Source: an uncultured Myxococcales bacterium
Lineage (GTDB): Bacteria; Myxococcota_A; UBA9042; DTJE01
Length of the DNA stretch: 64,000 nt
NCBI GenBank assembly: GCA_903936705.1
Contig: CAIZWN010000020.1
Span: 28,224 to 92,223, forward strand
Direction: 5' to 3'
In this document: piece after piece, positions 1 to 64,000 of the stretch
How the letters are laid out: each line of letters opens with the position of its first letter
How positions within the stretch are numbered: position 1 is the first letter of the stretch
Made by a program: the position numbers and the translations under genes
Notes under the pieces: generated by a model
Told to the model about the DNA's origin: nothing
The model's database searches: none
The model's input: the letters and a program-made list of their open reading frames with translations, nothing else

Positions 1-1714
1 GCAGGCGCTGGCCGGGGTAAAACTGCGTGGGCTTCTGGGACGCCTGACTCGCAACCGTGTCGGCGCCTGGGGTGCCGGGGGATTCCTGGGCCTGCTGGTC
101 CATTCAGGCCCCGGCATCGTGATGGTCGTGGGCTTCGTGGACGCGGGCTTGCTGACGCTGACGGCCGCCATGCCGCTGGTGCTGGGCATCAACCTGGGCA
201 CCACGCTTTCGATGCAGGTCTTTGCATTCTCGATCGGCCCTTTGTGCCACGTCGCGATCGCCGTGGGGCTGTTGCTGATGCTGGCTGGCCGCCGCGAATC
301 CATACGGAACATCGGTTCGATGCTTGTAGGTTTCGGCCTGCTGTTTCTGGGCATGGAGACCATGTCCAAGGCGATAGTCCCGCTGAAGGATGCCGGCGTC
401 TTCACGAGTTTCCTGGCCCAGGCAGACGGAACGACGTTCATTGGAACGCTGACCGGCCTCATGTTCGCCGCGGCAATCACCGCCATAATCCAGTCCAGCG
501 GCGCCACCATCGGAATGCTGTTCGCCCTTGCCAGCGCTGGCGTGTTCACGGACATCACGCAAGCATTCCCTCTGGTTCTGGGTGCCCACATTGGAACCTG
601 CGTGACCGGTCTGTTCGGCAGCCTAGGCACCCACATCGAAGCCCGCCGCACAGCCGTGGCACATCTTCTGTTCAACATCATCGGGGCGCTGCTTGCCGCG
701 GCGATGACGCCCGTCTACGTCGAGATGCTTCACTGGATCGGCGGGGACCTCGTGCGTCAGATCGCGAATGCCCACACGCTGGTCCAGTTGATCAGCGGCT
801 TGCTGATGCTGCCCCTGACGGGACCCTACGCGCGCCTGGTCCGCTGGGTCACGCCCAGCCGTTCGGGTCCCGCGCCCCGCAGCTTCCTGGACGAGAGGTA
901 CCTCGACACTCCCGAGATGGCAATAGTTGCGGTTATGCAGGAAACGCGACGCATGACCGCCCTTGCCCGCAAGATGTTCCGGCAGGCCATGGGCGCTCTG
1001 GTCGAACGGACTCCAGAGACTTCCGCGATAGTCTCGCGGGAAGAGGCGTCGGTGGACCTTCTGAAGGATGCGATCAACGACTACCTGCTGCTGGTGGGCC
1101 GTCGACGACTGTCGCGACGTCAGGCAATACTGTTGCAGTACCTTCAGCGCACCGTGGTTGATATCGAACGGATCGGCGACCATGCCGAGTCGCTGTTTGA
1201 AGTCCTGTCCGAGAAGGAGGATCGCCACATCTGGTTCGACGACGAAAGCATGCACCTCCTGGTCCAGCAATACCGTCGTGTCGATGAGATCCTGGCTCTG
1301 GTGGTGGACAGCCTGGACCCGGCGCGATCCGAATTCGGAGAATGCGCCCGGAAGGTGATTGAGGCACGCGAGGCCTACCAGACGCAAAGCCTGCGAACGC
1401 GCGACATGTACCAGGATCATGTCCTTTCAAGGCGGGCTGATGCAATCAGTGGGATCCTTTATTCCAACATCCTGAACATCATGGACCGCATAGTTCACCA
1501 TTCTCGCAACATTGCCCGTGTCGAGAACGAGCCTCTGTTTCGCCTGAAACTGTACAAGATCGAGCGCCGCTCAGGCCGTGAGCGCCGCCCCGCCCAACCG
1601 ATCGGCAAGGGTATTCGGGTGGATCCCAGCCTGTTCGCCACCGACGACATCGACCTGGAGATCCGCCTGGCCGGCCAGGTTCAGCTGAAGCCGCCCGAGA
1701 AACCCAGGTCCTGA
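1..1714 (+). CDS. Na/Pi cotransporter family protein with C-terminal PhoU domain (5'-truncated by window edge)
   Basis: The open frame runs in from the window edge (first full codon at base 2), so the N-terminus is missing; the GTG at 119 is internal. About 570 residues are visible. The membrane part has the inverted-repeat organisation of NptA/PNaS transporters: the second repeat keeps the QSSGAT motif (around 490-510) followed by LGAHIGTC, and the first repeat has LGINLGTT. The C-terminal third is a PhoU-like helical domain with the DIERIGDHAE signature near 1160-1190. Family knowledge: these inner-membrane proteins import phosphate with sodium, or in bacteria balance phosphate by efflux. 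Oddity: where the first repeat normally carries QSSSA, this protein reads VHSGPG. The downstream porin and PHP-domain gene may also serve phosphate use (inference). Confidence 0.9.
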   Translation, partial: QALAGVKLRGLLGRLTRNRVGAWGAGGFLGLLVHSGPGIVMVVGFVDAGLLTLTAAMPLVLGINLGTTLSMQVFAFSIGPLCHVAIAVGLLLMLAGRRESIRNIGSMLVGFGLLFLGMETMSKAIVPLKDAGVFTSFLAQADGTTFIGTLTGLMFAAAITAIIQSSGATIGMLFALASAGVFTDITQAFPLVLGAHIGTCVTGLFGSLGTHIEARRTAVAHLLFNIIGALLAAAMTPVYVEMLHWIGGDLVRQIANAHTLVQLISGLLMLPLTGPYARLVRWVTPSRSGPAPRSFLDERYLDTPEMAIVAVMQETRRMTALARKMFRQAMGALVERTPETSAIVSREEASVDLLKDAINDYLLLVGRRRLSRRQAILLQYLQRTVVDIERIGDHAESLFEVLSEKEDRHIWFDDESMHLLVQQYRRVDEILALVVDSLDPARSEFGECARKVIEAREAYQTQSLRTRDMYQDHVLSRRADAISGILYSNILNIMDRIVHHSRNIARVENEPLFRLKLYKIERRSGRERRPAQPIGKGIRVDPSLFATDDIDLEIRLAGQVQLKPPEKPRS

Positions 1715-1863
1715 AAACCGGCTTGGTTCGCAGGCTTGGAAGTCACCCCGAGCCACCGTCGGCCATCGATCGAATACATCTCCAATGCGCTAATGACGCG
1801 CTGCGTCTTCCGCGTTACAATTCCTGGCGACTGCCCGTGGCTCACCCTGGATCCGGAGGCTTC

Positions 1864-4227
1864 ATGGACGTTATCGAGATCCTCGCACGCATCGGCCGAC
1901 GTGTAATCGTTCGGCTGGACCAGTCTCGCCTGCCCTCCCTGGACGGCACACTTGACCTTCCCGGCCTGTCGGGCCCGGTCGAGGTTGTCAGGGACCGTTG
2001 GGGCGTACCGCACATATATTCGGAGAACCGTAACGACCTCTTCCTGGCGCAAGGCTATGTGCACGCGCAGGACCGCCTGGCCCAGATGGAACTGGGACGC
2101 CGCTTCGGCCTTGGTCGCCTGTCGGAACTGTTCGGTCCTGGCGCCCTTGTCGCAGACAGGGCATCGCGGGTACTTGGATTCGCGCGTCTGGCCAGCCTGG
2201 ACCGGCAACTCGTTTCGCCAGACATGCTGGACGGGATGCAGTCCTACTGTAAGGGTGTCAACGCCTTCTTGAATGACGCCGCCTTCAAGGCACCCGTTGA
2301 ACTCTTCCTGGCACGCTGGCACCCCGAACCTTGGACACCGCACGACTGCCTTGCCTGGGCTAGGGTCATGTACTGGCAATTGTGTCGAGGCTGGTCGAAC
2401 GAAGTCGTCAGGGCCATGCTGGTCGAGGCCGTGGGGCCCGAAGCCGCCGCTGAACTGGAGATCGGCCCGATCCCCGGGGAGATTCCGACCCTCCCCGACG
2501 GCATCGAGGTCCGCAAGGTTGACCCGTCCCGGCTGGTGCCAGGCTCCGGCCTAGCCGCCGCTCGCGGAATGGGCAGCAACGCATGGGCACTGTCGCCCGA
2601 ACGGACGACCACCGGCGGGGCAATCGTCGCGAACGACATGCACATGCCCCTGATGCAACCCTCCTTCTGGTACGAAAACCACCTAGTGGGAGGAGGCCTG
2701 GATGTCACTGGCGTATCCCTGCCGGGAATCCCCCTGGTGCTTGTGGGCCACAACGCCCGAATCGCCTGGGGAATGACCCTCGCCCACACGGATGCCGAGG
2801 ACACTTTCGTCGAGCGGTTCGACCCTGCGGACCCTCACCGCTACGAGATCCCAGGCGGCTGGGCCCAAGCCGACGTGCTGCGCGAGGAGATCCGCGTCCG
2901 TGGACGCCTGAAACCCCATGTAGAGGAGGTCGTGACAACCCGCCACGGCCCGATCATCTCGGACCTCTTCGGCGCCATCCACCAGCGACTGGCCCTGCAA
3001 TCCACAGCATTGACCCCATGTGAAGCGGCGCGAGGCTTCCTGTTGCTGAACACCGCGACCGGATGGGACGACTTCGTCGAGGCAATGCGCTGCATCACGA
3101 CGCCTCCGCTGAATATCGTGTACGGGGACGTGGACGGCAACATCGGCTACTGGAACGCCGGAACATTGCCCGTGCGTTCGTCCGGACTGGGCGATTTGCC
3201 TTCACCTGGCTGGACAGGCCAAGGAGACTGGGTCGGAACCATCCCGTTCGACGAGATGCCCCACGCCCTGAACCCTGCTCGCGGGTACGTCGTGTCGTGC
3301 AACCACAGCCTGGTACCTGAAGGCTACCCGCATTTCCTGGGGCGTACGTTCATCAGCGGGGCCCGCGCCCGCCGCGTGCACCAGTTCATCGAGGAACGCG
3401 GGCGCCTTGGGATCCAGGACTGCCGCCTGCTGCAAGCCGACGTAACCAGCCTGCCGGCCCAGGAGTTCGTGCGATGCCTGGACGGTCTGCCAGACGGCTC
3501 CGACCCGGACGTGCGCCTTGCACTGGAACTCCTGAGGGCATGGGACGGACGCCTGACCGAGGGATCTGCTGCAGCGGCTGTCTACGAGGCAACACGCCAC
3601 TGCACCATGCGACTCCTCATCGAGCCGGCCCTCGGCCAGGACCTGGCTTCGCGTGTGATGGGACTTGGCTTCGACCCGGCCGTAAACCTGACCAATGAGT
3701 TCTATGGATTCGACATCCACGTACTCTTGCGACTGCTGGGCGATCCGGACTCGTCCTGGATCCGGAAGGCTGGCGGAAGGGAAGCCGTGCTGCGGGCAGG
3801 CATGAAAGCGGCTGTAGGAAAGCTGCGCGACCGGCTGGGACATGACCCTTCGGCCTGGCGATGGGGCGATCTGCACGGGGCCACATTTACCCATATGCTG
3901 GGGGATCAGGCACCTTTGGATCGTCTGCTGAACATCGGACCGGTACCTGTGGGAGGCGATTCAGATACACCGAACCAGACAGCCATGATGCCCGACCGAC
4001 CTTATGGCACACGAGCGTGGGCGCCTACGTTCCGCCAGATCATCGATCTGGCCGATCTGTCGCGCTCGCTGGTTATTCACGCCCCGGGACAGTCGGGTCA
4101 TTTTGCCAGCCCCCATTTTTCCGACCTGCTTGAGACGTGGCGCCGCTGCGAACATCATCCCATGCTGTGGACGCGGCAGCAGGTGGACGCCGATTCGATC
4201 CATACACTGTGGCTGAAGCCGGTCTGA
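1864..4227 (+). CDS. penicillin acylase family protein (Ntn hydrolase)
   Basis: A 787-residue protein of the penicillin/acyl-homoserine-lactone acylase family (peptidase S45). These precursors self-cleave into alpha and beta chains, and the new N-terminal Ser of the beta chain attacks an amide. Visible marks: the alpha-chain start VVRDRWGVPHIYSEN, the FAQGYVHAQDR-type segment (here FLAQGYVHAQDR), and the cleavage site GMGSNAW with Ser238 as predicted nucleophile, followed by NDMHMPL and the beta-chain segment GHNARIAWGMT. The ATG at 1864 was chosen because a GGAGG lies just upstream; the frame is open to 1723 but that part does not look like protein. No signal peptide is visible, although most relatives are periplasmic, so location is uncertain. 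Substrate cannot be told from sequence: beta-lactam side chains, acyl-homoserine lactones or other N-acyl amides are all possible. Confidence 0.9.
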   Translation: MDVIEILARIGRRVIVRLDQSRLPSLDGTLDLPGLSGPVEVVRDRWGVPHIYSENRNDLFLAQGYVHAQDRLAQMELGRRFGLGRLSELFGPGALVADRASRVLGFARLASLDRQLVSPDMLDGMQSYCKGVNAFLNDAAFKAPVELFLARWHPEPWTPHDCLAWARVMYWQLCRGWSNEVVRAMLVEAVGPEAAAELEIGPIPGEIPTLPDGIEVRKVDPSRLVPGSGLAAARGMGSNAWALSPERTTTGGAIVANDMHMPLMQPSFWYENHLVGGGLDVTGVSLPGIPLVLVGHNARIAWGMTLAHTDAEDTFVERFDPADPHRYEIPGGWAQADVLREEIRVRGRLKPHVEEVVTTRHGPIISDLFGAIHQRLALQSTALTPCEAARGFLLLNTATGWDDFVEAMRCITTPPLNIVYGDVDGNIGYWNAGTLPVRSSGLGDLPSPGWTGQGDWVGTIPFDEMPHALNPARGYVVSCNHSLVPEGYPHFLGRTFISGARARRVHQFIEERGRLGIQDCRLLQADVTSLPAQEFVRCLDGLPDGSDPDVRLALELLRAWDGRLTEGSAAAAVYEATRHCTMRLLIEPALGQDLASRVMGLGFDPAVNLTNEFYGFDIHVLLRLLGDPDSSWIRKAGGREAVLRAGMKAAVGKLRDRLGHDPSAWRWGDLHGATFTHMLGDQAPLDRLLNIGPVPVGGDSDTPNQTAMMPDRPYGTRAWAPTFRQIIDLADLSRSLVIHAPGQSGHFASPHFSDLLETWRRCEHHPMLWTRQQVDADSIHTLWLKPV

Positions 4228-4241
4228 TCAGACGCGTGAAA

Positions 4242-5372
4242 TCAGTGCCGCGGCGGCGTCACGGCTGGCCTGGCAGGTGCCGGACTGGGCGCTATCCCCT
4301 TGGGCTTGCCCATCTTGGCAATCGACGCGGCAGGATCGCTGACAAGGTATGGAATGGCCATTCGAGGCTGATCCTTCCGGTCCGTCAACACGTAGACCAA
4401 CCCGCTGGATGTCTTGGGTGCCTTCCGCAGAACGATCCGGACAAGCCAGCCCTGTCCCTGCGGAGCCACCGTCCCGGCCAAAGCCCCGGCTGGGTCTTCG
4501 ACCTTCAACAGGCTGAACGGCTTCCCGGACGCGGACGAGACTCGCATCGTGATCTCGGGGAACGGCAGCCCCTTCTCGAATGGCGACAGAACAGCAGTCG
4601 GCGGCATGACGTCGAGGTCTCCACCAACCTTTGCCCGTACCTGCAGGGTCAATTCAGGGGCCTCCGGCACGCCGGTCGCAACAGTCACTCTGCCGCTGAC
4701 CTGGGCCGGAATGGGGCCTGCCGTCAAAGTCACCGCAATGGCATCAGATCCGCCGTCCTTGACCAGTTCGGCCTTCAGCAGCAAGGGATCCGACACTTTC
4801 AGGCCCGACAGATGCAGCGAACCTGGTTTCATCGCCTCGATACGCACCTTTTCGGTACGCACGGTCCCTTCGGGTATCCGACCAAAATCCAGGAAAGGCT
4901 TCTCGAATCCGACCAGCACGTCGATGCGCCCCTTCATCGTCAGGGTAAGCTTCGGACTGGTCGCGGAGTCCGTTGTGACATCGACGGTCTTGGTCAATGC
5001 CCCACGGCGGCCCTTCGTGTGAATCTTGACCTCGATCTGTCCTTCCCCACCCGGGGGAAGCTCGGCCGCCGAGACGACGGCCGCTGTGCAGCCTCAACCA
5101 CCCCTCGCATTCAGGATTCTCAGAACCCCGTCCCCGACATTCTTCACCACGAAGGTATGGGAAACCTCCTGGCCCTCCATCACGGCACCCCAGTCATGCT
5201 CGGGCGTGGAGCATGCGATCACCCCGTTTCCCTTTGCCGCCGCAGCGCCCACAACATCGACTGCGACCACAACCCCGGCGCCTGTATCCGAACCAACCAC
5301 GCCGCCCGTGCAAGCAGCAACGGCCAGCAAGGCCGCCGCCCAGATTCCCGACGTCCACCCATGAACCTTCAT
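4242..5372 (-). CDS. DUF1573 lipoprotein with in-frame TGA at a conserved Cys: candidate selenoprotein
   Basis: Read through one TGA (5096-5094), this is a single 376-residue frame; without readthrough it breaks into 4242-4997 and 5094-5372, which are in the same phase. The ATG at 5372 follows a GGAGG. Residues 1-20 are a lipoprotein signal ending LLAVAAC. The DUF1573 domain follows: DWGAVMEGQEVSHTF, VKNVGDGVLRIL, then GG-(TGA)-GCTAAV. In the family this position is the first Cys of a conserved CGCT motif, so the stop at codon 93 replaces a Cys exactly, and homology continues on both sides (ELPPGGEGQIEVKIHTKGRRG). A SECIS-like hairpin starts 10 bases after the TGA. The C-terminal two thirds look like further Ig-like beta domains. 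Reading as selenocysteine is inference; a recent nonsense mutation or base error is the alternative. It is the last of three leftward genes (6423 to 4242). Confidence 0.75.
5063..5083 (-). promoter_or_regulatory. SECIS-like hairpin just downstream of the in-frame TGA
   Basis: On the minus strand the bases after the TGA contain CGGCCG (5083-5078), a nine-base loop TCGTCTCGG (5077-5069) and CGGCCG again (5068-5063), giving a perfect 6-bp stem. GCT (5092-5090) can also pair with AGC (5062-5060) across a 5' bulge. The apical GUCU lies at positions 22-25 counted from the U of UGA. In the E. coli fdhF SECIS the GGUCU loop lies at 22-26, so both the offset and the essential GU are met. No folding energy was computed. 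Confidence 0.55.
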
Positions 5373-5521
5373 GTGAACCTCCACAACAGGGAACGAACCT
5401 CGTCCCTGATCGGTATCAGGCTGCAACGATAACGATGCAGGCTTTCAGGCGCAAGATCACCGGCAGCTTCCGTCCGTTCGCACACGCAAATCCTGAAGTT
5501 AACTGGCAGCTTCCACGCGGA

Positions 5522-6193
5522 TCAGGTTCGCGACCCCATCGTGCGTCGCCACTGGACCACCGGCCACCCTCGGCGCCACGCGGTCCAACGAAGGCGAGGG
5601 TCCGGATTCACAGCGACCGGCCGCCCGACAGCCTCCAGCAGAGGCTGATCCGACGTGCTGTCGCTGTAGAAAGCGCATGCATCAAGGCCAATGCCAGCCT
5701 TCGCAGCATAAGCCTCGGCCAACGTTCGCTTGTTCACGCCATAAGGAATCGGCCTATCCCAGTCATCGATGAACCTGCCATCGCGAACGTGCTGGCGAAA
5801 GGCCACAACCCCGTCGATCGGCGCAACCTGGGAAAACCGCTCCAGCAGCCATGCCGAGGATGCTGACAGCAGGACCACGGCCTCACCCGCGGCGCGATGC
5901 GCCTGCATGCACGCAATGCCGTCGACATGAATGTGCGGCTTCACGCAATCCCGAAACGCCTCGTCCAGGATCGCGCAACAGCCGTCGAACGATGTTCCGA
6001 CAAACGGCCGAACACCCATCGCGTAAACCCGTTCATAGTCCAGAATACCCAGGTGATGTCGAAGATGGGCCACTGCGATTCGCACCATGTCCCGCCGTGT
6101 CAGGATGCCCTCCCGACGAAGAATTCCGGTGCAATGAAAAGCAGTCGAACCCTGTACCAGAGTGTGATCAACGTCGAAGAACGCAATGCCCAT
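5522..6193 (-). CDS. HAD family hydrolase, subfamily IB (PSPase-like phosphatase)
   Basis: A 223-residue haloacid-dehalogenase-fold protein. Motif I is FFDVDHTL (Asp7 nucleophile, Asp9 acid/base), motif II is LLSASS, and the C-terminal acidic motif is YSDSTSDQPLLEAVG, followed by VNPDPRLR as in the HAD-IB group of SerB-like phosphatases. The ATG at 6193 overlaps the stop of the upstream lipoprotein gene (TGATG), so it was chosen over in-frame codons further upstream inside that gene, and translational coupling is likely. The phosphorylated substrate is unknown; phosphoserine-, phospholipid- and sugar-phosphate-active relatives share these motifs. A gap of about 150 bases separates it from the DUF1573 gene. 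Confidence 0.85.
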   Translation of the reverse strand: MGIAFFDVDHTLVQGSTAFHCTGILRREGILTRRDMVRIAVAHLRHHLGILDYERVYAMGVRPFVGTSFDGCCAILDEAFRDCVKPHIHVDGIACMQAHRAAGEAVVLLSASSAWLLERFSQVAPIDGVVAFRQHVRDGRFIDDWDRPIPYGVNKRTLAEAYAAKAGIGLDACAFYSDSTSDQPLLEAVGRPVAVNPDPRLRWTAWRRGWPVVQWRRTMGSRT

Positions 6194-6423
6194 CACTTCG
6201 TCTCGGACTCGGGCGCGTAGGTCTTGTACATCGCCCCGCACGCGGTGATTTCCGCCTCGGTGTTCGCGCGACGAGCAGCAGCGCGAGCCGTCCGACAATC
6301 CTCATCGCTGGTTCCCTCGGTCCGACAAGTCAATTCTGCAAGACGATGACAATTGTTCTTGGCACAACCCACCAGGCCGGCCGATGCCAGCGCCAACACC
6401 ACGCACAGGCTGGCACCTCGCAT
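6193..6423 (-). CDS. small lipoprotein, hypothetical
   Basis: A 76-residue protein starting at an ATG preceded by GGGAGGAGGG. Residues 1-22 form a lipoprotein signal peptide ending GLVGC. The mature part is short and has four more Cys (in NNCHRLAEL, TCRTEG, DEDCRTAR and TACGAMY), suggesting two disulphides and an all-helical fold. It is first in the leftward group and its stop codon overlaps the HAD start. No family was recognised; the Cys spacing resembles small periplasmic helical hairpins. Function unknown. Confidence 0.7.
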   Translation of the reverse strand: MRGASLCVVLALASAGLVGCAKNNCHRLAELTCRTEGTSDEDCRTARAAARRANTEAEITACGAMYKTYAPESETK

Positions 6424-6600
6424 GCTTTTCCCTCCTCCCCGCCGGACTGCGGCGCGTGTCCCTGGCATAACCTATCCGAACGCGATGGTCCCCCGGAACT
6501 ACAGTCCATGTCAACGTCGGTTGAACCAACAAAAGGATCCGGCCAATTCCGGGAACAAACGCGCCTTGCCCTTCAATCGCGTTCTTTTATTCAAACAGGG

Positions 6601-6628
6601 TTGACTAGCGCACCGACCACAATAGGAT
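6601..6628 (+). promoter_or_regulatory. putative sigma70-type promoter of the porin gene
   Basis: TTGACT (6601-6606) and TAGGAT (6623-6628) are separated by 16 bases and lie 30 bases upstream of the porin ATG, which has its own GGGAGGAA ribosome binding site. Match by eye only; no Pho box was seen. Confidence 0.4.
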
Positions 6629-6658
6629 CAGCGCACTCGGTTTCCCTGGGAGGAATCC

Positions 6659-7813
6659 ATGGCTACCCGTATTTCGCGCTGGCTCCTGGTGACTGCCGCC
6701 TTGTTCGCGACCTCTACTGCCACTGCTGATGAAGCCTGGCGCAAGGATTTCCTTGCAACCCTGGAAAAGGGACCGGCCAGGCTCGAAGTCGGGGCATTCG
6801 ACTTGTCCCTGCACGCCCGCATCAACTTATGGGGCGGCTGGGTGGCCGACGATTCCCTGCTGGACCAGGGCGACCCGATGCAGAAGTCCGGGTTCCGCCT
6901 GCGCCGGACCAGGTTTGGCGTCGATGGCCACATATTGAAGACCGTGACCTACGAAGTCGAGATGGACATCTTCGACAGCGAAAAGCAGGGGGGCCCCCTG
7001 TACTCGGCATGGATCGACTGGACGCCTTCGCGCTGGTTCGGTCTGAAAATGGGACTGCAGAAGTTCCCGTTCGTCAGGACGGAAATGAACTCCTCGGCCG
7101 GCACCGCACACCTGGACAGGGCCATCGGGGTCAAGGCAATGGCACCCGGCGAAACGCTCGGCCTGACGGTTCACAGCCAGTTGTGGAAGGACCACCTGAC
7201 GCTTACCCTGGGCCTGTTCAACGGCATCCAGCGGAAGGCCTCATTCTTCCAGGGCTACGAGGGCACAGGGGTCACGCTGGGCAACCGGTTTGAACGCCTT
7301 GCCTACGTTGGCCGTGTCGACATCGAGCCTTTGGCGCCACTGGGTCGCGGCGAACCCGATCTGGACGGTGGTTCAATCCGCCTGGGCGTCGGCGGCAGCG
7401 GCATGTACTCGGACGGCAAGACCGACAAGATCTACGGCGCATCCGGATACGTGCACCTGAAGGCGTACGGTCTTCACTTCCTGGGCGAGGCCACATGGGA
7501 CCACGCGCAGCCGCAGGATCGCCCGACGACGACCGCGACTACGCCGACCGAGATCGATCGCCTGACCGCCCAGGGCACGGTTGGATACGTGGCAAAAGCT
7601 GTAAACACCGGCCTTGCAGTCCGCGGCGAGTACATCAACGACAACCTGGCGCTTTCGAACGAGGGCGATCAGGTCGTCGTGGCCGTGTCGCTGACCTACT
7701 ATGCGCTGGAACATTTCCTGAAGGCGACGTTCGAGTACCAGACGCGGATCGAGTTGCACGGGATGAAACTGAAGAACGACGCGGCCATTGTGGGCGTCCA
7801 GCTGGGCTTTTGA
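6659..7813 (+). CDS. phosphate-selective porin O/P-like outer-membrane protein
   Basis: A 384-residue beta-barrel protein with a clear Sec signal peptide (LLVTAALFATSTATA, cleavage near residue 23). FRLRRTRFGVDGHI and YEVEMDIFDSE are typical of the OprO/OprP family. The alternating polar/hydrophobic strands continue to a C-terminal VGVQLGF ending in Phe, the outer-membrane insertion signal. Family knowledge: trimeric porins, some selective for phosphate or polyphosphate, others with other anion preferences. GGGAGGAA precedes the ATG. It sits 17 bases upstream of the PHP-domain lipoprotein gene, so the two are probably co-transcribed, which suggests uptake of a substrate or product of that enzyme (inference). 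Confidence 0.85.
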   Translation: MATRISRWLLVTAALFATSTATADEAWRKDFLATLEKGPARLEVGAFDLSLHARINLWGGWVADDSLLDQGDPMQKSGFRLRRTRFGVDGHILKTVTYEVEMDIFDSEKQGGPLYSAWIDWTPSRWFGLKMGLQKFPFVRTEMNSSAGTAHLDRAIGVKAMAPGETLGLTVHSQLWKDHLTLTLGLFNGIQRKASFFQGYEGTGVTLGNRFERLAYVGRVDIEPLAPLGRGEPDLDGGSIRLGVGGSGMYSDGKTDKIYGASGYVHLKAYGLHFLGEATWDHAQPQDRPTTTATTPTEIDRLTAQGTVGYVAKAVNTGLAVRGEYINDNLALSNEGDQVVVAVSLTYYALEHFLKATFEYQTRIELHGMKLKNDAAIVGVQLGF

Positions 7814-7830
7814 TAGCCCGGGAGGCTGCC

Positions 7831-10800
7831 ATGTACTCGAATCCAATGCGGCGCATCGCGCTGATTTCGGCTCTTGCCGCCCTGATGGCCGTTTCCGCCT
7901 GCACGGACGGCCTGGGACTGAAGGCCAAGCGCGTCGAGCGACAGGACGAACTGATCGGCGGGCCCACTGCCAAGGGCAAGATCGGGGACTACCTGCTTGA
8001 AAACGACAAGGTCCGTGTGGTGATCTCGGCACCGGGAGCGACCTTCACGGCGGGCCTGTTTGGCGGGACCGTGCTGGACGTGGACCTTCAGCGGTCCGAG
8101 TCGCAATACCGCAATGGCCGGGGCTTCGACTCTTTCGGCGAAGCATTCCCGCTGGCCAACCTGTTGATTCCCAACCCGATGAACCCTCTTCAGATCGTGA
8201 AGGCGACGGATGCCGGGTTCGAGCTTCAGCCGATCGAAGGGGCCGTCAAGGTACTGAAAGACGGGTCTGATGGCAGCGAGGCCGTCATCCGCGTCGAGGG
8301 ACACTCGGCCTACATTTTCGACGTACTGAAATTCCTGAACCGCGACTTCATCGACGGACTTCTGAATCCGTTGAAGCTTGCCGGCCTGGAACTGTTTGCC
8401 CAGGATCTGGCCGATCTGCTGCCAGGCGTGCTGGAGGAACCTGATCTGAACCTCTTCGGCCTGCTGAACCGGCTGCAAATCTCCTTCGACTTTACCACCG
8501 ACTACACCCTTCGACCGGGCGAATCGTTCCTGCGGCAATCGACGACGGTCTCGCTGGCCCCGCAGTCCGCGACCCTGCTGAAGGGCTGCCCTCCGGTAAC
8601 CTGCAACACCCAGTGCCAATACGGGTTTGCCGTGGCGGAACTCAGCGAGGATAACGGGGGGGCAACTCCCTACAAGCGCATGTGCCCGGTATGCGCCTGC
8701 GCTGCCGAGCCTGCCCAGATGGCGACTTTCAACGAAAGCCGCGACTTCTTCTCGGTTATTCTCGGCTCGCCGAAGGGCTGGGTGGATCCGAACTGGCGCG
8801 GCGGTGTCGTCGTGGGCGACTTCCTGTTCTACGGGTCTGACGCCCCGCCTTTCGCGCCCGGCTTCGGCTTCGACGTCGATCGTAAGATCTACGAAAACAT
8901 GTGGCAAGGCGTCGGGACCATGGGTAGCCCGCTGTCGATGGACTGGCTGGCCGGTGTCGGCGAAAACGTATCGTACGCCTGGACTACCATCAACCCCAAC
9001 GAGCGCCAGGGTTTCGACTGCAAGTCTCACCGCCTTTCCGTGGTTCAGGTGACGGGTGACGAGGACGCCGTTGCCGCCGCGATTGCCGGCCAGGCCGACT
9101 TCGACCTTGCGCCAGAAATCGCCCTGAAGGACGCTGCTGCCAGGGTGCGACAGGCAATCGTGGACCGTCGCCCGATCCCGCTGATTACCGTCACAACGGA
9201 TTTGTCCAAGGACCCGGGTGCGGATGCCCCCGTCGAACAGCGCGCCGCCGCGTATTCGACATGGGTCGCCGGAGTCATGCAAGCCCAGGGCAATGCTCTC
9301 GCAACACGTCTAGGCGGGTCGGTCTCGGTGGACCTGCTGCCGGCCTTCGACTGTTTGCCTTCGAAGGTCCTGGTGCCCCTGTTCACTACGTCCGCTACCG
9401 CCGTCCTGACGCATTTCGCGGAAGGGGATCGCCTGGTCACGCAGCCCGACGGCACGACCGTCCAGGACGACCGCCACGGCTATTATTTCGAACGCTTCCT
9501 GACTGTCGGCGAAGGTGACGTCGCCTCGGCCGTCAAGCACGTGTACGCCCTGCGCAACACACCGGTCGGCAGCGTGACCGGCACGGTCTTCGAGAAGGGT
9601 TCGATGGTCCCCCTGGACCACGTCAGCGTCTTCGTGCTGAAGGACCCGCGCAAGGACCTATCCACGCCGGTGCCGGCAACCTGGGCCGAGTATCGCAATC
9701 TGGCCCAGAAGGAATTCGCATCCTCCGGCCTGACCACGCAGATGCTGACCGACGTGGGCATCCGGCCTGACTTTTCGGGCGGGTTTGATGGCATGGTTCC
9801 CCCTGACAGGTACTTCCTGATGGCCCATTCTCGCGAACGCGGCGAATCGGCACTGGAACCCGTAATTGTACGCACGGGCGAAACCGTTCGAGCCAACCTG
9901 CTGCTGCCTGCACCGGGCAGCATCGAATTCCGGATCACGGACCAGACCGGCATGCTGGTCCCGTCGCGAGTGTCGTTCCAGCGCATCGACGAATCCGGCA
10001 AGCTGCTCGACTGGGACGGATCGAACGAACCGGAACTGGGGGACAGCAGATACGACCACGGCGTGACGAAGGTGGAGCATTCCATCGACGGCACCGGCCT
10101 GGTCCCAATGGCTCCCGGCCACTACCGCGTTACCGCATCACGTGGCCTCGAATACGGAATCTCGGTTCTCGAGGATATCGAGGTTCGCCCTGGCCAGTCC
10201 CTTCCGCTGCGTGTGTCGATCCTGCGCGAGGTCGATACCCCGAACCACGTCGGAGCCGACTTCCACGTCCATGCTGGACGCTCGACCGACGCCAGCCTCC
10301 CGATGGATGTTCGCGTCCGTACCGCCGCAGCCGAGGGCGTGGAGTTCTTCGCGGCCACCGATCACGACGATGCCGTCGACTACATGCCCTACATTCTGAA
10401 GGACGGGCTGGAATCGTTCTTCAAGTTCGAGTTGTCTGTCGAGATCTCGCCGCTGGAGTACGGCCATTATATCGGCTTCCCGCTGACCTACGACGCGACC
10501 AAGGGATTCATGCACGACCCGCCTGCATGGCATGGCCTGACGCTGTTCCAGATGTTCCAGGACATCCGCAAGCGCATGGACGGGCCGAAGGATGCATTCA
10601 CGCTGCAGGTCAACCACCCGCGTGACGGTTTCATGGGCTACTTCGCGCAGATCGGCATGAAGGGCTACGACCTGTCTCGCAAGACTCCTGGAATGGAGAT
10701 GTGCAACCAGGTAATGGAAGAGGCTCCCTGCGATTTCGACGGGATCGAGATCATGAACGGCAAGAACCTCCAGTACCTGCACACCCCGACGGTGGGCGAG

Positions 10801-12318
10801 GTTGAACGCCACAACGTCTGCTATCGCGAGATCATCGCAACCCGCGACAAGACGAAGTTGCCATACAACGGCACAGATTCCGTGTGCGCGTGGCTGCTGG
10901 CAGACCCGACAGCCAACTGCGCCGAGGCCGCGACGAAGGCCGATGACCGCACCCAGCCTGAAGACGAGCGCGGGAACTGGGTCGTACTGCGCGATCACTG
11001 CCGTTGGCACCAGGAGGCCCGCGCCGAATTCGACGCCTGCACCCCGGACAAGTCCCTCCTTGAATGCAAGCGCCGGGCCCTCGAGGGGCTGAAGTCGATG
11101 TCGGTCCGATACATGGTCGAGCGCACCACCGAGGAAAACGACGTCTATTTCAACACCGTATCCGAGGAGGCTGCTGCAATCGATCCGACAAAACCCGCCG
11201 ATATCGGGTGCAGCCAGAAGGACGCATGCCTCACGTGCGTACAGAAGACCCATCCTGAATGCGGGAAGGCCGTCAAGGACGGCGGCATCGGCTGGGCTCC
11301 CCAGTGTGTTCTGTGGTGCCGTGACGAGTGCCCCTTGGACGACGTCCGTCCCTGCACGGACCGGTTCGAGGTGCTCGAGGACTGGTTCCACTTCCTTGAC
11401 GTGGGCTTCAACGTCACCGGCGTCGGCAATTCGGATTCCCACGGTATCAGCAAGGAAATCGGCCATCCTCGAACATACGTTGAAGTAGGTACCGATCTGC
11501 CCGGCGCCATCGACCGAGACAGGTTGAACCGAGCCTACAAGGCTGGCCGCGCAACGGTCTCGGCTGGAACCTACGTCGAGATGACGCTGCGCGAGGAAGG
11601 CAGCGACGTTCTTGCCACGATCGGCGACACGCTGAAGGCCACCGGATCAGGCAAGCTTGTGGCTCACCTGCGAGTCCAGACTCCGTCGTGGTTCAGGGCC
11701 GACCGCGTCGAAATCTGGAGCAACAGCAAGCTGATCAAACGAATCTTCACCGACAGCACTCCCGAGGACATCGTGGACTTCGAGGGAGACGTCCAACTGG
11801 ACCGCCCTGCGAAGGATGCCTGGTACCTGGCGATTGCCTACGGAACCGAAACGGCCGACACCTTGTCCCCGGTGTACAAGCGCGAGCCCTACGGTAACAT
11901 CCTGATTTCGACGGTTCTTGCGCTGGCAGCCGATCAGATCCTGGCCTCGTTCGCTTCGCTGCTGGACAAGGTGGCCGTCCTGGGTCTTGACGTGTCGTCC
12001 CTGACCGGTTCGACCGAACTGCCGGATTCCTACCCATCGTTCCCATGGGGTGCCACCAACCCGATCAGGGTCGATCTGGCCGGCGATGGATTCACGCCGC
12101 CACGCGCCGTGGACACAAACAACGATGGCAAATGGGACCTTCCCGCGTTCTGTTCGCGCCCATGCGACATTTCCAAGGAATCGGCCGACTGCCCGACAGG
12201 CCAGACTTGCGCCGTTCGCCGCGGAACCGACGGTTCGGCCGGCGGCGCCGTCTACGTCTGCCAGGTCCCCACTCCTTCCTACTGCGCTGGACTCCAGAAG
12301 ATCAGCCCCGACAAATAG
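7831..12318 (+). CDS. large lipoprotein with CehA/McbA-type PHP metallohydrolase domain
   Basis: A 1495-residue protein. The ATG at 7831 (GGGAGGCTGCC upstream) gives a lipoprotein signal ending LMAVSAC; the frame is open further upstream but overlaps the porin gene. Residues about 30-750 are beta-rich and contain a Cys cluster ([10 protein letters not shown] and CPVCACA). The PHP domain begins near 805: ADFHVHAG (His812, His814), FAATDHDD (844-847), VNHPRDGF, and GVGNSDSHG with His1204 provide the expected metal ligands. A Cys-rich insert lies between (around 1120-1175) and a further Cys-rich segment forms the C-terminus (1440-1490). Family knowledge: CehA/McbA members hydrolyse phosphoesters or carbamate esters. 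Substrate here is unknown; the porin upstream and phosphoglucomutase 11 bases downstream suggest a surface phosphoesterase (inference). Confidence 0.85.
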
Positions 12319-12329
12319 CGGAGGTCTTC

Positions 12330-13982
12330 GTGCCCCAACATCCTCTCGCGGGCCTTCCGGCCCCACGGGAATCGCTGATTGATGTCGAGGCCCTCGTGGC
12401 GGCCTACTACGACATCGTCCCTGATCCGTCCGACCAGGCCCAGCGCGTGACCTTCGGCACCTCCGGCCACCGCGGCACCTCCCTCAAGGGCAGCTTCAAC
12501 GAGCCGCACCTGCTGGCGATCGCCCAGGCAATCTGCGAACACCGCGCCTCATGCGGCATCAATGGCCCCATGTTCGTTGGACCGGATACCCACGCGCTGT
12601 CCCGTCCGGCACTGCAGACGATGGTCGAGGTCCTGGCTGCAAACGGGGTCGATCTGGTCCTGCCGGAAGGGTTGGCGCCTGTACCTACCCCTGTCATCTC
12701 GCATGCCATTCTGGTCCACAATCGTGACCGACAGACCGCCATGGCTGACGGCATCGTAATCACGCCATCGCACAATCCGCCTTGTGATGGCGGCGTCAAA
12801 TACAACCCGCCTCACGGTGGCCCTGCTGATACGGTCATTACAACCGGCATACAGCATCGCGCGAACGAATTGATGCAAAACGGCCTGAATGACGTCCGCC
12901 GCATGGGCTTCCGGCAGGCGCTGTCGTTGCCAACGTCACGAATGGTTGACATGGCCGGGCCGTACATCGACGACCTTCAAAGCGTTCTTGACCTGGATCT
13001 TGTCGCGGCTGCCGGCGTTCGGATCGGTGTCGATCCCTTGGGAGGCGCCTCGATCGCCTACTGGGACCGGATTGCCGACCGTCACGGACTGAACCTCGAA
13101 GTCGCAAACCCGGCACTGGACCCGACTTTCTCGTTCATGACTCTTGACCACGACGGGCGCATCCGAATGGACTGCTCGTCGCCATTCGCCATGGCCGGCC
13201 TGATTCGACTGAAGGACCGTTATGACATAGCCATCAGTTGCGATCCCGATGCCGACCGGCATGGCATTGTCACTCCCGCCGGCGGCTTGATGAACCCGAA
13301 CCACTATCTTGCAGTCGCTATTGAATACCTGTTTACTCACCGGCCTGGATGGCGACAGGACTCGGCAATAGGCAAGACGCTGGTCTCGTCGTCGATGATC
13401 GACAAGGTAGCCACCTCGCTTGGACGCCGTCTTTGCGAGGTCCCTGTGGGATTCAAGTGGTTTGTCGAGGGATTAGCCAATGGTTCCTTCGGGTTCGGCG
13501 GCGAGGAAAGCGCCGGCGCATCCTTCCTGAGAAAGGATGGCGGTACGTGGACAACCGACAAGGACGGACTGATTCTCGGTTTGCTCTCGGCCGAGATCAT
13601 CGCCAGAACAGGTTGCGATCCTTCCGCACACTACCAGGTCCTCGAGGACCGTTTCGGCCAACCGGAATACGCCCGCATTGACGCCCCGGCCAACGCCAGC
13701 CAACGCTCTCTGCTTGGTCGACTGTCTCCCGAGGCGGTTACGACTGCGACCCTGGGGGGAGATCCAATCACCGCACGTCTGACAAAAGCCCCGGGGAATG
13801 GAGCTTCGATTGGAGGCCTGAAGGTCGTCACAGATCACGGATGGTTTGCGGCACGCCCCTCGGGCACCGAAGACATCTACAAGGTCTATGCCGAGTCCTT
13901 CAAGGGCACCAAGCATCTGTCCGCGATTCTCGACGAAGCCCAGTCGATAGTATCGACGGTCCTGTCCCGAGGGTCCGAATAG
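12330..13982 (+). CDS. pgm: phosphoglucomutase (alpha-D-glucose phosphate-specific)
   Basis: A 550-residue alpha-D-phosphohexomutase, close to the usual 546 of bacterial Pgm. It interconverts glucose-1-phosphate and glucose-6-phosphate in the cytoplasm. Motifs in order: FGTSGHRG near residue 36, active serine in TPSHNPP (Ser147), Mg-binding DPDADRHG, sugar-binding GGEESAGAS, and phosphate-binding [16 protein letters not shown] near the C-terminus. The start is GTG at 12330, preceded by GCGGAGG with good spacing; longer in-frame starts would overlap the lipoprotein gene. Only 11 bases separate it from that gene, so it is probably the last gene of the porin-lipoprotein-pgm unit. Confidence 0.95.
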
Positions 13983-14105
13983 CGCCCGTCAGACACCAGC
14001 CTGTATTCTAAACCCATTGTTTTTTTATGATTTCCGACATTCTTCTGGACAGAATATGCTCCCCGCCTTATGTTGCGCCCCATCGTAATTGGGGATCGAT
14101 TTCAG

Positions 14106-14630
14106 ATGGCGAAGGATGTGAGTCTTCGCAAGGCGAAAGTGTTCACCGGGATGCTTCCGGACGACATGTCTCTGCTGGAGCGGATCGGCCGCAGGGAATT
14201 GTTCAATCCGGGAGAAACCGTGTTCACCGGGAAAATAAGAGGTCATTCGCTTTTTGTAATCGAATCGGGCTGTGTCGAAGTGATGAGGCCCGAGGCTGAC
14301 GGCACCCAGAAGCTTCTGGCGCGACTGCGCCCCGGCACTTCCTTCGGCGAAGCTGCCATGCTGGACGGTCATCCCCGAATTGCCATTGGAATAGCTTCAG
14401 GTTCGACGGGTTGCTGGATGCTGGATTCGGAGGGACTGCGTCTCTTGTGGACCGAGTCACCAGCGACCGCGACCCGCCTGCTGTCTAACCTTTCGCGCGT
14501 CATGGCCGGTCGTCTGGCTCGAACTGTAAGTCAGGTTTGCGGTGCCGTAGACGGACCTGAACTCGCGTTGTCGCCGAAGGCGGCCGGCAAGGTCAGCCGT
14601 TCCCTATGGGATCGCTTGATGGGACGATGA
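14106..14630 (+). CDS. cyclic nucleotide-binding-domain protein
   Basis: A 174-residue protein made almost wholly of one cNMP-binding (Crp/PKA-type) beta-roll: LFNPGETVFTGKIRGHSLFVIESGCVEV as separate strands, then RPGTSFGEAAMLDGHPR, the phosphate-binding cassette (FGEAAMLDG). The usual Arg-Thr/Ser of the cassette is HPRIAIG here, so ligand binding is plausible but not certain. There is no helix-turn-helix, so it is not a transcription factor by itself. The ATG at 14106 has GGGGA about eight bases upstream; an ATG at 14070 is the alternative. The next gene encodes the same domain and starts 4 bases after this stop, so the pair may act together. Confidence 0.75.
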   Translation: MAKDVSLRKAKVFTGMLPDDMSLLERIGRRELFNPGETVFTGKIRGHSLFVIESGCVEVMRPEADGTQKLLARLRPGTSFGEAAMLDGHPRIAIGIASGSTGCWMLDSEGLRLLWTESPATATRLLSNLSRVMAGRLARTVSQVCGAVDGPELALSPKAAGKVSRSLWDRLMGR

Positions 14631-14634
14631 AAAC

Positions 14635-15363
14635 TTGGACAAGTATCTGCCGATCTTGCGTGATCTTGCCTTCTTTCGGGGCCTTCCGGATGCCGTAGTC
14701 CTCGAACTTGCCAGATGCATGGGCCGCGTGCGAATCGCCCCCGGAGACGTCCTGTACAAGACAGGCGACCCTCCTGGTTCGGCATGGGTCGTTGCACGCG
14801 GCAGCGTCCAGGTGTTATCTCCCGGGGGCCGCCCCGTGTCCGTTGCGCGAGCAGGCGAGGCGCTTGGCCTTACGGGACTGTTCCTGGACAACCAGCGAGA
14901 CGTGACTGCCGTGGCTGCCGAGGAGACCTGGCTGCTGCGGATCGATCGCGAGACCCTCGAGGCCGCCAAAACGGCAGGGGACAGGCTGGGAGCACTTCTT
15001 GTAGAACGACTTGCCCAGCTTTTGGCAATCATGTTGCGCAGCGTGGACCAGATTCTTGTTCTGGCGGAAGCGAAGCAGCGCGCCAGGCTTACCCCCATGT
15101 TCGTGCCAGTCGCAGAACCGCTTCGATCATCTTTGTCCTCCGGTTTTACCAGCCGACCGGCCCCCAGCGCCCGGCCGCAGTCAACTGCATCGGCAACGAA
15201 TTCGGGCAACGACCCGTCCCGTGCGAACGAAGAAGCTCTTGACCACTGGATTGGCGAATTTTCCGAGCGCTCGGGAATCGGCAACCTGGACAACGTCAAG
15301 GTCGTCTATAGTGGCGAAGCTCCTATACGCCCCGGAAACCCCCTGCTGTCTGGCCGCCGCTAG
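14635..15363 (+). CDS. cyclic nucleotide-binding-domain protein with disordered tail
   Basis: A 242-residue protein. Residues 1-140 form a cNMP-binding beta-roll: ILRDLAFFRGLPDAVVLELA, APGDVLYKTGDPPGSAWVVARG, GEALGLTGLFLDNQRDVTAVA. The phosphate cassette is degenerate (LGLTGLFLDNQRD lacks the FGE motif), so it may not bind cyclic nucleotide. Residues 150-242 are rich in Ser, Pro and Asn and look disordered, with a possible short helix near 198-212. The start is a TTG at 14635, four bases after the upstream stop; no better start is in frame. Likely co-transcribed with the preceding cNMP-domain gene. Confidence 0.7.
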   Translation: MDKYLPILRDLAFFRGLPDAVVLELARCMGRVRIAPGDVLYKTGDPPGSAWVVARGSVQVLSPGGRPVSVARAGEALGLTGLFLDNQRDVTAVAAEETWLLRIDRETLEAAKTAGDRLGALLVERLAQLLAIMLRSVDQILVLAEAKQRARLTPMFVPVAEPLRSSLSSGFTSRPAPSARPQSTASATNSGNDPSRANEEALDHWIGEFSERSGIGNLDNVKVVYSGEAPIRPGNPLLSGRR

Positions 15364-15397
15364 CAAATCCCGACAAGCAGGCCTTCGAACCTTATAT

Positions 15398-16723
15398 TCA
15401 CACTGGTTGCTTGCTGCTGTTCCACCCCGGCAGGATGACGACTGCCAGTATCGCCACCACGGCCCAGACCCCGAAGATCAACGGCGCATCAGACCAGGGT
15501 TTTGGCCACGGCCCCATGCCTGCCGCCGCATGCGACAGGGCCATGGTCGCATCGGGCACCAGCGCAGGGTCGGGACACCAAAGGTCGATCAGATACCCTG
15601 ACAAGCCCCATCCAACCAGGTTGGAAACCAGCCCTGTCAAGTATCCGTATCCCTGATAAAGGGCAGCCTGTCCCGGCGGTGCCAGCGCGGCCACCCGATC
15701 CAGGAAGTGCGGGATCAGGAAGCACTCCGCCAGCCCTGACATGGCACATCCGGTGATCATCGCGACAGGCATGGGAGAAACCTCGAAACCAGCCAGGTGC
15801 CATGGCCCCCCGAAATGCGTGACCAGCAAAGGTCCCGTTCCCATGATCAGCGTCGCCACCGCGAGGGTCCCATACGAGACCCTCAGGATGCGACTGGTGC
15901 TCCAGCCCCGGGTCAGGTGGTTCAGTGGAAGGATCAGCAGCACCACCACCAGAGGATTGACAACCGCATACCACTCGGGCGAGGCGTTCGCACCCGCCAG
16001 ACGCAACGTGTACCGAGGCATCGTGACGTACATCTGACCCTGGACCGCCCAGAACAAGCCCACCTGCACCACCATGCCCAGAAATCGCCAGTTCCCCAAC
16101 ACCCGCCACATGTCGCGAAACGTTTTGACCAATCCATCGGAAACAGGTCGTTCGGGGTCGGTTCTGACGCCAAAGGTGACCCATGCCAGCATTGCGGCCA
16201 CCAAAAACATACCGGCGGCGAACGCTTCCACCGACACCACACCAAGGTCAAGGCGCAGGGGCCGTGCGACCAGCTTGCCCAGGAAGCAGCCAAGGTTTAT
16301 CGCCTGCATCATGACAGAGTAGGCCCGCGTGCGGCTTGACGGTTCGGTACGACCGACCGTTCCCATGAGGATGGAACGCGTGGTCGCCCCGCCTACGGCC
16401 ACGATCGCCAGGCCCGCGATTGCCGGCCATGGAGATCGCGCAATGGAAAGGATGCCGAATCCTGCCGACTGCAAGACGTAGGCGCCAACCAGAGAGGAAC
16501 GGAAACCAATACGATCCGCCACTGCCCCGGCCATCGACGGCAGCAGGCACAGAGCCATTCCGAAGGCGCCTGCCACCCAGCCGGCTCCGACGTCGTCGAA
16601 ACCGGCGACCTCGACAAGATAGACGCCCATCATTATGTAGGCGGCAAAAAACGCGGTCTGTTCGACCACCGCCAGGATATTCACGGATCGCAGGTTTACC
16701 GTATCGGATCGGTTCAGCGGCAC
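15398..16723 (-). CDS. MFS transporter in cobalamin-riboswitch operon
   Basis: A 441-residue protein with about 12 hydrophobic segments and the loop 2-3 region AVADRIGFRSSLVGAY, which matches the MFS signature (G..aDr.GrR). Inner-membrane location. The GTG at 16723 is preceded by GGGGG at 5 bases; an ATG at 16831 is in frame but would overlap the upstream lipoprotein gene by 38 bases. It is the third gene of a leftward operon whose leader is a cobalamin riboswitch. Substrate is unknown. From the riboswitch, a corrinoid, cobalt or B12-related substrate is inferred. The canonical BtuCDF ABC importer is not seen in the window, so this MFS protein could be the inner-membrane step. Confidence 0.8.
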   Translation of the reverse strand: MPLNRSDTVNLRSVNILAVVEQTAFFAAYIMMGVYLVEVAGFDDVGAGWVAGAFGMALCLLPSMAGAVADRIGFRSSLVGAYVLQSAGFGILSIARSPWPAIAGLAIVAVGGATTRSILMGTVGRTEPSSRTRAYSVMMQAINLGCFLGKLVARPLRLDLGVVSVEAFAAGMFLVAAMLAWVTFGVRTDPERPVSDGLVKTFRDMWRVLGNWRFLGMVVQVGLFWAVQGQMYVTMPRYTLRLAGANASPEWYAVVNPLVVVLLILPLNHLTRGWSTSRILRVSYGTLAVATLIMGTGPLLVTHFGGPWHLAGFEVSPMPVAMITGCAMSGLAECFLIPHFLDRVAALAPPGQAALYQGYGYLTGLVSNLVGWGLSGYLIDLWCPDPALVPDATMALSHAAAGMGPWPKPWSDAPLIFGVWAVVAILAVVILPGWNSSKQPV

Positions 16724-16793
16724 AATAACCCCCGGATTCGAGGCCGGATTGTAGCGCCGCACCCATGGAAGGGAAGGATCGCCCAGGAAAAGT

Positions 16794-17579
16794 TCAGGGG
16801 GTTGCGCCAAGATCCAGGCCGTCCGGGGCAAGATACCTGGCCACTACACCGTCAATATCCGGCCCGTTAGCGGACGGATCATGAGGATATGTCGTGCCGG
16901 AATCGGGGTTGATCTCGGTAGCCGCCGACCGGATCCGCAGGAATCGGAATCCCTCCACTCGAATGGCATCCCCTTCGGCGCCGTCCCTGGGAAGGTCCTC
17001 CAGATCGAACTCATCTCCGCCTGCAGCATCACGGTCAAAGGGGTCAATTTCATTAATGTCGTCGTTCCATCGCACCGGCGTCACACCGGCAAACCCATTC
17101 CACGCGGCCGGATCAGCCGAGTAGACTTTCTCGTCGTACGCAACGTAGTCATGAGGGAAATCGACCCATGTGCTGCCGTCACGGGACACGGACACAATCG
17201 CAGGATCCATGAAGACGAAGTCCGAGGTACCAATCACAAATGGGTTTTCGGCCACAATCACGTCGGCACCCGGCCCATTCTGAACCAGCCTGGCAGACCA
17301 CCTCATCACTAGGAAATCGTTCTGGTTCCGGATGAACCTCAGCGAGAAGACGTCCGCGCTGCCCGCACCGTCCCCGCCGCCCCTCACTCCATTTACTGCA
17401 AGCCCCGGGTCGCCAAACGGCTCCGAATTCCGACCAGGGGCCTCGACCACCATGTCCGCGCCGACGGCACCAGACCCGACCGCCCCGGCAGCACATCCGA
17501 GCCCCCAGGGAAGAACCACGCCGATGGCAATGATCTTTATCATCTGGCAGCAGGCACTCTTGCACACGAAACCCGTCAA
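16794..17579 (-). CDS. surface lipoprotein with GPGAD-type beta domain, riboswitch operon
   Basis: A 261-residue protein starting at TTG 17579 behind GGGGAGG (spacing 6); an ATG at 17543 is an alternative. The signal peptide ends PWGLGC, a lipobox. The mature protein is a beta-rich domain with VFSLRFIRN, LVQNGPGADVIVAENPFV, FMDPAIVSVSRDGSTWVDFP and a closing RFLRIRSAATEINPDSG. This pattern recurs in annotated 'cell surface proteins' of myxobacteria and related groups. It is the middle gene of three. Role in corrinoid capture at the surface is inferred only from the riboswitch. Confidence 0.7.
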   Translation of the reverse strand: MTGFVCKSACCQMIKIIAIGVVLPWGLGCAAGAVGSGAVGADMVVEAPGRNSEPFGDPGLAVNGVRGGGDGAGSADVFSLRFIRNQNDFLVMRWSARLVQNGPGADVIVAENPFVIGTSDFVFMDPAIVSVSRDGSTWVDFPHDYVAYDEKVYSADPAAWNGFAGVTPVRWNDDINEIDPFDRDAAGGDEFDLEDLPRDGAEGDAIRVEGFRFLRIRSAATEINPDSGTTYPHDPSANGPDIDGVVARYLAPDGLDLGATP

Positions 17580-17636
17580 GGCCGCCTCCCCGTTCCCTTT
17601 TTTCCTCCGGTCACCGCAAACAGGACCTGATGTCGT

Positions 17637-18140
17637 TCAGTTCGTCACGACAGTCAACTCGGACCATGCGAACGCGCCTCCACAACCAGAGTTGGCCGGG
17701 TCGGTAGAATCGGCCGCCGTCGCCGCAATCGCCTCGTCAATGGTCGCGGCATCGTACCTGGTCTGGCAGAAAAACAGCTTGCCGCCCGTGGTCACCCAGT
17801 CGAACCGGCTGAATTTGCCCGGAAAATACGCGTTCGACGGATCGTTCTGGCCAGCAGCCCACCGCGCAGCGTTGTCGAACTGCTCCAGGTGGAACGTGCT
17901 GGACTGCGGACCACTTCCATAGTCTGCGGTCTGCGTCCACATGTCGGCTGCAATCTCGTGCATGCCACCGTAGCCGTCTGTGTAGCTTCCCACTATTTCA
18001 AGTGTCTCTGCATACAGGTCGGTCTGAGAACCGTCCTTTCCATACCCGCCGCCGTCCGAGTCACACCCCGCCCCGGACATCGTCAGCACCACAAAAGCCA
18101 TGGCCCATGTAACAAGCGAACACCAGGCACCGAACCGCAT
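17637..18140 (-). CDS. small lipoprotein, first gene behind cobalamin riboswitch
   Basis: A 167-residue protein starting at ATG 18140, preceded by GGGAGG. Residues 1-25 form a lipoprotein signal ending SGAGC. The mature part begins with a Gly/Asp-rich linker and then one compact domain: EIVGSYTDGYGGMHEI, STFHLEQFDN, GKFSRFDWVTTGGKLFFCQ, and GCGGAFAWSEL near the C-terminus; the two Cys probably form a disulphide. No named family was recognised. It stands directly downstream of the cobalamin riboswitch and 57 bases before the next lipoprotein gene, so its expression should fall when B12 is plentiful (family knowledge of the riboswitch). Binding of a corrinoid is a hypothesis. Confidence 0.75.
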   Translation of the reverse strand: MRFGAWCSLVTWAMAFVVLTMSGAGCDSDGGGYGKDGSQTDLYAETLEIVGSYTDGYGGMHEIAADMWTQTADYGSGPQSSTFHLEQFDNAARWAAGQNDPSNAYFPGKFSRFDWVTTGGKLFFCQTRYDAATIDEAIAATAADSTDPANSGCGGAFAWSELTVVTN

Positions 18141-18150
18141 GGCAATCCTC

Positions 18151-18170
18151 CCTGCCGCCATCCAGGCAGG
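18151..18170 (-). promoter_or_regulatory. hairpin overlapping the Shine-Dalgarno of the riboswitch operon
   Basis: On the minus strand CCTGCC (18170-18165) can pair with GGCAGG (18156-18151). The last G residues are part of the GGGAGG ribosome binding site of the gene starting at 18140. Such a stem could hide the site when the upstream riboswitch is ligand-bound; this is inferred from the sequence only. Confidence 0.35.
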
Positions 18171-18271
18171 AAGCATCGATCGTCCGTCCCTGTTGTCCGT
18201 CGCACGAGACGCGAGGCGATACGAGGGTCCGAACGCATCCGCTTCCTCCCGAAACAGCGTGCGCTAGCAGC

Positions 18272-18430
18272 TGACGCGCAGTGTCCTGACTCCCGGATCA
18301 CCCTCCCCCAGGCCTTCCCGGCGCACCCGCGCCCGTGGTCACCCTGGGTTCGTCCCCGGTTACAGTTGCGGGGGCAGCGCCGGTTTCGCACCGGCTTCCT
18401 GCGACGTCGAACCGTTCGTCTTCTACCCTT
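18272..18430 (-). ncRNA. cobalamin (B12) riboswitch
   Basis: Reading the minus strand, the conserved core blocks occur in the right order: GGAAGCCGGTGCGAAACCGG with the following GCGCTGCCCCCGCAACTGTA (about 18399-18360), then GGGAAGGCCTGGGGG, then GGGAGTCAGGACACTGCGC (about 18294-18276). These match the L5/P5-J6/3-P6 region, the CCGCAACTGT block and the GAGTCAGGA 3' block of the AdoCbl/cobalamin class. It lies about 135 bases upstream of the ATG at 18140 on the same strand, so it should control the three-gene operon 18140-15398. Exact ends are approximate. Confidence 0.9.
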
Positions 18431-18575
18431 TGCCACAAAAGCGGTCAACCTATCTTCTTGCGCATCGATACGGCCGTAATCCCGCCCCTCACCATTTATT
18501 CATCTCTAAAGTTTTATTCCAGGGGTGCCGAACTTAATGGAGATTAACGCCCCAAGCGGGAATTGGAGGACGATG

Positions 18576-20567
18576 ATGCGAAACAAAATCAACACATTGA
18601 GTGGCGCTGCACTGCTGGTGGCGATCACGTTGTCCGCTTGCACCCCCTTATCGGAATCGAATCCAGTACCCCAGGGCTCATACCAGTCGCCCGCCTGCGG
18701 CGGAACCGGCAACGACGTCCTGCTGTTGGTCGATACCTCGGCACGCATGGGCGAACCGTCCGGTTTCAAGCAGGGAAGCAAGTATCTGACGCGCGAGGAG
18801 CTTGTGGTCGATGCCCTCAAGCGGACCCTGCCCGACGTCAAGTCCGAAGTTGACTTCGGCCTGGTAACCTTCCCCTTCGTCAGCAAGAAGGATGGCGGAA
18901 ACCAGAGTCTCTGCCCCGCGTCCTGCGACGTCAGCGACGTCATCGTCGAACCGGGAAGCCCGTACGGCTGGATCGTCTCCCGCCTCGAGGCCGTCGAGGT
19001 CGGCGGACGTGCGGCGTCGGCCCTGGCCCTGTCCAAGGCTCTTTCCTATTTCAGCGCTCAACCGGCGGCCGGTCGCTCGCGTTCAGTAGTTCTGTTCACC
19101 GCGGGGGACGACACGTGCAACGGCGACGTGATTGCAGCCATCGCCGCCCTGAAAGCGGTCGGCGTTACCACCACGGTAGTCTCGTTCGAGAATTCTGCCG
19201 ACCAGGCTTTGCTGGGTCTCATGGCTTTCAATGGTGGAAAGGATTTCCCGGCTCCCCCTGCAACCGCGAAGTTCCTTCGCCCCGACTCCGGCCTTGAACT
19301 GGTCCAGGAAGCTCTGACAACAAACAATGCTATCGAGATTTGCGACGGCATCGACAACGATTGCGACGGCCTGACCGACGAAGGTTTTGATGCCGACGGC
19401 GACGGGTTGGCATCCTGCATGGGCGACTGCAACGACCATAACCCCTTCATCTATCCCGGAGCAACCGAGGGCGGCCACCCCGACACCTTCGCCGCAGCCA
19501 GGGTCGTCTCGTTCTACCAGGGCACGACAAAGGCTGGCGGCCTGGTGAACCTGTCCTCCTCGAATCCGGCCGAAGCGCTCGATTTCGACGCGCAAAACGA
19601 TAATGGCGTCTTCTTCTCCCTGGGTTTCGACGGCTACATCGAGGTGGAATTCGACTGCCCGCTGAGGAACGGGGCTGGAGCCGACCTGCGCGTCTACGAG
19701 AAGACCTTCGTTGGCAACAATGCCTATGCCACCGAGACCGCGGATGTCTACGCCTTCGATACGATTTCGAAGTCCTGGGTCAAGCTGGGCCAGGCCTCGA
19801 ACCTGCCAGTCGCCGCCAGGCCGAACGTGGCCAACGATTTCGACCTTGGTTCGGTCCTGTTGGCCAACCGGATCCGCATCGTGAACACGACGCCCCTTTC
19901 CGGGGCCGAATCAGCGAACGACGGCTTTGATCTCAACGGGATCTACTCGCTGCACGCGTGCGGCGACTGCGACGGCCTCGACAACGACTGCGACGGCGAG
20001 ACGGACGAGGGATACAACGTCGGTCAGGCATGCCAGCAGACCGTTGGCCAGGCGTGCCAGGTCCCCGGGACCATGGTTTGCGACGCCGCGACGCGCCTTG
20101 GCTTCTGCCAGGCCTCCGGCAGCACCGTCAATCTGGTTGACGAGGTGTGCGACGGCAAGGACAACGACTGCGACGGCCGGATCGACGAGGACCTTACCCA
20201 GGCTTGCAACTCGGCATGCGGCACGGGTCACAAGGCCTGCGCAGCGGGCGTCTGGGGAGAATGCGTACTCGACAAGCCCAACCCCGAACTGTGCAACGGC
20301 CTGGACGACAACTGCGATGGCCGGGTGGACGAGGGCTTTGACGTCGGAGCAACATGCACCGTCGGTCTGAATGCCTGCGCCATCACCGGAACAAAGGTCT
20401 GCTCGGCTGATGGCCTGGAAGCGGAATGCAATGCACAGGGCGCGGCTTCCGGCAGCCCCGAGCGCTGCAACGGCCTGGACGATGATTGCGACGGCGTGAT
20501 CGACAACGGCAAGGGCCTCTGCTCCAGCGGCCAGACCTGCTACAAGGGCCAGTGCGTCTACGACTAG
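18576..20567 (+). CDS. lipoprotein with VWA domain and MopE-type metal-binding motifs
   Basis: A 663-residue protein. The second of two adjacent ATGs (18576) is favoured, six bases after GGAGG; the signal peptide ends AITLSAC. Residues about 40-250 form a von Willebrand A domain, with a MIDAS-like start LLLVDTSARMG, PRSRSVVLFTAGDDTC-type strand (SRSVVLFTAGDDTCNG) and a late Ala-Pro-rich end. Then come five copies of the MopE/metal-binding motif (CDGIDNDCDGLTDEG, CDGLDNDCDGETDEG, CDGKDNDCDGRIDED, CNGLDDNCDGRVDEG, CNGLDDDCDGVID). Between copies one and two is a beta domain with NGAGADLRVYEKTF, related in pattern to the lipoprotein at 16794. The Asp/Cys motifs are thought to bind calcium or copper. 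It is divergent from the riboswitch operon. Confidence 0.85.
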   Translation: MRNKINTLSGAALLVAITLSACTPLSESNPVPQGSYQSPACGGTGNDVLLLVDTSARMGEPSGFKQGSKYLTREELVVDALKRTLPDVKSEVDFGLVTFPFVSKKDGGNQSLCPASCDVSDVIVEPGSPYGWIVSRLEAVEVGGRAASALALSKALSYFSAQPAAGRSRSVVLFTAGDDTCNGDVIAAIAALKAVGVTTTVVSFENSADQALLGLMAFNGGKDFPAPPATAKFLRPDSGLELVQEALTTNNAIEICDGIDNDCDGLTDEGFDADGDGLASCMGDCNDHNPFIYPGATEGGHPDTFAAARVVSFYQGTTKAGGLVNLSSSNPAEALDFDAQNDNGVFFSLGFDGYIEVEFDCPLRNGAGADLRVYEKTFVGNNAYATETADVYAFDTISKSWVKLGQASNLPVAARPNVANDFDLGSVLLANRIRIVNTTPLSGAESANDGFDLNGIYSLHACGDCDGLDNDCDGETDEGYNVGQACQQTVGQACQVPGTMVCDAATRLGFCQASGSTVNLVDEVCDGKDNDCDGRIDEDLTQACNSACGTGHKACAAGVWGECVLDKPNPELCNGLDDNCDGRVDEGFDVGATCTVGLNACAITGTKVCSADGLEAECNAQGAASGSPERCNGLDDDCDGVIDNGKGLCSSGQTCYKGQCVYD

Positions 20568-20612
20568 AGTTCGGCCGGGGTCCGGCAACGGCCCCCTTCC
20601 TGAATGGTTCCT

Positions 20613-20654
20613 CCCAATCCCAATCCCAATCCCAATCCCAATCCCAATCCCGAT
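20613..20654. repeat. hexanucleotide tandem repeat (CCCAAT)6 plus a variant unit
   Basis: Six perfect CCCAAT units run from 20613 to 20648, followed by CCCGAT. The repeat lies in the 239-base gap between the 3' ends of the MopE lipoprotein gene and the convergent FadL-type gene, so it is outside coding sequence. Its length is likely to vary between strains by slippage. Confidence 0.9.
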
Positions 20655-20806
20655 ACCTGCCGGTAGCCAATATTCCGTCCATACTGAAATCGTGGTGCTT
20701 TTCAGGTCTGACACGATCGAACTTGGTTCAGGGTCCTCTTGTCGGGATGCTTGCCAAACTGCCAGTGGGTTTTCCAGAAACTGAGAGAGGCGTTTCCCGA
20801 CGACGT

Positions 20807-22288
20807 TCAGAACTTGTACATCAGGGAAACCGAGATCATGTGGTAGCTGGCGAAGTAGTTGCCAGCATTCGCGGGCGCGGAGGGCTTGCCAAGGTAGTTC
20901 GCGTTGCAACTGAAGGTGTCGGTGTAGGGGGCCTTGCACGGGCTGCCAGGCACCTGCTGGTATGAACGCGATTCCGATTCCGTCACGGTAACGGGCATCG
21001 AGAAGAGGTAACTGTACGACGCCGACAGGTCGAACCCGTACCAGGACAGCGAGAATCCGGCGCTGGGTCCCAGGCGGGCGCCTGGAGCCGTGTCGATGTA
21101 CGCGTATGCGTCAGGCGTCGCCCCGGTTTCGTAGTAGAAGCCTCCCCGCAGCGTAAAGTGGGTCGGGACGACGTTCCAGTCGCCGCCCAGCCGCAGGCTG
21201 AACGTGTCCTTCCAGTTTCGCGGAACCTTGATGGTCCCGATCGGGATGTTCTGCCCCAGCACCACAGACACCAGACCGGCGCCGTCCAGGGTGAAGGCAT
21301 CGACCATCGACCACGCCTCGTAGCCAAGGTCCAGTTCGATGTCGCCCAGTTCCCGGCCCCCCTTGTCCGTAAAGACATAGCGAGCACCCAGGCGCAGCTT
21401 GGGCGGCAGCGTGAACGAGAACGTCACGGTATCGTCTGGCCGGCCGTTGCGCATCAGTTGCGGCGCCTTGTCCAGCTTCAGGTTCAGGGCCTCGATCCCC
21501 AGGTGCGACTTGGCGTGGAACGTCACCGGGACCAGTCGGGCCGAGGTGGCGAGTTCCAGGCCTGGGATGGGGCGGTACCACAGGCCGAGGATCGCGGTCG
21601 CGTTGACGTGGTCCGCGCCGGACACCTTCGAGAGGATATCGAACCGGCTGGACTCGGGTTCGACCGTGCGTGCCGAGGTGTCCCCGTTGATGACCAGGTT
21701 GAACTTGATGCTTTGCAGATCCACCCACTGCAGGGTCACCCCGATCCCGAAGATGTCCTTGTATTTCCAGGACACGGCGGCGTTGTAGTAAAGGATCGAC
21801 ACGGTGCGCGAAACCAGCATGTACTTTTGCGGGCCGTCCAGCGGAAACCGCTGGCTCATGGTCCCGGGCGGGGCGTCGACGCTGATCCCGAACCCCCAGT
21901 CCTTCAAGTTGAAATCGGTGGTGACGGCGATGATCGGACCCAGGTACTGGTTCGGGATCTCATTCTTAACTGGCTTGAACGTCAGGAACCGTGGCACTCC
22001 GTGGAGGGCCTCGCTCCAGTCCAGCGTCCGAGCACGACGATACTCCTCGCTGCCGGCGATGAAGCGGTTGCCCAGCATAATGCGCGTGCCCCGCATCCGC
22101 GACAGGCCGGCAGGGTTGACGTCGATGGCGGTCGGGTCGTCGGCGCGGACCGTGAATGCGCCAGCGCGTCCTGCCGCCCGCGCACCCTGATCCCCGATCT
22201 CGAAACCACCTGCCGCGGCCCCGGCTGGCCACAGGGCCCAGGACACGGCCAGCACCAGACCGATCCGCATGGCGAAGGTCGCCTTCAT
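20807..22288 (-). CDS. OmpP1/FadL-type outer-membrane transport protein
   Basis: A 493-residue beta-barrel protein. The ATG at 22288 follows GGAGG, and the signal peptide ends AGAAAGGFEI. After cleavage the hallmark FadL N-terminus appears: GARAAGRAGAFTVRADDPTAIDVNPAGLSR in pieces, with the conserved D.PTA...NPAGL. The C-terminus ISVSLMYKF ends in Phe as outer-membrane barrels do. FadL family members pass long-chain fatty acids or aromatic hydrocarbons through the outer membrane. The upstream lipoprotein gene stops 12 bases before this start, so both form one operon and the lipoprotein may assist it (inference). Confidence 0.88.
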   Translation of the reverse strand: MKATFAMRIGLVLAVSWALWPAGAAAGGFEIGDQGARAAGRAGAFTVRADDPTAIDVNPAGLSRMRGTRIMLGNRFIAGSEEYRRARTLDWSEALHGVPRFLTFKPVKNEIPNQYLGPIIAVTTDFNLKDWGFGISVDAPPGTMSQRFPLDGPQKYMLVSRTVSILYYNAAVSWKYKDIFGIGVTLQWVDLQSIKFNLVINGDTSARTVEPESSRFDILSKVSGADHVNATAILGLWYRPIPGLELATSARLVPVTFHAKSHLGIEALNLKLDKAPQLMRNGRPDDTVTFSFTLPPKLRLGARYVFTDKGGRELGDIELDLGYEAWSMVDAFTLDGAGLVSVVLGQNIPIGTIKVPRNWKDTFSLRLGGDWNVVPTHFTLRGGFYYETGATPDAYAYIDTAPGARLGPSAGFSLSWYGFDLSASYSYLFSMPVTVTESESRSYQQVPGSPCKAPYTDTFSCNANYLGKPSAPANAGNYFASYHMISVSLMYKF

Positions 22289-22300
22289 GACGCACCTCCG

Positions 22301-23245
22301 TCAGTGTTTGGAACAGTCGTCCGATGCCACATGGTTGAACTTCGCATCGGGGATCATCGCGGCGTCGAAGAACGCCTGCACGAAGTACCCCGGAGTGCCC
22401 TCAGGCGTCAGGCAGCCGGGCGCCAGTTCAAAGGACCGGATGATGCTGCCGAACGACAACCAGGTCTCCCCGCAGGCCGTCTGGCAGGACGCGTCCAAGG
22501 CGTCTGGTGCGTACGTCGCCCCAGGCCCCCCTTCCCAGGCGCAGGTCCCGGGCGCGCCCATGCACATGCAGATGCGGTCTGCGGCATCGACCGTGATGCA
22601 GCCCAGCAGGAAGCCGTTGCGTATCTCGGTGCAGTCGTCGTTGAACGACGAACGGATGGTCATGTTGCTGATCGGGATGTTGTTGGCTGGCTGGTTGTCC
22701 GGGGCACAGATCAGGGGTGCATCCTTCGGGCCCGAATGGAAGTACAGCGACGTGGGGGAGGTGCTCTTGAACTCGCATTGCGTGCCGTGGTAGGGCGCCA
22801 TCTTGACGTCCAGGCTGAGCTTGTCCAGCAGGCAGTACTCCTCCACCGCATTTGCTATCACTGGGTCGTCTTCCGCCGGCGGCATAACGTAGGGCATCTT
22901 GGGGACGCGCCAGCCCGGCCCCAACGTCAACGACAGGCTCTCGAACGCGGTCCCGGTCCCGCCGACAGCGTCGTCCACGATGATCAGGACGTTGAGAATG
23001 TTGTTCCTCACGTCGCCCTGCCACAGCACGTTGAGGATCTGTGCGAAGGCGTCGGGCTCGTCGATCTCCAACCGCGTGACCCGGTAGACGCGGCCCTTCA
23101 TGGCAGCAGCGTCACACTTCGTGCAGGTGCCGTTGCCGTCACCCCCCTGGATATTGATCGTCACCTCGGGGAACGGCGGTTCTTCGACCTTCACGCAAGC
23201 TACGGCCAGTGCCATCACGAGTACGAATCCCAAGAACGTCCGCAT
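22301..23245 (-). CDS. lipoprotein of unknown function upstream of FadL-type gene
   Basis: A 314-residue protein. ATG 23245 (AAAGGAG upstream) gives a signal peptide ending LAVAC. The mature part has 13 further Cys (such as CTKC, CMCMGAPGTC and CQTAC), pointing to several disulphides. Motifs such as RVTRLEIDEPDAF, VLNVLIIVDD and GGPGATYAPD do not match a family I know. A second in-frame region upstream (to 23368) lacks a ribosome binding site. It is the first gene of a two-gene operon with the FadL-type barrel. Likely anchored in the outer membrane; function unknown. Confidence 0.75.
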   Translation of the reverse strand: MRTFLGFVLVMALAVACVKVEEPPFPEVTINIQGGDGNGTCTKCDAAAMKGRVYRVTRLEIDEPDAFAQILNVLWQGDVRNNILNVLIIVDDAVGGTGTAFESLSLTLGPGWRVPKMPYVMPPAEDDPVIANAVEEYCLLDKLSLDVKMAPYHGTQCEFKSTSPTSLYFHSGPKDAPLICAPDNQPANNIPISNMTIRSSFNDDCTEIRNGFLLGCITVDAADRICMCMGAPGTCAWEGGPGATYAPDALDASCQTACGETWLSFGSIIRSFELAPGCLTPEGTPGYFVQAFFDAAMIPDAKFNHVASDDCSKH

Positions 23246-23680
23246 ATGGACTCCTTTACGCATTTCCATGGCACCGGTTCGCCGGACCTGGGGGAACCGG
23301 ACCGTGCGTGACTCTAGCGGAGGCTTCGGACGCCCGTCAATGGGCGGTTTGGAATGGATCTTCCACATGCGCGAGGCGCAAATCGAGCGGGGAAATCACA
23401 ACGTTTCCGATATGAACCCGAAGTAGCGGCCAGACCAGTAGGCCAGCAAATGGCTTCTTCTGCCGCCTGGATGGCCTCGCGGACGTCGGAATTCACATCG
23501 ACAACGTCGGCTGCATCCGGAACAACCTCGGCCTGATCCGGCGCAACGTCGGCCAAGTCGGCCGCAGCATCAGCCCCTGTTGAACCGCAACAACCCAACC
23601 TGTCGCGCAAACGACGTTCTCGTCATCCCGTATGGACAGACCTTGAAGGTTGTCACAGGATTCGGACCCGGAGGTGTCGC
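23246..23680. other. 435-base intergenic region with a possible lipoprotein gene remnant
   Basis: This gap lies between divergent genes (23245 leftward, 23681 rightward) and must hold both promoters. On the minus strand, 23610-23440 encodes an Asp/Ala-rich run (ADLADVAPDQAEVV, DAADVVDVNSDV) after LGCCGS, which resembles the lipobox and linker of the lipoproteins in this window. There is no usable signal peptide upstream in frame and the frame decays after 23440. It may be a decayed gene start or a chance frame in GC-rich DNA. Confidence 0.3.
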
Positions 23681-26600
23681 ATGAAGGCCCGTTGGTCCCT
23701 GTCGATCCTGGTCACTATGGCTGCTGCGTGCGGCAGTTCCTCAGGGCGCGGACCCGAGGACGCCGCGGTCGCACAGGATGTGGCCGACGCAACCGATGCA
23801 ACCCCGGACGCCCCGCCATTGCGAAAGTTGCCGTTCGCTGCCTGGCAGGACCTGCGAGAAGCCCTGCGATCGAGCCCCGACCATCTGGCAGCGCGGGCCG
23901 ACGAGGTGGTGGCTGCGAAGGATGCCCAGCGGATCTACGCCTTCGTCAGGGACCTGATCGCTGCACATCCGGCGCGCGCCAAGGACTTCGGTCTGGGCGC
24001 GGATCGCGAGGCTGTCTGGGGTCCGGCGATGACACTGCGTTCCGGGACGGGGACCCCGCGTGAAAAGGTCGAACTGCTGGCGGACTTGTACCATCGTGCC
24101 GGATTTGAGGCAGACGTCTGGAGCGGCGACAACGCCCTGTCGCCGGATCTCCGGCGCGCGTGCCTGTTTGCCAAGCCGATACCGGATTTCGCGCCAGGGA
24201 ACCGGGATGCGATCGATACCTGGCGCAAGGAACTTGGAGGAGGAGTACTGCCGACGCCACTGGCTACGATCGATAAGGACGCCACCGACAGCCTGGCCCT
24301 GGCGGCTAGAATTGAGGCTTTGCTGCCGCCTACCGCTGTGGCGCAACCACTGGACCTTTCGGGCTTCGATACGATGCCTTTTGTGCGCGTGGTCGTGGAC
24401 GGCCAGGAGAAGTTCGCGAATCCCCTGCCGCCCGACGGAGTATTCGGCGAAACGTACACCACAGGGACCACTGGGCCGGCACCGTCCGCCACCGGCGCAC
24501 AGGACGAATTGCACGTCGCCTTGTCGTACGCCACCGCCGATGAACCCGGGACGCTGAAACCGCTGATTGAAGGCGACTGGGCCCTGGCCGACCTTGCCGG
24601 ACGGCGCCTCAGGGTCCAGATGGTACCGACCGAGGACATCGACACCCTGGCGCTGATGCCGATCGACTCGGTGCGATCCTTTTTTCCGGTTCTGGCCCTG
24701 GACGCCCCCGGGCTGGAACCTGATGAAATCGCGTCGCATTCCATCGCCGGCACCTCCGCAGTGACCCTTGCCGGGCAACTGATCACCGTCGACGCAACAG
24801 GGACCTTGACGGTTGACGGCGAGCCAGTGGCTAACGGGACCGCCGACCCCGCTACGCTGGCCTCGGTCGCGTCAATCGAGGTCGCCGCCGACCCTGTCGC
24901 ATTCCCGCGGATCAGGCTGCAGGCGCTTGTTCGGGACGCTGGCGGAAACATGGTCTCGGGCCTGGGCGCTTCTGCGTTCCGGGTTCAGGACGAGGGCGAG
25001 GGCCGGGGATTCGTCATGGACCGGAACCGCGCTCCCGGACCACGAGTCCTGATCCTGCTGGACGTTTCGGACAGCATTCCACTGGAGTTTCGCGAGCAGG
25101 CCGGGGTCTACGCCCAGGACCTGGCGACGGCCATCCTGACAGACCACCCGAATGCGCTGTTCCGCGTGGCAGCGGTTGCGTTCGGGGCCGCTGCCGCGGG
25201 GGAGTGGACCGCAGACCCATCGGAAGTAAAGGCGCAGGCCGATATGGCTCCGGGTGCCGCTTCTGACCTCTGGGCAGCCCTCGCCGAAGCCGGCGATCTT
25301 GGAGGCACTGTTATCGTGTACACGACGGACGGGGACCCGGACACGCCGGACACGCCGGAAGAAAAGTTGCGCATCGCCCACGGACCACCCGTGGTGGTAG
25401 TGGGAGTAGGGACGGTAGTTCCGGCAACGCTGGCCGAGATGGCCGCGTTGAGCGGTGGCACCCTGGCAATGGCAACCCAGCCGTCCGATGTGGCAACGGC
25501 CACGCTGACCTTCCTGGGCAAGCAGGTCGTCGATCCGTATCGCCTGGCGTACCAGGCTCCAACCGGTGCTACGAATGTGCGACATGTATCGATGAAAACA
25601 TCGGATGGACGCGTCGAGGGCACCGCCACATACACGGTTCCAGACCCGGCCATGCGGCTGCCGGAACCTGCGATAACCGGCCTGTACCTGACAGTCGATT
25701 GGGGCATCCAGTCAGTGACACGCACGCTGGCCGGGTTCGACCGTGCCCCAGGAACGACACCTTCGGCCACCGCTGCCTTGGAGGTCCAGGAGGCGATGTT
25801 CGGAACGGCTATCTTGTCAGTCGAGGGCGGCGCGCCGACACTGGCCGCCCGTCTGGACGACGTCCTGGCTGCCAAGTTGGCCCTGGAACCCCTTTGGGAC
25901 GCGGCCGTATCGGGGGATACCGATGCGATCCGGGCAGCCCTGATAACGCCCATCGCAACCGTATCGGCTGACCTGGCGGGCATCGCGGCGCCGCTGGCCG
26001 CAGCCGACTCCACCGAGCCGACCTACGAAACGGGGCCACGCCTGGTCCTGTTGACCGTGCGACCGGAATTCGGGATCGGGCGCACTCGCCGGATTGACGT
26101 CCTTCCCCTGGCAGGGTTTGCGACGATTTCCGTGGATCCTGCACGGGCACTGCGACGCACGCTGGAAGCAACGGCGCGCCTGGCAGTGATGGAACAGGCA
26201 CTGTTCACTACCAGCACCGCATCACTGCTGGAAGGCGCCGACCTGGCACTGCTGAACCCGTACGACAACATCTCGGTAGTGGCCCCCGGACTGGACGGCG
26301 CTGCACGGTCGAAATGGGAGTTCGTCATGGATCGCTACTGGGACGAATACCGCATCGTCCCAACGTCGGGCACCCCGGTTGCATTCTATTCCGTGGACCC
26401 CGAAACAGGCCGGATGATCGCGGTGCTACCGGACGGGTCGGGCGGCGGGTCGGCCACCGACGACATCCAGAAAGCACTGAATGGTGGCAGCAGGGGTCTG
26501 GCCGCATTGTCGGTCCTGGGCAGCATGGCCGGCGGAGGCTTCGGCCTGGGCGGCTTCATCGCACTGCAAAAAGCCATCCTGAAGGCGATCCTGCGCGAGG

Positions 26601-26785
26601 CGGCTGCGGTCGAGGCCCTGGATGCCACTGGACTTGCAGACGATCTGGGAAAGATCGCCCGTGACGCGGGGTGCGACCTGGCCAAGGAGGCGGTGGGCGC
26701 CAAGTTTGCGCCGTTCGGAAAGGCCAACGATGCCGATGCAGTGGTCGAGGCCGCCACTGGAAGCGGCCTGATGAACTGCTTCTGA
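23681..26785 (+). CDS. large lipoprotein with VWA-like domain
   Basis: A 1034-residue protein starting at ATG 23681 behind CGGAGG. The signal peptide ends TMAAACGSS, a lipobox, followed by an Asp/Ala linker. Residues 45-230 contain a helical region with REKVELLADLYHRAGFEADVW, which resembles part of a transglutaminase-like core but lacks the catalytic Cys. Residues about 405-620 include a VWA-like domain: VLILLDVSDSIP (MIDAS DxSxS), TVIVYTTDGDPDTPDTPEEK and VGVGTVVPATLAEMAALSGG. The remainder is mixed; a Gly-rich hydrophobic segment lies near 940-965. Outer-membrane-anchored surface protein by inference; no enzymatic role can be assigned. Confidence 0.8.
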   Translation: MKARWSLSILVTMAAACGSSSGRGPEDAAVAQDVADATDATPDAPPLRKLPFAAWQDLREALRSSPDHLAARADEVVAAKDAQRIYAFVRDLIAAHPARAKDFGLGADREAVWGPAMTLRSGTGTPREKVELLADLYHRAGFEADVWSGDNALSPDLRRACLFAKPIPDFAPGNRDAIDTWRKELGGGVLPTPLATIDKDATDSLALAARIEALLPPTAVAQPLDLSGFDTMPFVRVVVDGQEKFANPLPPDGVFGETYTTGTTGPAPSATGAQDELHVALSYATADEPGTLKPLIEGDWALADLAGRRLRVQMVPTEDIDTLALMPIDSVRSFFPVLALDAPGLEPDEIASHSIAGTSAVTLAGQLITVDATGTLTVDGEPVANGTADPATLASVASIEVAADPVAFPRIRLQALVRDAGGNMVSGLGASAFRVQDEGEGRGFVMDRNRAPGPRVLILLDVSDSIPLEFREQAGVYAQDLATAILTDHPNALFRVAAVAFGAAAAGEWTADPSEVKAQADMAPGAASDLWAALAEAGDLGGTVIVYTTDGDPDTPDTPEEKLRIAHGPPVVVVGVGTVVPATLAEMAALSGGTLAMATQPSDVATATLTFLGKQVVDPYRLAYQAPTGATNVRHVSMKTSDGRVEGTATYTVPDPAMRLPEPAITGLYLTVDWGIQSVTRTLAGFDRAPGTTPSATAALEVQEAMFGTAILSVEGGAPTLAARLDDVLAAKLALEPLWDAAVSGDTDAIRAALITPIATVSADLAGIAAPLAAADSTEPTYETGPRLVLLTVRPEFGIGRTRRIDVLPLAGFATISVDPARALRRTLEATARLAVMEQALFTTSTASLLEGADLALLNPYDNISVVAPGLDGAARSKWEFVMDRYWDEYRIVPTSGTPVAFYSVDPETGRMIAVLPDGSGGGSATDDIQKALNGGSRGLAALSVLGSMAGGGFGLGGFIALQKAILKAILREAAAVEALDATGLADDLGKIARDAGCDLAKEAVGAKFAPFGKANDADAVVEAATGSGLMNCF

Positions 26786-26914
26786 TTAAACCGCTCCGAA
26801 TCCCGAAGCCGGCTGCAATACTTCCACGTCTTGGAATCTTCTGCCGTTGCCCCGGTCACACCCGCAAGCGCCTTATGGAAAATGCCGGGTAGATGGGCCT
26901 GGAAGCAGGGTGGG

Positions 26915-28597
26915 TTAGTGGGACCAGAGGCTGTCGGTGACCACGTCGGTCTTGTACCAGTCCTTCGCCGAGGCCCCGGATGCATTGACCCAGGTCAGGA
27001 AGTTCGGGTACGCCGTCGAGAACTCGACACCTTCGACCGGCCACGCCCACTGCTCGGGGATATCCAGCGCGAACGGCAGGTTGCAGATCGATTTGTACCA
27101 GATCCCCTGGTTCACGACCGAATTGTCGTCACCCGTCCCGAAGAGGCTCATGTCAGCCAAGGCCGTCGGGGCGTGATTCACCATGTGGATCTCATGCCCA
27201 CGCTGGGCCGTGCGGAACACGAAGGGATCCCAAGGGGGAGCGCCCAGGCTGGCCACGGTCTGGGGCGTCTTGAATGCAACACGCAACTGGAACTCGGGTC
27301 CTTCACCTGCATAGCAGCCGGTCTGGGTGTTGAACGTCGTGCATGTCGCGCCGGACGTGGCGGCAACGGCCTGCTGGTCCGCAAAGATCTGGTACACGAG
27401 GCTGGACTGGCCGGCCTCGGGCACGATTGCCTGCGCTGTTCCGCCGTTGAGGGTCAGCGTTGCGGTCTGAACCAGCGATGCGACGACCCCCGGCAGGTGT
27501 AAGGCGAACCCGTTGTTGTTCCCGGATCCCCAGGCCGCCAGCTTGAAGGTCGCGACCAGGTCCAGCACCTTGCCGTCCCTGTTTTCGACGCGCAGGAACT
27601 GGTATCGAACCACCATGTCGTTGAAGTCGTAGTCACCGTGCAGCGGCCACGAATCCTCGAACACGAAAGTCCCAAAGCCGGCGCTGGACGGCGTGAAGAT
27701 GTCGAAGGCCCGGGCAGGATCATCCGGATGATCATCGTTGCCATCAAGAACGCCGTCCTTGTCGCGGTCCAACACCTCCGGAACCGGGGCGATATCGGAA
27801 ACGTCGATGGCATCAGCAGGATCAGAATGCACGCTGTAGAGCGTGTCGTTGAAATCGTGATCACAACCGCTGTCGCCGCGATTCAGGTCTTCCATGCCCA
27901 GAACGATCATGCCCGACTTGACGTCGTTCAGCAGGACCGTATGGGCCTTCATCGCCGAATCCGATTCGGGGTTCAGATGCTTGAGCGTGTAGTAGACCGC
28001 CCCACCGCCAGGAGGTCCGCCTGTGGGTTTCGTTGTCACGCCGCTCTTGCTGTCAAAGCCGTTGGCCACAACCAGGAAACCGATGTTCTGGCCAACATCG
28101 AAGTGCCCCAACTTCACCGTATCGCCCAATCTAAGGCCCAGCGACGACCCGCCATCATTGTTGAACGAGGCGTTCGGGAACACTATCGTTTCGCGAACGT
28201 CGTTCTTCGTCTGCGGAACCTGATTGTCTGGAAACGAAAAGAACCCGAACGAATTCTTGTAGGCAGCGCCCTCGTGGATGAAGGTCACGTAGACATCCGC
28301 GGCCTTCTTCAGGTGGACGTTGGCCCCAAAGTCATCGGTGATGAGATCGGGGTTGTTGGTCCGGATGTCTCGCCGTTCGGGCAGGACCCCGCCCAGGCGC
28401 GTCAGGAAATCGTTTGACGGAACCTTCTTGAGGCTCGCGTTGATTACCTTCGGGATACCCGAACTGTCGTAACTGGATGAGTATGGTTCAACAAGGAAAC
28501 GCCAGGTGAGCTTGCCCTTGCTGTCGAAGGTCAGAGCCATGGCGGCCGTCGAAACGACCATCAGGGCCGCAACCACGAGGATGCGCATCGTCTTCAT
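26915..28597 (-). CDS. LruC domain-containing exported protein
   Basis: A 560-residue protein with a Sec signal peptide (MRILVVAALMVVSTAAMA). Two ATGs compete: 28603 overlaps the upstream stop as ATGA, and 28597 has the better spacing to GGGGGG. The protein contains the LruC hallmark twice over its length: GDSGCDHDFNDTLYSV, and later FEDSWPLHGDYDFNDMVVRYQF, with a calcium-like loop DRDKDGVLDGNDDHPDDP between. LruC domains are found in secreted proteins of Leptospira, Bacteroidetes and myxobacteria; function is poorly known. It is translationally coupled to a small lipoprotein gene upstream. Confidence 0.82.
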   Translation of the reverse strand: MKTMRILVVAALMVVSTAAMALTFDSKGKLTWRFLVEPYSSSYDSSGIPKVINASLKKVPSNDFLTRLGGVLPERRDIRTNNPDLITDDFGANVHLKKAADVYVTFIHEGAAYKNSFGFFSFPDNQVPQTKNDVRETIVFPNASFNNDGGSSLGLRLGDTVKLGHFDVGQNIGFLVVANGFDSKSGVTTKPTGGPPGGGAVYYTLKHLNPESDSAMKAHTVLLNDVKSGMIVLGMEDLNRGDSGCDHDFNDTLYSVHSDPADAIDVSDIAPVPEVLDRDKDGVLDGNDDHPDDPARAFDIFTPSSAGFGTFVFEDSWPLHGDYDFNDMVVRYQFLRVENRDGKVLDLVATFKLAAWGSGNNNGFALHLPGVVASLVQTATLTLNGGTAQAIVPEAGQSSLVYQIFADQQAVAATSGATCTTFNTQTGCYAGEGPEFQLRVAFKTPQTVASLGAPPWDPFVFRTAQRGHEIHMVNHAPTALADMSLFGTGDDNSVVNQGIWYKSICNLPFALDIPEQWAWPVEGVEFSTAYPNFLTWVNASGASAKDWYKTDVVTDSLWSH

Positions 28598-28599
28598 GG

Positions 28600-29076
28600 T
28601 CATTCCCCCCTGCCGAACTCGACGGTCACACGACCGTCGGTCACCAGCACGCGGTCCCAGTTTTTCGCGCCTACGATGTTGACCACGATGTTGACAGCGT
28701 CCTGGTCCAGAGTCATCACCGCGGAACCGACCCACTTGCCGTTCTCATCCGTCACTCCCTTTGCCAGCAGAACCTGGTCCCCAGGCAGTTCGGACGAGTC
28801 ATCAAAGACAGACACGACTACATCCGGCCACGGCTCGCCGTCCAGATGCACAACCAGAACATCCAATTCGACGCCGCTGGTCATCAGCCAGTCGAATGTG
28901 GGCTGGGCCCATACATTCTGGCTGAGACATTGGCTGCCTGGGACGTCCCCGAGTACGTCATTCGAGTCTGGCGGGTAGGCGTCTTCCTCGTACGGCAGGC
29001 CGTTTCCGCCGGAACCGTCACAACCTCCTAGGGCCGCAATGGCCACCAGGAACATCCAGAGGTTTTGTCTTTTCAT
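28600..29076 (-). CDS. small lipoprotein coupled to the LruC gene
   Basis: A 158-residue protein starting at ATG 29076 behind GGAAGGAGGGG. Signal peptide residues 1-19 end IAALGGC (lipobox). After an acidic linker (EEDAYPPDSNDVLGDVPG) comes a beta-sandwich-like domain: LDVLVVHLDGEPWPDVVVSV, GVTDENGKWVGSAVMTL and VNIVVNIVGAKNW. This resembles carboxypeptidase-regulatory or Big-type Ig folds. It overlaps the start of the LruC gene and probably forms a surface complex with it (inference). Confidence 0.75.
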   Translation of the reverse strand: MKRQNLWMFLVAIAALGGCDGSGGNGLPYEEDAYPPDSNDVLGDVPGSQCLSQNVWAQPTFDWLMTSGVELDVLVVHLDGEPWPDVVVSVFDDSSELPGDQVLLAKGVTDENGKWVGSAVMTLDQDAVNIVVNIVGAKNWDRVLVTDGRVTVEFGRGE

Positions 29077-29312
29077 GGTCCCCTCCTTCCAGCCCGCACC
29101 CAGGGAAGCGGGTCAATCTCCACGTCGTCTGCAAACCCGCATCACATCATGAACACATTGACACTCGTGCATTCATCGGACGGTCCGGTTAGAAAGTTTA
29201 GACTCTACCCATGCAAAGGGGCAACCAATCTACTTGCCCTTGTCACGTGGCCCCAATGGCCAAGCGGCACACCGACCGACCTCATACGGCAACATCAACC
29301 TTGAAGGCTGGT

Positions 29313-30359
29313 TCAGCGATTCAGGACCCTCAGGACCCGGATCGGTTCGCCGCCTGCTGCAGTCCAGGTGTCCTCGACTACCGCGACGGTTCCTGTCACA
29401 CAGAAAGGTTTTCTTCCGGTTTCGATTCCATCGGCGTCCAGCAGCACCAGGTCGTTTTCATCAATCCGCAGAGGGATGGGCTGGGAAGTGCTTACGGGAA
29501 ATCGCTGCAGGCCCGAACAATGACATCCCCCTTTATTCGCCTGGCAGGAGGTGAACCACTCGTCCATCCTGGTGATACCGGAACATGAAGAACCGTCCGG
29601 AAAGCAGGACAACGGGGCCTGGAAATCGGCCGATGTTGCATCCTGGTTCAGGAAGGTGGATTCCGATGATTCGCTGATTGTCACTACTCCCAGCTGAGCC
29701 AGGCCCCATGTTCCTGCGCGATCAGGACAGTATGTCGGGGCCGACAACGGGAATGGAGCGCCTTCGAGGCAGGTCGCAACCTGGCGCCAGGTGGTCGCAA
29801 TCTCGCCTCCGCATGGGGAAAAGTCGCGCCAAATCTTGGCGCAATCGATTGACAACTGACCTGGGGACGTTCGCAGCACACCAGCGTATCTGCCGCCTAC
29901 CGAAATCCCGCCAGATAGGCGCCCTTCGCTGAGGCTGGAACCGGCAACTTCCTCCCAAATGCCGTTTGCCAGCAGGGCCAGAACGACGATATTGCCGACA
30001 CCCGGTTCTCCGTCGTAGACAATCGACAGGCTGGCAACCGGATCAAACGTCGTGTCGGCAGGATCGACGTCGTAGACGCTGGTTACCGAGCCCGATTGGG
30101 CAGGACCTGGTGTAAGCGAGACTTCGGCGTCCTTTTCCAACGATCCCGCCGGTATGATCAAAGTCCCCCAGCCCTGTCCGGTCGAGATGGTGCCTCCGGT
30201 GGCCGCCGGTATTACCTCCGCAAAGATCGTCCCCTCATCGGGGTCAGCCGAGCCGCCGACGTCGTGGCCGTCGCCCCCGCAAGACATCGCCGGTACCGCC
30301 GCAACGACCGCCGCAACGACCGCCGCCAGAAGGCATATGGGATCCCCACGTGATCGCAT
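29313..30359 (-). CDS. lipoprotein with ZU5-like segment
   Basis: A 348-residue protein. ATG 30359 lies 5 bases after GGAGG; the preceding TTG is also in frame. The signal peptide is rich in Val/Ala (AAVVAAVVAAVPAMSC), encoded by a repeated GCCGCAACGACC stretch. Residues about 55-155 match the pattern of ZU5 domains (ATGGTISTGQGWGTLIIPAGSL, then AEVSLTPG). The C-terminal half has paired Cys (DCAKIWRDFSPCGG, CFPDGSSCSG, CQANKGGCHCSG), so it is likely disulphide-rich and extracytoplasmic. Function unknown. Monocistronic by spacing: 236 bases follow its 3' side without a gene. Confidence 0.72.
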   Translation of the reverse strand: MRSRGDPICLLAAVVAAVVAAVPAMSCGGDGHDVGGSADPDEGTIFAEVIPAATGGTISTGQGWGTLIIPAGSLEKDAEVSLTPGPAQSGSVTSVYDVDPADTTFDPVASLSIVYDGEPGVGNIVVLALLANGIWEEVAGSSLSEGRLSGGISVGGRYAGVLRTSPGQLSIDCAKIWRDFSPCGGEIATTWRQVATCLEGAPFPLSAPTYCPDRAGTWGLAQLGVVTISESSESTFLNQDATSADFQAPLSCFPDGSSCSGITRMDEWFTSCQANKGGCHCSGLQRFPVSTSQPIPLRIDENDLVLLDADGIETGRKPFCVTGTVAVVEDTWTAAGGEPIRVLRVLNR

Positions 30360-30442
30360 CAAGACCTCCGTGCATGACTTCGACTCGATTGTCCTGCCGG
30401 CATTGGGCCAGTCAAGTTTTCGACCACAGGAAGGACTACGAC

Positions 30443-32107
30443 CTAGAGTGCCTGTACGACCAGATCGTGCGGCCCATCCATTCCGACAGTGACCTCGGCT
30501 CGGTCGCTGGAAGAAACTGTCGAGACCAGGATTTTGTCGATGAATACCTGCCAGGACGAGGATGGGTCCAGGCCCTCGATGCGCACGATCGTCGTCCCGC
30601 TGGTCCTTGTTCCCGGCTCGAACGAGGCAACCAGCGCACGCCTGGATCGATCGAAAAGCGCCCGCCTCACAAGGATGGCCGGAAAATCGACCCCGGTCAG
30701 ACGCGGCTGGGTGAAATGGGCGTCGTCAAACGGTCGTTCATGAACGGCCCTCCAGCCGCCCGGAGGATTAACGCGGGCAAAGGCAATCAACTTGTCGGTC
30801 AGGTTGGTGCATGGCGACGTGGACACTGGCGGACAGCGATAGTGTAGACCGCCGGCATCCTGGACCCGCGGGAACGTCCGATCGGCGTAGGCCAGCAGTC
30901 GGTCACGTGCGTCCAGATCCCCGAGTTCGCCCGCCAGCATCGCGAAAAAGCCATATCGCACCCTGGGTTCCCATGTCTCGTCCTTCAGGATCGCCGCCCC
31001 ATCCGCCGTCGGCGTGTAGTGCCGCGCCTTCCATAACGGCCATCGAGATTCCACGAACCCGGGTTTCCAGGCGTGCATGAACGTTCCGGTCCAGCCGTTC
31101 GCGGAGGCCGATTCGAAAGTGATGACGCCCTCGTCAATCAGTTGCCGGATCAGTTCGTCATTCGAGTTGCCGTAACGCGGGTTTGCCTGCGAAAGCGTCG
31201 AGTCCTGCTTGACCAGGTACAGCATTGCCGTTTCGCCAGTCTTAGAGTCGGTTAGTTCCTTGCTGACGAAAAAGTCGTAGAACTGTTCGCTGACTGCGAA
31301 CCGGTCGGTTCCATGAGTGGCGTCGTACAGTTTGAATGCCAGGATCGGATGCTGGTTGCATTCGGGGAAAACGGCGTTCGGCTCGCAGCAGATCCCGTGG
31401 TAGGGGTTGTCGGCCATCTGGCGGTGCATGACGTCGATGATTGCCTTGTTGTCGTAGGTGTAGCGTTCGTCGGGGGCCCATTCATAGACGATTGACCCGG
31501 GAGTGTCCCACGAAAAATCCCTGTACAGGGCCGCATACAGGTTCATAAGGTGCGCGACGTGCCCGGAGTACATGATGTTCTTCTCACCCACGGGATCGTG
31601 CCGTTCGGGATACGGCATGTCCAGGTTGGGTTCGAGGGTCGAAATTCCCTTGCTGGTTTCGGCCCAGTACTCCCACACCGGCTTCAGGAGGATTTTGTGA
31701 ATCAGACGGTCGATGGCAGGTCCGATTGCCTCGGACCAGGCTGGCAACTGGTGGTACTGCACCACGGACAGAAAATATCCCGAGAATGCGATCGAGTAGC
31801 GGTAAGAGGTCAGGTCAAGCTGTCCGTTCGCCTCGAGGTCGGTGAAATCGTCCAGGGGCCGTGCTGCCAGACCGAGGATGAATTTCAGTTGGCCCATGGC
31901 ATCGGGAGTCAGCGACGGGTAGGACGACGGATCGACCGCCGGCAATGATGGCCCAGGATCGGCGCCAACGGCGTCGGCTTGGGAACCCACGTCATCCAAA
32001 GCGACCACGTCCCGCAATGAACATGCCCCAGGCGCCGCAAGAAGGATCAGCCCGATGGAAACCACCAGTCGCCTCGCCGCCGTCTTGACCTGCAAGCCAG
32101 TTGCCAT
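30443..32107 (-). CDS. linalool dehydratase/isomerase-like lipoprotein
   Basis: A 554-residue protein. ATG 32107 (GGGGTGG upstream) yields a signal peptide ending LLAAPGAC. The body is an alpha/alpha barrel with motifs of the linalool dehydratase/isomerase-type domain: NIMYSGHVAHLMNLYAALYRD in pieces, YGICCEPNAVFPECNQHPILAF-type run (HGICCEPNAVFPECNQHP) and DATHGTDRF. In the Castellaniella enzyme, Asp/His/Cys residues at such positions line the active site; the CEPN..F..CNQHP run keeps two Cys here. The final 70 residues form a beta domain. Catalysis on a terpenoid is possible but unproven. It lies 156 bases downstream of the propeller/toroid gene on the same strand. Confidence 0.7.
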   Translation of the reverse strand: MATGLQVKTAARRLVVSIGLILLAAPGACSLRDVVALDDVGSQADAVGADPGPSLPAVDPSSYPSLTPDAMGQLKFILGLAARPLDDFTDLEANGQLDLTSYRYSIAFSGYFLSVVQYHQLPAWSEAIGPAIDRLIHKILLKPVWEYWAETSKGISTLEPNLDMPYPERHDPVGEKNIMYSGHVAHLMNLYAALYRDFSWDTPGSIVYEWAPDERYTYDNKAIIDVMHRQMADNPYHGICCEPNAVFPECNQHPILAFKLYDATHGTDRFAVSEQFYDFFVSKELTDSKTGETAMLYLVKQDSTLSQANPRYGNSNDELIRQLIDEGVITFESASANGWTGTFMHAWKPGFVESRWPLWKARHYTPTADGAAILKDETWEPRVRYGFFAMLAGELGDLDARDRLLAYADRTFPRVQDAGGLHYRCPPVSTSPCTNLTDKLIAFARVNPPGGWRAVHERPFDDAHFTQPRLTGVDFPAILVRRALFDRSRRALVASFEPGTRTSGTTIVRIEGLDPSSSWQVFIDKILVSTVSSSDRAEVTVGMDGPHDLVVQAL

Positions 32108-32263
32108 GCGCCACCCCACAAAACGGGGGAAGAATACCGGAAACACACGGCAAGCAGATATGACCTTTGACCACGGACGTTTGGTCAGACAGACAGTACC
32201 AGTCGGGAGGTCCACGCTGTCTGAACCAGATGGTTTGCGCCATGGCACAGGGAAACGCGCCTG

Positions 32264-34846
32264 CTAGGGCTGAACCAGGATGCCGGCGTAGCGCTGCGCC
32301 CAGTAGGCCAACTGGAATGCGGTGGGACTGACCATGCCTTGGCCGTTGCTTCCGCCAACCATCTCGTATGGATTGCCGTTCCACCACATCGTGCGAATCT
32401 CATCGTAGGGAAAGACGGTGTCCCACTGCGGGTCATCGAAGCGATCATTGACGTTGCGCACGCAATCCTTTCGGTGGCTGTTGTCCACCCCCCAGTCACG
32501 AATGTCACGAGGCATTTCGCGCAAGGTCTGCACCGCCTTTGCGACCTCGGCCTCGCCGGGGACCGCCAGGGCAACGATGGCGGCCCACAATGGCTGCCGC
32601 TCGGGCCGCTCGTACTCGTACAGCCCCAGCAGGCCGTCCAGGTACTTCGCTCGCCGCGTCGGGTTCGGTTCGTAGCGCAGCAGAGTCGCGTAGGCCAGCA
32701 TCGCCAGCTCGTGGTCGCTGTGGTTCGCGCTGGACGGGTTGCTGACCGTGATGGCCTTCCTGGACCAGCGCGCCACCTCGTCGTACCGGTACTCGGTCAC
32801 AAGACGATCATAGGCCGCGTACAAAGCCGGGTCGCCTGTCATGTGCCAGGCGGACAGCAGGTGTCCGAGGATCTCGATGCCATTCAGCCAGCCGCCGCCG
32901 AATTCGGCCTCCAGGCAAGCCTCCAGCGGGTAGTCAATCCCGCAGTTTTCAAGGCCATCGACCGTGATCGAGACGCGCTCGGGCTCCCAATGCCCGAAAG
33001 AGGTGGCAATACCATCCAGATCTTTAAGCGTGTATCCGCCATCAACTATGTAGCGAGCCAGCGCTCCGGCGTGCTCGGCCACTGCCGCACGCTCGTCCGG
33101 GTTCTTGGCGCACAGATCGTAGAACAGCGGGAAGCCGAAGAAGTGTCCGGTGGTCTCGTCAGATGAAGTGTCGTCCTTCCACATGTAACGGACGCCCTCG
33201 TACGTCACTTCGTGCCAACGATCCGGTTCGTTCTGCTTGAGGGCGAACAGCGCAGTTTCGTCCTCCCGGACCAGGGACCGCGTAATGAAACCACGCTTGA
33301 GCCCCGCGGCCTCAAAAGCGACCGCCGGAACGTCGATTTCCAGGAACATGGTGTCCATGGCCTTGCGAGCGGCGAGGTAGTACTTCTCGTCCTGGGTGAC
33401 CGAGTAAGCCATGCACAGCGCGCCCACTCCCATCTGGGTCCACAGGCCGTCGTTATCGAAGTCGCTTTGAGCCCATGCGGTCGGGTTCCAGGGGTCGTCG
33501 GACCAGGTGTCCGACATCAGGAAGCCGTCCATGCGCCAGAAACGCTGTATCCACACGTCGAACAGTTCCGATTCCTTGTCGGCAATCCGACGTTCCACGA
33601 ATCTGACCCTGGTTGCCCCGGCGGAAGTCCCAATCCAGTAGGAACCGTCGTCAGCCACGGCCACCGCAGTAACGGCGTCATCCGGCAGCCAGCGTTTTGA
33701 CACGTAGTGACTGAACGAAAGCGGACCCGGCCCTGGGACCACCTTCACGGCACTGGCCCCTCTGGCGTGCCCGATCAGCACGTCGTCCCCGGCCTGGTCC
33801 ACCGCCGTCAGATCGCTTGTCGGCAATTCGCCCTTCATCGGAACGAAGGTCAGCCCCGCATCGCCGCTGGCAGAAACCGTTGCCAATCCGCCCTTGCACG
33901 CAACACGCACCGCTTGTCCAGACGACGAACGGGAACCTCCGAGGGCACTCGCTGCCCCAAGGGATTCATCCAGAATCAACGGATCAAGCCCCAGCCGCAG
34001 CGACCCGTCGGCCAGCAGGCTCAAGGTCTTGGTGCCGGCCACGGCAACGTCAAGTACATCCCATCCGGAGGTGCCATCTACCGGACCGAAGTCGCCAGAC
34101 GACCCCCAGAATACCCCGTCCGTGGTGCCAGCCACCAACGTTCCGTCCGGAACGAACGCGACCGACGTGAATGCCGCCAACCCAGCCCCCAGGGTCACAG
34201 TCGGGTTGCCAGCAACGTCCACCAGCTGGATCCCGTTGGCAAACGCCACGGCAACCATCGTCTCGTCGGCCGAAAGCGCAAGGTCCTGTATGGGATTAGC
34301 CATTGGCCCAACGATCAGGTCCTGGGGCAACGTCACCTTCTCGAAGCGATCCTTTGCAACAGTCCACCGGTACAGTCCCGAAGGCGTGCCGGCCCATACC
34401 TCGGCGCCCACGGCCAGCAGGGCGCGAACGTCCAGATCCGGCAGGACGTCGATCGTACGGAACTGCGTCGGTTCGTCGGCAAGGTAGGGGCTGTCAACCA
34501 CCCGGTCGGCATGCTCGCGTACGGCGTGGATGAAGGCGGCATCAGGGATGACGTCCGCCTGGGAATCCGGGACGGCATCGCCGGTAAGATCCCCCCCAAG
34601 ATCGGACAAAACGTCTTGTTCGCCATCGAGCGCCAGATCGCCAGCCTCGGAATCGCCAGCCTGGTCAGGCACATAGATGTCACCGGTTCCTTCATCCGCC
34701 GTCCCGTCAAATGCAAAATCGGTAGCCTGATCGGCCGGCAGATCCCCGCCAGAATCCGACGTTCCGCCATCCGATGAACATCCGACCAGGGCCGCGGCGG
34801 CAGCAACAGTCAACAGCCACACTCGAACCGACACCACGCAACGCAT
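32264..34846 (-). CDS. lipoprotein with beta-propeller and C-terminal alpha/alpha-toroid domain
   Basis: An 860-residue protein starting at ATG 34846 behind CGGAGG. The signal peptide ends AAALVGC; an 85-residue acidic Asp/Ala/Gly linker follows (for example DLPADQATDFAFDGTADEG). Residues about 125-440 contain beta-propeller blades typical of two-component-regulator-propeller or WD-like repeats (VWAGTPSGLYRW, LVAGTTDGVFWG, SYWIGTSAGATRV). Residues 450-860 are helical with a toroid pattern (WTQMGVGALCMAYSVTQDEKYY, GGWLNGIEILGHLLSAWHMTGD) as in alpha/alpha6 glycosidases and epimerases. No catalytic residue can be assigned. Probably co-transcribed with the linalool dehydratase-like gene; the shared toroid fold suggests related substrates (inference). 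Confidence 0.7.
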   Translation of the reverse strand: MRCVVSVRVWLLTVAAAAALVGCSSDGGTSDSGGDLPADQATDFAFDGTADEGTGDIYVPDQAGDSEAGDLALDGEQDVLSDLGGDLTGDAVPDSQADVIPDAAFIHAVREHADRVVDSPYLADEPTQFRTIDVLPDLDVRALLAVGAEVWAGTPSGLYRWTVAKDRFEKVTLPQDLIVGPMANPIQDLALSADETMVAVAFANGIQLVDVAGNPTVTLGAGLAAFTSVAFVPDGTLVAGTTDGVFWGSSGDFGPVDGTSGWDVLDVAVAGTKTLSLLADGSLRLGLDPLILDESLGAASALGGSRSSSGQAVRVACKGGLATVSASGDAGLTFVPMKGELPTSDLTAVDQAGDDVLIGHARGASAVKVVPGPGPLSFSHYVSKRWLPDDAVTAVAVADDGSYWIGTSAGATRVRFVERRIADKESELFDVWIQRFWRMDGFLMSDTWSDDPWNPTAWAQSDFDNDGLWTQMGVGALCMAYSVTQDEKYYLAARKAMDTMFLEIDVPAVAFEAAGLKRGFITRSLVREDETALFALKQNEPDRWHEVTYEGVRYMWKDDTSSDETTGHFFGFPLFYDLCAKNPDERAAVAEHAGALARYIVDGGYTLKDLDGIATSFGHWEPERVSITVDGLENCGIDYPLEACLEAEFGGGWLNGIEILGHLLSAWHMTGDPALYAAYDRLVTEYRYDEVARWSRKAITVSNPSSANHSDHELAMLAYATLLRYEPNPTRRAKYLDGLLGLYEYERPERQPLWAAIVALAVPGEAEVAKAVQTLREMPRDIRDWGVDNSHRKDCVRNVNDRFDDPQWDTVFPYDEIRTMWWNGNPYEMVGGSNGQGMVSPTAFQLAYWAQRYAGILVQP

Positions 34847-35154
34847 AATGCACCTCCGACTGGAACCACGAAAATCAGGAAGGGTAGTAATGAACCCTGG
34901 AAAACCGGCTTCAGGGAGTATCGACCGTGAAACGGAAGTGGTCAAGACGCCAGTCCACGGCCAGTCCACGGCCAGTCCACGGCCATCGCTGAATGCCGGC
35001 ATCCGAGACTTTGTGGAAATCGTGAAGTAGAATCCTTGGACGATGCCCTCCCGGAGAGGGAGCCAATGGCCAGTCCGGCCGTTCCCTCCACTTTCTTCCT
35101 GAAGCGCACGTTTACGGCCACGTACCGTCAGAAGATGATTGGAGGAACTGCCAA
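34847..35154. other. 308-base intergenic region between divergent genes
   Basis: The region separates the leftward gene starting at 34846 from the rightward gene starting at 35155. It contains three tandem copies of CAGTCCACGGC (34951-34983). No open frame with codon use like the neighbours was seen. The ribosome binding site of the pseudouridine synthase gene (TTGGAGGAA) is at its right end. Promoters must lie here but none was convincing by eye. Confidence 0.5.
34951..34983. repeat. three tandem copies of an 11-bp unit
   Basis: CAGTCCACGGC is repeated exactly three times head to tail, outside coding sequence, about 105 bases upstream of the start of the leftward lipoprotein gene. It could be slippage or an array of binding sites. 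Confidence 0.85.
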
Positions 35155-36078
35155 ATGGCGAGGGAAAGGCGCAGTACGGTGCTAGTCGGCGACTCCCCGC
35201 GGATCGACCTCGTGGTACAGGGCCTGACTGGCGTCTCCCGCTCGGTAGTGCGCGGGATGTTCGACCATGGCTGCGTCATCCTGGACGGTTCGGTTTGCAA
35301 GGGGGCCGGGACGCCGGCATTGGCGGGCGCGACCATCGAGGTGTCCTATGACCCGCAATGTCGCTACAAGGAGATCCCGAGAGCCTTCTCCAACAACGCA
35401 TTCAGCGTCGTGTTCGAGGATCGTTACCTGATAGTGGTCGAAAAAAGCGCTGGCATTCTGACGGTGCCGACCGTTCGCAAGGAGCAGGACACGCTGGTCC
35501 ATCAGGTCGCCCGACACTTCAGCCGAGGCCAGCGCAACCCACAGAAAGCGTTCATTGTTCACCGACTGGATTGCGACACTTCGGGCTTGCTTGTGTTCGC
35601 GAGAACCGAGGCCATTCAGCAGGCACTGAAGCAGCAGTTCGCCGATCACAAACCGGAACGCGAATACGCAGCTATTGTTGCAGGAACGGTTGCAGAGGAA
35701 AGCGGGACATACCGCAGCTTCCTCGCGACCGACGATGACCTGGATCAGTTCTCGACCAGCGAGCCTGGCGCAGGCAAGCTTGCCGTAACCCACTTTCAGG
35801 TGACGCAGCGGCTGCGAGGAGCCACTTATCTTTGCGTTCACCTTGAGACGGGGCGGCGAAACCAGATCCGGGTGCATTTCGCGGAGGCCGGACATCCGGT
35901 GCTTGGCGACCTGCGCTATGAACCACGACTTGCCTGCCACCCGCTGTGGCACCAGAAACGACTGGCATTGCATGCCAAGACGCTTGCATTCCAGCACCCG
36001 GTAACTGGTGCGCCCATACGCTCCACGACTGAACTTCCACCGTCCCTTCGGACATTCCTGGACAAGACCTCGACGTGA
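35155..36078 (+). CDS. RluA family pseudouridine synthase
   Basis: A 307-residue protein starting at ATG 35155, preceded by TTGGAGGAACTGCC. It isomerises uridine to pseudouridine in RNA. Residues 10-70 look like an S4 RNA-binding domain; the catalytic domain carries HRLDCDTSG with Asp139 as the catalytic residue, REYAAIVAG, and LCVHLETGRRNQIRVHFAEAGHPVLGD in pieces, all classical RluA/RluC/RluD motifs. Target RNA (23S rRNA or tRNA) cannot be told. The stop codon overlaps a GTG that could start the next gene. Confidence 0.92.
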   Translation: MARERRSTVLVGDSPRIDLVVQGLTGVSRSVVRGMFDHGCVILDGSVCKGAGTPALAGATIEVSYDPQCRYKEIPRAFSNNAFSVVFEDRYLIVVEKSAGILTVPTVRKEQDTLVHQVARHFSRGQRNPQKAFIVHRLDCDTSGLLVFARTEAIQQALKQQFADHKPEREYAAIVAGTVAEESGTYRSFLATDDDLDQFSTSEPGAGKLAVTHFQVTQRLRGATYLCVHLETGRRNQIRVHFAEAGHPVLGDLRYEPRLACHPLWHQKRLALHAKTLAFQHPVTGAPIRSTTELPPSLRTFLDKTST

Positions 36079-36155
36079 TCGTTCCTTGCGGGGACGCACC
36101 CGATTCAGCACAATGGCGCACCGCGCCCGATCGCGGGAACGGGGAGGACGCCTTC

Positions 36156-37928
36156 GTGAGGGGAACATTCGGGAAACGGCCGGAGATCCTGGCGCCGGGC
36201 GGCAGCCTGGAAGCGATCGAGACCGCCGCAGGACATGGGGCGGACGCGGTCTACGCCGGGGTAGGCTCGCTGAACGCCCGCGTCCGCGCAGCAAACCTGA
36301 CCGAGGCGCAACTTCCAGGTGTGGTCGAATTCCTTCACGACACCGGCACCCGCCTCTACGTCCCTCTTAACGTCCCGCTGGCACCCGAAGACCGTGACCA
36401 GGCCGCGCGGATCCTGGCGATATGCGATGCAACTGGCGTGGACGCAGTCATCCTCCGGGACCCGGCGCTGATGCGCTTGTGCCGGGACCGGTTCCCATCC
36501 CTGGCAGTCCACGCCAGCACGCAGGCCGGGATTCACTCGGTCGAGACGGCACGTCGGGCACAGGACCTAGGCTGCCGACGCGTCATCCTGGCTCGCGAGT
36601 GCAGCCGCAACGACATCGCCGCCATCCGCGATGCCCTGCCCCAGTTGGAACTGGAGGTCTTCGTCTTCGGAGCGCAGTGCTTTGCGGTGTCCGGCCTGTG
36701 CCTGATGGGTGCCGCGACGACGGGACGTTCGGGAAACCATGGCGCCTGTTCGCAGGCGTGTCGACTGCCTGCAACAGACGAGGCCGGACGGCCCGTGGGA
36801 TATCCCTTCAGCATGAAGGATCTGGACCTGTTCGCGGACCTGGCCGAGCTTGCTGCGCTGGGAGTCGCAGCATTCAAGATCGAGGGTCGCCTTAAGTCCC
36901 CCGCCTGGGTTGGCTGTGTCGTTGACTGGATGCGAATGGCGCTGGACCGGTCCCAACCCGGCCTGTCCGAAAGCGAACTGGAAGCATTCCACCGCGACGT
37001 TTCGGTACTGTTCTCGCGGCCCAGGACCAGCGGATTTTTTCACGGCATGACCGACGCCGCCGACCAGATCGACATCCAGGCGCCTGGCCATAGGGGCTGC
37101 GATGCGGGCGAGTTTGGAACACGGAAGACTCCGGAGGGGCAGATGTTGTGCTTCCGGACACCGGTTGATCTGAACATCCGCGACGGCCTGCTGCTGGAAG
37201 TAGATGCGCCCGACCTGCCCGGCGGAATCGAATTCGTGCCGATCAGCATCCGCGAACTCTTCGACGAGATGCGACGGCCCGCAATGCGGCTGCCTGCTGG
37301 ACGCAACGTCGAGGTCGCGGTGGAAGTGCGCCGAAAAATCATTCACGTAGCAATCCATTCTTCGGACGGGGTCCGGGTCAGGTACGGTCGGGTGGAACGC
37401 CGCATTCCCGGACCGGTCGTTGCCGGGGAGATTCCAGCACCGCGCTTCGATACGGTGGAAATCCGACCTGACAAGGTCCGGGCGACCATGATCCGTGGGC
37501 CATTGCGGTTTGATGGGGAGGCCAGCATCCAGTCCCAGCCCGCCCGTGGCGATGGTCTTTCACCAGCGATGCTTTCGAAACACTTCGGCGAGGCAACTTA
37601 CGACCTGACTCCAGGTCTGTACGTAAATCCTTCGGACCTCAAGCGGGTCCGACGCGAGTTGATCAGCGCCTTTGAGGCCGCCAGAATCGCCTCCGAAGTG
37701 GCCAGGACACAGGACGCTGTCGCCTTCCTGACCGAGGATCCGGGGCCGCCATCTCGTACCGACGCCGACCTTTTGGCCCACGGACCGGTCGCCATAAGCC
37801 GGGTCACCGGGATGAAGGCCGGAGTGCTGGTTGTCCAAAACGGTACCCGATTCCTAGTGGAACCAACCGCATCAGGAACGATCATCCGAGTGGTCAATGA
37901 CAGAAAAGCCGGGCCCGAGGCGGGTTGA
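36156..37928 (+). CDS. peptidase U32 family protein
   Basis: A 590-residue protein of the U32 (RlhA/TrhP/UbiU-type) family. The N-terminus [15 protein letters not shown] and [13 protein letters not shown] is the typical TIM-barrel start. The family signature [19 protein letters not shown] is near residue 175, followed by [12 protein letters not shown], giving Cys residues that in relatives bind an iron-sulphur cluster. [13 protein letters not shown] follows. Relatives hydroxylate rRNA or tRNA rather than act as peptidases. GTG 36156 has GGGGAGGA upstream and fits the family start; a GTG at 36075 overlapping the pseudouridine synthase stop is an alternative adding 27 non-conserved residues. 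The context with an RNA pseudouridine synthase supports an RNA-modification role (inference). Confidence 0.85.
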
Positions 37929-37999
37929 ACGCCATGCCCCCCAGGGCTAGACTACCTGTGCGCCGGCGCACCCGGCCGATCCCTGGATGGAGGCCCCAA

Positions 38000-38746
38000 A
38001 TGTACAAACTTGTCCTGGTTCGTCATGGAGAAAGCCTTTGGAACATGGAAAACCGCTTTACCGGCTGGACTGACATCGACCTGTCCCCCAAGGGCAAGGT
38101 TGAGGCGCAGCGATCCGGCAAGACGCTGAAGGACATGGGCTTCGTCTTCGACGTGGCCTACACGTCGGTGCTGAAGCGCGCAATCCACACGCTGTGGTTC
38201 GTGCTGGACGAGTTGGATCTGGTGTGGATTCCCGTTTTTCGCCGGTGGCGCCTGAACGAGCGTCACTACGGTTCGCTGCAGGGCCTGAACAAGACCGAAA
38301 TGGCCGAGATCCACGGCGAGGCGCAGGTCAAGATCTGGCGGCGATCCTACGAAGTACCGCCGCCACCGCTGGACAAGACAGACCCCAGGCACCCGGTATT
38401 CGATCCGCGCTATGGCGACGAAAATCCAGATGTGCTGCCGTCATCCGAGAGCCTGAAGGACACGGTTGCACGCTTCCTGCCGCTGTGGCACGGCGAGATT
38501 GCTCCTGCCATCAAGAGCGGCAAGCGCGTCCTTATCGTCGCCCACGGCAACAGCATTCGCGCCCTGGTGAAATACCTGGACAACATCCCCGAGGGCGAGA
38601 TCACGGAACTGAACATCCCCACTGGAATCCCACTGCTGTACGAACTGGACGCCGACCTGAAGCCGATTCGCCACGAATACCTTGGCGACCCTGAAATGGT
38701 GAAAGCGCAGATCGCGGCGGTCGCCAACCAGGGAAAAAAGGCGTAG
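38000..38746 (+). CDS. gpmA: 2,3-bisphosphoglycerate-dependent phosphoglycerate mutase
   Basis: A 248-residue protein, the usual length. It interconverts 3- and 2-phosphoglycerate in glycolysis. Motifs: [10 protein letters not shown] with catalytic His9, [50 protein letters not shown] and [15 protein letters not shown]. The ATG at 38000 follows TGGAGG with good spacing; the open frame extends to 37925 without homology. It follows the U32 gene by about 70 bases on the same strand. Confidence 0.95.
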
Positions 38747-38795
38747 GTCCCATGATCGCAGGAACCCGAACCATCAGGTGAGCCAGCGGGACTGA

Positions 38796-39899
38796 TCAGG
38801 AGCTTGCCAGGCGGTGGAACTGGAGAAACTTGATATAGCGCTCCAGCACGCCGGGGTTGTCTGAATCCTCGGTGGAGATGAATTGAAGCAACAAGCCGGG
38901 TCCACGGTCATGTCCACCTTCGACGACTTCCTTTAGGACGCACTTGCAATTGATTGAAACCGGCCCGCGTCGGGCAGGAATCTGGAACAGCAGCGACAAG
39001 GCTGCTGTGCGATCAAGTGGAGCGAACGCGGTCCGCACAAAGGCACCTGCCATGCCAAGTTCGCTGATGGTCAGTGGCAGTTTGTCATCACCAAGAAGCA
39101 GTACCGCCGGCAGCGATACCCGCACGCCCTCGCGGGCCACCATCTGCGATATCTGCCCATGCGGCGGAGGCGCCGCCGGGGGGGCGCTTGCGATGTCGTC
39201 GCGAATACGGGGAACCGTGCTGTCCCGCTCGAGGGCAATGATCTTCAGTTCCATCGCGGCGATGTCACGCGCCGTCACGGTCAATCCGTTGGTCCCCATG
39301 TCGAACACGTCGAATGGATCGGGAAGTTCCACGACGGATTCGTCCGAACCCGAGAGCGTCTGGCGTATCTCAGCATCATCGGCAACCGGGTCGCCAGGCA
39401 GGGTAGGTACTGCACGAGAAGGCAGTTCAGCGGATCCGGTCGACGAGGCTTGCGAAACCGACAAGGAAGGCGGGCCAGAATCCGGTTGGGTCATCGACGA
39501 AAACAGGAACACGTTCCGCGCCTGCCCCCTAGGGCCTGATTCCTCCAGTTGAATCATTGGTTCCTTGATACCGAAAACGGTTTCCAGGAATCGGGCGAGA
39601 TCCTTGGCCGGAGCTACCGAGACAGCCTTTTCCCAGGAAAGGGCCAGTCCTTCGACCGGTTCGGCCTGGGCCCTCATCACACGGCCGAACAGGAAGGTCG
39701 TATGCAGCATTCGCGGATGCCTGACAAAAACCAGGCCGACAAGAGCGCCGGGAGAAACCGCGCACAACCGCTTCGAACGGACAAAGACCCCTCCCAAGCT
39801 GAGATCGATCGTGTGGGCGTCGAACCTCACTCCATCGATATAGCAATGCACCTCTTCGGACAGGGCCTGTCTGGCAAATCTGCGACGCTCGACGATCAC
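38796..39899 (-). CDS. protein with two PilZ domains
   Basis: A 367-residue cytoplasmic protein. The first PilZ domain has the full c-di-GMP signature: ERRRFAR (RxxxR type) followed by DLSLGGVFV (DxSxxG). A Ser/Pro-rich linker (about 130-225) leads to a second PilZ-like domain with REGVRVSLPAV and SELGMAGAFV, where the Asp of DxSxxG is changed and binding is likely lost. GTG 39899 follows GGAGG by 5 bases; a TTG at 39923 is in frame but lies upstream of that site. The diguanylate cyclase at 55813 could supply the ligand. Confidence 0.8.
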   Translation of the reverse strand: MIVERRRFARQALSEEVHCYIDGVRFDAHTIDLSLGGVFVRSKRLCAVSPGALVGLVFVRHPRMLHTTFLFGRVMRAQAEPVEGLALSWEKAVSVAPAKDLARFLETVFGIKEPMIQLEESGPRGQARNVFLFSSMTQPDSGPPSLSVSQASSTGSAELPSRAVPTLPGDPVADDAEIRQTLSGSDESVVELPDPFDVFDMGTNGLTVTARDIAAMELKIIALERDSTVPRIRDDIASAPPAAPPPHGQISQMVAREGVRVSLPAVLLLGDDKLPLTISELGMAGAFVRTAFAPLDRTAALSLLFQIPARRGPVSINCKCVLKEVVEGGHDRGPGLLLQFISTEDSDNPGVLERYIKFLQFHRLASS

Positions 39900-40259
39900 T
39901 AGAGCCTCCAGGAGGCTTTCCAAGTACCACCCTCGGAATCATGGCGCAAGCACCTTGCCGCCCGAAAAAGATCCCAAGGCGTGCGAATCCGCACGTCAAG
40001 GTTATCTCCCGCCAGCGGCCCGTGTGAAGTCGAACATTCGCCAAGGCGCATCCAGCCACGCCTTGACGCCGTCAACCTTCGAGATTGACGAAGGTATAAG
40101 TGATGACATTCGACGACTGACAGGCAGGGCACGGCGCTTGCACAGGACATAAGTGACGAGGGAACTGCGCCCGGTAGAAACCTTGCGCATTCGGCAGATC
40201 GGTGGCAAATGAGGTTCGAATCCGGCCGGGCTTGAATCCCCACTTGTGGAGGCTTGACC
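39900..40259. other. 360-base intergenic region between divergent genes
   Basis: It lies between the PilZ gene (leftward from 39899) and the LolA-like operon (rightward from 40260). A perfect palindrome is at 39903-39917. No protein-like frame was found. GGTTCGAATCC at 40213-40223 resembles a tRNA T-loop but no cloverleaf forms around it. Promoters for both directions must be here; none was clear. Confidence 0.5.
39903..39917 (-). promoter_or_regulatory. palindrome containing the PilZ gene ribosome binding site
   Basis: AGCCTCC-T-GGAGGCT on the minus strand is a perfect inverted repeat whose right half holds GGAGG, the Shine-Dalgarno of the GTG at 39899. In mRNA a short stem AGCCT/AGGCT would cover part of it. 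A role in translation control is inference. Confidence 0.35.
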
Positions 40260-41012
40260 ATGCAAATCGTTTCCAGGCTGATGTTATTGATGTGCGTTGC
40301 CGTCGCCGCGTCCGTTCCGTTGACCGCTTTCGCCGAAACGCCCGACGAGATCCTGGCCAAGGCAGACAAGCTTTCGAACGGCTGGGACGACCAGTACATG
40401 AAGTCGATGATGACCATCACCGATATCGATGGCAGCAAGAAATCCTACGTATTCAGCATCGCCCAGAAGGGCGAAAAGCGCCTGGTCCGGTTCGAGTCGG
40501 GCGAACTCAAGGGCATGGCAACGTTGATCATCAGTCGTGACAACGTCTACGCATACCTGCCTGGCTTCAAGAAGGTCCGTCGCGTGGCCGCCCATAACAT
40601 GAACCAGTCCTTCGCAGGCTCGGACTTCAGCAACGACGATATGGCATTCACGTCATGGACCAACTCGTACGTCGCGAAAATCGACCATGAGACCGCCGAA
40701 AGCTGGTACCTGTCCTGCCTCCCGCGGCCAGGCGGGGTCAAGCCGCCGCACTTCAAGGCAATTGCCCGGATCGACAAGAAGAACTACCAGTTGATGGGCT
40801 ATGAATTCTTCGACGAGGACAACCAGAAGGTAAAGACGTTCGACAATTCCGACCTTGCGGACTGGGGCGGCGGCAAGTTCCGCACGAAGGTAATCGAAGT
40901 AACCGACAACCGGACCGGTCACAAGACCCGCCTGGACCTGCTGGAAGCGAAGTTCAATGCGGGCCTCAAGGATTCCGTCTTTACCGAACGCGAACTGGAG
41001 TGGGGCAGATGA
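40260..41012 (+). CDS. LolA-like outer membrane lipoprotein-sorting protein
   Basis: A 250-residue periplasmic protein with signal peptide (LMLLMCVAVAASVPLTAFA). The remainder is the LolA-like beta-fold of the 'outer membrane lipoprotein-sorting protein' family: EILAKADKLSNGWDDQYMKS, SYVFSIAQKGEKRLVRF, YAYLPGFKKVRRV and DMAFTSW. These are often co-encoded with MMPL/RND pumps. ATG 40260 has GGAGG at 7 bases. Its stop overlaps the next start (ATGA), so it heads a four-gene operon. Likely role: carrying a lipid across the periplasm from the RND pump to the outer membrane (inference from family and context). Confidence 0.85.
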   Translation: MQIVSRLMLLMCVAVAASVPLTAFAETPDEILAKADKLSNGWDDQYMKSMMTITDIDGSKKSYVFSIAQKGEKRLVRFESGELKGMATLIISRDNVYAYLPGFKKVRRVAAHNMNQSFAGSDFSNDDMAFTSWTNSYVAKIDHETAESWYLSCLPRPGGVKPPHFKAIARIDKKNYQLMGYEFFDEDNQKVKTFDNSDLADWGGGKFRTKVIEVTDNRTGHKTRLDLLEAKFNAGLKDSVFTERELEWGR

Positions 41013-42595
41013 CGAAGGGGACGAGATTCCTGGCCGCGACCTTGGCGCTTGCGGCAACCACGACGACAATTCCGGCGTGGGCCGAAGGGTGGGCAGATCG
41101 GCTCTCCATCTCGGGCGCCATCCAGAGTGACATCCGGTACATCACGGATGACTGGCGAGGCGAACGGCCCGGCCAGGGGCACGAGTTCGAGATGAACCGT
41201 AACGACGTCGATTTGCGATTGCGGGCGGACCCGTTCGACAATGTCCAGGCCGTCGTCAGCGCCCGTTTGCGCTTCTACGGATTCAACAACGCCGCCTCGC
41301 TGCCCGAGTTGATAGGCCGCAACAAGCTGGACTCGTATGAGCTGCAACTGAACGAGGCCTACGTCGCAATCCGCGGAGTGCTGTGGTCGAAAATGGACAT
41401 CAAGATCGGTCGCATGACCCAGACCTGGGGCACCGCCGACATGTTCAACCCGACCGACAACCTCAGCGCGCGCGATTTTTCGGACCCGTTGGATTATGCC
41501 GCCAAGGTCCCTAACCAGATGATCGAAATCGATCTGTATCCATCCGACTGGATGACCCTGCAACTGGTCTGGGTGCCGATCTTCAAGCCGGCGAACCTGC
41601 CTCCGTCGGCGGTCATGGGATTCGCGATGACCTACAACCGGAGGGGGGAAATCACCGACTTTCCAGCACCCCCGCTGGACAAGGCTGGCCAGACAGCCCT
41701 GATGAGCCTCAAGGACAAACTGGGGGCTGGCTCGGGAAACTCGGACAACCCGATGGCTGGCGTCAACTTTACGACTCCCGAAGTCCGAACTGTCATGCCA
41801 AAAACGAATTTCAAGAACTCGCAGTTTGGTGCGAGGGCAAAGTTCAAGGCCGGACCTGTGGACTTCAGCGCGTCCTACTACTACGGCCGATTCTGCTTTC
41901 CAGTGGCCTACACTGCCGTGGCCGACGTGCTGACCCAGGGCAATGTGCCGCCACCCAGCAAGTTTGTTACGGACAACGAGGAACTGGACGCATCCAAGTA
42001 CGCGAACGTGCGATACGTCGCCGAGATCATCTACCCTCGCATGCAGGTCGTCGGCCTGGACCTTGCGTATTCGTCCGACAACCAGTGGGTGCCTGGCTTC
42101 TTTGCCGAGGCTGCGCTGATCTTCCCCGAGCGGGTGGACTTCGGCCTCGAGGCATTCCTGGACGGGAACAGCATCCTGCGTCACAAGAACGGAAACGTTT
42201 CGTCAACGCCCTTCATCAAGGCGACCGCCGGCATGGACTGGTCGTACCGCGACTGGTTCTACATCAACCTCCAGTACGTGCGCGGGTTCTTTGACGAATT
42301 CAACGACATGTACGGCCTGCACAACTACCTCGTGTTTGCCACCGAGTTCAAGTTCAAGCAGAACGAGGTGCAACTGCGATTTGCCGGCGCCTTCAACGGT
42401 GACGACCTATCGGCGGTGTTCTACCCACAGTTGACGTGGATCGTTGCACCATCGGTCGAACTGGTTGGGGGCTACATGCATTTCCTGGGCGAGACCCAGT
42501 CGAATACGCCGCTGGACTACGCCAGCAAGTCGAAATTCGGAATGAAGGCCAACGGGCGCAACGTCGCTTTCTTCCGTGCCAAGGTCACATTCTAG
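41009..42595 (+). CDS. DUF1302-like outer-membrane beta-barrel protein
   Basis: A 528-residue protein with a signal peptide ending TTIPAWA. It resembles DUF1302/porin-like barrels: DVDLRLRADPFDNV, KIGRMTQTWGTADMFNPTDNLSARDF in pieces (the conserved G...WG.aD.fNP.dnL), DLYPSDWMTLQLVWVP and a C-terminal NVAFFRAKVTF ending in Phe. ATG 41009 overlaps the upstream stop. Barrels of this family are found with LolA-like or DUF1329 proteins and RND pumps in sterol, hopanoid or hydrocarbon-related loci. It should be the outer-membrane component of the operon (inference). Confidence 0.8.
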   Translation: MTKGTRFLAATLALAATTTTIPAWAEGWADRLSISGAIQSDIRYITDDWRGERPGQGHEFEMNRNDVDLRLRADPFDNVQAVVSARLRFYGFNNAASLPELIGRNKLDSYELQLNEAYVAIRGVLWSKMDIKIGRMTQTWGTADMFNPTDNLSARDFSDPLDYAAKVPNQMIEIDLYPSDWMTLQLVWVPIFKPANLPPSAVMGFAMTYNRRGEITDFPAPPLDKAGQTALMSLKDKLGAGSGNSDNPMAGVNFTTPEVRTVMPKTNFKNSQFGARAKFKAGPVDFSASYYYGRFCFPVAYTAVADVLTQGNVPPPSKFVTDNEELDASKYANVRYVAEIIYPRMQVVGLDLAYSSDNQWVPGFFAEAALIFPERVDFGLEAFLDGNSILRHKNGNVSSTPFIKATAGMDWSYRDWFYINLQYVRGFFDEFNDMYGLHNYLVFATEFKFKQNEVQLRFAGAFNGDDLSAVFYPQLTWIVAPSVELVGGYMHFLGETQSNTPLDYASKSKFGMKANGRNVAFFRAKVTF

Positions 42596-42605
42596 GAGTC
42601 GGCCG

Positions 42606-43532
42606 ATGCGAATTTTCGCGTTTTTCTTCCGTGCCATCACTGCGACAGCTGTGGTTCTTGGCGTGGCGTCATGCGGCTGGACCAGTGACGGCGGCGCGAG
42701 GCTGAACGAACTTTACCACAAGGACACCGGGAAGACGGATGTCGCTGCAGACCAGGGAATATCGGATCTCGCGGACGTTCTGGACGATGATGTCGCCCTG
42801 GACACACCATCCTCCGACGAGGGTGGTTTCGACGTCTCGCCCGGGGAAGTTCCGGAATTGGGACTGACCGGCCTTTGGGCGGTCCGAGTCGTGCAATTAG
42901 GCGAGATTTCGCCGATATCCGACCCATATCCGATAACGACACCAGACTACTTCCTGGTCCGAATCGAACCGGATGCCCACGCCATGGATCTGATTTTCTG
43001 CGACGAGATTCCAGTGGTCGATTCTGGTGACGCAGGGATTGAATTCACCACTCGCACCACGCCGTCACTGCGAGCCGCACTGGCAGCGTCGCCTCTGGAG
43101 GTGGCTCTGGGCGGCGGCAGCATGTCCCTGCCGGCCCAGAAATTGATGTGGACGTGGGGGCTTAAAGGCATCATTCAGACTGACCCGATGCCGACCACGT
43201 CCGGCGACGCCAAGGTTTTTGACCAGGACGATGACGGTCATCCTGGTGTCACGGTCGAGGTCGCCGGCCTGATGACCGGACAGCGCTACATGGTGAAACG
43301 CGCGATGTGGGACCTGTCCGCAGGCGTGCTGTCGACCGACCGGATATGGCTTAGCGGCACCCTGAGCTACACCCTGGAAGAGGAACCCCTGGGCGCAGAC
43401 CCGGTGATGCTGGCGCAAAAGACGCCGATCACCCCGAAGGACGGCAGTTCCTACGCCTTTCGGCGCGTCGGCCAGATGACTTGCGAATCGCTGCTGGCAC
43501 ACCTGGACGACGTGTTCAGCACGGCACCCTGA
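42606..43532 (+). CDS. lipoprotein of RND/LolA-like operon
   Basis: A 308-residue protein. ATG 42606 follows TAGGAGTC; the signal peptide ends VLGVASC. After an acidic linker (about 25-80) comes a single beta-rich domain: GLTGLWAVRVVQLGEI, YFLVRIEPDAHAMDLIFCDEI, MSLPAQKLMWTWGLKG and DQDDDGHPGVTVEVAG. The pattern resembles lipocalin-like or calycin folds. It lies 10 bases after the barrel gene and about 55 bases before the RND gene, so it is part of the same operon. Function unknown. Confidence 0.72.
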   Translation: MRIFAFFFRAITATAVVLGVASCGWTSDGGARLNELYHKDTGKTDVAADQGISDLADVLDDDVALDTPSSDEGGFDVSPGEVPELGLTGLWAVRVVQLGEISPISDPYPITTPDYFLVRIEPDAHAMDLIFCDEIPVVDSGDAGIEFTTRTTPSLRAALAASPLEVALGGGSMSLPAQKLMWTWGLKGIIQTDPMPTTSGDAKVFDQDDDGHPGVTVEVAGLMTGQRYMVKRAMWDLSAGVLSTDRIWLSGTLSYTLEEEPLGADPVMLAQKTPITPKDGSSYAFRRVGQMTCESLLAHLDDVFSTAP

Positions 43533-43587
43533 CCTGCCGCCGGGTTCCGTAACCCTCCGTCGCAGCCCGGCTGGCCATGAGGACACC

Positions 43588-46269
43588 ATGATGGATCGCC
43601 CCCCGATCTTCTGGGACCGCTTCGGCACCTTTGTAGCGCGCAACCGCTTTGTTTTCCTGGGAGTTGCCCTGGCGGTAACGGCACTATGCGCCGTCTATGC
43701 CCCCGCCGTGAAGATGAGCACTGATGCGACTGCCTACCTTCCGCAGGACCGGTCAGAAGTCCGGTTCTGGAAGGATCTGACGCGGCGGTTCGGCGGGTTC
43801 GATACCTTGATGATCGGCCTTGAGGAACCGGAGAAACCGCTGACTTCGGACGGTCTGGCCAGACTGGCCCGAATCACCGAGACCCTGGCCGGAATGAAGG
43901 CACAGGGAGTGTTGGGCTCGCGCAGCGTCACCAACCTCGAGACCTTGCGGGAGGATGAGGAAGGGACCCTGAACGCCGAGATGATGGTGTCTTCCATCCC
44001 TAGGTCGGAAGCCGATCTGAAAGCTCTTGGCCAACGAATCCTGGGTGACACACAGGTCCCGGGCGCGCTGGTAAGCCGGGACCTGCGGGCCTACGTCATC
44101 ATAGTCACGATGGACCCTCGGCAGGACAAGGGCGCAACGGCCAGCAGGATCATGGACGCTGTGGAAGCGGAACGCGGCCCGCTGAACGCATACTACTTTG
44201 GCGAAGCTTTCGCCACGAACCAGATAGGCAGGCGTGTTTACGCAGCATTGCCCTGGGTGGTGCCGATCTTTGCCGCCTCCCTGTTCCTGATCCTGTTGGC
44301 GTGGCTGAGGCGCCCAGTCGCATCGTTGATGGTGCTGGGATGCAGCGTGATGCCCCTTTTGTGGTGGCTGGGATTCCTGCGACTGTTCGACCTTCCGGTG
44401 ACGGTCGCCGTGCTTAACGGTGCACTTATCCTGCTGGCGGTGGCGGCCGTGGCCTTCGGTCGAGCGGCCGAGGCACGGCTGCGTGGCCAGATCGCCCCGG
44501 TATCGCGCAGAACTGCCGAGCTGCTGGTCGCCGCCAGCGGCGCCTACGGAGTCCTGGCCCTGGTGAATCGCAACACTCCGGATTCTTTGCCATATCTGGC
44601 CCAGTTTGGCGAGGGAATGCTGGTGGGATTCGTGGCCATGCTGGTGTTTGCGATCATAGGCGCGACACCCCTGCTGTCCTTCCTGAAGGCCGATAGCGGG
44701 CCCATGCCGGTCGGCTTGCCAAAGCACCCGACTGCCGGTCGCAGATCGATTGGAATCGGGCTGGTGGTCGTGCTGACTGCAGTCTCCGTGTTCGGCGCCT
44801 GGCGCATGGATTTCGCCGTGACGCTGAGGGACCTGTTCCGAAACCAGGAGGATGTTGGACAAGCGGTAGCCTTTTTCGACCGCCGTTTCGGTGGCGCCGA
44901 CCTGGTCCAGATAAGCGTCAAGGGCGATTTCAGGGACCCGGGAACGGCTCAGCGCGTGATGCGACTGACCGACCTCCTGGAGGGAACGAAGGTCTTCCCC
45001 GACGTGCGTTCGATCCCGCAGGTCCTGGGATTTTTGGCCAAGGGAATGAGCGGCACCTATTGGATCCCTCCTGACGCCGAAGCACTATCGACCCTGTGGA
45101 CCTTCCTGGAGGGAAAGCCGGATGTGGGTCCTCTGGTAACCGACGATCGCTATGAGGCGATGGTCACCCTGCGCGTGCCCGGCGGCAACGGAATCCCCGG
45201 GTCAGTCGTCACCGGGATCGTCCATCGAATGATCGAGGCCTCGGCAGCCACAGGATTGCCTTCGGCCAGATCCCGACTTGAGGCGCTCGCGTCGGCCTAC
45301 GACGTGTCAGTCCCCCCCGAACGGGTCGGCAGTCTATTGGCCTCGGCCACGGGAAGCGAAGTCCCTGCTGACACAAAGGCTCGCACCGCCTTGGTGCTGG
45401 AAGCCATGCACAAATACCTGACCTCCGGCGCATCTCCGTTCGCACCGAATGACGAGGAATGGGCGCCACTGGCGGAACTGCTGTCCGGACCTGCCCAGGG
45501 ACTTTCCGCCCGGCTGGAGACGGCCCTGGCGCAGATGCCATCCTTCCTGGCGGCGGATCTGCCGCCGGATGTGGCCGGCCGTCTGGCCGAAACACTGGCT
45601 ACCCAGGTGCGAGATCGTTCGATATCCCTGCAGTCGGAATCGCTGGCTCGAGGCTGGCTGGACGGCATCGATACGACAAAGGTCCCAGACAGCCTGAAGG
45701 TTCGCGTTGCTGGCATCTTCTCGACCCTGATCGCTGGTGAACCACGGCCCGTCCGAGAACCGATCTTCACCATCAGCGGCTTCCCCGCACTTGCTCCGGT
45801 TGTCGAAGTTCAACTGATGGATGGTTTACGACGAGCAGTGGCCGTGGTCCTGGGAGTATTCCTCCTGCTGGCCGTCGTTGCAGGCATTTCGCGTCCTGGG
45901 CACCTGAGGGCCATCCCCGAGGCAATCGTTGCGACCCTGATCACATTCGCGCTGGGGACGGCCTTGGGCCTGAACGTCGATTCCAATTCGGCAACCCTCT
46001 ACCTCCTGCCTCCGACCATCACGTGGTTCCTATCGCCTGGCCTCGCCGACCCTCGCGGACTGCGGTGCCGCTTTCCGTGGGCCTTTGCCGTTGCCCTGGC
46101 GGTTGCAGCCACCAGCATTGCGCTGATCGGCACCCTTCCGGTCATTCGTCTAAGCCTGGTAATGGCCATCGGCCTGCTGGTATCTGCCGGCAGTGCGGCC
46201 CTGGGATCGTATTTGTGGGAAGGATCCGACGATCCTCGGCCTTCGGGCATCGTACCTCCGAAGACGTGA
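43588..46269 (+). CDS. MMPL/RND family transporter
   Basis: An 893-residue inner-membrane protein. ATG 43588 follows GAGGA. Two halves each carry one TM, a large periplasmic domain and a block of TM helices (TM near 20-40, 205-360, then 390-410 and 720-880). The periplasmic parts have FWKDLTRRFGGFDTLMIGLE and VAFFDRRFGGADLVQISVKGDF in pieces, the internal repeat of the family. It belongs to the hopanoid/lipid-exporting MMPL group (HpnN-like), which works with periplasmic LolA-like carriers. As the last gene of the operon 40260-46269 it would extract the lipid and energise export (inference). Substrate unknown. Confidence 0.85.
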   Translation: MMDRPPIFWDRFGTFVARNRFVFLGVALAVTALCAVYAPAVKMSTDATAYLPQDRSEVRFWKDLTRRFGGFDTLMIGLEEPEKPLTSDGLARLARITETLAGMKAQGVLGSRSVTNLETLREDEEGTLNAEMMVSSIPRSEADLKALGQRILGDTQVPGALVSRDLRAYVIIVTMDPRQDKGATASRIMDAVEAERGPLNAYYFGEAFATNQIGRRVYAALPWVVPIFAASLFLILLAWLRRPVASLMVLGCSVMPLLWWLGFLRLFDLPVTVAVLNGALILLAVAAVAFGRAAEARLRGQIAPVSRRTAELLVAASGAYGVLALVNRNTPDSLPYLAQFGEGMLVGFVAMLVFAIIGATPLLSFLKADSGPMPVGLPKHPTAGRRSIGIGLVVVLTAVSVFGAWRMDFAVTLRDLFRNQEDVGQAVAFFDRRFGGADLVQISVKGDFRDPGTAQRVMRLTDLLEGTKVFPDVRSIPQVLGFLAKGMSGTYWIPPDAEALSTLWTFLEGKPDVGPLVTDDRYEAMVTLRVPGGNGIPGSVVTGIVHRMIEASAATGLPSARSRLEALASAYDVSVPPERVGSLLASATGSEVPADTKARTALVLEAMHKYLTSGASPFAPNDEEWAPLAELLSGPAQGLSARLETALAQMPSFLAADLPPDVAGRLAETLATQVRDRSISLQSESLARGWLDGIDTTKVPDSLKVRVAGIFSTLIAGEPRPVREPIFTISGFPALAPVVEVQLMDGLRRAVAVVLGVFLLLAVVAGISRPGHLRAIPEAIVATLITFALGTALGLNVDSNSATLYLLPPTITWFLSPGLADPRGLRCRFPWAFAVALAVAATSIALIGTLPVIRLSLVMAIGLLVSAGSAALGSYLWEGSDDPRPSGIVPPKT

Positions 46270-46351
46270 CGATAACGATTCAGCGGGCTTCCCGGCGCCA
46301 CAGATTTCCGGTACTCTCGCCACGTCGCTAATCGTGTGGATGAGGTATTTC

Positions 46352-49300
46352 ATGGACCGGGGCACTCGCGCGCCTGCCTCCGGTATGCCACAGTACGCTT
46401 TCCTGCTGGTCCTGCTGGCGCTGTTGCTTGCAGGAAGCAGGGCCAATGCGTCAACGGAAACCTCCCTCGATGAACTCGCTATGCTGGTTGACGAACCGGC
46501 TTCCGAACATGTCTCGACCGAAGGGCACAAAGTCCTGATTTTCGGCGGCGACCGCGACTACTACCCCTTCGAATGGCTGGACGAGAACGGGGTGCCACGC
46601 GGTTTCAACATCGAATTGATGCGTTCACTGTCGGAGGTGCTTGGAACCGACATCCGGATCGAACTGGGTCGATGGGATCTCATTCGCCATGGACTCGAGG
46701 CCGAACGGCGAATCGACATTTCCGACATGTACTATTCCGATGCCCGAGCAACGGTTGTTGATTTCAGCGAGTCAATCATCGTCGTTTGGGAACAGATCTG
46801 GATCCGGAAGGGCGAGGCGACGATCACGGACATCGAGGATCTGCGTGGACGTCACGTCCTGGTGCAGAGGGCCGGCTTTACTGAACAGTTCCTCAGAAAC
46901 TGGGACCCTGCACTGAAGTTGATCCCGGTGGATAGCGAACCGATGGCGCTGCGTGAACTGGCAAGCGGACGTGGGGATTGCGCCCTTGTTACCCAGGTCG
47001 TCGGCCGCATCGTCGATGATGAACCATCGCTTTCGAACCTGCGCCCGTCAGGTCCGCCGATGCTGCCGAGATCCTATGGTCTGGTGGTCCGTAAGGGCGA
47101 CACCGAACTGTTGCAGGACATAAACAGGGCGATCGATAAACTGCGTGTCACAGGTCGCCTGAATGCACTCGAGGATCGATGGCTGGTCCAGCCGGAACTG
47201 CCGGCGCCCTTCGTACTGTTCCTTGATCGGCATCTTTCGTGGATCCTGTTGATGCTGGCCAGCATTCTTGCTGCCGGTCTGGTACTGACGCTGGTGCAGT
47301 CCCGCAAGATCAAGCGGCAGACCAGTGCGCTTGAATCCGAACTGATCGTTCGCCGCCAAGCCGAGGAAGCCCTGCGGCACTCCCAGGACCAGCTTCGCGC
47401 GACGTTCGACAACAGCCCTGTCGTGCTGGCGCTGTCGCGGCTCGACGACGGAACGTACCTGGACGTCAACGCAGCCTTCGAGTCGATGACTGGCTATTCA
47501 CGTGCCGAGATCGTAGGACGGACGTCAACTGCGTCGAGTATCTGGGAGAACCCTGCTGACAAGGACCGGGTGCGGCAGGATCTGATTGCGAAGGGTCGAA
47601 TCAGGAATCTGGAGTTGCGGATCGTCACGAAGTCGGGAAGTGTTCTGGACACCCTGTTCGGCGCCGACCTGTCGACGTTCGATGGCCAGGCGTGCCTTCT
47701 GTGGAACATCGTTGATATTTCGAACCGCAAGGCTTCCGAACGCGCCCTTCATGACACCGAGGAACGCTGGAAATTCGCTCTCGATGGTTCGGGGGAGGGC
47801 GTCTGGGACTGGGACCTGCCGACAAACCGCGTGTTCGCGTCAAGACGATACAAGGAGATCCTGGGTTACGGTGACGACGCATTCGAGTTTGATCCGATTC
47901 CGTGGATGAACAGGGTTCATCCAGAAGAGATGGTCAGGATCAAGCAGGACTTCGAACTGTATTTGAAGGGACACACTCCCGTATTCCAGTCCGAGGTGCG
48001 CCTGTTATGCAAGGACGAAGGGTACAGGTGGGTCAACATCCGGGGACGCTCCACCTCAGGCCACGACAACGAACGGGTGAAGCGGGTCATCGGAACAATT
48101 CTCGATATCACCGACAGGAAGCACAGCGAGGAAGATCGGGCCTCCCTGGAAGAACAGTTGCGCCAGTCCCAGAAGATGGAGGTCGTTGGCCAACTGGCAG
48201 GCGGAGTCGCCCATGATTTCAACAACCAGTTGATGGTGATTCGTGGCTACTGCGACCTTCTGCAATCCCAAGGACTGGACAAGCGTTCGCAGGCCTTGCT
48301 GAACGAGGTCATTCGGGCTTCGGACCGTGCGGCAATACTGACGGGACGGCTGTTGGCATTCGGACGCAAGCAGGTACGCCGCCTGGCGGTCTTCAACTTG
48401 AATGAAGTGCTGTCCGATATGATGGGAGCCCTGACCATGATGGTCGGCGAAAGCATATCGATCTCGATAGAGGCCGCTCCCAACCTGGGGAACGTTCGCG
48501 CGGACAGGGACCAGATCGAACAGGTCGTAGCCAACATCACCGTCAACGCGCGCGATGCCATGGCGGGTGGGGGCAAACTGACGATCCGCACCCGGAACAT
48601 AATGCTGAACGAGGACTATGCGGCACACCACGTCGGGTCGAAGGCAGGCCCACACGTGGTACTTTCGTTCCAGGATACAGGCATCGGGATGGACCAGCCG
48701 ACGATTTCGCGCATCTTCGAACCGTTCTTCACCACCAAGCAAGAGGGAATGGGGTCGGGCCTCGGATTGTCGATTGTCTACGGCATCGTCAGGCAGAGCG
48801 GCGGACACCTGACCGTCGAAAGCGAACCAGGTCGCGGCGCGATCTTCAAGGTTTTCTTGTCACGTATTGAAGAGGCCGCAGTGGACGAGCCTCCCCTGCC
48901 CCAGACACGAATTGACAGGACCAGATCGGCAACAGTGCTGTTCGTCGAGGACGACCCCCACCTGTTTTCGCTGCTGAGAGGAATCCTCGAAAGCGCAGGC
49001 TACCAGGTCCTTGCTGCATCGATTCCCGAGCAGGCCCTTGAGTTGGCTGACGCTCATGAAGGCCCGATTGACCTGCTGGTCACAGACGTGGTGATGCCGG
49101 GCCTCAGCGGGCCGGAGTTGGCGGAGCAACTGCAGCAGAAGCGTCCGGACATCCGGATCCTGTTCATCTCGGGGTATCCCAAGGACGTTCTGGAACGACA
49201 GACCGTCCTTCCCCAGGACATCAGCCTGCTGGGCAAACCGTTCTCGCCACGGGATCTCTTGGCAACCGTCCACAAGGTGCTGGACTCGCCTCCCCCGACC

Positions 49301-49369
49301 ACGCGTTTCCTTTCGCTTTCCACCATTCAGGATCAGAAGGTCGGAACACACAAGCACCCGAAAAAATAG
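46352..49369 (+). CDS. hybrid histidine kinase with periplasmic solute-binding sensor
   Basis: A 1005-residue protein. ATG 46352 follows GAGGT; the frame is open further upstream into the RND gene. Order: signal/TM near 10-30, a bacterial solute-binding protein family 3 domain (about 55-300: [40 protein letters not shown] in pieces), TM near 310, two PAS domains (about 345-460 and 470-590), HisKA with AHDFNNQL (His621), HATPase with [10 protein letters not shown] and [13 protein letters not shown], and a receiver domain with TDVVMPG (Asp912). It resembles BvgS/VFT-type sensors but with HDFNN-type kinase. The ligand is probably a small polar solute such as an amino acid. No adjacent response regulator with a DNA-binding domain was seen. 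Confidence 0.9.
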
Positions 49370-49390
49370 ACCAGGTGGAGGCGGGCAGGG

Positions 49391-50131
49391 TCAGCCCTGA
49401 TCTGCCGGTAAATACCTGCGCTTACGACCTGTAGCAACCTTTCCCATCGGCCCGTAATGCAGATTCAGCCCCGTCAACGCCGGACAGTCCAGAACGACCC
49501 CGTCGTCGGTCACTGCCAGCTCGGATGGCTCCTTGCAAACCGAGTAAGCCACATACGCCTTCAACCACATCCGCACATTCTTGAGGGTGAACCGGACCGT
49601 ACTGGCATTAAGCATGTCTACCTGCGGATCGGACTTCGCGCGCTTCATCCACGCGATCGACAGCACCAGGCCGACCCGGTAGCCATGGTCGTCCCAGTAC
49701 GCCGAGTGTGCCACGATGTCGTTTGCATCGATTTCGCTGAAACCACGCTCGAACGCCGCCACCTTCGAGGCCTGCCCCAGCGGGTGGGTGTGGAAGTCCC
49801 CCAGGAATTCGTATTGCGGCCACAGCGAGCCCATTACCTCGCGCTTCAGCATCAGCGCCTCGCTGGACGGACGAACCGAAAGCCTGTCCCGTTGGGCCGA
49901 TGTATCTATGCCAACCTGCTGGACGCACAGCACCGTCGGCCCGTCCGAACCCAAACGCACCTGGTGCCCCCACAGCGACCCGTAGGTTTCGACCCCGGAA
50001 CGAGGCGGCCTGCCCTCGTGCGCGTGTTCCACGCAATAGGCCTCAAGCCCCGCCAGAACAAGCTGGACAAGGGCGTCCTCGGACGGCCTGACGTAGTAGC
50101 CCATGGGATTCCTGGGTTCGACGCCACCCAT
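49391..50131 (-). CDS. JAB/MPN (JAMM) metalloprotease-like protein
   Basis: A 246-residue protein. ATG 50131 follows CGAGGA. The JAMM-type zinc motif is visible: GVETYGSLWGHQV, then FHTHP (His114 and His116) and FSEIDANDIV with the Ser and Asp of the S-x-x-D part. The spacing between HTH and Ser is about 16 residues, longer than the usual seven. No ubiquitin-like, E1- or E2-like gene is adjacent, so this is a stand-alone member. Such proteins cleave isopeptide or other amide bonds near a Gly terminus, but the substrate is unknown. It lies 90 bases downstream of the GAF histidine kinase on the same strand and 21 bases from the convergent hybrid kinase gene. Confidence 0.72.
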   Translation of the reverse strand: MGGVEPRNPMGYYVRPSEDALVQLVLAGLEAYCVEHAHEGRPPRSGVETYGSLWGHQVRLGSDGPTVLCVQQVGIDTSAQRDRLSVRPSSEALMLKREVMGSLWPQYEFLGDFHTHPLGQASKVAAFERGFSEIDANDIVAHSAYWDDHGYRVGLVLSIAWMKRAKSDPQVDMLNASTVRFTLKNVRMWLKAYVAYSVCKEPSELAVTDDGVVLDCPALTGLNLHYGPMGKVATGRKRRYLPADQG

Positions 50132-50221
50132 TTGAGATCCTCGTCATCCCGAGGATGCATTGTGACGCCTGAATTGGGGTTGGGCAAGAATGTCATGAGT
50201 AGAAACAACAACTCGAACGCT

Positions 50222-52081
50222 TCAGGCCGATGGGAACGTAACTATGAACTTAGTACCATCGCCAAGGCTGGTCGCCACCTCGATCCGCCCGCGGTGAAGG
50301 TCAACCAGGCGCTTGACCAGCACCAGGCCAAGACCGGTTCCTTCGGCAAAATCGCGGGCGTTCCGCGCGCGAAAAAACTCCTCGAACAGGTGGGGAACGG
50401 CCTCGGGGGCGATCCCGATACCGTAGTCCCTGCATGTAAGGATGATTGCAGAACCCTCGCGGCGCAACGACACGCGAACCTTTCCGCCGTCGGGCGTGTA
50501 CTTCAACCCATTGTCCACCAGGTTTCCCACAATATGTTCCATGTCCTCGGTCGTTCCATAGACGGTCAGTGGTGCGTCAGGCACATCGATTTCCAACTGC
50601 TGAGATCGAGCCTCCACCTCCGGCTGGACTCGCTCGGCTATTCGGTGCACTACCTCGTCCAGCCGGACTGACATCCTGACGCGTTCAGGCACCCGATCCT
50701 TCAGCGCCCCCAGGCTCATCAGGTCATTGACCAGTTCCTGCAGAGCCGCGGACCGCTTCTGTGCCCGGTCCAGAAGGCGCATCTGGCCCGATTCCACCGT
50801 TCCCTGGTATCCCTCCTCTATCAACGACAGCGCCGAGCGCACGGCCGACAGTGGAGACTTCAACTGGTGGGCTACCTGGAACACGAACCGCGACTTGGCG
50901 TATTCCAGTTCCTCAAGGTGCTTGAAGGCCCGCGCATTCTCGATTGCCACCGCCCCCTGGCCGGCCAGCGTGGCCAGGAATTCCTGGTCGTCAGCGACGA
51001 ACTGTCTTGCTTCGGCCGAATACAATCGCAGCACGCCAATTGTTCGATCACGCACTGTCAGAGGAGCGCAAAGGACCGATCTGATACCCTCCTGTCGCGC
51101 CTCGTCCGGGTACTGCAACAGCGAGTCGGTCTCGACGTCATCAATGGCTACGATTCGGCCGGCAAGCACTTCATGATCGACACGACTTTGATCGGGATTG
51201 ACATCGCCCTTTGACAGGTAGGACGGCGACAGACCAGTGACCGCGACCAGTCGCAATAGACCAGTATCAGGATCCAGCAGCCGCAGCGAACATGCCTTCC
51301 CACCCATGGCACCGGCAGTCGAACGCACCAGCGTATCCAGGACCCGCTGCAGGTCCAGGTCCGACGTCAGGGCAGCCCCAATCTCGTACAGGGTACGCGT
51401 GCGGCGGGCGGCATCCTCCAGCTGTTCCTGGGCCCGAAGGAGTTCCCAGGTCCGCGACCACAATGGACGAGCGATGTTGCCCGTCAGGTACTTTGCCACC
51501 AGGACCGACGAGGCAAAGGCCAGGAAGGCCATCCACGCCTGAAAGCCAAACAGCGTATCCATCGTCGCAATGCGATGGCCGGCCACGACCGGCAGCAACT
51601 CGAAGGCCTCCAGCAAGGCCAGCGCGCCAACAAACAGCACTCCGATCACGGCATGGGCCCAGGCGGCCCTTGGGGGAAGAAGAATGCTGGCCAGAATTGC
51701 GTGGAACAGGAAGTACGGCAGCAAAGGACTGCCGACGCCTCCTGTCAGATGGGCCAGAACCGTAAGCGCGATCCAGTCGGTGATGAACTGGGCACTGGCA
51801 AGCCTGGAGAACGAGTTCAGGTCGGCACCCGGGCGCCGGGACAGGCGCTCCAGCAGGTAGGTGAAAAGACCGTTGTAGGCAAGGATCAGCGCCCCTGACA
51901 CGGCAAGAGCCAGCGAGGGAAATTCCTCCCCGACAAGCTGGCCGCCCAGCATGGCCCCGATAACAACAGCAACACCGGCGCCCCATCGTAGACGAATGAT
52001 CCAGGCCGAACGGGCAATCAATTCCCGCTCGACCGGCGGTCGCTCGCGATGTCCCTCTGGGCCGGTAGGTCTGGTGGCCAT
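50222..52081 (-). CDS. membrane GAF sensor histidine kinase
   Basis: A 619-residue protein. ATG 52081 follows GGAGGAGG. N-terminal six or so TM segments (about 20-200), a GAF domain (about 225-370: RTLYEIGAALTSDLDLQRVL, CAPLTVRDRTIGVLRLY), then a HisKA-type domain with FQVAHQLKSPLSAVRSALSL and an HATPase domain with NLVDNGLKYTPDGG, DYGIGIAPEAVPHLFEEFFR and GTGLGLVLVKRLVDLHRG in pieces. No response regulator lies next to it. The presence of a stand-alone JAMM protein downstream is unusual but may be coincidental. Confidence 0.88.
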   Translation of the reverse strand: MATRPTGPEGHRERPPVERELIARSAWIIRLRWGAGVAVVIGAMLGGQLVGEEFPSLALAVSGALILAYNGLFTYLLERLSRRPGADLNSFSRLASAQFITDWIALTVLAHLTGGVGSPLLPYFLFHAILASILLPPRAAWAHAVIGVLFVGALALLEAFELLPVVAGHRIATMDTLFGFQAWMAFLAFASSVLVAKYLTGNIARPLWSRTWELLRAQEQLEDAARRTRTLYEIGAALTSDLDLQRVLDTLVRSTAGAMGGKACSLRLLDPDTGLLRLVAVTGLSPSYLSKGDVNPDQSRVDHEVLAGRIVAIDDVETDSLLQYPDEARQEGIRSVLCAPLTVRDRTIGVLRLYSAEARQFVADDQEFLATLAGQGAVAIENARAFKHLEELEYAKSRFVFQVAHQLKSPLSAVRSALSLIEEGYQGTVESGQMRLLDRAQKRSAALQELVNDLMSLGALKDRVPERVRMSVRLDEVVHRIAERVQPEVEARSQQLEIDVPDAPLTVYGTTEDMEHIVGNLVDNGLKYTPDGGKVRVSLRREGSAIILTCRDYGIGIAPEAVPHLFEEFFRARNARDFAEGTGLGLVLVKRLVDLHRGRIEVATSLGDGTKFIVTFPSA

Positions 52082-52229
52082 GCCTCCTCCGAAATCTCTC
52101 GGTATGGCGACTGCGTTTAAGACAAACTGATGGTGCCCTTCCAAAGGTGCCAGTGTCAATCACAATGAGGTGGACATCACCAATCCGTTCTCGTATCTTT
52201 GTCGCAGTTTGGACGCTTGGGGGCGCTCT

Positions 52230-53525
52230 GTGATTCGAATCAAATGGCTATCGGTGGTGGCGATTACGGCGGCGGTTTTCGGTTGTGGGGGCGCAGATCC
52301 CACGGGCAATTCGGAAGTTCCTGTCTCTATTGGAGACCACGGCACCGGCTCCGATTCGTACGACACCGGTGACTCGGCTCGCGATGTGTCGGCAGGAGAA
52401 CTTGCCGACGGGACGCAGAACGACGGCGCCAGCGAGATTTTCGCAGAGGATGCGTTGCATGGCGATTCGAACATTTCGGGCGAAGTGCCCGGCCATGACT
52501 ACCTGGTCATGGATCCCGGGTACATCGACGACAACGGCTATGTCTACGACCCTGGGCCGGACCAGGGCGGAGTTGGCGGATGCGACCCCTGCGGAATGGG
52601 GACCATTGCCGGCAAGACGTGCGCACCGAACATTAAAACCGCCATCGCCAACGTCAAGGTCTGGGTCGATACGATTGATTGCAATGGCGTTCCGCAGCAC
52701 TACGAGACCTACTCCTCACCTACGGGCGAGTACTCGCTGAAGATTCCCTGCGGGACACAGACCGTGAACATGTCAAAGGGTTCGTTCCACGGCTCGTACA
52801 CCAGGTGGATCGACAAGGGCAAGGTAACCCAGATGACCAGCGTCGACGGCTGCTTCCCCGGCACGGCCGCCAAAATAGCCGTGATTACCGGCGACTGGGA
52901 CGCCATAGAGAACACCCTGCTGCTGCTGCGCCTGCATTTCACCAAGATCTACGGCGCGGCCGGGGAACAGGGGAGTGAGTCCTCGTCCGCAATCGCCTTC
53001 CTGACCGACACGGCCAAACTGATGACCTTCGATATCCTCTTTCTGAACTGCTCTGATGCCGGCTGGCCGAACATGCAATCATCCAGCGCATCTGCCATCA
53101 GGCAGAACCTGAAGGCTTTCGTCGCCAAGGGCGGGTCGATATACGGCTCGGACTATGCCCTGCCGTACCTGTCGGAGACTTGGCCCGGGTACATACTTGG
53201 CGGAGGATGGTCGTCTTCCGGCAACTCTTCCTATGTCAGCCGCGTCGTCGATACCGACCTCGCCGGGTACCTGGGCAAGGGCCAGGTGACGATCAAGTAC
53301 GGCCTGGGACCCTTGACCTGCGTCTCGGGGCTCGGGGCGAACGCCCACCTGTTCATCGAATCAACCACGGAAGTCGATGGATGCAGCGGGACGCAGATGA
53401 TGGCGTCCTTCGAACCGGAAACCAATGGCGGGCGCGTCATCTACACCACGTTCCACAATGACGAACAGCCGTCTGCCGGCGGCGACATGCAGTCTATCCT
53501 CGAGTACACCGTCTTCCTGATGTAG
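52230..53525 (+). CDS. lipoprotein with class I amidotransferase-like domain
   Basis: A 431-residue protein. GTG 52230 (GGGGG upstream) gives a signal peptide ending AAVFGC; a GTG at 52170 is also in frame. An Asp/Gly-rich linker to about residue 110 is followed by a Cys-containing beta domain with VDTIDCNGVPQHYETYSSPTGEY in pieces (carboxypeptidase-regulatory-like). From about 210 comes KIAVITGDWDAIENTLLLLR, FDILFLNCSDAGW, LKAFVAKGGSIYGSDYALPYL and VIYTTFHNDEQP. These match the topology of class I glutamine-amidotransferase-like (ThuA/DJ-1-type) domains. The Cys in LNCSD is at a plausible nucleophile-elbow position but this is not certain. Function unknown; probably at the cell surface. Confidence 0.68.
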   Translation: MIRIKWLSVVAITAAVFGCGGADPTGNSEVPVSIGDHGTGSDSYDTGDSARDVSAGELADGTQNDGASEIFAEDALHGDSNISGEVPGHDYLVMDPGYIDDNGYVYDPGPDQGGVGGCDPCGMGTIAGKTCAPNIKTAIANVKVWVDTIDCNGVPQHYETYSSPTGEYSLKIPCGTQTVNMSKGSFHGSYTRWIDKGKVTQMTSVDGCFPGTAAKIAVITGDWDAIENTLLLLRLHFTKIYGAAGEQGSESSSAIAFLTDTAKLMTFDILFLNCSDAGWPNMQSSSASAIRQNLKAFVAKGGSIYGSDYALPYLSETWPGYILGGGWSSSGNSSYVSRVVDTDLAGYLGKGQVTIKYGLGPLTCVSGLGANAHLFIESTTEVDGCSGTQMMASFEPETNGGRVIYTTFHNDEQPSAGGDMQSILEYTVFLM

Positions 53526-53534
53526 TCGTTGACA

Positions 53535-54083
53535 TCATCGTTTTGGAGCAGCGGCCTCGATGGCCAGCAGGCGCCGCTTCGTGTCGAGGCCTCCTGCCGC
53601 CGAGAATCCCCCCAGCGCGCCGTTCGACCCAAGAACTCGATGGCATGGCACCAGCAAGGGAACCGGGTTCCGGGCCATGACCTGTCCAACGGCCCTGGCT
53701 GATCCCGGGCTTCCTGCAAGAACGGCAAGACCGGCATAGGTTGTAGTTCGACCCGCAGGAATTGTTCGCGCTGCCATCGAAACCCGTTGCGAGAAGGACG
53801 TCTTTCCAGAAAGGTCGATGGTGATTGCGGCCAGGTCCGCTGGACGACCTGCCAGAAGGCTGCAGATCCCGGCGATTGCCTGGGTCGCAACCAACGGAAT
53901 CCCCACCGCTGAATGGCCCCCCGAACACAGGCTTATCAGGGGCCAACCGCGCAAATCATTCAGGCGATCATCGCCTGGCAGTATGACACGCAGGATACCA
54001 ACGGACGACCAGGCCATACCGCAAGTCCCAAGCTCGGTCTCGAACCTGCAGCGGCCAAGCATGACGGAAGATTCGATGGTCAT
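53535..54083 (-). CDS. ogt: methylated-DNA--[protein]-cysteine S-methyltransferase
   Basis: A 182-residue protein. ATG 54083 is preceded by CGGGAGG. It transfers alkyl groups from O6-alkylguanine in DNA to its own Cys. The active site is PVPLLVPCHRVLGSNGALGGFS with Cys147; upstream FSQRVSMAARTIPAGRTTTYAGLA is the helix-turn-helix with the Arg finger region (RTTTYA in place of GxT.sYg). The N-terminal half is the short ribonuclease-H-like domain of Ogt proteins. Convergent with the lipoprotein gene, only 9 bases apart. Confidence 0.88.
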   Translation of the reverse strand: MTIESSVMLGRCRFETELGTCGMAWSSVGILRVILPGDDRLNDLRGWPLISLCSGGHSAVGIPLVATQAIAGICSLLAGRPADLAAITIDLSGKTSFSQRVSMAARTIPAGRTTTYAGLAVLAGSPGSARAVGQVMARNPVPLLVPCHRVLGSNGALGGFSAAGGLDTKRRLLAIEAAAPKR

Positions 54084-54160
54084 GCTACCTCCCGGTTTGG
54101 GCGTGGGACCACGTTTGCCGAGATGCCAACGCAGCCAGGCCTGCACGGATCATGAACGGT

Positions 54161-55594
54161 TCAGGATATCTTGCGCAGGCCGTCAACCGGGTTCAATCGC
54201 GTCGCCCGCCAGGAGGACATCAGGCACGATACAAGCACGACACCCAGTGACAGCGACCCAATTACCAAGGCATCGGTCCAAGACAGCGACGCCGGCAGAC
54301 GAGAAATCAGGTAGACCCGCGGGTCCAGGGAAAAATCGATTGAAGCAATGCCACGCACAACCAGCCATCCAAGTCCCAGGCCGACGACGACCCCCATCAA
54401 GCCCAGCGAGAATCCGTGCACCACGAACACACGGGCAAGCTGTCGCCGCGAGGCACCCAGCGCAACGAGTGTTGAAACCTCCTTCACTCGCTCGCGGGCG
54501 ACGATCAACTGGGTGCCGACTATGTTGAAGGCAGCCACCAAAACGATGATCAGGAAGAACAGCGCCAGGACGACCTTCTGGGTTCTAAGGGCACCGAAGA
54601 GGTTTCGGTTCATCTCCTTCCAATCGATCAGACGGTAGCGCTGGGTCGGACCGGAACCGACGTCGCTGTATTCCAGCGCCTGGCGCCCCTCGTGGACCGC
54701 GCGAAACAGGTCCACCACAGACTCGGCACCGCCCTGCGGAAGCGACAGTTCTGTCATGCGAGCCAGGTCATGTTCCAGCCGGGCAATCGAACGGACCACG
54801 TCAAACATCGTGAACGGCTGGAGCTTCGACAGGACCTCGCGACGCATTGGGTCGGTAGCCAGCATGTCGGCAAGGCGCATTTCGATCCATCTTACGACCG
54901 TTCCACGACCCAGGAACTGCTGGGCTGCCGCCAGATCCAGGACGACCAGCCGGGAGTCGTACTCCCAGAAGCCTGACTCGAAGCAGTCCTTGACGAAAAA
55001 CGCGTGCTGGACCGGCGCCATGCCGAAGGGTCCAGTTCCCCCGCCCTCAAGACCCCGCACTGGCGTCGTCAGCGAAACTCGCTCGCCCGGGGATGCCTTC
55101 AGGCGGTCCATCAGGGCGCACCCCAACAGCACCCCCATCGGCTCGCCCTCGTGCCAACGCAGCGACGCCAGATCCCCGCCGCGTGTCAGCGAGCGCAGGG
55201 ACGACACCTTGTCGACCCCGTCGAGATCAACCCCTTTGACGATGACCCCGGCAGAACCCCCGTCGGCGGACAGCATCATCTCGTCGTAGGTTGACGGATT
55301 GGTCCCCACGACACCTGGCAATTCGGCCAGTTGCCGAGCCACTTCCGGGTACTCGGTGAACGGGTCACCCCGAGCCAGCACGACGATGTGTGGATAGACC
55401 CCCAGAATCCTGTCCCTGAAGGCCGCCTCGAATCCCCCGGTCACCGCCAGCACAGCAGTCAACGTTGCGACCCCGACCCCGATTCCAAGGATCGACACGA
55501 CGGTAGCAGCGGAGATCCGGGATCGACGCCGACCCGAAAACAGGGAAAGGCCCAGCGCAAGCGAGAACGGCAGGGATTTCAGCAGACCGGCCAC
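54161..55594 (-). CDS. LolC/LolE-type ABC transporter permease
   Basis: A 477-residue inner-membrane protein. GTG 55594 follows GGAG; longer in-frame versions begin before any conserved sequence. It has one TM at the start (RRRSRISAATVVSILGIGVGVA in pieces), a large periplasmic MacB-PCD domain (about 60-310) with GVDLDGVDKV, and three C-terminal TM segments after TQKVVLALFFLIIVLVAAFNIVGT in pieces. The FtsX-like C-terminus contains KEVSTLVALGASRRQLARVF. LolCDE releases lipoproteins to LolA; MacB-type permeases export other substrates. No LolD ATPase or second permease is in the window. Confidence 0.85.
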   Translation of the reverse strand: MAGLLKSLPFSLALGLSLFSGRRRSRISAATVVSILGIGVGVATLTAVLAVTGGFEAAFRDRILGVYPHIVVLARGDPFTEYPEVARQLAELPGVVGTNPSTYDEMMLSADGGSAGVIVKGVDLDGVDKVSSLRSLTRGGDLASLRWHEGEPMGVLLGCALMDRLKASPGERVSLTTPVRGLEGGGTGPFGMAPVQHAFFVKDCFESGFWEYDSRLVVLDLAAAQQFLGRGTVVRWIEMRLADMLATDPMRREVLSKLQPFTMFDVVRSIARLEHDLARMTELSLPQGGAESVVDLFRAVHEGRQALEYSDVGSGPTQRYRLIDWKEMNRNLFGALRTQKVVLALFFLIIVLVAAFNIVGTQLIVARERVKEVSTLVALGASRRQLARVFVVHGFSLGLMGVVVGLGLGWLVVRGIASIDFSLDPRVYLISRLPASLSWTDALVIGSLSLGVVLVSCLMSSWRATRLNPVDGLRKIS

Positions 55595-55812
55595 GTGCGA
55601 CTCCAGAAGACCGCCGGGATTGTACGACGGGAGGGACGGACTGTCGCGGTCGGAGATGCAGTCGAACGCAGGGTGCGTTGGTGCAACTGCATATTCTGGC
55701 CCTTTGAAACATTCATCGAGCCCCGCCTCAACCATGGGCGGGCCGACGTGCACCACGTTGGCGCTAGCGCCGGGTCCTTGGTACGCTTGATCTGGTCGCT
55801 TGAAGGCGCTTC

Positions 55813-57693
55813 ATGGACTGGCTCGATACGCTTGAGTGGCTGGGATACCCTCTTCTTCTGCTGGCCGTGGTCCATGCCGTGCTCGGGGTCATGCTGCTGA
55901 GGCGCCCGCTGCACAGACATGCGATGACCGGTGCCGCCGCCGCAACCTGCTGGACGTCATCGGTTGCGTGCCTTGCGACTGGCATCGCTTACGTGAGCGC
56001 GGCGAACGGTCTGGACTTCGACATTGCATATCGCCTGTCATGGATCTCCTGGCTTCCGCTGGTGGGCGGCATCCAGGTACTGCTGGGAACCTGGGATTCC
56101 TCGGGCCGTGCCACCAGGATTGCCGGTTGGATCGGCTATCCCATTGCCGGCGCGATAGCTGTCTTGGCCCTGACGACAGATCTGGTACAGGCAGGGCGGC
56201 CGCATTTCCTGCCGTTCATTGATGCCGAGGGTCCACTCTCGCAGCCGATCGAGGTCGGAGGTGCCGTCCTGCTGACCGGCTTTCTGGCGCTTGCCGGCCT
56301 CGCCTGGTACAGGATTCCCGCCGAGATGCGCCAGCGGTCCGCCCGCATGGTTCTTGGCATGGCCGCTGCCGCCGTGACATCGATTCTCTTCCAGATAGCG
56401 AACATCGTAGTTGGGCCGATCGACACCAACCTGGCGATGTTTGGAACGGTGTTCTGGGCTGCCGGCGTCATGGCTGCCTTGGGGCCCCAGGGACTGTTTG
56501 AACTGGACATCGCAGCCGTCCATATCGGGCTGGTACTGGCCTGGGGACTGGCCTTTGGGCTGCTCCAGTTGGGACTGTGGAGCGTGCTGTCCCCTCCGTT
56601 GTCCGGCGGCACGGCGTTGGTCCTGTCCTGCCTGTTGATTGCCCTTCTGGCATATGCGTTTCTTCCATTGTCCAGAAGGACCCTGGACCGACTCGACGCA
56701 CTGGTGCTGTCGGGGCGTCACCAGCGCCCGGTGCTGCAAAGGTGCATGCGGGCGGCCGTCACCTTCCTGGACCTTGACCAGTTGCTGGACTACCTTTCTC
56801 GCACGCTGGTGCGTGAAGTAGGAATCGCCAATGTCTCCTTTCTCCTGGAGGGCGAGCAGGGTTGCATGCAGCCGAACCATATCCAGAACAACCAGGATGC
56901 CACTGGCTTGCCGGCGGATTCAGCACTTCTGGAATGGCTGCGTCGCGAAAAGCGACCCATACGGGCGTCCGACGTCCAACGCAAGAACTTTAACGGACGA
57001 CCCGACGAACTTCTGCACGAGATGAACCTGTTGCACGCTGCGGTCGTACTGCCGCTGGTTTGCAGGGGACGCCTGCTGGGTCTGCTGGCCCTGGGCCCGA
57101 TGGCCAGCGGGGCAACCTACGGCAGGGGCGATATTTCGATGCTGTCGGCACTGGGAGACCAGGCCGCCATCGCACTCGAGAATGCTCGCCTTTTCCGCAG
57201 CGCGACTACTGACGACCTTACTGGACTGCTGCAGCGTCCCTACTTCCTGACTCGACTGAAGGAAGAGATGGACCGCAGCAAGCGTCATCGACGAGCCGTC
57301 GGCTTGCTGATGCTGGACATCGATCACTTCAAACGGGTGAACGATCAATTCGGACATACCGAGGGCGACCATGTCCTGGCTGAGGTGGGCAACCGGTTGC
57401 GTCGTTGCATGCGTTCATCGGACGTGGCCTGCCGATATGGAGGCGAGGAATTTGTCGTGATGCTGCCCGAGACGAATGACGAAATGGCCGAGAGCGTAGC
57501 ACAGAGACTGCGGGAGGAGATCTGCCAGACTCCGATCAGCAAGGCCGGTACGATCACAGTCAGCATTGGCGTCGCCGAGATGCGCCCCGATCAACTCCCA
57601 GAGTCACTGATCCAGCATGCTGATGTGGCGATGTACCAGGCCAAGCGGGCTGGACGAAACTGCGTGGTGCACTGGCGCTCCAAGAAAATCTAG
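55813..57693 (+). CDS. GAF-GGDEF diguanylate cyclase
   Basis: A 626-residue membrane protein. About eight TM segments (residues 1-290), a GAF domain (about 300-460: LVREVGIANVSFLLEG, VVLPLVCRGRLLGLLALG), then a GGDEF domain with LLMLDIDHFKRVNDQFGH, RYGGEEFVVMLPE and VSIGVAEM. The GGEEF active site is intact. The inhibitory RxxD site (RSSD) lies five residues upstream, so product inhibition by c-di-GMP is expected. The 219-base gap before the divergent LolC/E-type gene should hold its promoter. Candidate source of c-di-GMP for the PilZ protein at 38796. Confidence 0.92.
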   Translation: MDWLDTLEWLGYPLLLLAVVHAVLGVMLLRRPLHRHAMTGAAAATCWTSSVACLATGIAYVSAANGLDFDIAYRLSWISWLPLVGGIQVLLGTWDSSGRATRIAGWIGYPIAGAIAVLALTTDLVQAGRPHFLPFIDAEGPLSQPIEVGGAVLLTGFLALAGLAWYRIPAEMRQRSARMVLGMAAAAVTSILFQIANIVVGPIDTNLAMFGTVFWAAGVMAALGPQGLFELDIAAVHIGLVLAWGLAFGLLQLGLWSVLSPPLSGGTALVLSCLLIALLAYAFLPLSRRTLDRLDALVLSGRHQRPVLQRCMRAAVTFLDLDQLLDYLSRTLVREVGIANVSFLLEGEQGCMQPNHIQNNQDATGLPADSALLEWLRREKRPIRASDVQRKNFNGRPDELLHEMNLLHAAVVLPLVCRGRLLGLLALGPMASGATYGRGDISMLSALGDQAAIALENARLFRSATTDDLTGLLQRPYFLTRLKEEMDRSKRHRRAVGLLMLDIDHFKRVNDQFGHTEGDHVLAEVGNRLRRCMRSSDVACRYGGEEFVVMLPETNDEMAESVAQRLREEICQTPISKAGTITVSIGVAEMRPDQLPESLIQHADVAMYQAKRAGRNCVVHWRSKKI

Positions 57694-57757
57694 GCTGCGC
57701 GTCTTCAGGGAGTGATCCTGGCCTTTGGATGTGCCCGGTCAAGGAGTAGAACGAATC

Positions 57758-59416
57758 GTGTCGGAGACTGGGACAGCGAGAAAGCGAATTGTCCTGCGTG
57801 CGGCCGTTCTGGCTGCCACTGCAATTCTGGCCTATGCGGGCAGCGTGTCGAACGTGTTCGTGTACGACGACAACGTAGCGATCAAGTTGAACCCCGTCGT
57901 CAACGGGGAGGCGCCAATAATTTCCGCTTTCGAACGCGACTTCTGGGGAAACCCTCGCGAGAGCACAATCGGGAGTTACCGGCCGATTTGCCTGTTGTCC
58001 CTGGCAATTGACGGACGCCTGTCCGGCATGGACGGTTCATGGTTTCATGCGATCAACGTGCTGTGGCACGCCACGATTGTCGTCGCCTTGTATCTGGTGT
58101 TCCGCGGGATCGCCGGCGAGGCGACATCCCTTGCTGCCGCGGCATTGATGGCAGTGCTTGCCGCGCCGTCCGAGGCCGTCCAGAACATAGTTGGGCGGGC
58201 CGACATGATGCTGGCGATGTTCGCGCTAATCGGATTGTGGGCGCACCGACGACCCGGGGTGGGCGGCGCAGCCCTGGCAATGGCCTGCCTGGCTCTGGGC
58301 CTGGGTTCGAAAGAGTCGGCCATTGCATTGCCTCTGGCCTGGGGAGCCCTCGATCTCCTGCTGCCGCCCAGGCCGGGAGCACCGCGGATTGCCTGGCGCC
58401 GGTTCGCGTTGTACGCCCTGCCATGCGGCGTCTATCTCCTGGCACGTCAGCACGCCCTGGGCGCGGCTACGACCAGGGTCCTCGACCCAGTGGCCAATCC
58501 ACTGGTCGCGACGGATCTGACAGGCCGCCTGCTGGGAGCGTCCCGAGTGTTCATGGAACACTACGCTACGGGCCTGCTGGCGCCGGCACGCCGTCTGTAC
58601 GACTGCTCGGCAAATGCATGCGGACCTGCAGGCCTTGATGATCCTGTTGCATGGGCCGGCGTGATACTGCTGGTAGCCGTGGCTGTCGCGCCACTGTTGA
58701 TTGTACGAAGGGCGCCAGTCGTGGCGGCAGGACTGGCGTGGTTCGGCCTTTGTTTCCTTCCAGCCTCGAACCTGGTCTTTCTGTCCCCATCGGCCTATGG
58801 CGAACGACTTCTGTACCTGCCTTCAATCGGCCTGGTCCTTGCGCTGACCTCGTCCGTGTTTGCCCTGGCTCAAAAACTGTCCCGTCCCATAATGGCGCCA
58901 GCGATCCTGGCGGTACTGGGGCTGGCGAACGCGGCAGCCATACAGGTCAGGAATCTCGATTGGAAAAGCGAGGAAACGCTGTATCTGTCCGCACTGGAGG
59001 TCATCCCCAATAGCGCCAAGGTGCAGTACAACGTTGCCTGGGTTGCATTCCAGAAAGGCGAATTTGCCAAGGCTGAGATCCATGCCAGCAAGGCTGTAGC
59101 CATCCGCCCGACGTACATGGGGGCACAGGCCCTTCTGGCCGGAATCATGGATGTTCAGGGGCGAACTCAGGAGGCCGAGGCCGGATTCTCGCTGGCGCTT
59201 TCACACGGTCGGGACGAGGATCTTGTTTTGCACTACGGAACTTTCCTGGCACGTCACGGCCGCTACTCCGAGGCCTTGTCCGAGGTGGCAGCCCAGCGTG
59301 CACACTCTCCCAGGGATCCGAAGCTGAAGGAACTGCAGCGGCGTATCCAACAACGGATTGCAGACCTGAAAAACGAAGCGGAATCCATGAACGGCAATGG
59401 CCCGCCAGGCCGATAG
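57758..59416 (+). CDS. TMTC-like membrane protein with GT-C fold and TPR repeats
   Basis: A 552-residue protein. GTG 57758 follows AAGGAG, with a rather long spacing. An N-terminal TM is followed by NVFVYDDNVAIKLNPVV (DD at 37-38) and DFWGNPRES, GSYRPICLLSL: the same order as the DD, dFWG and SYRPL motifs of TMTC O-mannosyltransferase-type GT-C proteins. About nine further TM segments follow, then at least three TPR units near residues 420-530 (VQYNVAWVAFQKGEFAKAEI, AQALLAGIMDVQGRTQEAEA). Predicted polyprenyl-phosphate-sugar-dependent glycosyltransferase of the inner membrane; acceptor unknown. Confidence 0.75.
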   Translation: MSETGTARKRIVLRAAVLAATAILAYAGSVSNVFVYDDNVAIKLNPVVNGEAPIISAFERDFWGNPRESTIGSYRPICLLSLAIDGRLSGMDGSWFHAINVLWHATIVVALYLVFRGIAGEATSLAAAALMAVLAAPSEAVQNIVGRADMMLAMFALIGLWAHRRPGVGGAALAMACLALGLGSKESAIALPLAWGALDLLLPPRPGAPRIAWRRFALYALPCGVYLLARQHALGAATTRVLDPVANPLVATDLTGRLLGASRVFMEHYATGLLAPARRLYDCSANACGPAGLDDPVAWAGVILLVAVAVAPLLIVRRAPVVAAGLAWFGLCFLPASNLVFLSPSAYGERLLYLPSIGLVLALTSSVFALAQKLSRPIMAPAILAVLGLANAAAIQVRNLDWKSEETLYLSALEVIPNSAKVQYNVAWVAFQKGEFAKAEIHASKAVAIRPTYMGAQALLAGIMDVQGRTQEAEAGFSLALSHGRDEDLVLHYGTFLARHGRYSEALSEVAAQRAHSPRDPKLKELQRRIQQRIADLKNEAESMNGNGPPGR

Positions 59417-59437
59417 GAAGGCGGAAAACCCGGACGT

Positions 59438-60520
59438 CTACAGGCTTTGATCGATCCTGCCTCCGCCCAGAACGACGTCACCGTCGTAGAAGACTACCGC
59501 CTGACCTGGCGCCACGGCTCGGACTGGCCGGTCGAAGGCCACACGACACCCTTCCCCATCGACGGGTGTAACAAGTGCCGGCACCGCCGGCGATCGATAG
59601 CGCACCTGGACGTCGCACCGCGTCGGTCCAACAAATCGCGTGGACAACCACGTCGTCATGGACGCCTTCAGCGCACTGGTCAACAGGTCCTTGGGGTCGG
59701 TGGTAAGGACCACCGTGCCGTCGGTCGCATCGATGCTGGACACCCAGGCCCGTTGCCCCAGCGCAACCCCTGTCCCCTGCCGCTGGCCGATCGTGAAACG
59801 ATGGATGCCCTCGTGCCGACCCAGCACCTTGCCGTCTCGATCCTTCAACAACCCGGGAAGCGCCGTTCCGTTCACGGATATGCGCAGGGCCTCCGCGAAC
59901 CCTGCCTCGTGGGCCAGGCAGGCATCCTGGCTGTCGGGCCGATCGGCACTGGCAAGCCCCAACGCTCGCGCCTCTGCCCTGACTTCCGGCTTGGACAGGT
60001 GCCCCACGGGGAAGACGGCCCGCTGCAATCCCTCCAGCCCAATGTCAAACAGGAAGTACGTCTGGTCCTTCGACACATCGACACCGCGACGCAAGATCGG
60101 CCGCCCGTCGCCGCCCAAATCGATCCGGGCATAGTGGCCGGTTGCGATGTGGTCTGCATCCAGCAGCCGTGCGTACTCAGCCAGCAAATCGAACTTGATT
60201 TCGCGATTGCACCTTACGCATGGATTCGGAGTCCGGCCCGCCGCGTACTCGTCCCACGAGGGTCGCAAAACACGATCCTCGAACTCCAGGCCCACCTGGA
60301 AAACCTCGTGAGAAAAACCCAGCCGGTCGGCGACCTTCTTCGCAGTAGCCACTCCGTCGATACCGCAGCAGGACCCGGGATCGACCCCCTCCCCGCACGG
60401 ACGGAAGCGCATCGTTACCCCGGCCACGTCAAATCCTGCCCGCACCAGCAGCGCGGCGGCCACGCTGGAATCGACACCGCCGCTCATTGCGACGACGATT
60501 CGACCGCGGGACGAGGACAT
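59438..60520 (-). CDS. mnmA: tRNA-specific 2-thiouridylase MnmA
   Basis: A 360-residue protein, the usual length. It inserts sulphur at C2 of U34 in Lys, Glu and Gln tRNAs. The PP-loop ATP site is SGGVDSS (residues 13-19). RTPNPCVRCNREIKF gives the first catalytic Cys, and the second region reads DSQDACLAH where E. coli has SQDICF. SKDQTYFLF, GQRQGTGVALGQRAWV and the C-terminal beta-barrel with GQAVVFYDGDVVLGGGRI complete the family. ATG 60520 has a GAGAGGTGCGAA site upstream. It is convergent with the TMTC-like gene. Confidence 0.94.
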   Translation of the reverse strand: MSSSRGRIVVAMSGGVDSSVAAALLVRAGFDVAGVTMRFRPCGEGVDPGSCCGIDGVATAKKVADRLGFSHEVFQVGLEFEDRVLRPSWDEYAAGRTPNPCVRCNREIKFDLLAEYARLLDADHIATGHYARIDLGGDGRPILRRGVDVSKDQTYFLFDIGLEGLQRAVFPVGHLSKPEVRAEARALGLASADRPDSQDACLAHEAGFAEALRISVNGTALPGLLKDRDGKVLGRHEGIHRFTIGQRQGTGVALGQRAWVSSIDATDGTVVLTTDPKDLLTSALKASMTTWLSTRFVGPTRCDVQVRYRSPAVPALVTPVDGEGCRVAFDRPVRAVAPGQAVVFYDGDVVLGGGRIDQSL

Positions 60521-60599
60521 TTCGCACCTCTCGTTGGCGCCCCAAGGCTATACGTTTGTGCTGGTTGAATCCATCCTGCGCGTATGCTTCTTTATCACT

Positions 60600-61721
60600 T
60601 CAATCGAGATACGCCAGACGGGTCAGGTAGTCTTGCCAGGGCAGAACTTCCACTCCGCAGGCCAGCATCCGGGGGATCTCTTCCCGCGAGACGATCCATT
60701 TGTTCTTCAGGGGAATGTCCTCGGCAAGGGCCAGTATTCCCTGGGCATCGGCGTCATGTACCCGGCCTGACTTGAATTCCACCGCAGTGCTCTCGTTCAG
60801 CAGGAGATCGACTTCAAGACCGCCAGATGATCTCCAGAACTGGATATGTTCAATGCGACGTTCATAGAACGCGGCATGAAAGGCCTCCAGCACTAGCCAC
60901 TGTTCGAATACCTTGCCGAATTCCGGAGTCCTGGGTGATAGACGGCGCCCCAGCAACGTATTGCTGACACCGCAGTCGAAATAGTAGAACTTGCGTGTCT
61001 GTGTGGCTCGTCGCTTGCGTGTTTTTGTGAACGGTTCCAGAAAGAAACCCAGCAGAGTGTCTTCCAGAATCTGATAGTACTCGGCTACGGTCTTGGCGCT
61101 GACCCCGCAGTCCCTGGCAACAGTTGCGTAGTTCAGCAGTTCGGCATTGTTGAAAGCCGCCATCTCCAGGAACCTGGTGAACGCAGGCAGGTTCCTGACC
61201 AGTCCCTCCGACTGCACTTCCTCCTTTAGGTATTCCCCGCAGTAGTCCTTCAGGTCAAGGGACGGATCGTCGGAAAATACGATGGGCGGAAGCATTCCGT
61301 ATTGCAGGCGATCCTCCAGCACGAATACGTCGCGGCATTCCTGCCAGGTCAAGGGTGCCATTCGCTGGGTACGAAGCCGCCCGGCAAGGTTCGTTGTCCC
61401 TTCCTGTCTGAGTCTCCTGGCACTGGAACCGGACAGAACGAACCGCACCTTGGTGTTTTCCAGCATCCAGTGGACTTCCGAAACAAGTTCGGGAACGCGC
61501 TGGACTTCATCAATGACTATGGTGCCGGTCATGTGGGCATAGCGTTCTCGAATCAACGACGGGCGGCTTCGGTAGTCGAAATAGACGTCGCTCATCAACA
61601 GGTCGATCAGAACATCCGGCTTCAACTCGGTTTTCAGGAAGGTACTCTTGCCTACTCGTCGAGGGCCCAGCAGCAGGTAACTCCGGCGCTGATCCAGATC
61701 AAGTCGTCTTTTCAGAACCAT
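60600..61721 (-). CDS. AAA ATPase with DUF4143 domain
   Basis: A 373-residue protein. ATG 61721 follows GGGGAG. Walker A is LLLGPRRVGKST (19-27), Walker B is TIVIDEVQ, sensor-like RFVLSGSSARRL. The C-terminal DUF4143 domain has FYYFDCGVSNTLLGRR, WRSSGGLEVDLLL and TAVEFKSGR, the nuclease-like E-x-K part. Often called 'ATP-binding protein' in genomes and frequently mobile. Function of the group is unclear. Divergent from a second member of the same family at 61945. Confidence 0.88.
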   Translation of the reverse strand: MVLKRRLDLDQRRSYLLLGPRRVGKSTFLKTELKPDVLIDLLMSDVYFDYRSRPSLIRERYAHMTGTIVIDEVQRVPELVSEVHWMLENTKVRFVLSGSSARRLRQEGTTNLAGRLRTQRMAPLTWQECRDVFVLEDRLQYGMLPPIVFSDDPSLDLKDYCGEYLKEEVQSEGLVRNLPAFTRFLEMAAFNNAELLNYATVARDCGVSAKTVAEYYQILEDTLLGFFLEPFTKTRKRRATQTRKFYYFDCGVSNTLLGRRLSPRTPEFGKVFEQWLVLEAFHAAFYERRIEHIQFWRSSGGLEVDLLLNESTAVEFKSGRVHDADAQGILALAEDIPLKNKWIVSREEIPRMLACGVEVLPWQDYLTRLAYLD

Positions 61722-61807
61722 AACTCCCCTTTATCAGGATAATCGGAAGTACCGGTTCAGTGTAGGGCGCCAGCCTTGGCAAGTCAAACTTCCCAGAGAC
61801 CAGCGTA

Positions 61808-61849
61808 GCCGGGTGGCCCCGGGCGGGAAACCTCCCTGGGCCACCCGGC
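61808..61849. repeat. perfect 12-bp inverted repeat between divergent ATPase genes
   Basis: GCCGGGTGGCCC (61808-61819) and GGGCCACCCGGC (61838-61849) are exact reverse complements separated by 18 bases. It lies between two divergent starts (61721 and 61945), so it is not a normal terminator position. It could be an operator or a remnant of an element end. Confidence 0.85.
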
Positions 61850-61884
61850 CACCCAGCCCAGGTAACTACCCCGTAAAATGTCAC

Positions 61885-61912
61885 TTGCGACTAGAAACTC
61901 ACCCCTTATAAT
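61885..61912 (+). promoter_or_regulatory. putative sigma70-type promoter of the rightward ATPase gene
   Basis: TTGCGA (61885-61890) and a perfect TATAAT (61907-61912) are 16 bases apart and lie 32 bases upstream of the GTG at 61945. This AT-rich patch stands out from the GC-rich surroundings. Confidence 0.55.
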
Positions 61913-61944
61913 ATCATCATGTTCGTGCCGACGAGGTTGAGCAC

Positions 61945-63327
61945 GTGGAACGGTTTGCCCTGAACCACCTGAGAACTTGGAAGAACAGCCCGAACCGAAA
62001 GCCGCTGATCATCCGGGGCGCCCGGCAGGTCGGAAAGTCGTACCTCGCCCGGGCTTTCGCCGAGGAGGCCTTCGAAGGCATCGCCGAGGTCAACTTCGAA
62101 CGTCAGCCGGACGTGGCGTCCCTGTTCGCCTCCAACGACCCGGCGAAGATTCTGCCGCTGCTGGAACTCCGGTTGAACTGCCCTATCCGGCCTGGCCGGA
62201 CGCTCCTGTTCCTGGACGAAATCCAGGCAGCCCCGACGGTTATCACGGCACTACGGTACTTTTTCGAGGCCATGCCCGATCTGCACGTCGTAGCCGCAGG
62301 TTCCCTGCTCGAGTTCGCCCTGGCTGACCTTTGCGCCCCGATGCCCGTGGGTCGCATCGAGTTTCTGCATCTGGGCCCGATGCAGTTCGAGGAATTCCTG
62401 CGCGCATCCGGCGGCGAGCGTCTGGCGGACTTCCTGGCTGGATTCCACCCCGGGGATGAGATTCCGATGTCCATCCACGATTCCTTCATGGGCCCGTTCC
62501 GCGAATTCCTGGTGGTGGGCGGCATGCCGGCCGTGGTGTCGGCGTTCCTGCCGAACCGTTCGTTCCGCGATGCGGACGAGGCCAAGGTGTCGCTTTTGTC
62601 GACCTTTGAGAACGACTTCGGCAAGTACGGAGGCCGGGTTCCACACCGCCGCATCGGCAGGCTGTTCACGCGCCTGCCGGCCCTCGTGGGCCAGCGATTC
62701 AAGTACGTGAACGTGGATCGGGACGAGCGCTCGGGCGAACTGGCGCGCGCACTGGACCTTCTGTGCCTGGCACGGGTCGCCTATCGGGTTTGTCACACTG
62801 CGGCAAACGGGATTCCCCTGGCAGCGGAAACCCGCGACAACGTCTTTCGCATGCTGTTCCTGGACTCAGGTCTTGTCGCGTCAGCCCTGGGACTGACCGG
62901 CCTGGACGTGGTCCAGGAACGGAACCTGCTGGGGATTCGCTCGGGGGCGCTGTGTGAACAGGTCGTGGGCCAGCACCTGCTGAACTCCCACCCGTTCTAT
63001 CGCGAGCCGGAACTTCATTTCTGGACCCGCGAAAAGACAGGGTCATCGGCCGCAGTGGATTACGTGATTGCCGAAGGGCCGGAAATCGTGCCCATCGAGG
63101 TCAAGGCTGGCCGAACGGGGACGCTGAAATCCCTGCACGTGTTCCTGAGGGAGAAGGAGAGGGCTTTCGGGATCCGTTTGAACAGCGACGTCCCCTCCCT
63201 GCTGGACGCGAAAACATCCTTCCCCGGCGGGGCCGACGTCCCGTTCAGGCTTCTGTCGTTGCCCCTGTACCTGGTCGGCCAGGTCCGCCGCCTGTCACGC
63301 GAGTGCCTGAACCTGCCTGCGATGTAG
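61945..63327 (+). CDS. AAA ATPase with DUF4143 domain
   Basis: A 460-residue protein starting at GTG 61945. Walker A is IIRGARQVGKSY (about 23-33), Walker B is LLFLDEIQAAP, then VAAGSLLEFAL as sensor 1. DUF4143 follows with FRMLFLDSGLVASALG, EKTGSSAAVDYVIAE and PIEVKAGRTGTLKSL, the predicted nuclease-like core. Length is normal for the longer branch of the family. The two flanking ATPases are clearly different (460 against 373 residues) and are not recent duplicates. The neighbouring transposase remnant marks this end of the window as accessory DNA. Confidence 0.9.
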   Translation: MERFALNHLRTWKNSPNRKPLIIRGARQVGKSYLARAFAEEAFEGIAEVNFERQPDVASLFASNDPAKILPLLELRLNCPIRPGRTLLFLDEIQAAPTVITALRYFFEAMPDLHVVAAGSLLEFALADLCAPMPVGRIEFLHLGPMQFEEFLRASGGERLADFLAGFHPGDEIPMSIHDSFMGPFREFLVVGGMPAVVSAFLPNRSFRDADEAKVSLLSTFENDFGKYGGRVPHRRIGRLFTRLPALVGQRFKYVNVDRDERSGELARALDLLCLARVAYRVCHTAANGIPLAAETRDNVFRMLFLDSGLVASALGLTGLDVVQERNLLGIRSGALCEQVVGQHLLNSHPFYREPELHFWTREKTGSSAAVDYVIAEGPEIVPIEVKAGRTGTLKSLHVFLREKERAFGIRLNSDVPSLLDAKTSFPGGADVPFRLLSLPLYLVGQVRRLSRECLNLPAM

Positions 63328-63353
63328 GGTCCGGGCCAGGCCAGGCAGGCAGG

Positions 63354-63500
63354 TCATTCCTTGCCACGCAGCTCGCCCCAGGACACTGAGCCAAACACCG
63401 ACAATTCCAGGACACCGAAGCGGACCTGCAAGACGTCGCGACAACCGGCAAGCCTCGCCATTCCATCTTCAAGGTGCAAGGTTGTCTGGTGCTCGGCCAT
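63354..63500 (-). CDS. short open frame, possible gene or remnant
   Basis: A 48-residue frame (ATG 63500, stop TGA 63356-63354) with amphipathic strands such as LQVRFGVLELSVFGSVSWG. No ribosome binding site is visible, and the frame stays open for some codons upstream of the ATG. It could be the C-terminal end of a decayed gene. No family recognised. Confidence 0.2.
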   Translation of the reverse strand: MAEHQTTLHLEDGMARLAGCRDVLQVRFGVLELSVFGSVSWGELRGKE

Positions 63501-63637
63501 GCGGCGGTTTAGCGTCCGTGCGACATCCGTGCAATGCCTCGCACGTGCGCTGCGACACCTGAAAGGTATCCTGCGTCGAGACGAATTCGGCCCCAGGCGG
63601 ATGAGTGCGTTCGATCACGCATCGACGGTCTTTCGCC

Positions 63638-63800
63638 ACCTGCTACGGTGGTCGTGCTGGCCTTCCTTACCGACCCGGACGTCATTCACAAGATCCTCAA
63701 ACACCTCGAACTGCCCACCGCCTCGCCGCCGCTGCTGCCGGACCGTTGCGCCGTCGAGGAATTCGACCAGTGCATGGACCTCTTCGCCGCAGACGACGGC
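63638..63800 (+). pseudogene. frameshifted C-terminal remnant of a transposase (IS91-like)
   Basis: Conceptual translation gives TCYGGR (from 63638), then, after a frame change at 63654, VLAFLTDPDVIHKILKHL and ELPTASPPLLPDR. This is the C-terminal pattern of transposases with a CxCGGR zinc ribbon followed by a VLAFLTDP helix, as in IS91-type Y2 transposases. No N-terminal catalytic part was seen upstream, and 63361-63640 has no clear transposase sequence. The element is therefore a decayed fragment. Family assignment is by memory of the pattern and is moderate. Confidence 0.4.
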
Positions 63801-63816
63801 CAGTACGCCGATCACG

Positions 63817-63999
63817 TCAGCCCAGGGCACAACCGCTGCCAACGGCCTCGGCCAGCAAGGCCATTTCCCTTAAACCGCGCGGGGGGACCTGCACGGCGCG
63901 ACCGACCAGGTTTGCCGTCCACAGGCGACTCCATTTGCCATCGACACTGGCCGTCCAGCCAGGGGTCCACAGTTCGCCGACTGCTGCGTCCAGGGGTGC
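63817..63999 (-). CDS. possible C-terminal fragment of a YfhO-like membrane protein (cut by window edge)
   Basis: Minus-strand frame of 60 codons entering from the right edge and ending at TGA 63819-63817. ELWTPGWTASVDGKWSRLW and ANLVGRAVQVPPRG resemble the C-terminal 'PGW.A.VDG....N...RAV.VPAG' segment of YfhO-type membrane proteins. The expected continuation (a Y-x-P and TM end) is missing, so the protein seems truncated, perhaps by the neighbouring element. Only the window edge part is visible, so this is tentative. Confidence 0.3.
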   Translation of the reverse strand, partial: APLDAAVGELWTPGWTASVDGKWSRLWTANLVGRAVQVPPRGLREMALLAEAVGSGCALG

Positions 64000-64000
64000 C

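What the first reader, a model, noticed from the sequence alone, without database searches (positions are those of the whole stretch)
4242..5372. Candidate selenoprotein: DUF1573 lipoprotein with UGA in place of the first Cys of CGCT
Seen: one in-frame TGA (5096-5094) joins two same-phase open frames; it falls precisely at the position where the DUF1573 family has the first Cys of CGCT (here GG-TGA-GCTAAV), and family-like sequence continues for hundreds of codons. Known: bacterial selenoproteins often have Sec in redox CxC-like motifs, and former deltaproteobacteria are rich in them. Inference: Sec is inserted to make a U-G-C redox motif in an exported lipoprotein. I do not recall DUF1573 as an established selenoprotein family.
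Basis: partly seen in the sequence, partly recalled or inferred. Interest (0 to 1): 0.93.

Follow-up and report, generated by a model that had tools for sequence, protein, structure and literature searches.

The report
Selenocysteine lipoprotein with double-hairpin signal
In this relative of the myxobacteria, an apparent early stop codon in a gene for a predicted lipoprotein is likely read as the rare amino acid selenocysteine, as already proposed for this protein family in other bacteria, and a predicted RNA hairpin of almost unchanging sequence, found here only in stop-codon versions of the gene, would help to direct it.

Summary
In detail: one in-frame TGA (5096-5094, minus strand) sits exactly where relatives have the first Cys of CGCT, in a 376-codon DUF1573 frame. 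The selenocysteine reading is strongly supported: the genome has selA, selB, selD and tRNA-Sec; relatives carry UGA at the same codon (42 UGA, no UAA or UAG in 75 loci); among 22 strong homologues in 377 Myxococcota genomes, 15 of 16 UGA genomes have selA and 0 of 6 Cys genomes do. What I did not find in print is the recoding signal. Besides a hairpin that fits the standard SECIS rules at 18 nt, the gene has a second one, UUCCCC-CGGGY-GGGGAA, whose loop lies 40 nt after the UGA, outside the published 16-37 nt range. Its 19-mer (with the following GG) is exact in 37 of 43 UGA forms and 0 of 50 Cys forms, and in 377 Myxococcota genomes it occurs 12 times, each time in this gene, 37 nt after the start of the UGA. 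Sec insertion, SelB binding and a redox role remain inferred.

The parts
4242..5372 (-). CDS of the predicted selenoprotein, 376 codons with Sec at codon 93
5378..5382 (-). GGAGG, likely ribosome-binding site, five bases before the ATG
   Evidence: sequence read; function inferred
5310..5372 (-). predicted signal peptide with lipobox (VAA-C21)
   Evidence: read by eye from the translation; C21 nearly invariant among the 10 sequences of A1; lipidation inferred
5094..5096 (-). in-frame TGA, predicted Sec codon (U of U-G-C)
5063..5083 (-). hairpin H1 (UGA+14 to +34); in this gene a standard bSECIS candidate: 8 bp by the rule scan (9 bp with a three-base loop when folded), loop GUCUC, 18 nt from UGA
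   Evidence: family-wide pairing
5043..5059 (-). hairpin H2 (UGA+38 to +54) UUCCCC-CGGGU-GGGGAA; near-invariant in UGA forms, loop 40 nt from UGA
4926..5213 (-). DUF1573 domain (residues 54-149), Ig-like fold, carries U93-G-C95
4335..4922 (-). two further beta-sandwich domains (about residues 151-250 and 251-346)
   Evidence: AlphaFold2 model, block pLDDT 95-98 for residues 151-340 and 87 for 341-350; domain limits set by eye from the strand order
4242..4244 (-). natural terminator TGA

Best explanation
The gene encodes a DUF1573 protein with one in-frame UGA at codon 93 that is likely decoded as selenocysteine by the genome's selA/selB/selC/selD machinery, giving a predicted lipoprotein with a Sec-Gly-Cys motif. 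Shown: the frame, the UGA at the Cys position, the machinery genes, UGA at the same codon in many relatives, the match with selA, and two conserved stretches after the UGA that fold into hairpins on paper. Inferred: while the ribosome sits at the UGA, SelB with Sec-tRNA binds the mRNA just downstream. I think the second hairpin (H2, UUCCCC-CGGGY-GGGGAA) is the part that it recognises in this family, because H2 is the common element of nearly all UGA forms examined and follows the published bSECIS rules except spacing; the variable first hairpin (H1) would fold up the stretch between UGA and H2. In this particular gene H1 alone already meets the published rules, so H1 could be the SelB site and H2 an accessory. 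Also inferred: the protein is exported, lipid-anchored, and uses the Sec-Gly-Cys pair as a reversible selenenylsulfide redox centre on an Ig-like domain; its partner is unknown. When a lineage loses selA, UGA is replaced by a Cys codon and H2 changes. The confidence given is for Sec decoding; H2 as the SelB site I hold at about even odds.
For: Machinery: selB 280.5 bits (cut-off 242.25), with SelB wing domains PF09106 and PF09107; selA 484.7 bits; selD 349.9 bits; tRNA-Sec 72 bits, gathering 47, anticodon TCA. Homologues: in the window's own GTDB family the UGA form is in 5 of 13 genomes and selA in exactly those 5. In 377 Myxococcota genomes, 22 homologues over 150 bits: 16 UGA, 6 Cys; selA in 15 of 16 against 0 of 6, Fisher 9e-5, kinship ignored. 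No UAA/UAG at the codon. On a tree without the motif columns the Myxococcota Cys rows lie inside a mostly Sec clade in four places. H2: exact 19-mer in 37 of 43 UGA forms and 0 of 50 Cys forms; with the same PPGGEG peptide 37 of 42 against 0 of 9, while background codon use would give codons CCC CCG GGY GGG GAA in 0.9% of rows. In 377 genomes: 12 hits, 12 of 12 in this gene 37 nt after the start of the UGA; reversed control 0. H2 99.3% of cells paired over 45 rows, one compensatory change. H1+H2: 44 two-sided changes, 43 of them in H1, against 20.4 +/- 2.8 in shuffles and at most 22 when slid.
Against: No expression, protein or selenium data. One UGA genome (G058) has no selA match, and G249 only a weak one (E 1.3e-13); both are draft genomes. 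Three UGA forms lack H2 (L139, L076, L101), so H2 is not indispensable. My rule scan allows only unbroken stems, so 'standard SECIS in 8 of 45' may be too low; in the window gene H1 meets the standard. The UGA forms were found through a PPGG[ET]G peptide pattern, so those H2 counts hold for forms with that peptide; rows are related, not independent. H2 is nearly invariant, so its pairing rests on little covariation. H1 is only 77.8% paired, two of the five covariation measures are reached by 30-40 of 500 shuffles, the register that fits the window best does worse over the family than one slid by 3, and RNAalifold does not predict H1. The window region folds no better than many shuffles (z -1.4). 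No second selenoprotein was found in this genome to compare SECIS elements (three families tried). The redox role has no direct evidence, and neighbours are not conserved.
Confidence: 0.92

Rival explanations
1. Sec is inserted, but through the standard hairpin H1 at 16-37 nt alone; H2 is an accessory element (pausing or stimulating hairpin, or mRNA stability) and not the SelB site.
For: In the window gene H1 meets all four published bSECIS rules: 8 bp, loop GUCUC, spacing 18, -14.6 kcal/mol. H1 covaries across 45 UGA forms. Three UGA forms lack H2.
Against: A rule-abiding unbroken hairpin at 16-37 nt was found in only 8 of 45 UGA forms, against 43 of 45 for one at 38-42 nt; Cys forms 1 and 2 of 50. 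H1 is not in one register over the family.
Confidence: 0.35
2. The UGA is an ordinary stop or low-level readthrough codon, giving a short lipoprotein and leaving the downstream frame as a remnant or a separate protein.
For: No protein data; ORFs called under table 11 stop there.
Against: UGA and never UAA/UAG at that codon in 42 forms; the downstream frame is conserved over its three domains; UGA occurs with selA and Cys without it.
Confidence: 0.03
3. The TGA is a sequencing or assembly error for TGC or TGT.
For: The genome is a draft in 84 contigs, and the two same-genus relatives have TGC.
Against: The same UGA with the same H2 hairpin is in four other genomes of the family and in many loci of other phyla; the window has H2 and selA, while both TGC relatives in the genus lack selA and an exact H2.
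Confidence: 0.01

Closest known systems
Sec-containing DUF1573 family (OS_HP2; PF07610; NCBIfam NF041425; Zhang & Gladyshev 2007)
   Same: DUF1573 domain, Sec-Gly-Cys motif, Cys homologues elsewhere
   Different: This protein scores 95.7 bits on NF041425, under its cut-off of 100 (orthologue L025 scores 112.7); two further beta domains follow DUF1573; the host is a Myxococcota genome. The 2007 paper is not held and was not read, so its own SECIS drawing, if any, could not be compared.
Bacterial SECIS consensus model (as given in PMC13188914, Fig. 2 legend, passage seen)
   Same: H1 of this gene fits all four rules; H2 fits stem, loop size, loop G and energy
   Different: H2's loop is 40 nt from the UGA (rule: 16-37 for most elements), and H2 is near-invariant in sequence over several phyla within this one family
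HYDIN/VesB/SPD-2-type Ig-like domains; P. gingivalis protein 2qsv
   Different: Sequence matches are distant, the multi-domain rmsd values are large, and a shared fold shows no function

Membership tests
DUF1573 (Pfam PF07610) | score over the curated cut-off (26.1 bits) | tested here: met
   81.1 bits, E 6.3e-23
Sec-containing DUF1573 (UGC) as listed in PMC9312934 and PMC13188914 | in-frame UGA at the first Cys of CGC, frame continues as DUF1573 | tested here: met
NCBIfam NF041425 OS_HP2 subfamily | score over the curated cut-off (100 bits) | tested here: not met
   95.7 bits; of four orthologues L025 (112.7) and L024 (100.1) pass, L023 (93.5) and L021 (91.9) do not. So I call it a Sec-DUF1573 protein and do not claim the NCBIfam label.
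Sec-decoding bacterium | selA, selB, selC, selD present | tested here: met
   each over the family's cut-off
Bacterial SECIS model, hairpin H1 | 3-9 nt loop, 4-16 bp stem, G in first two loop bases, 16-37 nt from UGA, energy at most -7.5 | tested here: met
   8 bp, GUCUC, 18 nt, -14.6 kcal/mol in the window; 8 of 45 UGA forms by the same unbroken-stem scan
Bacterial SECIS model, hairpin H2 | spacing 16-37 nt | tested here: not met
   40 nt; the other rules are met. In one relative (L089) the 19-mer starts three bases nearer the UGA, which would make it 37.
Selenoprotein | selenium in the protein | not testable with these tools
   needs 75Se or mass spectrometry
Lipoprotein | lipobox Cys after a signal peptide, lipid attached | tested here: inconclusive
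   lipobox VAAC read by eye; C21 nearly invariant among 10 sequences; no lipidation data

The most novel reading that the evidence does not exclude
H2 is a distinct class of bacterial SECIS: a fixed-distance hairpin of almost invariant sequence, 40 nt after the UGA, that SelB reads in one selenoprotein family across at least five phyla, with H1 as a flexible fold that brings it near the ribosome. Programs built on the 16-37 nt rule would miss it.
Probability: 0.4. Interest if true: 0.7.

Novelty: new variant of a known kind. Interest (0 to 1): 0.5.

Why it matters
The recoding signal matters more. A 19-base sequence whose 12 occurrences in 377 Myxococcota genomes all lie behind the UGA of this gene, and that no Cys form examined keeps exactly, is an unusually clean case of a recoding signal under selection inside a coding frame. 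It lies just outside the spacing that the SECIS model allows, so it bears on how many selenoproteins are missed and on how SelB tolerates distance. The family also shows Sec-to-Cys replacement in several lineages, one of them in the window's own genus; the 6 Cys genomes examined all lack a selA match.

Tried and rejected
Second selenoprotein in the genome, to compare SECIS elements: formate dehydrogenase (TIGR01553) gave four weak partial hits without stops, Rdx/SelW none, AhpC-TSA nine hits without stops. These are 3 families only, so others may exist.

Gene neighbourhood as a guide to function: in 39 loci with flanks of at most about 4 kb, the window's neighbours are shared with the two same-genus relatives and partly with L038, L054 and L058, not beyond. 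Dropped.

Plasmids: one record (Parabacteroides distasonis, 27.9% identity, DUF1573) matched; not pursued.

G343's inside TGA proved to be its natural terminator, and the inside TAG of G001 and G113 also follow the protein's end; they are not counted. G305's second TGA was not looked at on its own; the next stop after its Sec codon is 269 codons on. A first motif scan was off by one residue and was redone (there the lazy pattern reports the residue one or two before the Cys for most Cys forms, but it would report a stop at the codon). A first translation of the loci forgot the minus strand and was redone.

RNAalifold on 45 UGA forms predicts H2 but not H1; it gives a small stem at 4-5/17-18 and 8-9/13-14 instead. 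Single-sequence folding of the window region is not exceptional (z -1.4, 23 of 200 shuffles as stable), so the case for H1 and H2 rests on conservation and not on stability. Two of the three regions folded (L023, L026) did not start at the UGA, so only the window row counts.

Papers: search listings and passages only; no paper was read whole. Passages seen in PMC9312934, PMC13188914, PMC2398784 and PMC1088965. The listings for DUF1573, OS_HP2, bacterial SECIS, Myxococcota selenoproteins and a second SECIS hairpin showed no title or abstract on such a hairpin, and the term 'second hairpin' is not in PMC13188914; most subscription papers are not held.

Rows dropped before counts: of 120 domain rows, 93 were kept (43 UGA, 50 Cys); the rest were second copies of the same genes or did not fit the motif pattern. 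A3 has 39 of the 43 UGA rows (L076, L089 and L101 left out for a codon deletion, L073 as identical to L067 over this stretch) plus 6 of the 7 genomes new (L121 left out as the same stretch as L046). One search kept the best 80 of 128 relatives. One search scored at most five candidates a genome, and the 377 genomes are a sample of the phylum.

Full report
What is in the sequence. On the minus strand an ATG at 5372, with GGAGG five bases upstream, opens a frame of 376 codons to a TGA at 4244-4242, interrupted only by TGA at 5096-5094, codon 93. The frame begins with a signal-peptide-like stretch ending in VAAC, and PF07610 covers residues 54-149, across the TGA, at 81.1 bits.

The genome can decode Sec. 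The window lies in G000:C20. G000 has selB (280.5 bits; Pfam finds the GTPase, beta-barrel and wing_2 and wing_3 domains), selA (484.7 bits), selD (349.9 bits) and one tRNA-Sec over the gathering score, anticodon TCA. The selB, selD and tRNA-Sec profiles also ring in all 14 control genomes, mostly under the cut-off, so the over-cut-off scores are what counts. Named relatives place the genome in the Myxococcota: the nearest named loci are 'uncultured Myxococcales bacterium' records (inference from relatives).

Relatives. In the 13 genomes of the window's own family (G000-G012), five have TGA at exactly this codon (G000, G006, G007, G009, G012), five have Cys (G001, G002, G004, G008, G010), two (G005, G011) have a short lipoprotein-like frame with only the last domain, and G003 has no match. 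selA is present in exactly the five UGA genomes and in none of the other eight. In a sample of 377 Myxococcota genomes, 22 homologues score over 150 bits: 16 UGA and 6 Cys. G343 scored lower and its TGA is a terminator. selA is in 15 of the 16 UGA genomes (G058 none; G249 a weak match, E 1.3e-13) and in none of the 6 Cys genomes; 250 of 377 genomes have a selA match overall (Fisher 9e-5 without regard to kinship). Among GTDB species genomes, the best 80 of 128 relatives were kept; their titles name Myxococcota or Deltaproteobacteria, Zixiibacteriota, Thermodesulfobacteriota, CSSED10-310, Acidobacteria, Gemmatimonadetes, Bacteroidetes and others. A motif scan of them found UGA 42 times and UAA or UAG never. 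A quick tree of 50 sequences without the motif columns puts the Myxococcota Cys forms inside a mostly Sec clade in four places, some forks open, so Cys is likely derived there. Sec forms are over-sampled by the search pattern, which weakens the polarity argument.

The recoding signal. Around the UGA, synonymous codons of the five UGA genomes of the family agree far more than elsewhere (87% before, 79% after, 50.5% in the rest), while the five Cys relatives show no peak (32%, 53%, 52%). Two hairpins account for the stretch after the UGA. With H1 drawn at +17-22/+29-34 and H2 at +38-43/+49-54, 44 cells change on both sides (43 in H1), against 20.4 +/- 2.8 in shuffles and at most 22 when slid. 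H1 is 77.8% paired over the family; the register that folds best in the window (+14-22/+26-34) fits the family less well than one slid by 3 on the covariation measures. H2, UUCCCC-CGGGY-GGGGAA, is nearly invariant: 99.3% of cells paired in 45 UGA forms, one compensatory change, three pairs that never vary. The 19-mer with the following GG is exact in 37 of 43 UGA forms and 0 of 50 Cys forms. The peptide alone does not explain it: among rows with the same PPGGEG peptide it is 37 of 42 against 0 of 9, and background codon use would give the codons CCC CCG GGY GGG GAA in 0.9% of rows. In L089 a codon is missing between UGA and H2 and the 19-mer is intact; in the second copy of L065 the peptide reads PPGEVG, yet the loop and a four-pair stem remain, with the one compensatory pair. 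Among the 16 Myxococcota UGA forms, 12 have the exact 19-mer, three more keep the six-pair stem with a changed loop or a changed GG (L143, L145, L147), and one (L139) has lost it. Searched as a bare pattern in 377 genomes, the 19-mer gives 12 hits, one per genome, all 12 in this gene 37 nt after the start of the in-frame UGA, and its reversed control gives none. In the window it is the only match with up to two mismatches of the 17-mer.

Against the published SECIS rules (PMC13188914, Fig. 2 legend, passage seen), an unbroken-stem scan finds a fitting hairpin at 16-37 nt in 8 of 45 UGA forms, the window included, and a hairpin that fits all but spacing at 38-42 nt in 43 of 45; in 50 Cys forms the numbers are 1 and 2. 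So H2 is the common feature of the family. I infer that SelB reads H2, at about even odds against the reading that H1 is the SECIS and H2 an accessory. The same review says that a subset of bacterial SECIS elements fails the model, so exceptions are recognised in general; the searches made here showed no report of this one.

Novelty. DUF1573 with UGC is listed as a selenoprotein family in PMC9312934 and PMC13188914, both citing the 2007 Olavius symbiont paper (not held, not read), and OS_HP2 (pfam07610, UxC) is in the 2008 ocean survey (PMC2398784) (passages seen). NCBIfam has NF041425, on which this protein scores 95.7 of the 100 required, while two of four orthologues pass. So the protein is a new member of a known kind; the second hairpin makes the recoding signal a variant.

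Noticed in passing
18258-18455 (-): Cobalamin riboswitch, 83 bits (gathering 31.5).
   Followed up: no
119-1714 (+): ORF that looks like a Na+/phosphate cotransporter with a PhoU-like tail (named by eye, no search); a similar ORF lies near the Cys-form gene in L054 and L058.
   Followed up: no
1723-4227 (+): ORF that looks like a penicillin-acylase-type hydrolase (named by eye, no search), convergent with the selenoprotein gene; similar ORFs in L035, L036 and L038.
   Followed up: no
L063:4103-5389 and L065:4133-5444: Two tandem UGA copies of the gene in each of two CSSED10-310 genomes; the second L065 copy keeps the H2 loop and four pairs although its peptide changed.
   Followed up: partly
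L043:3887-8173: Three homologous stretches in a row: one UGA form followed by two without an in-frame UGA.
   Followed up: no
L030, L031 (genomes G005, G011): Short lipoprotein-like frames with only the third domain, in genomes without a selA match.
   Followed up: partly
L140 (genome G058): UGA form with intact H2 in a draft genome with no selA match (94% complete, 6% contamination): assembly gap, contamination or recent loss.
   Followed up: no
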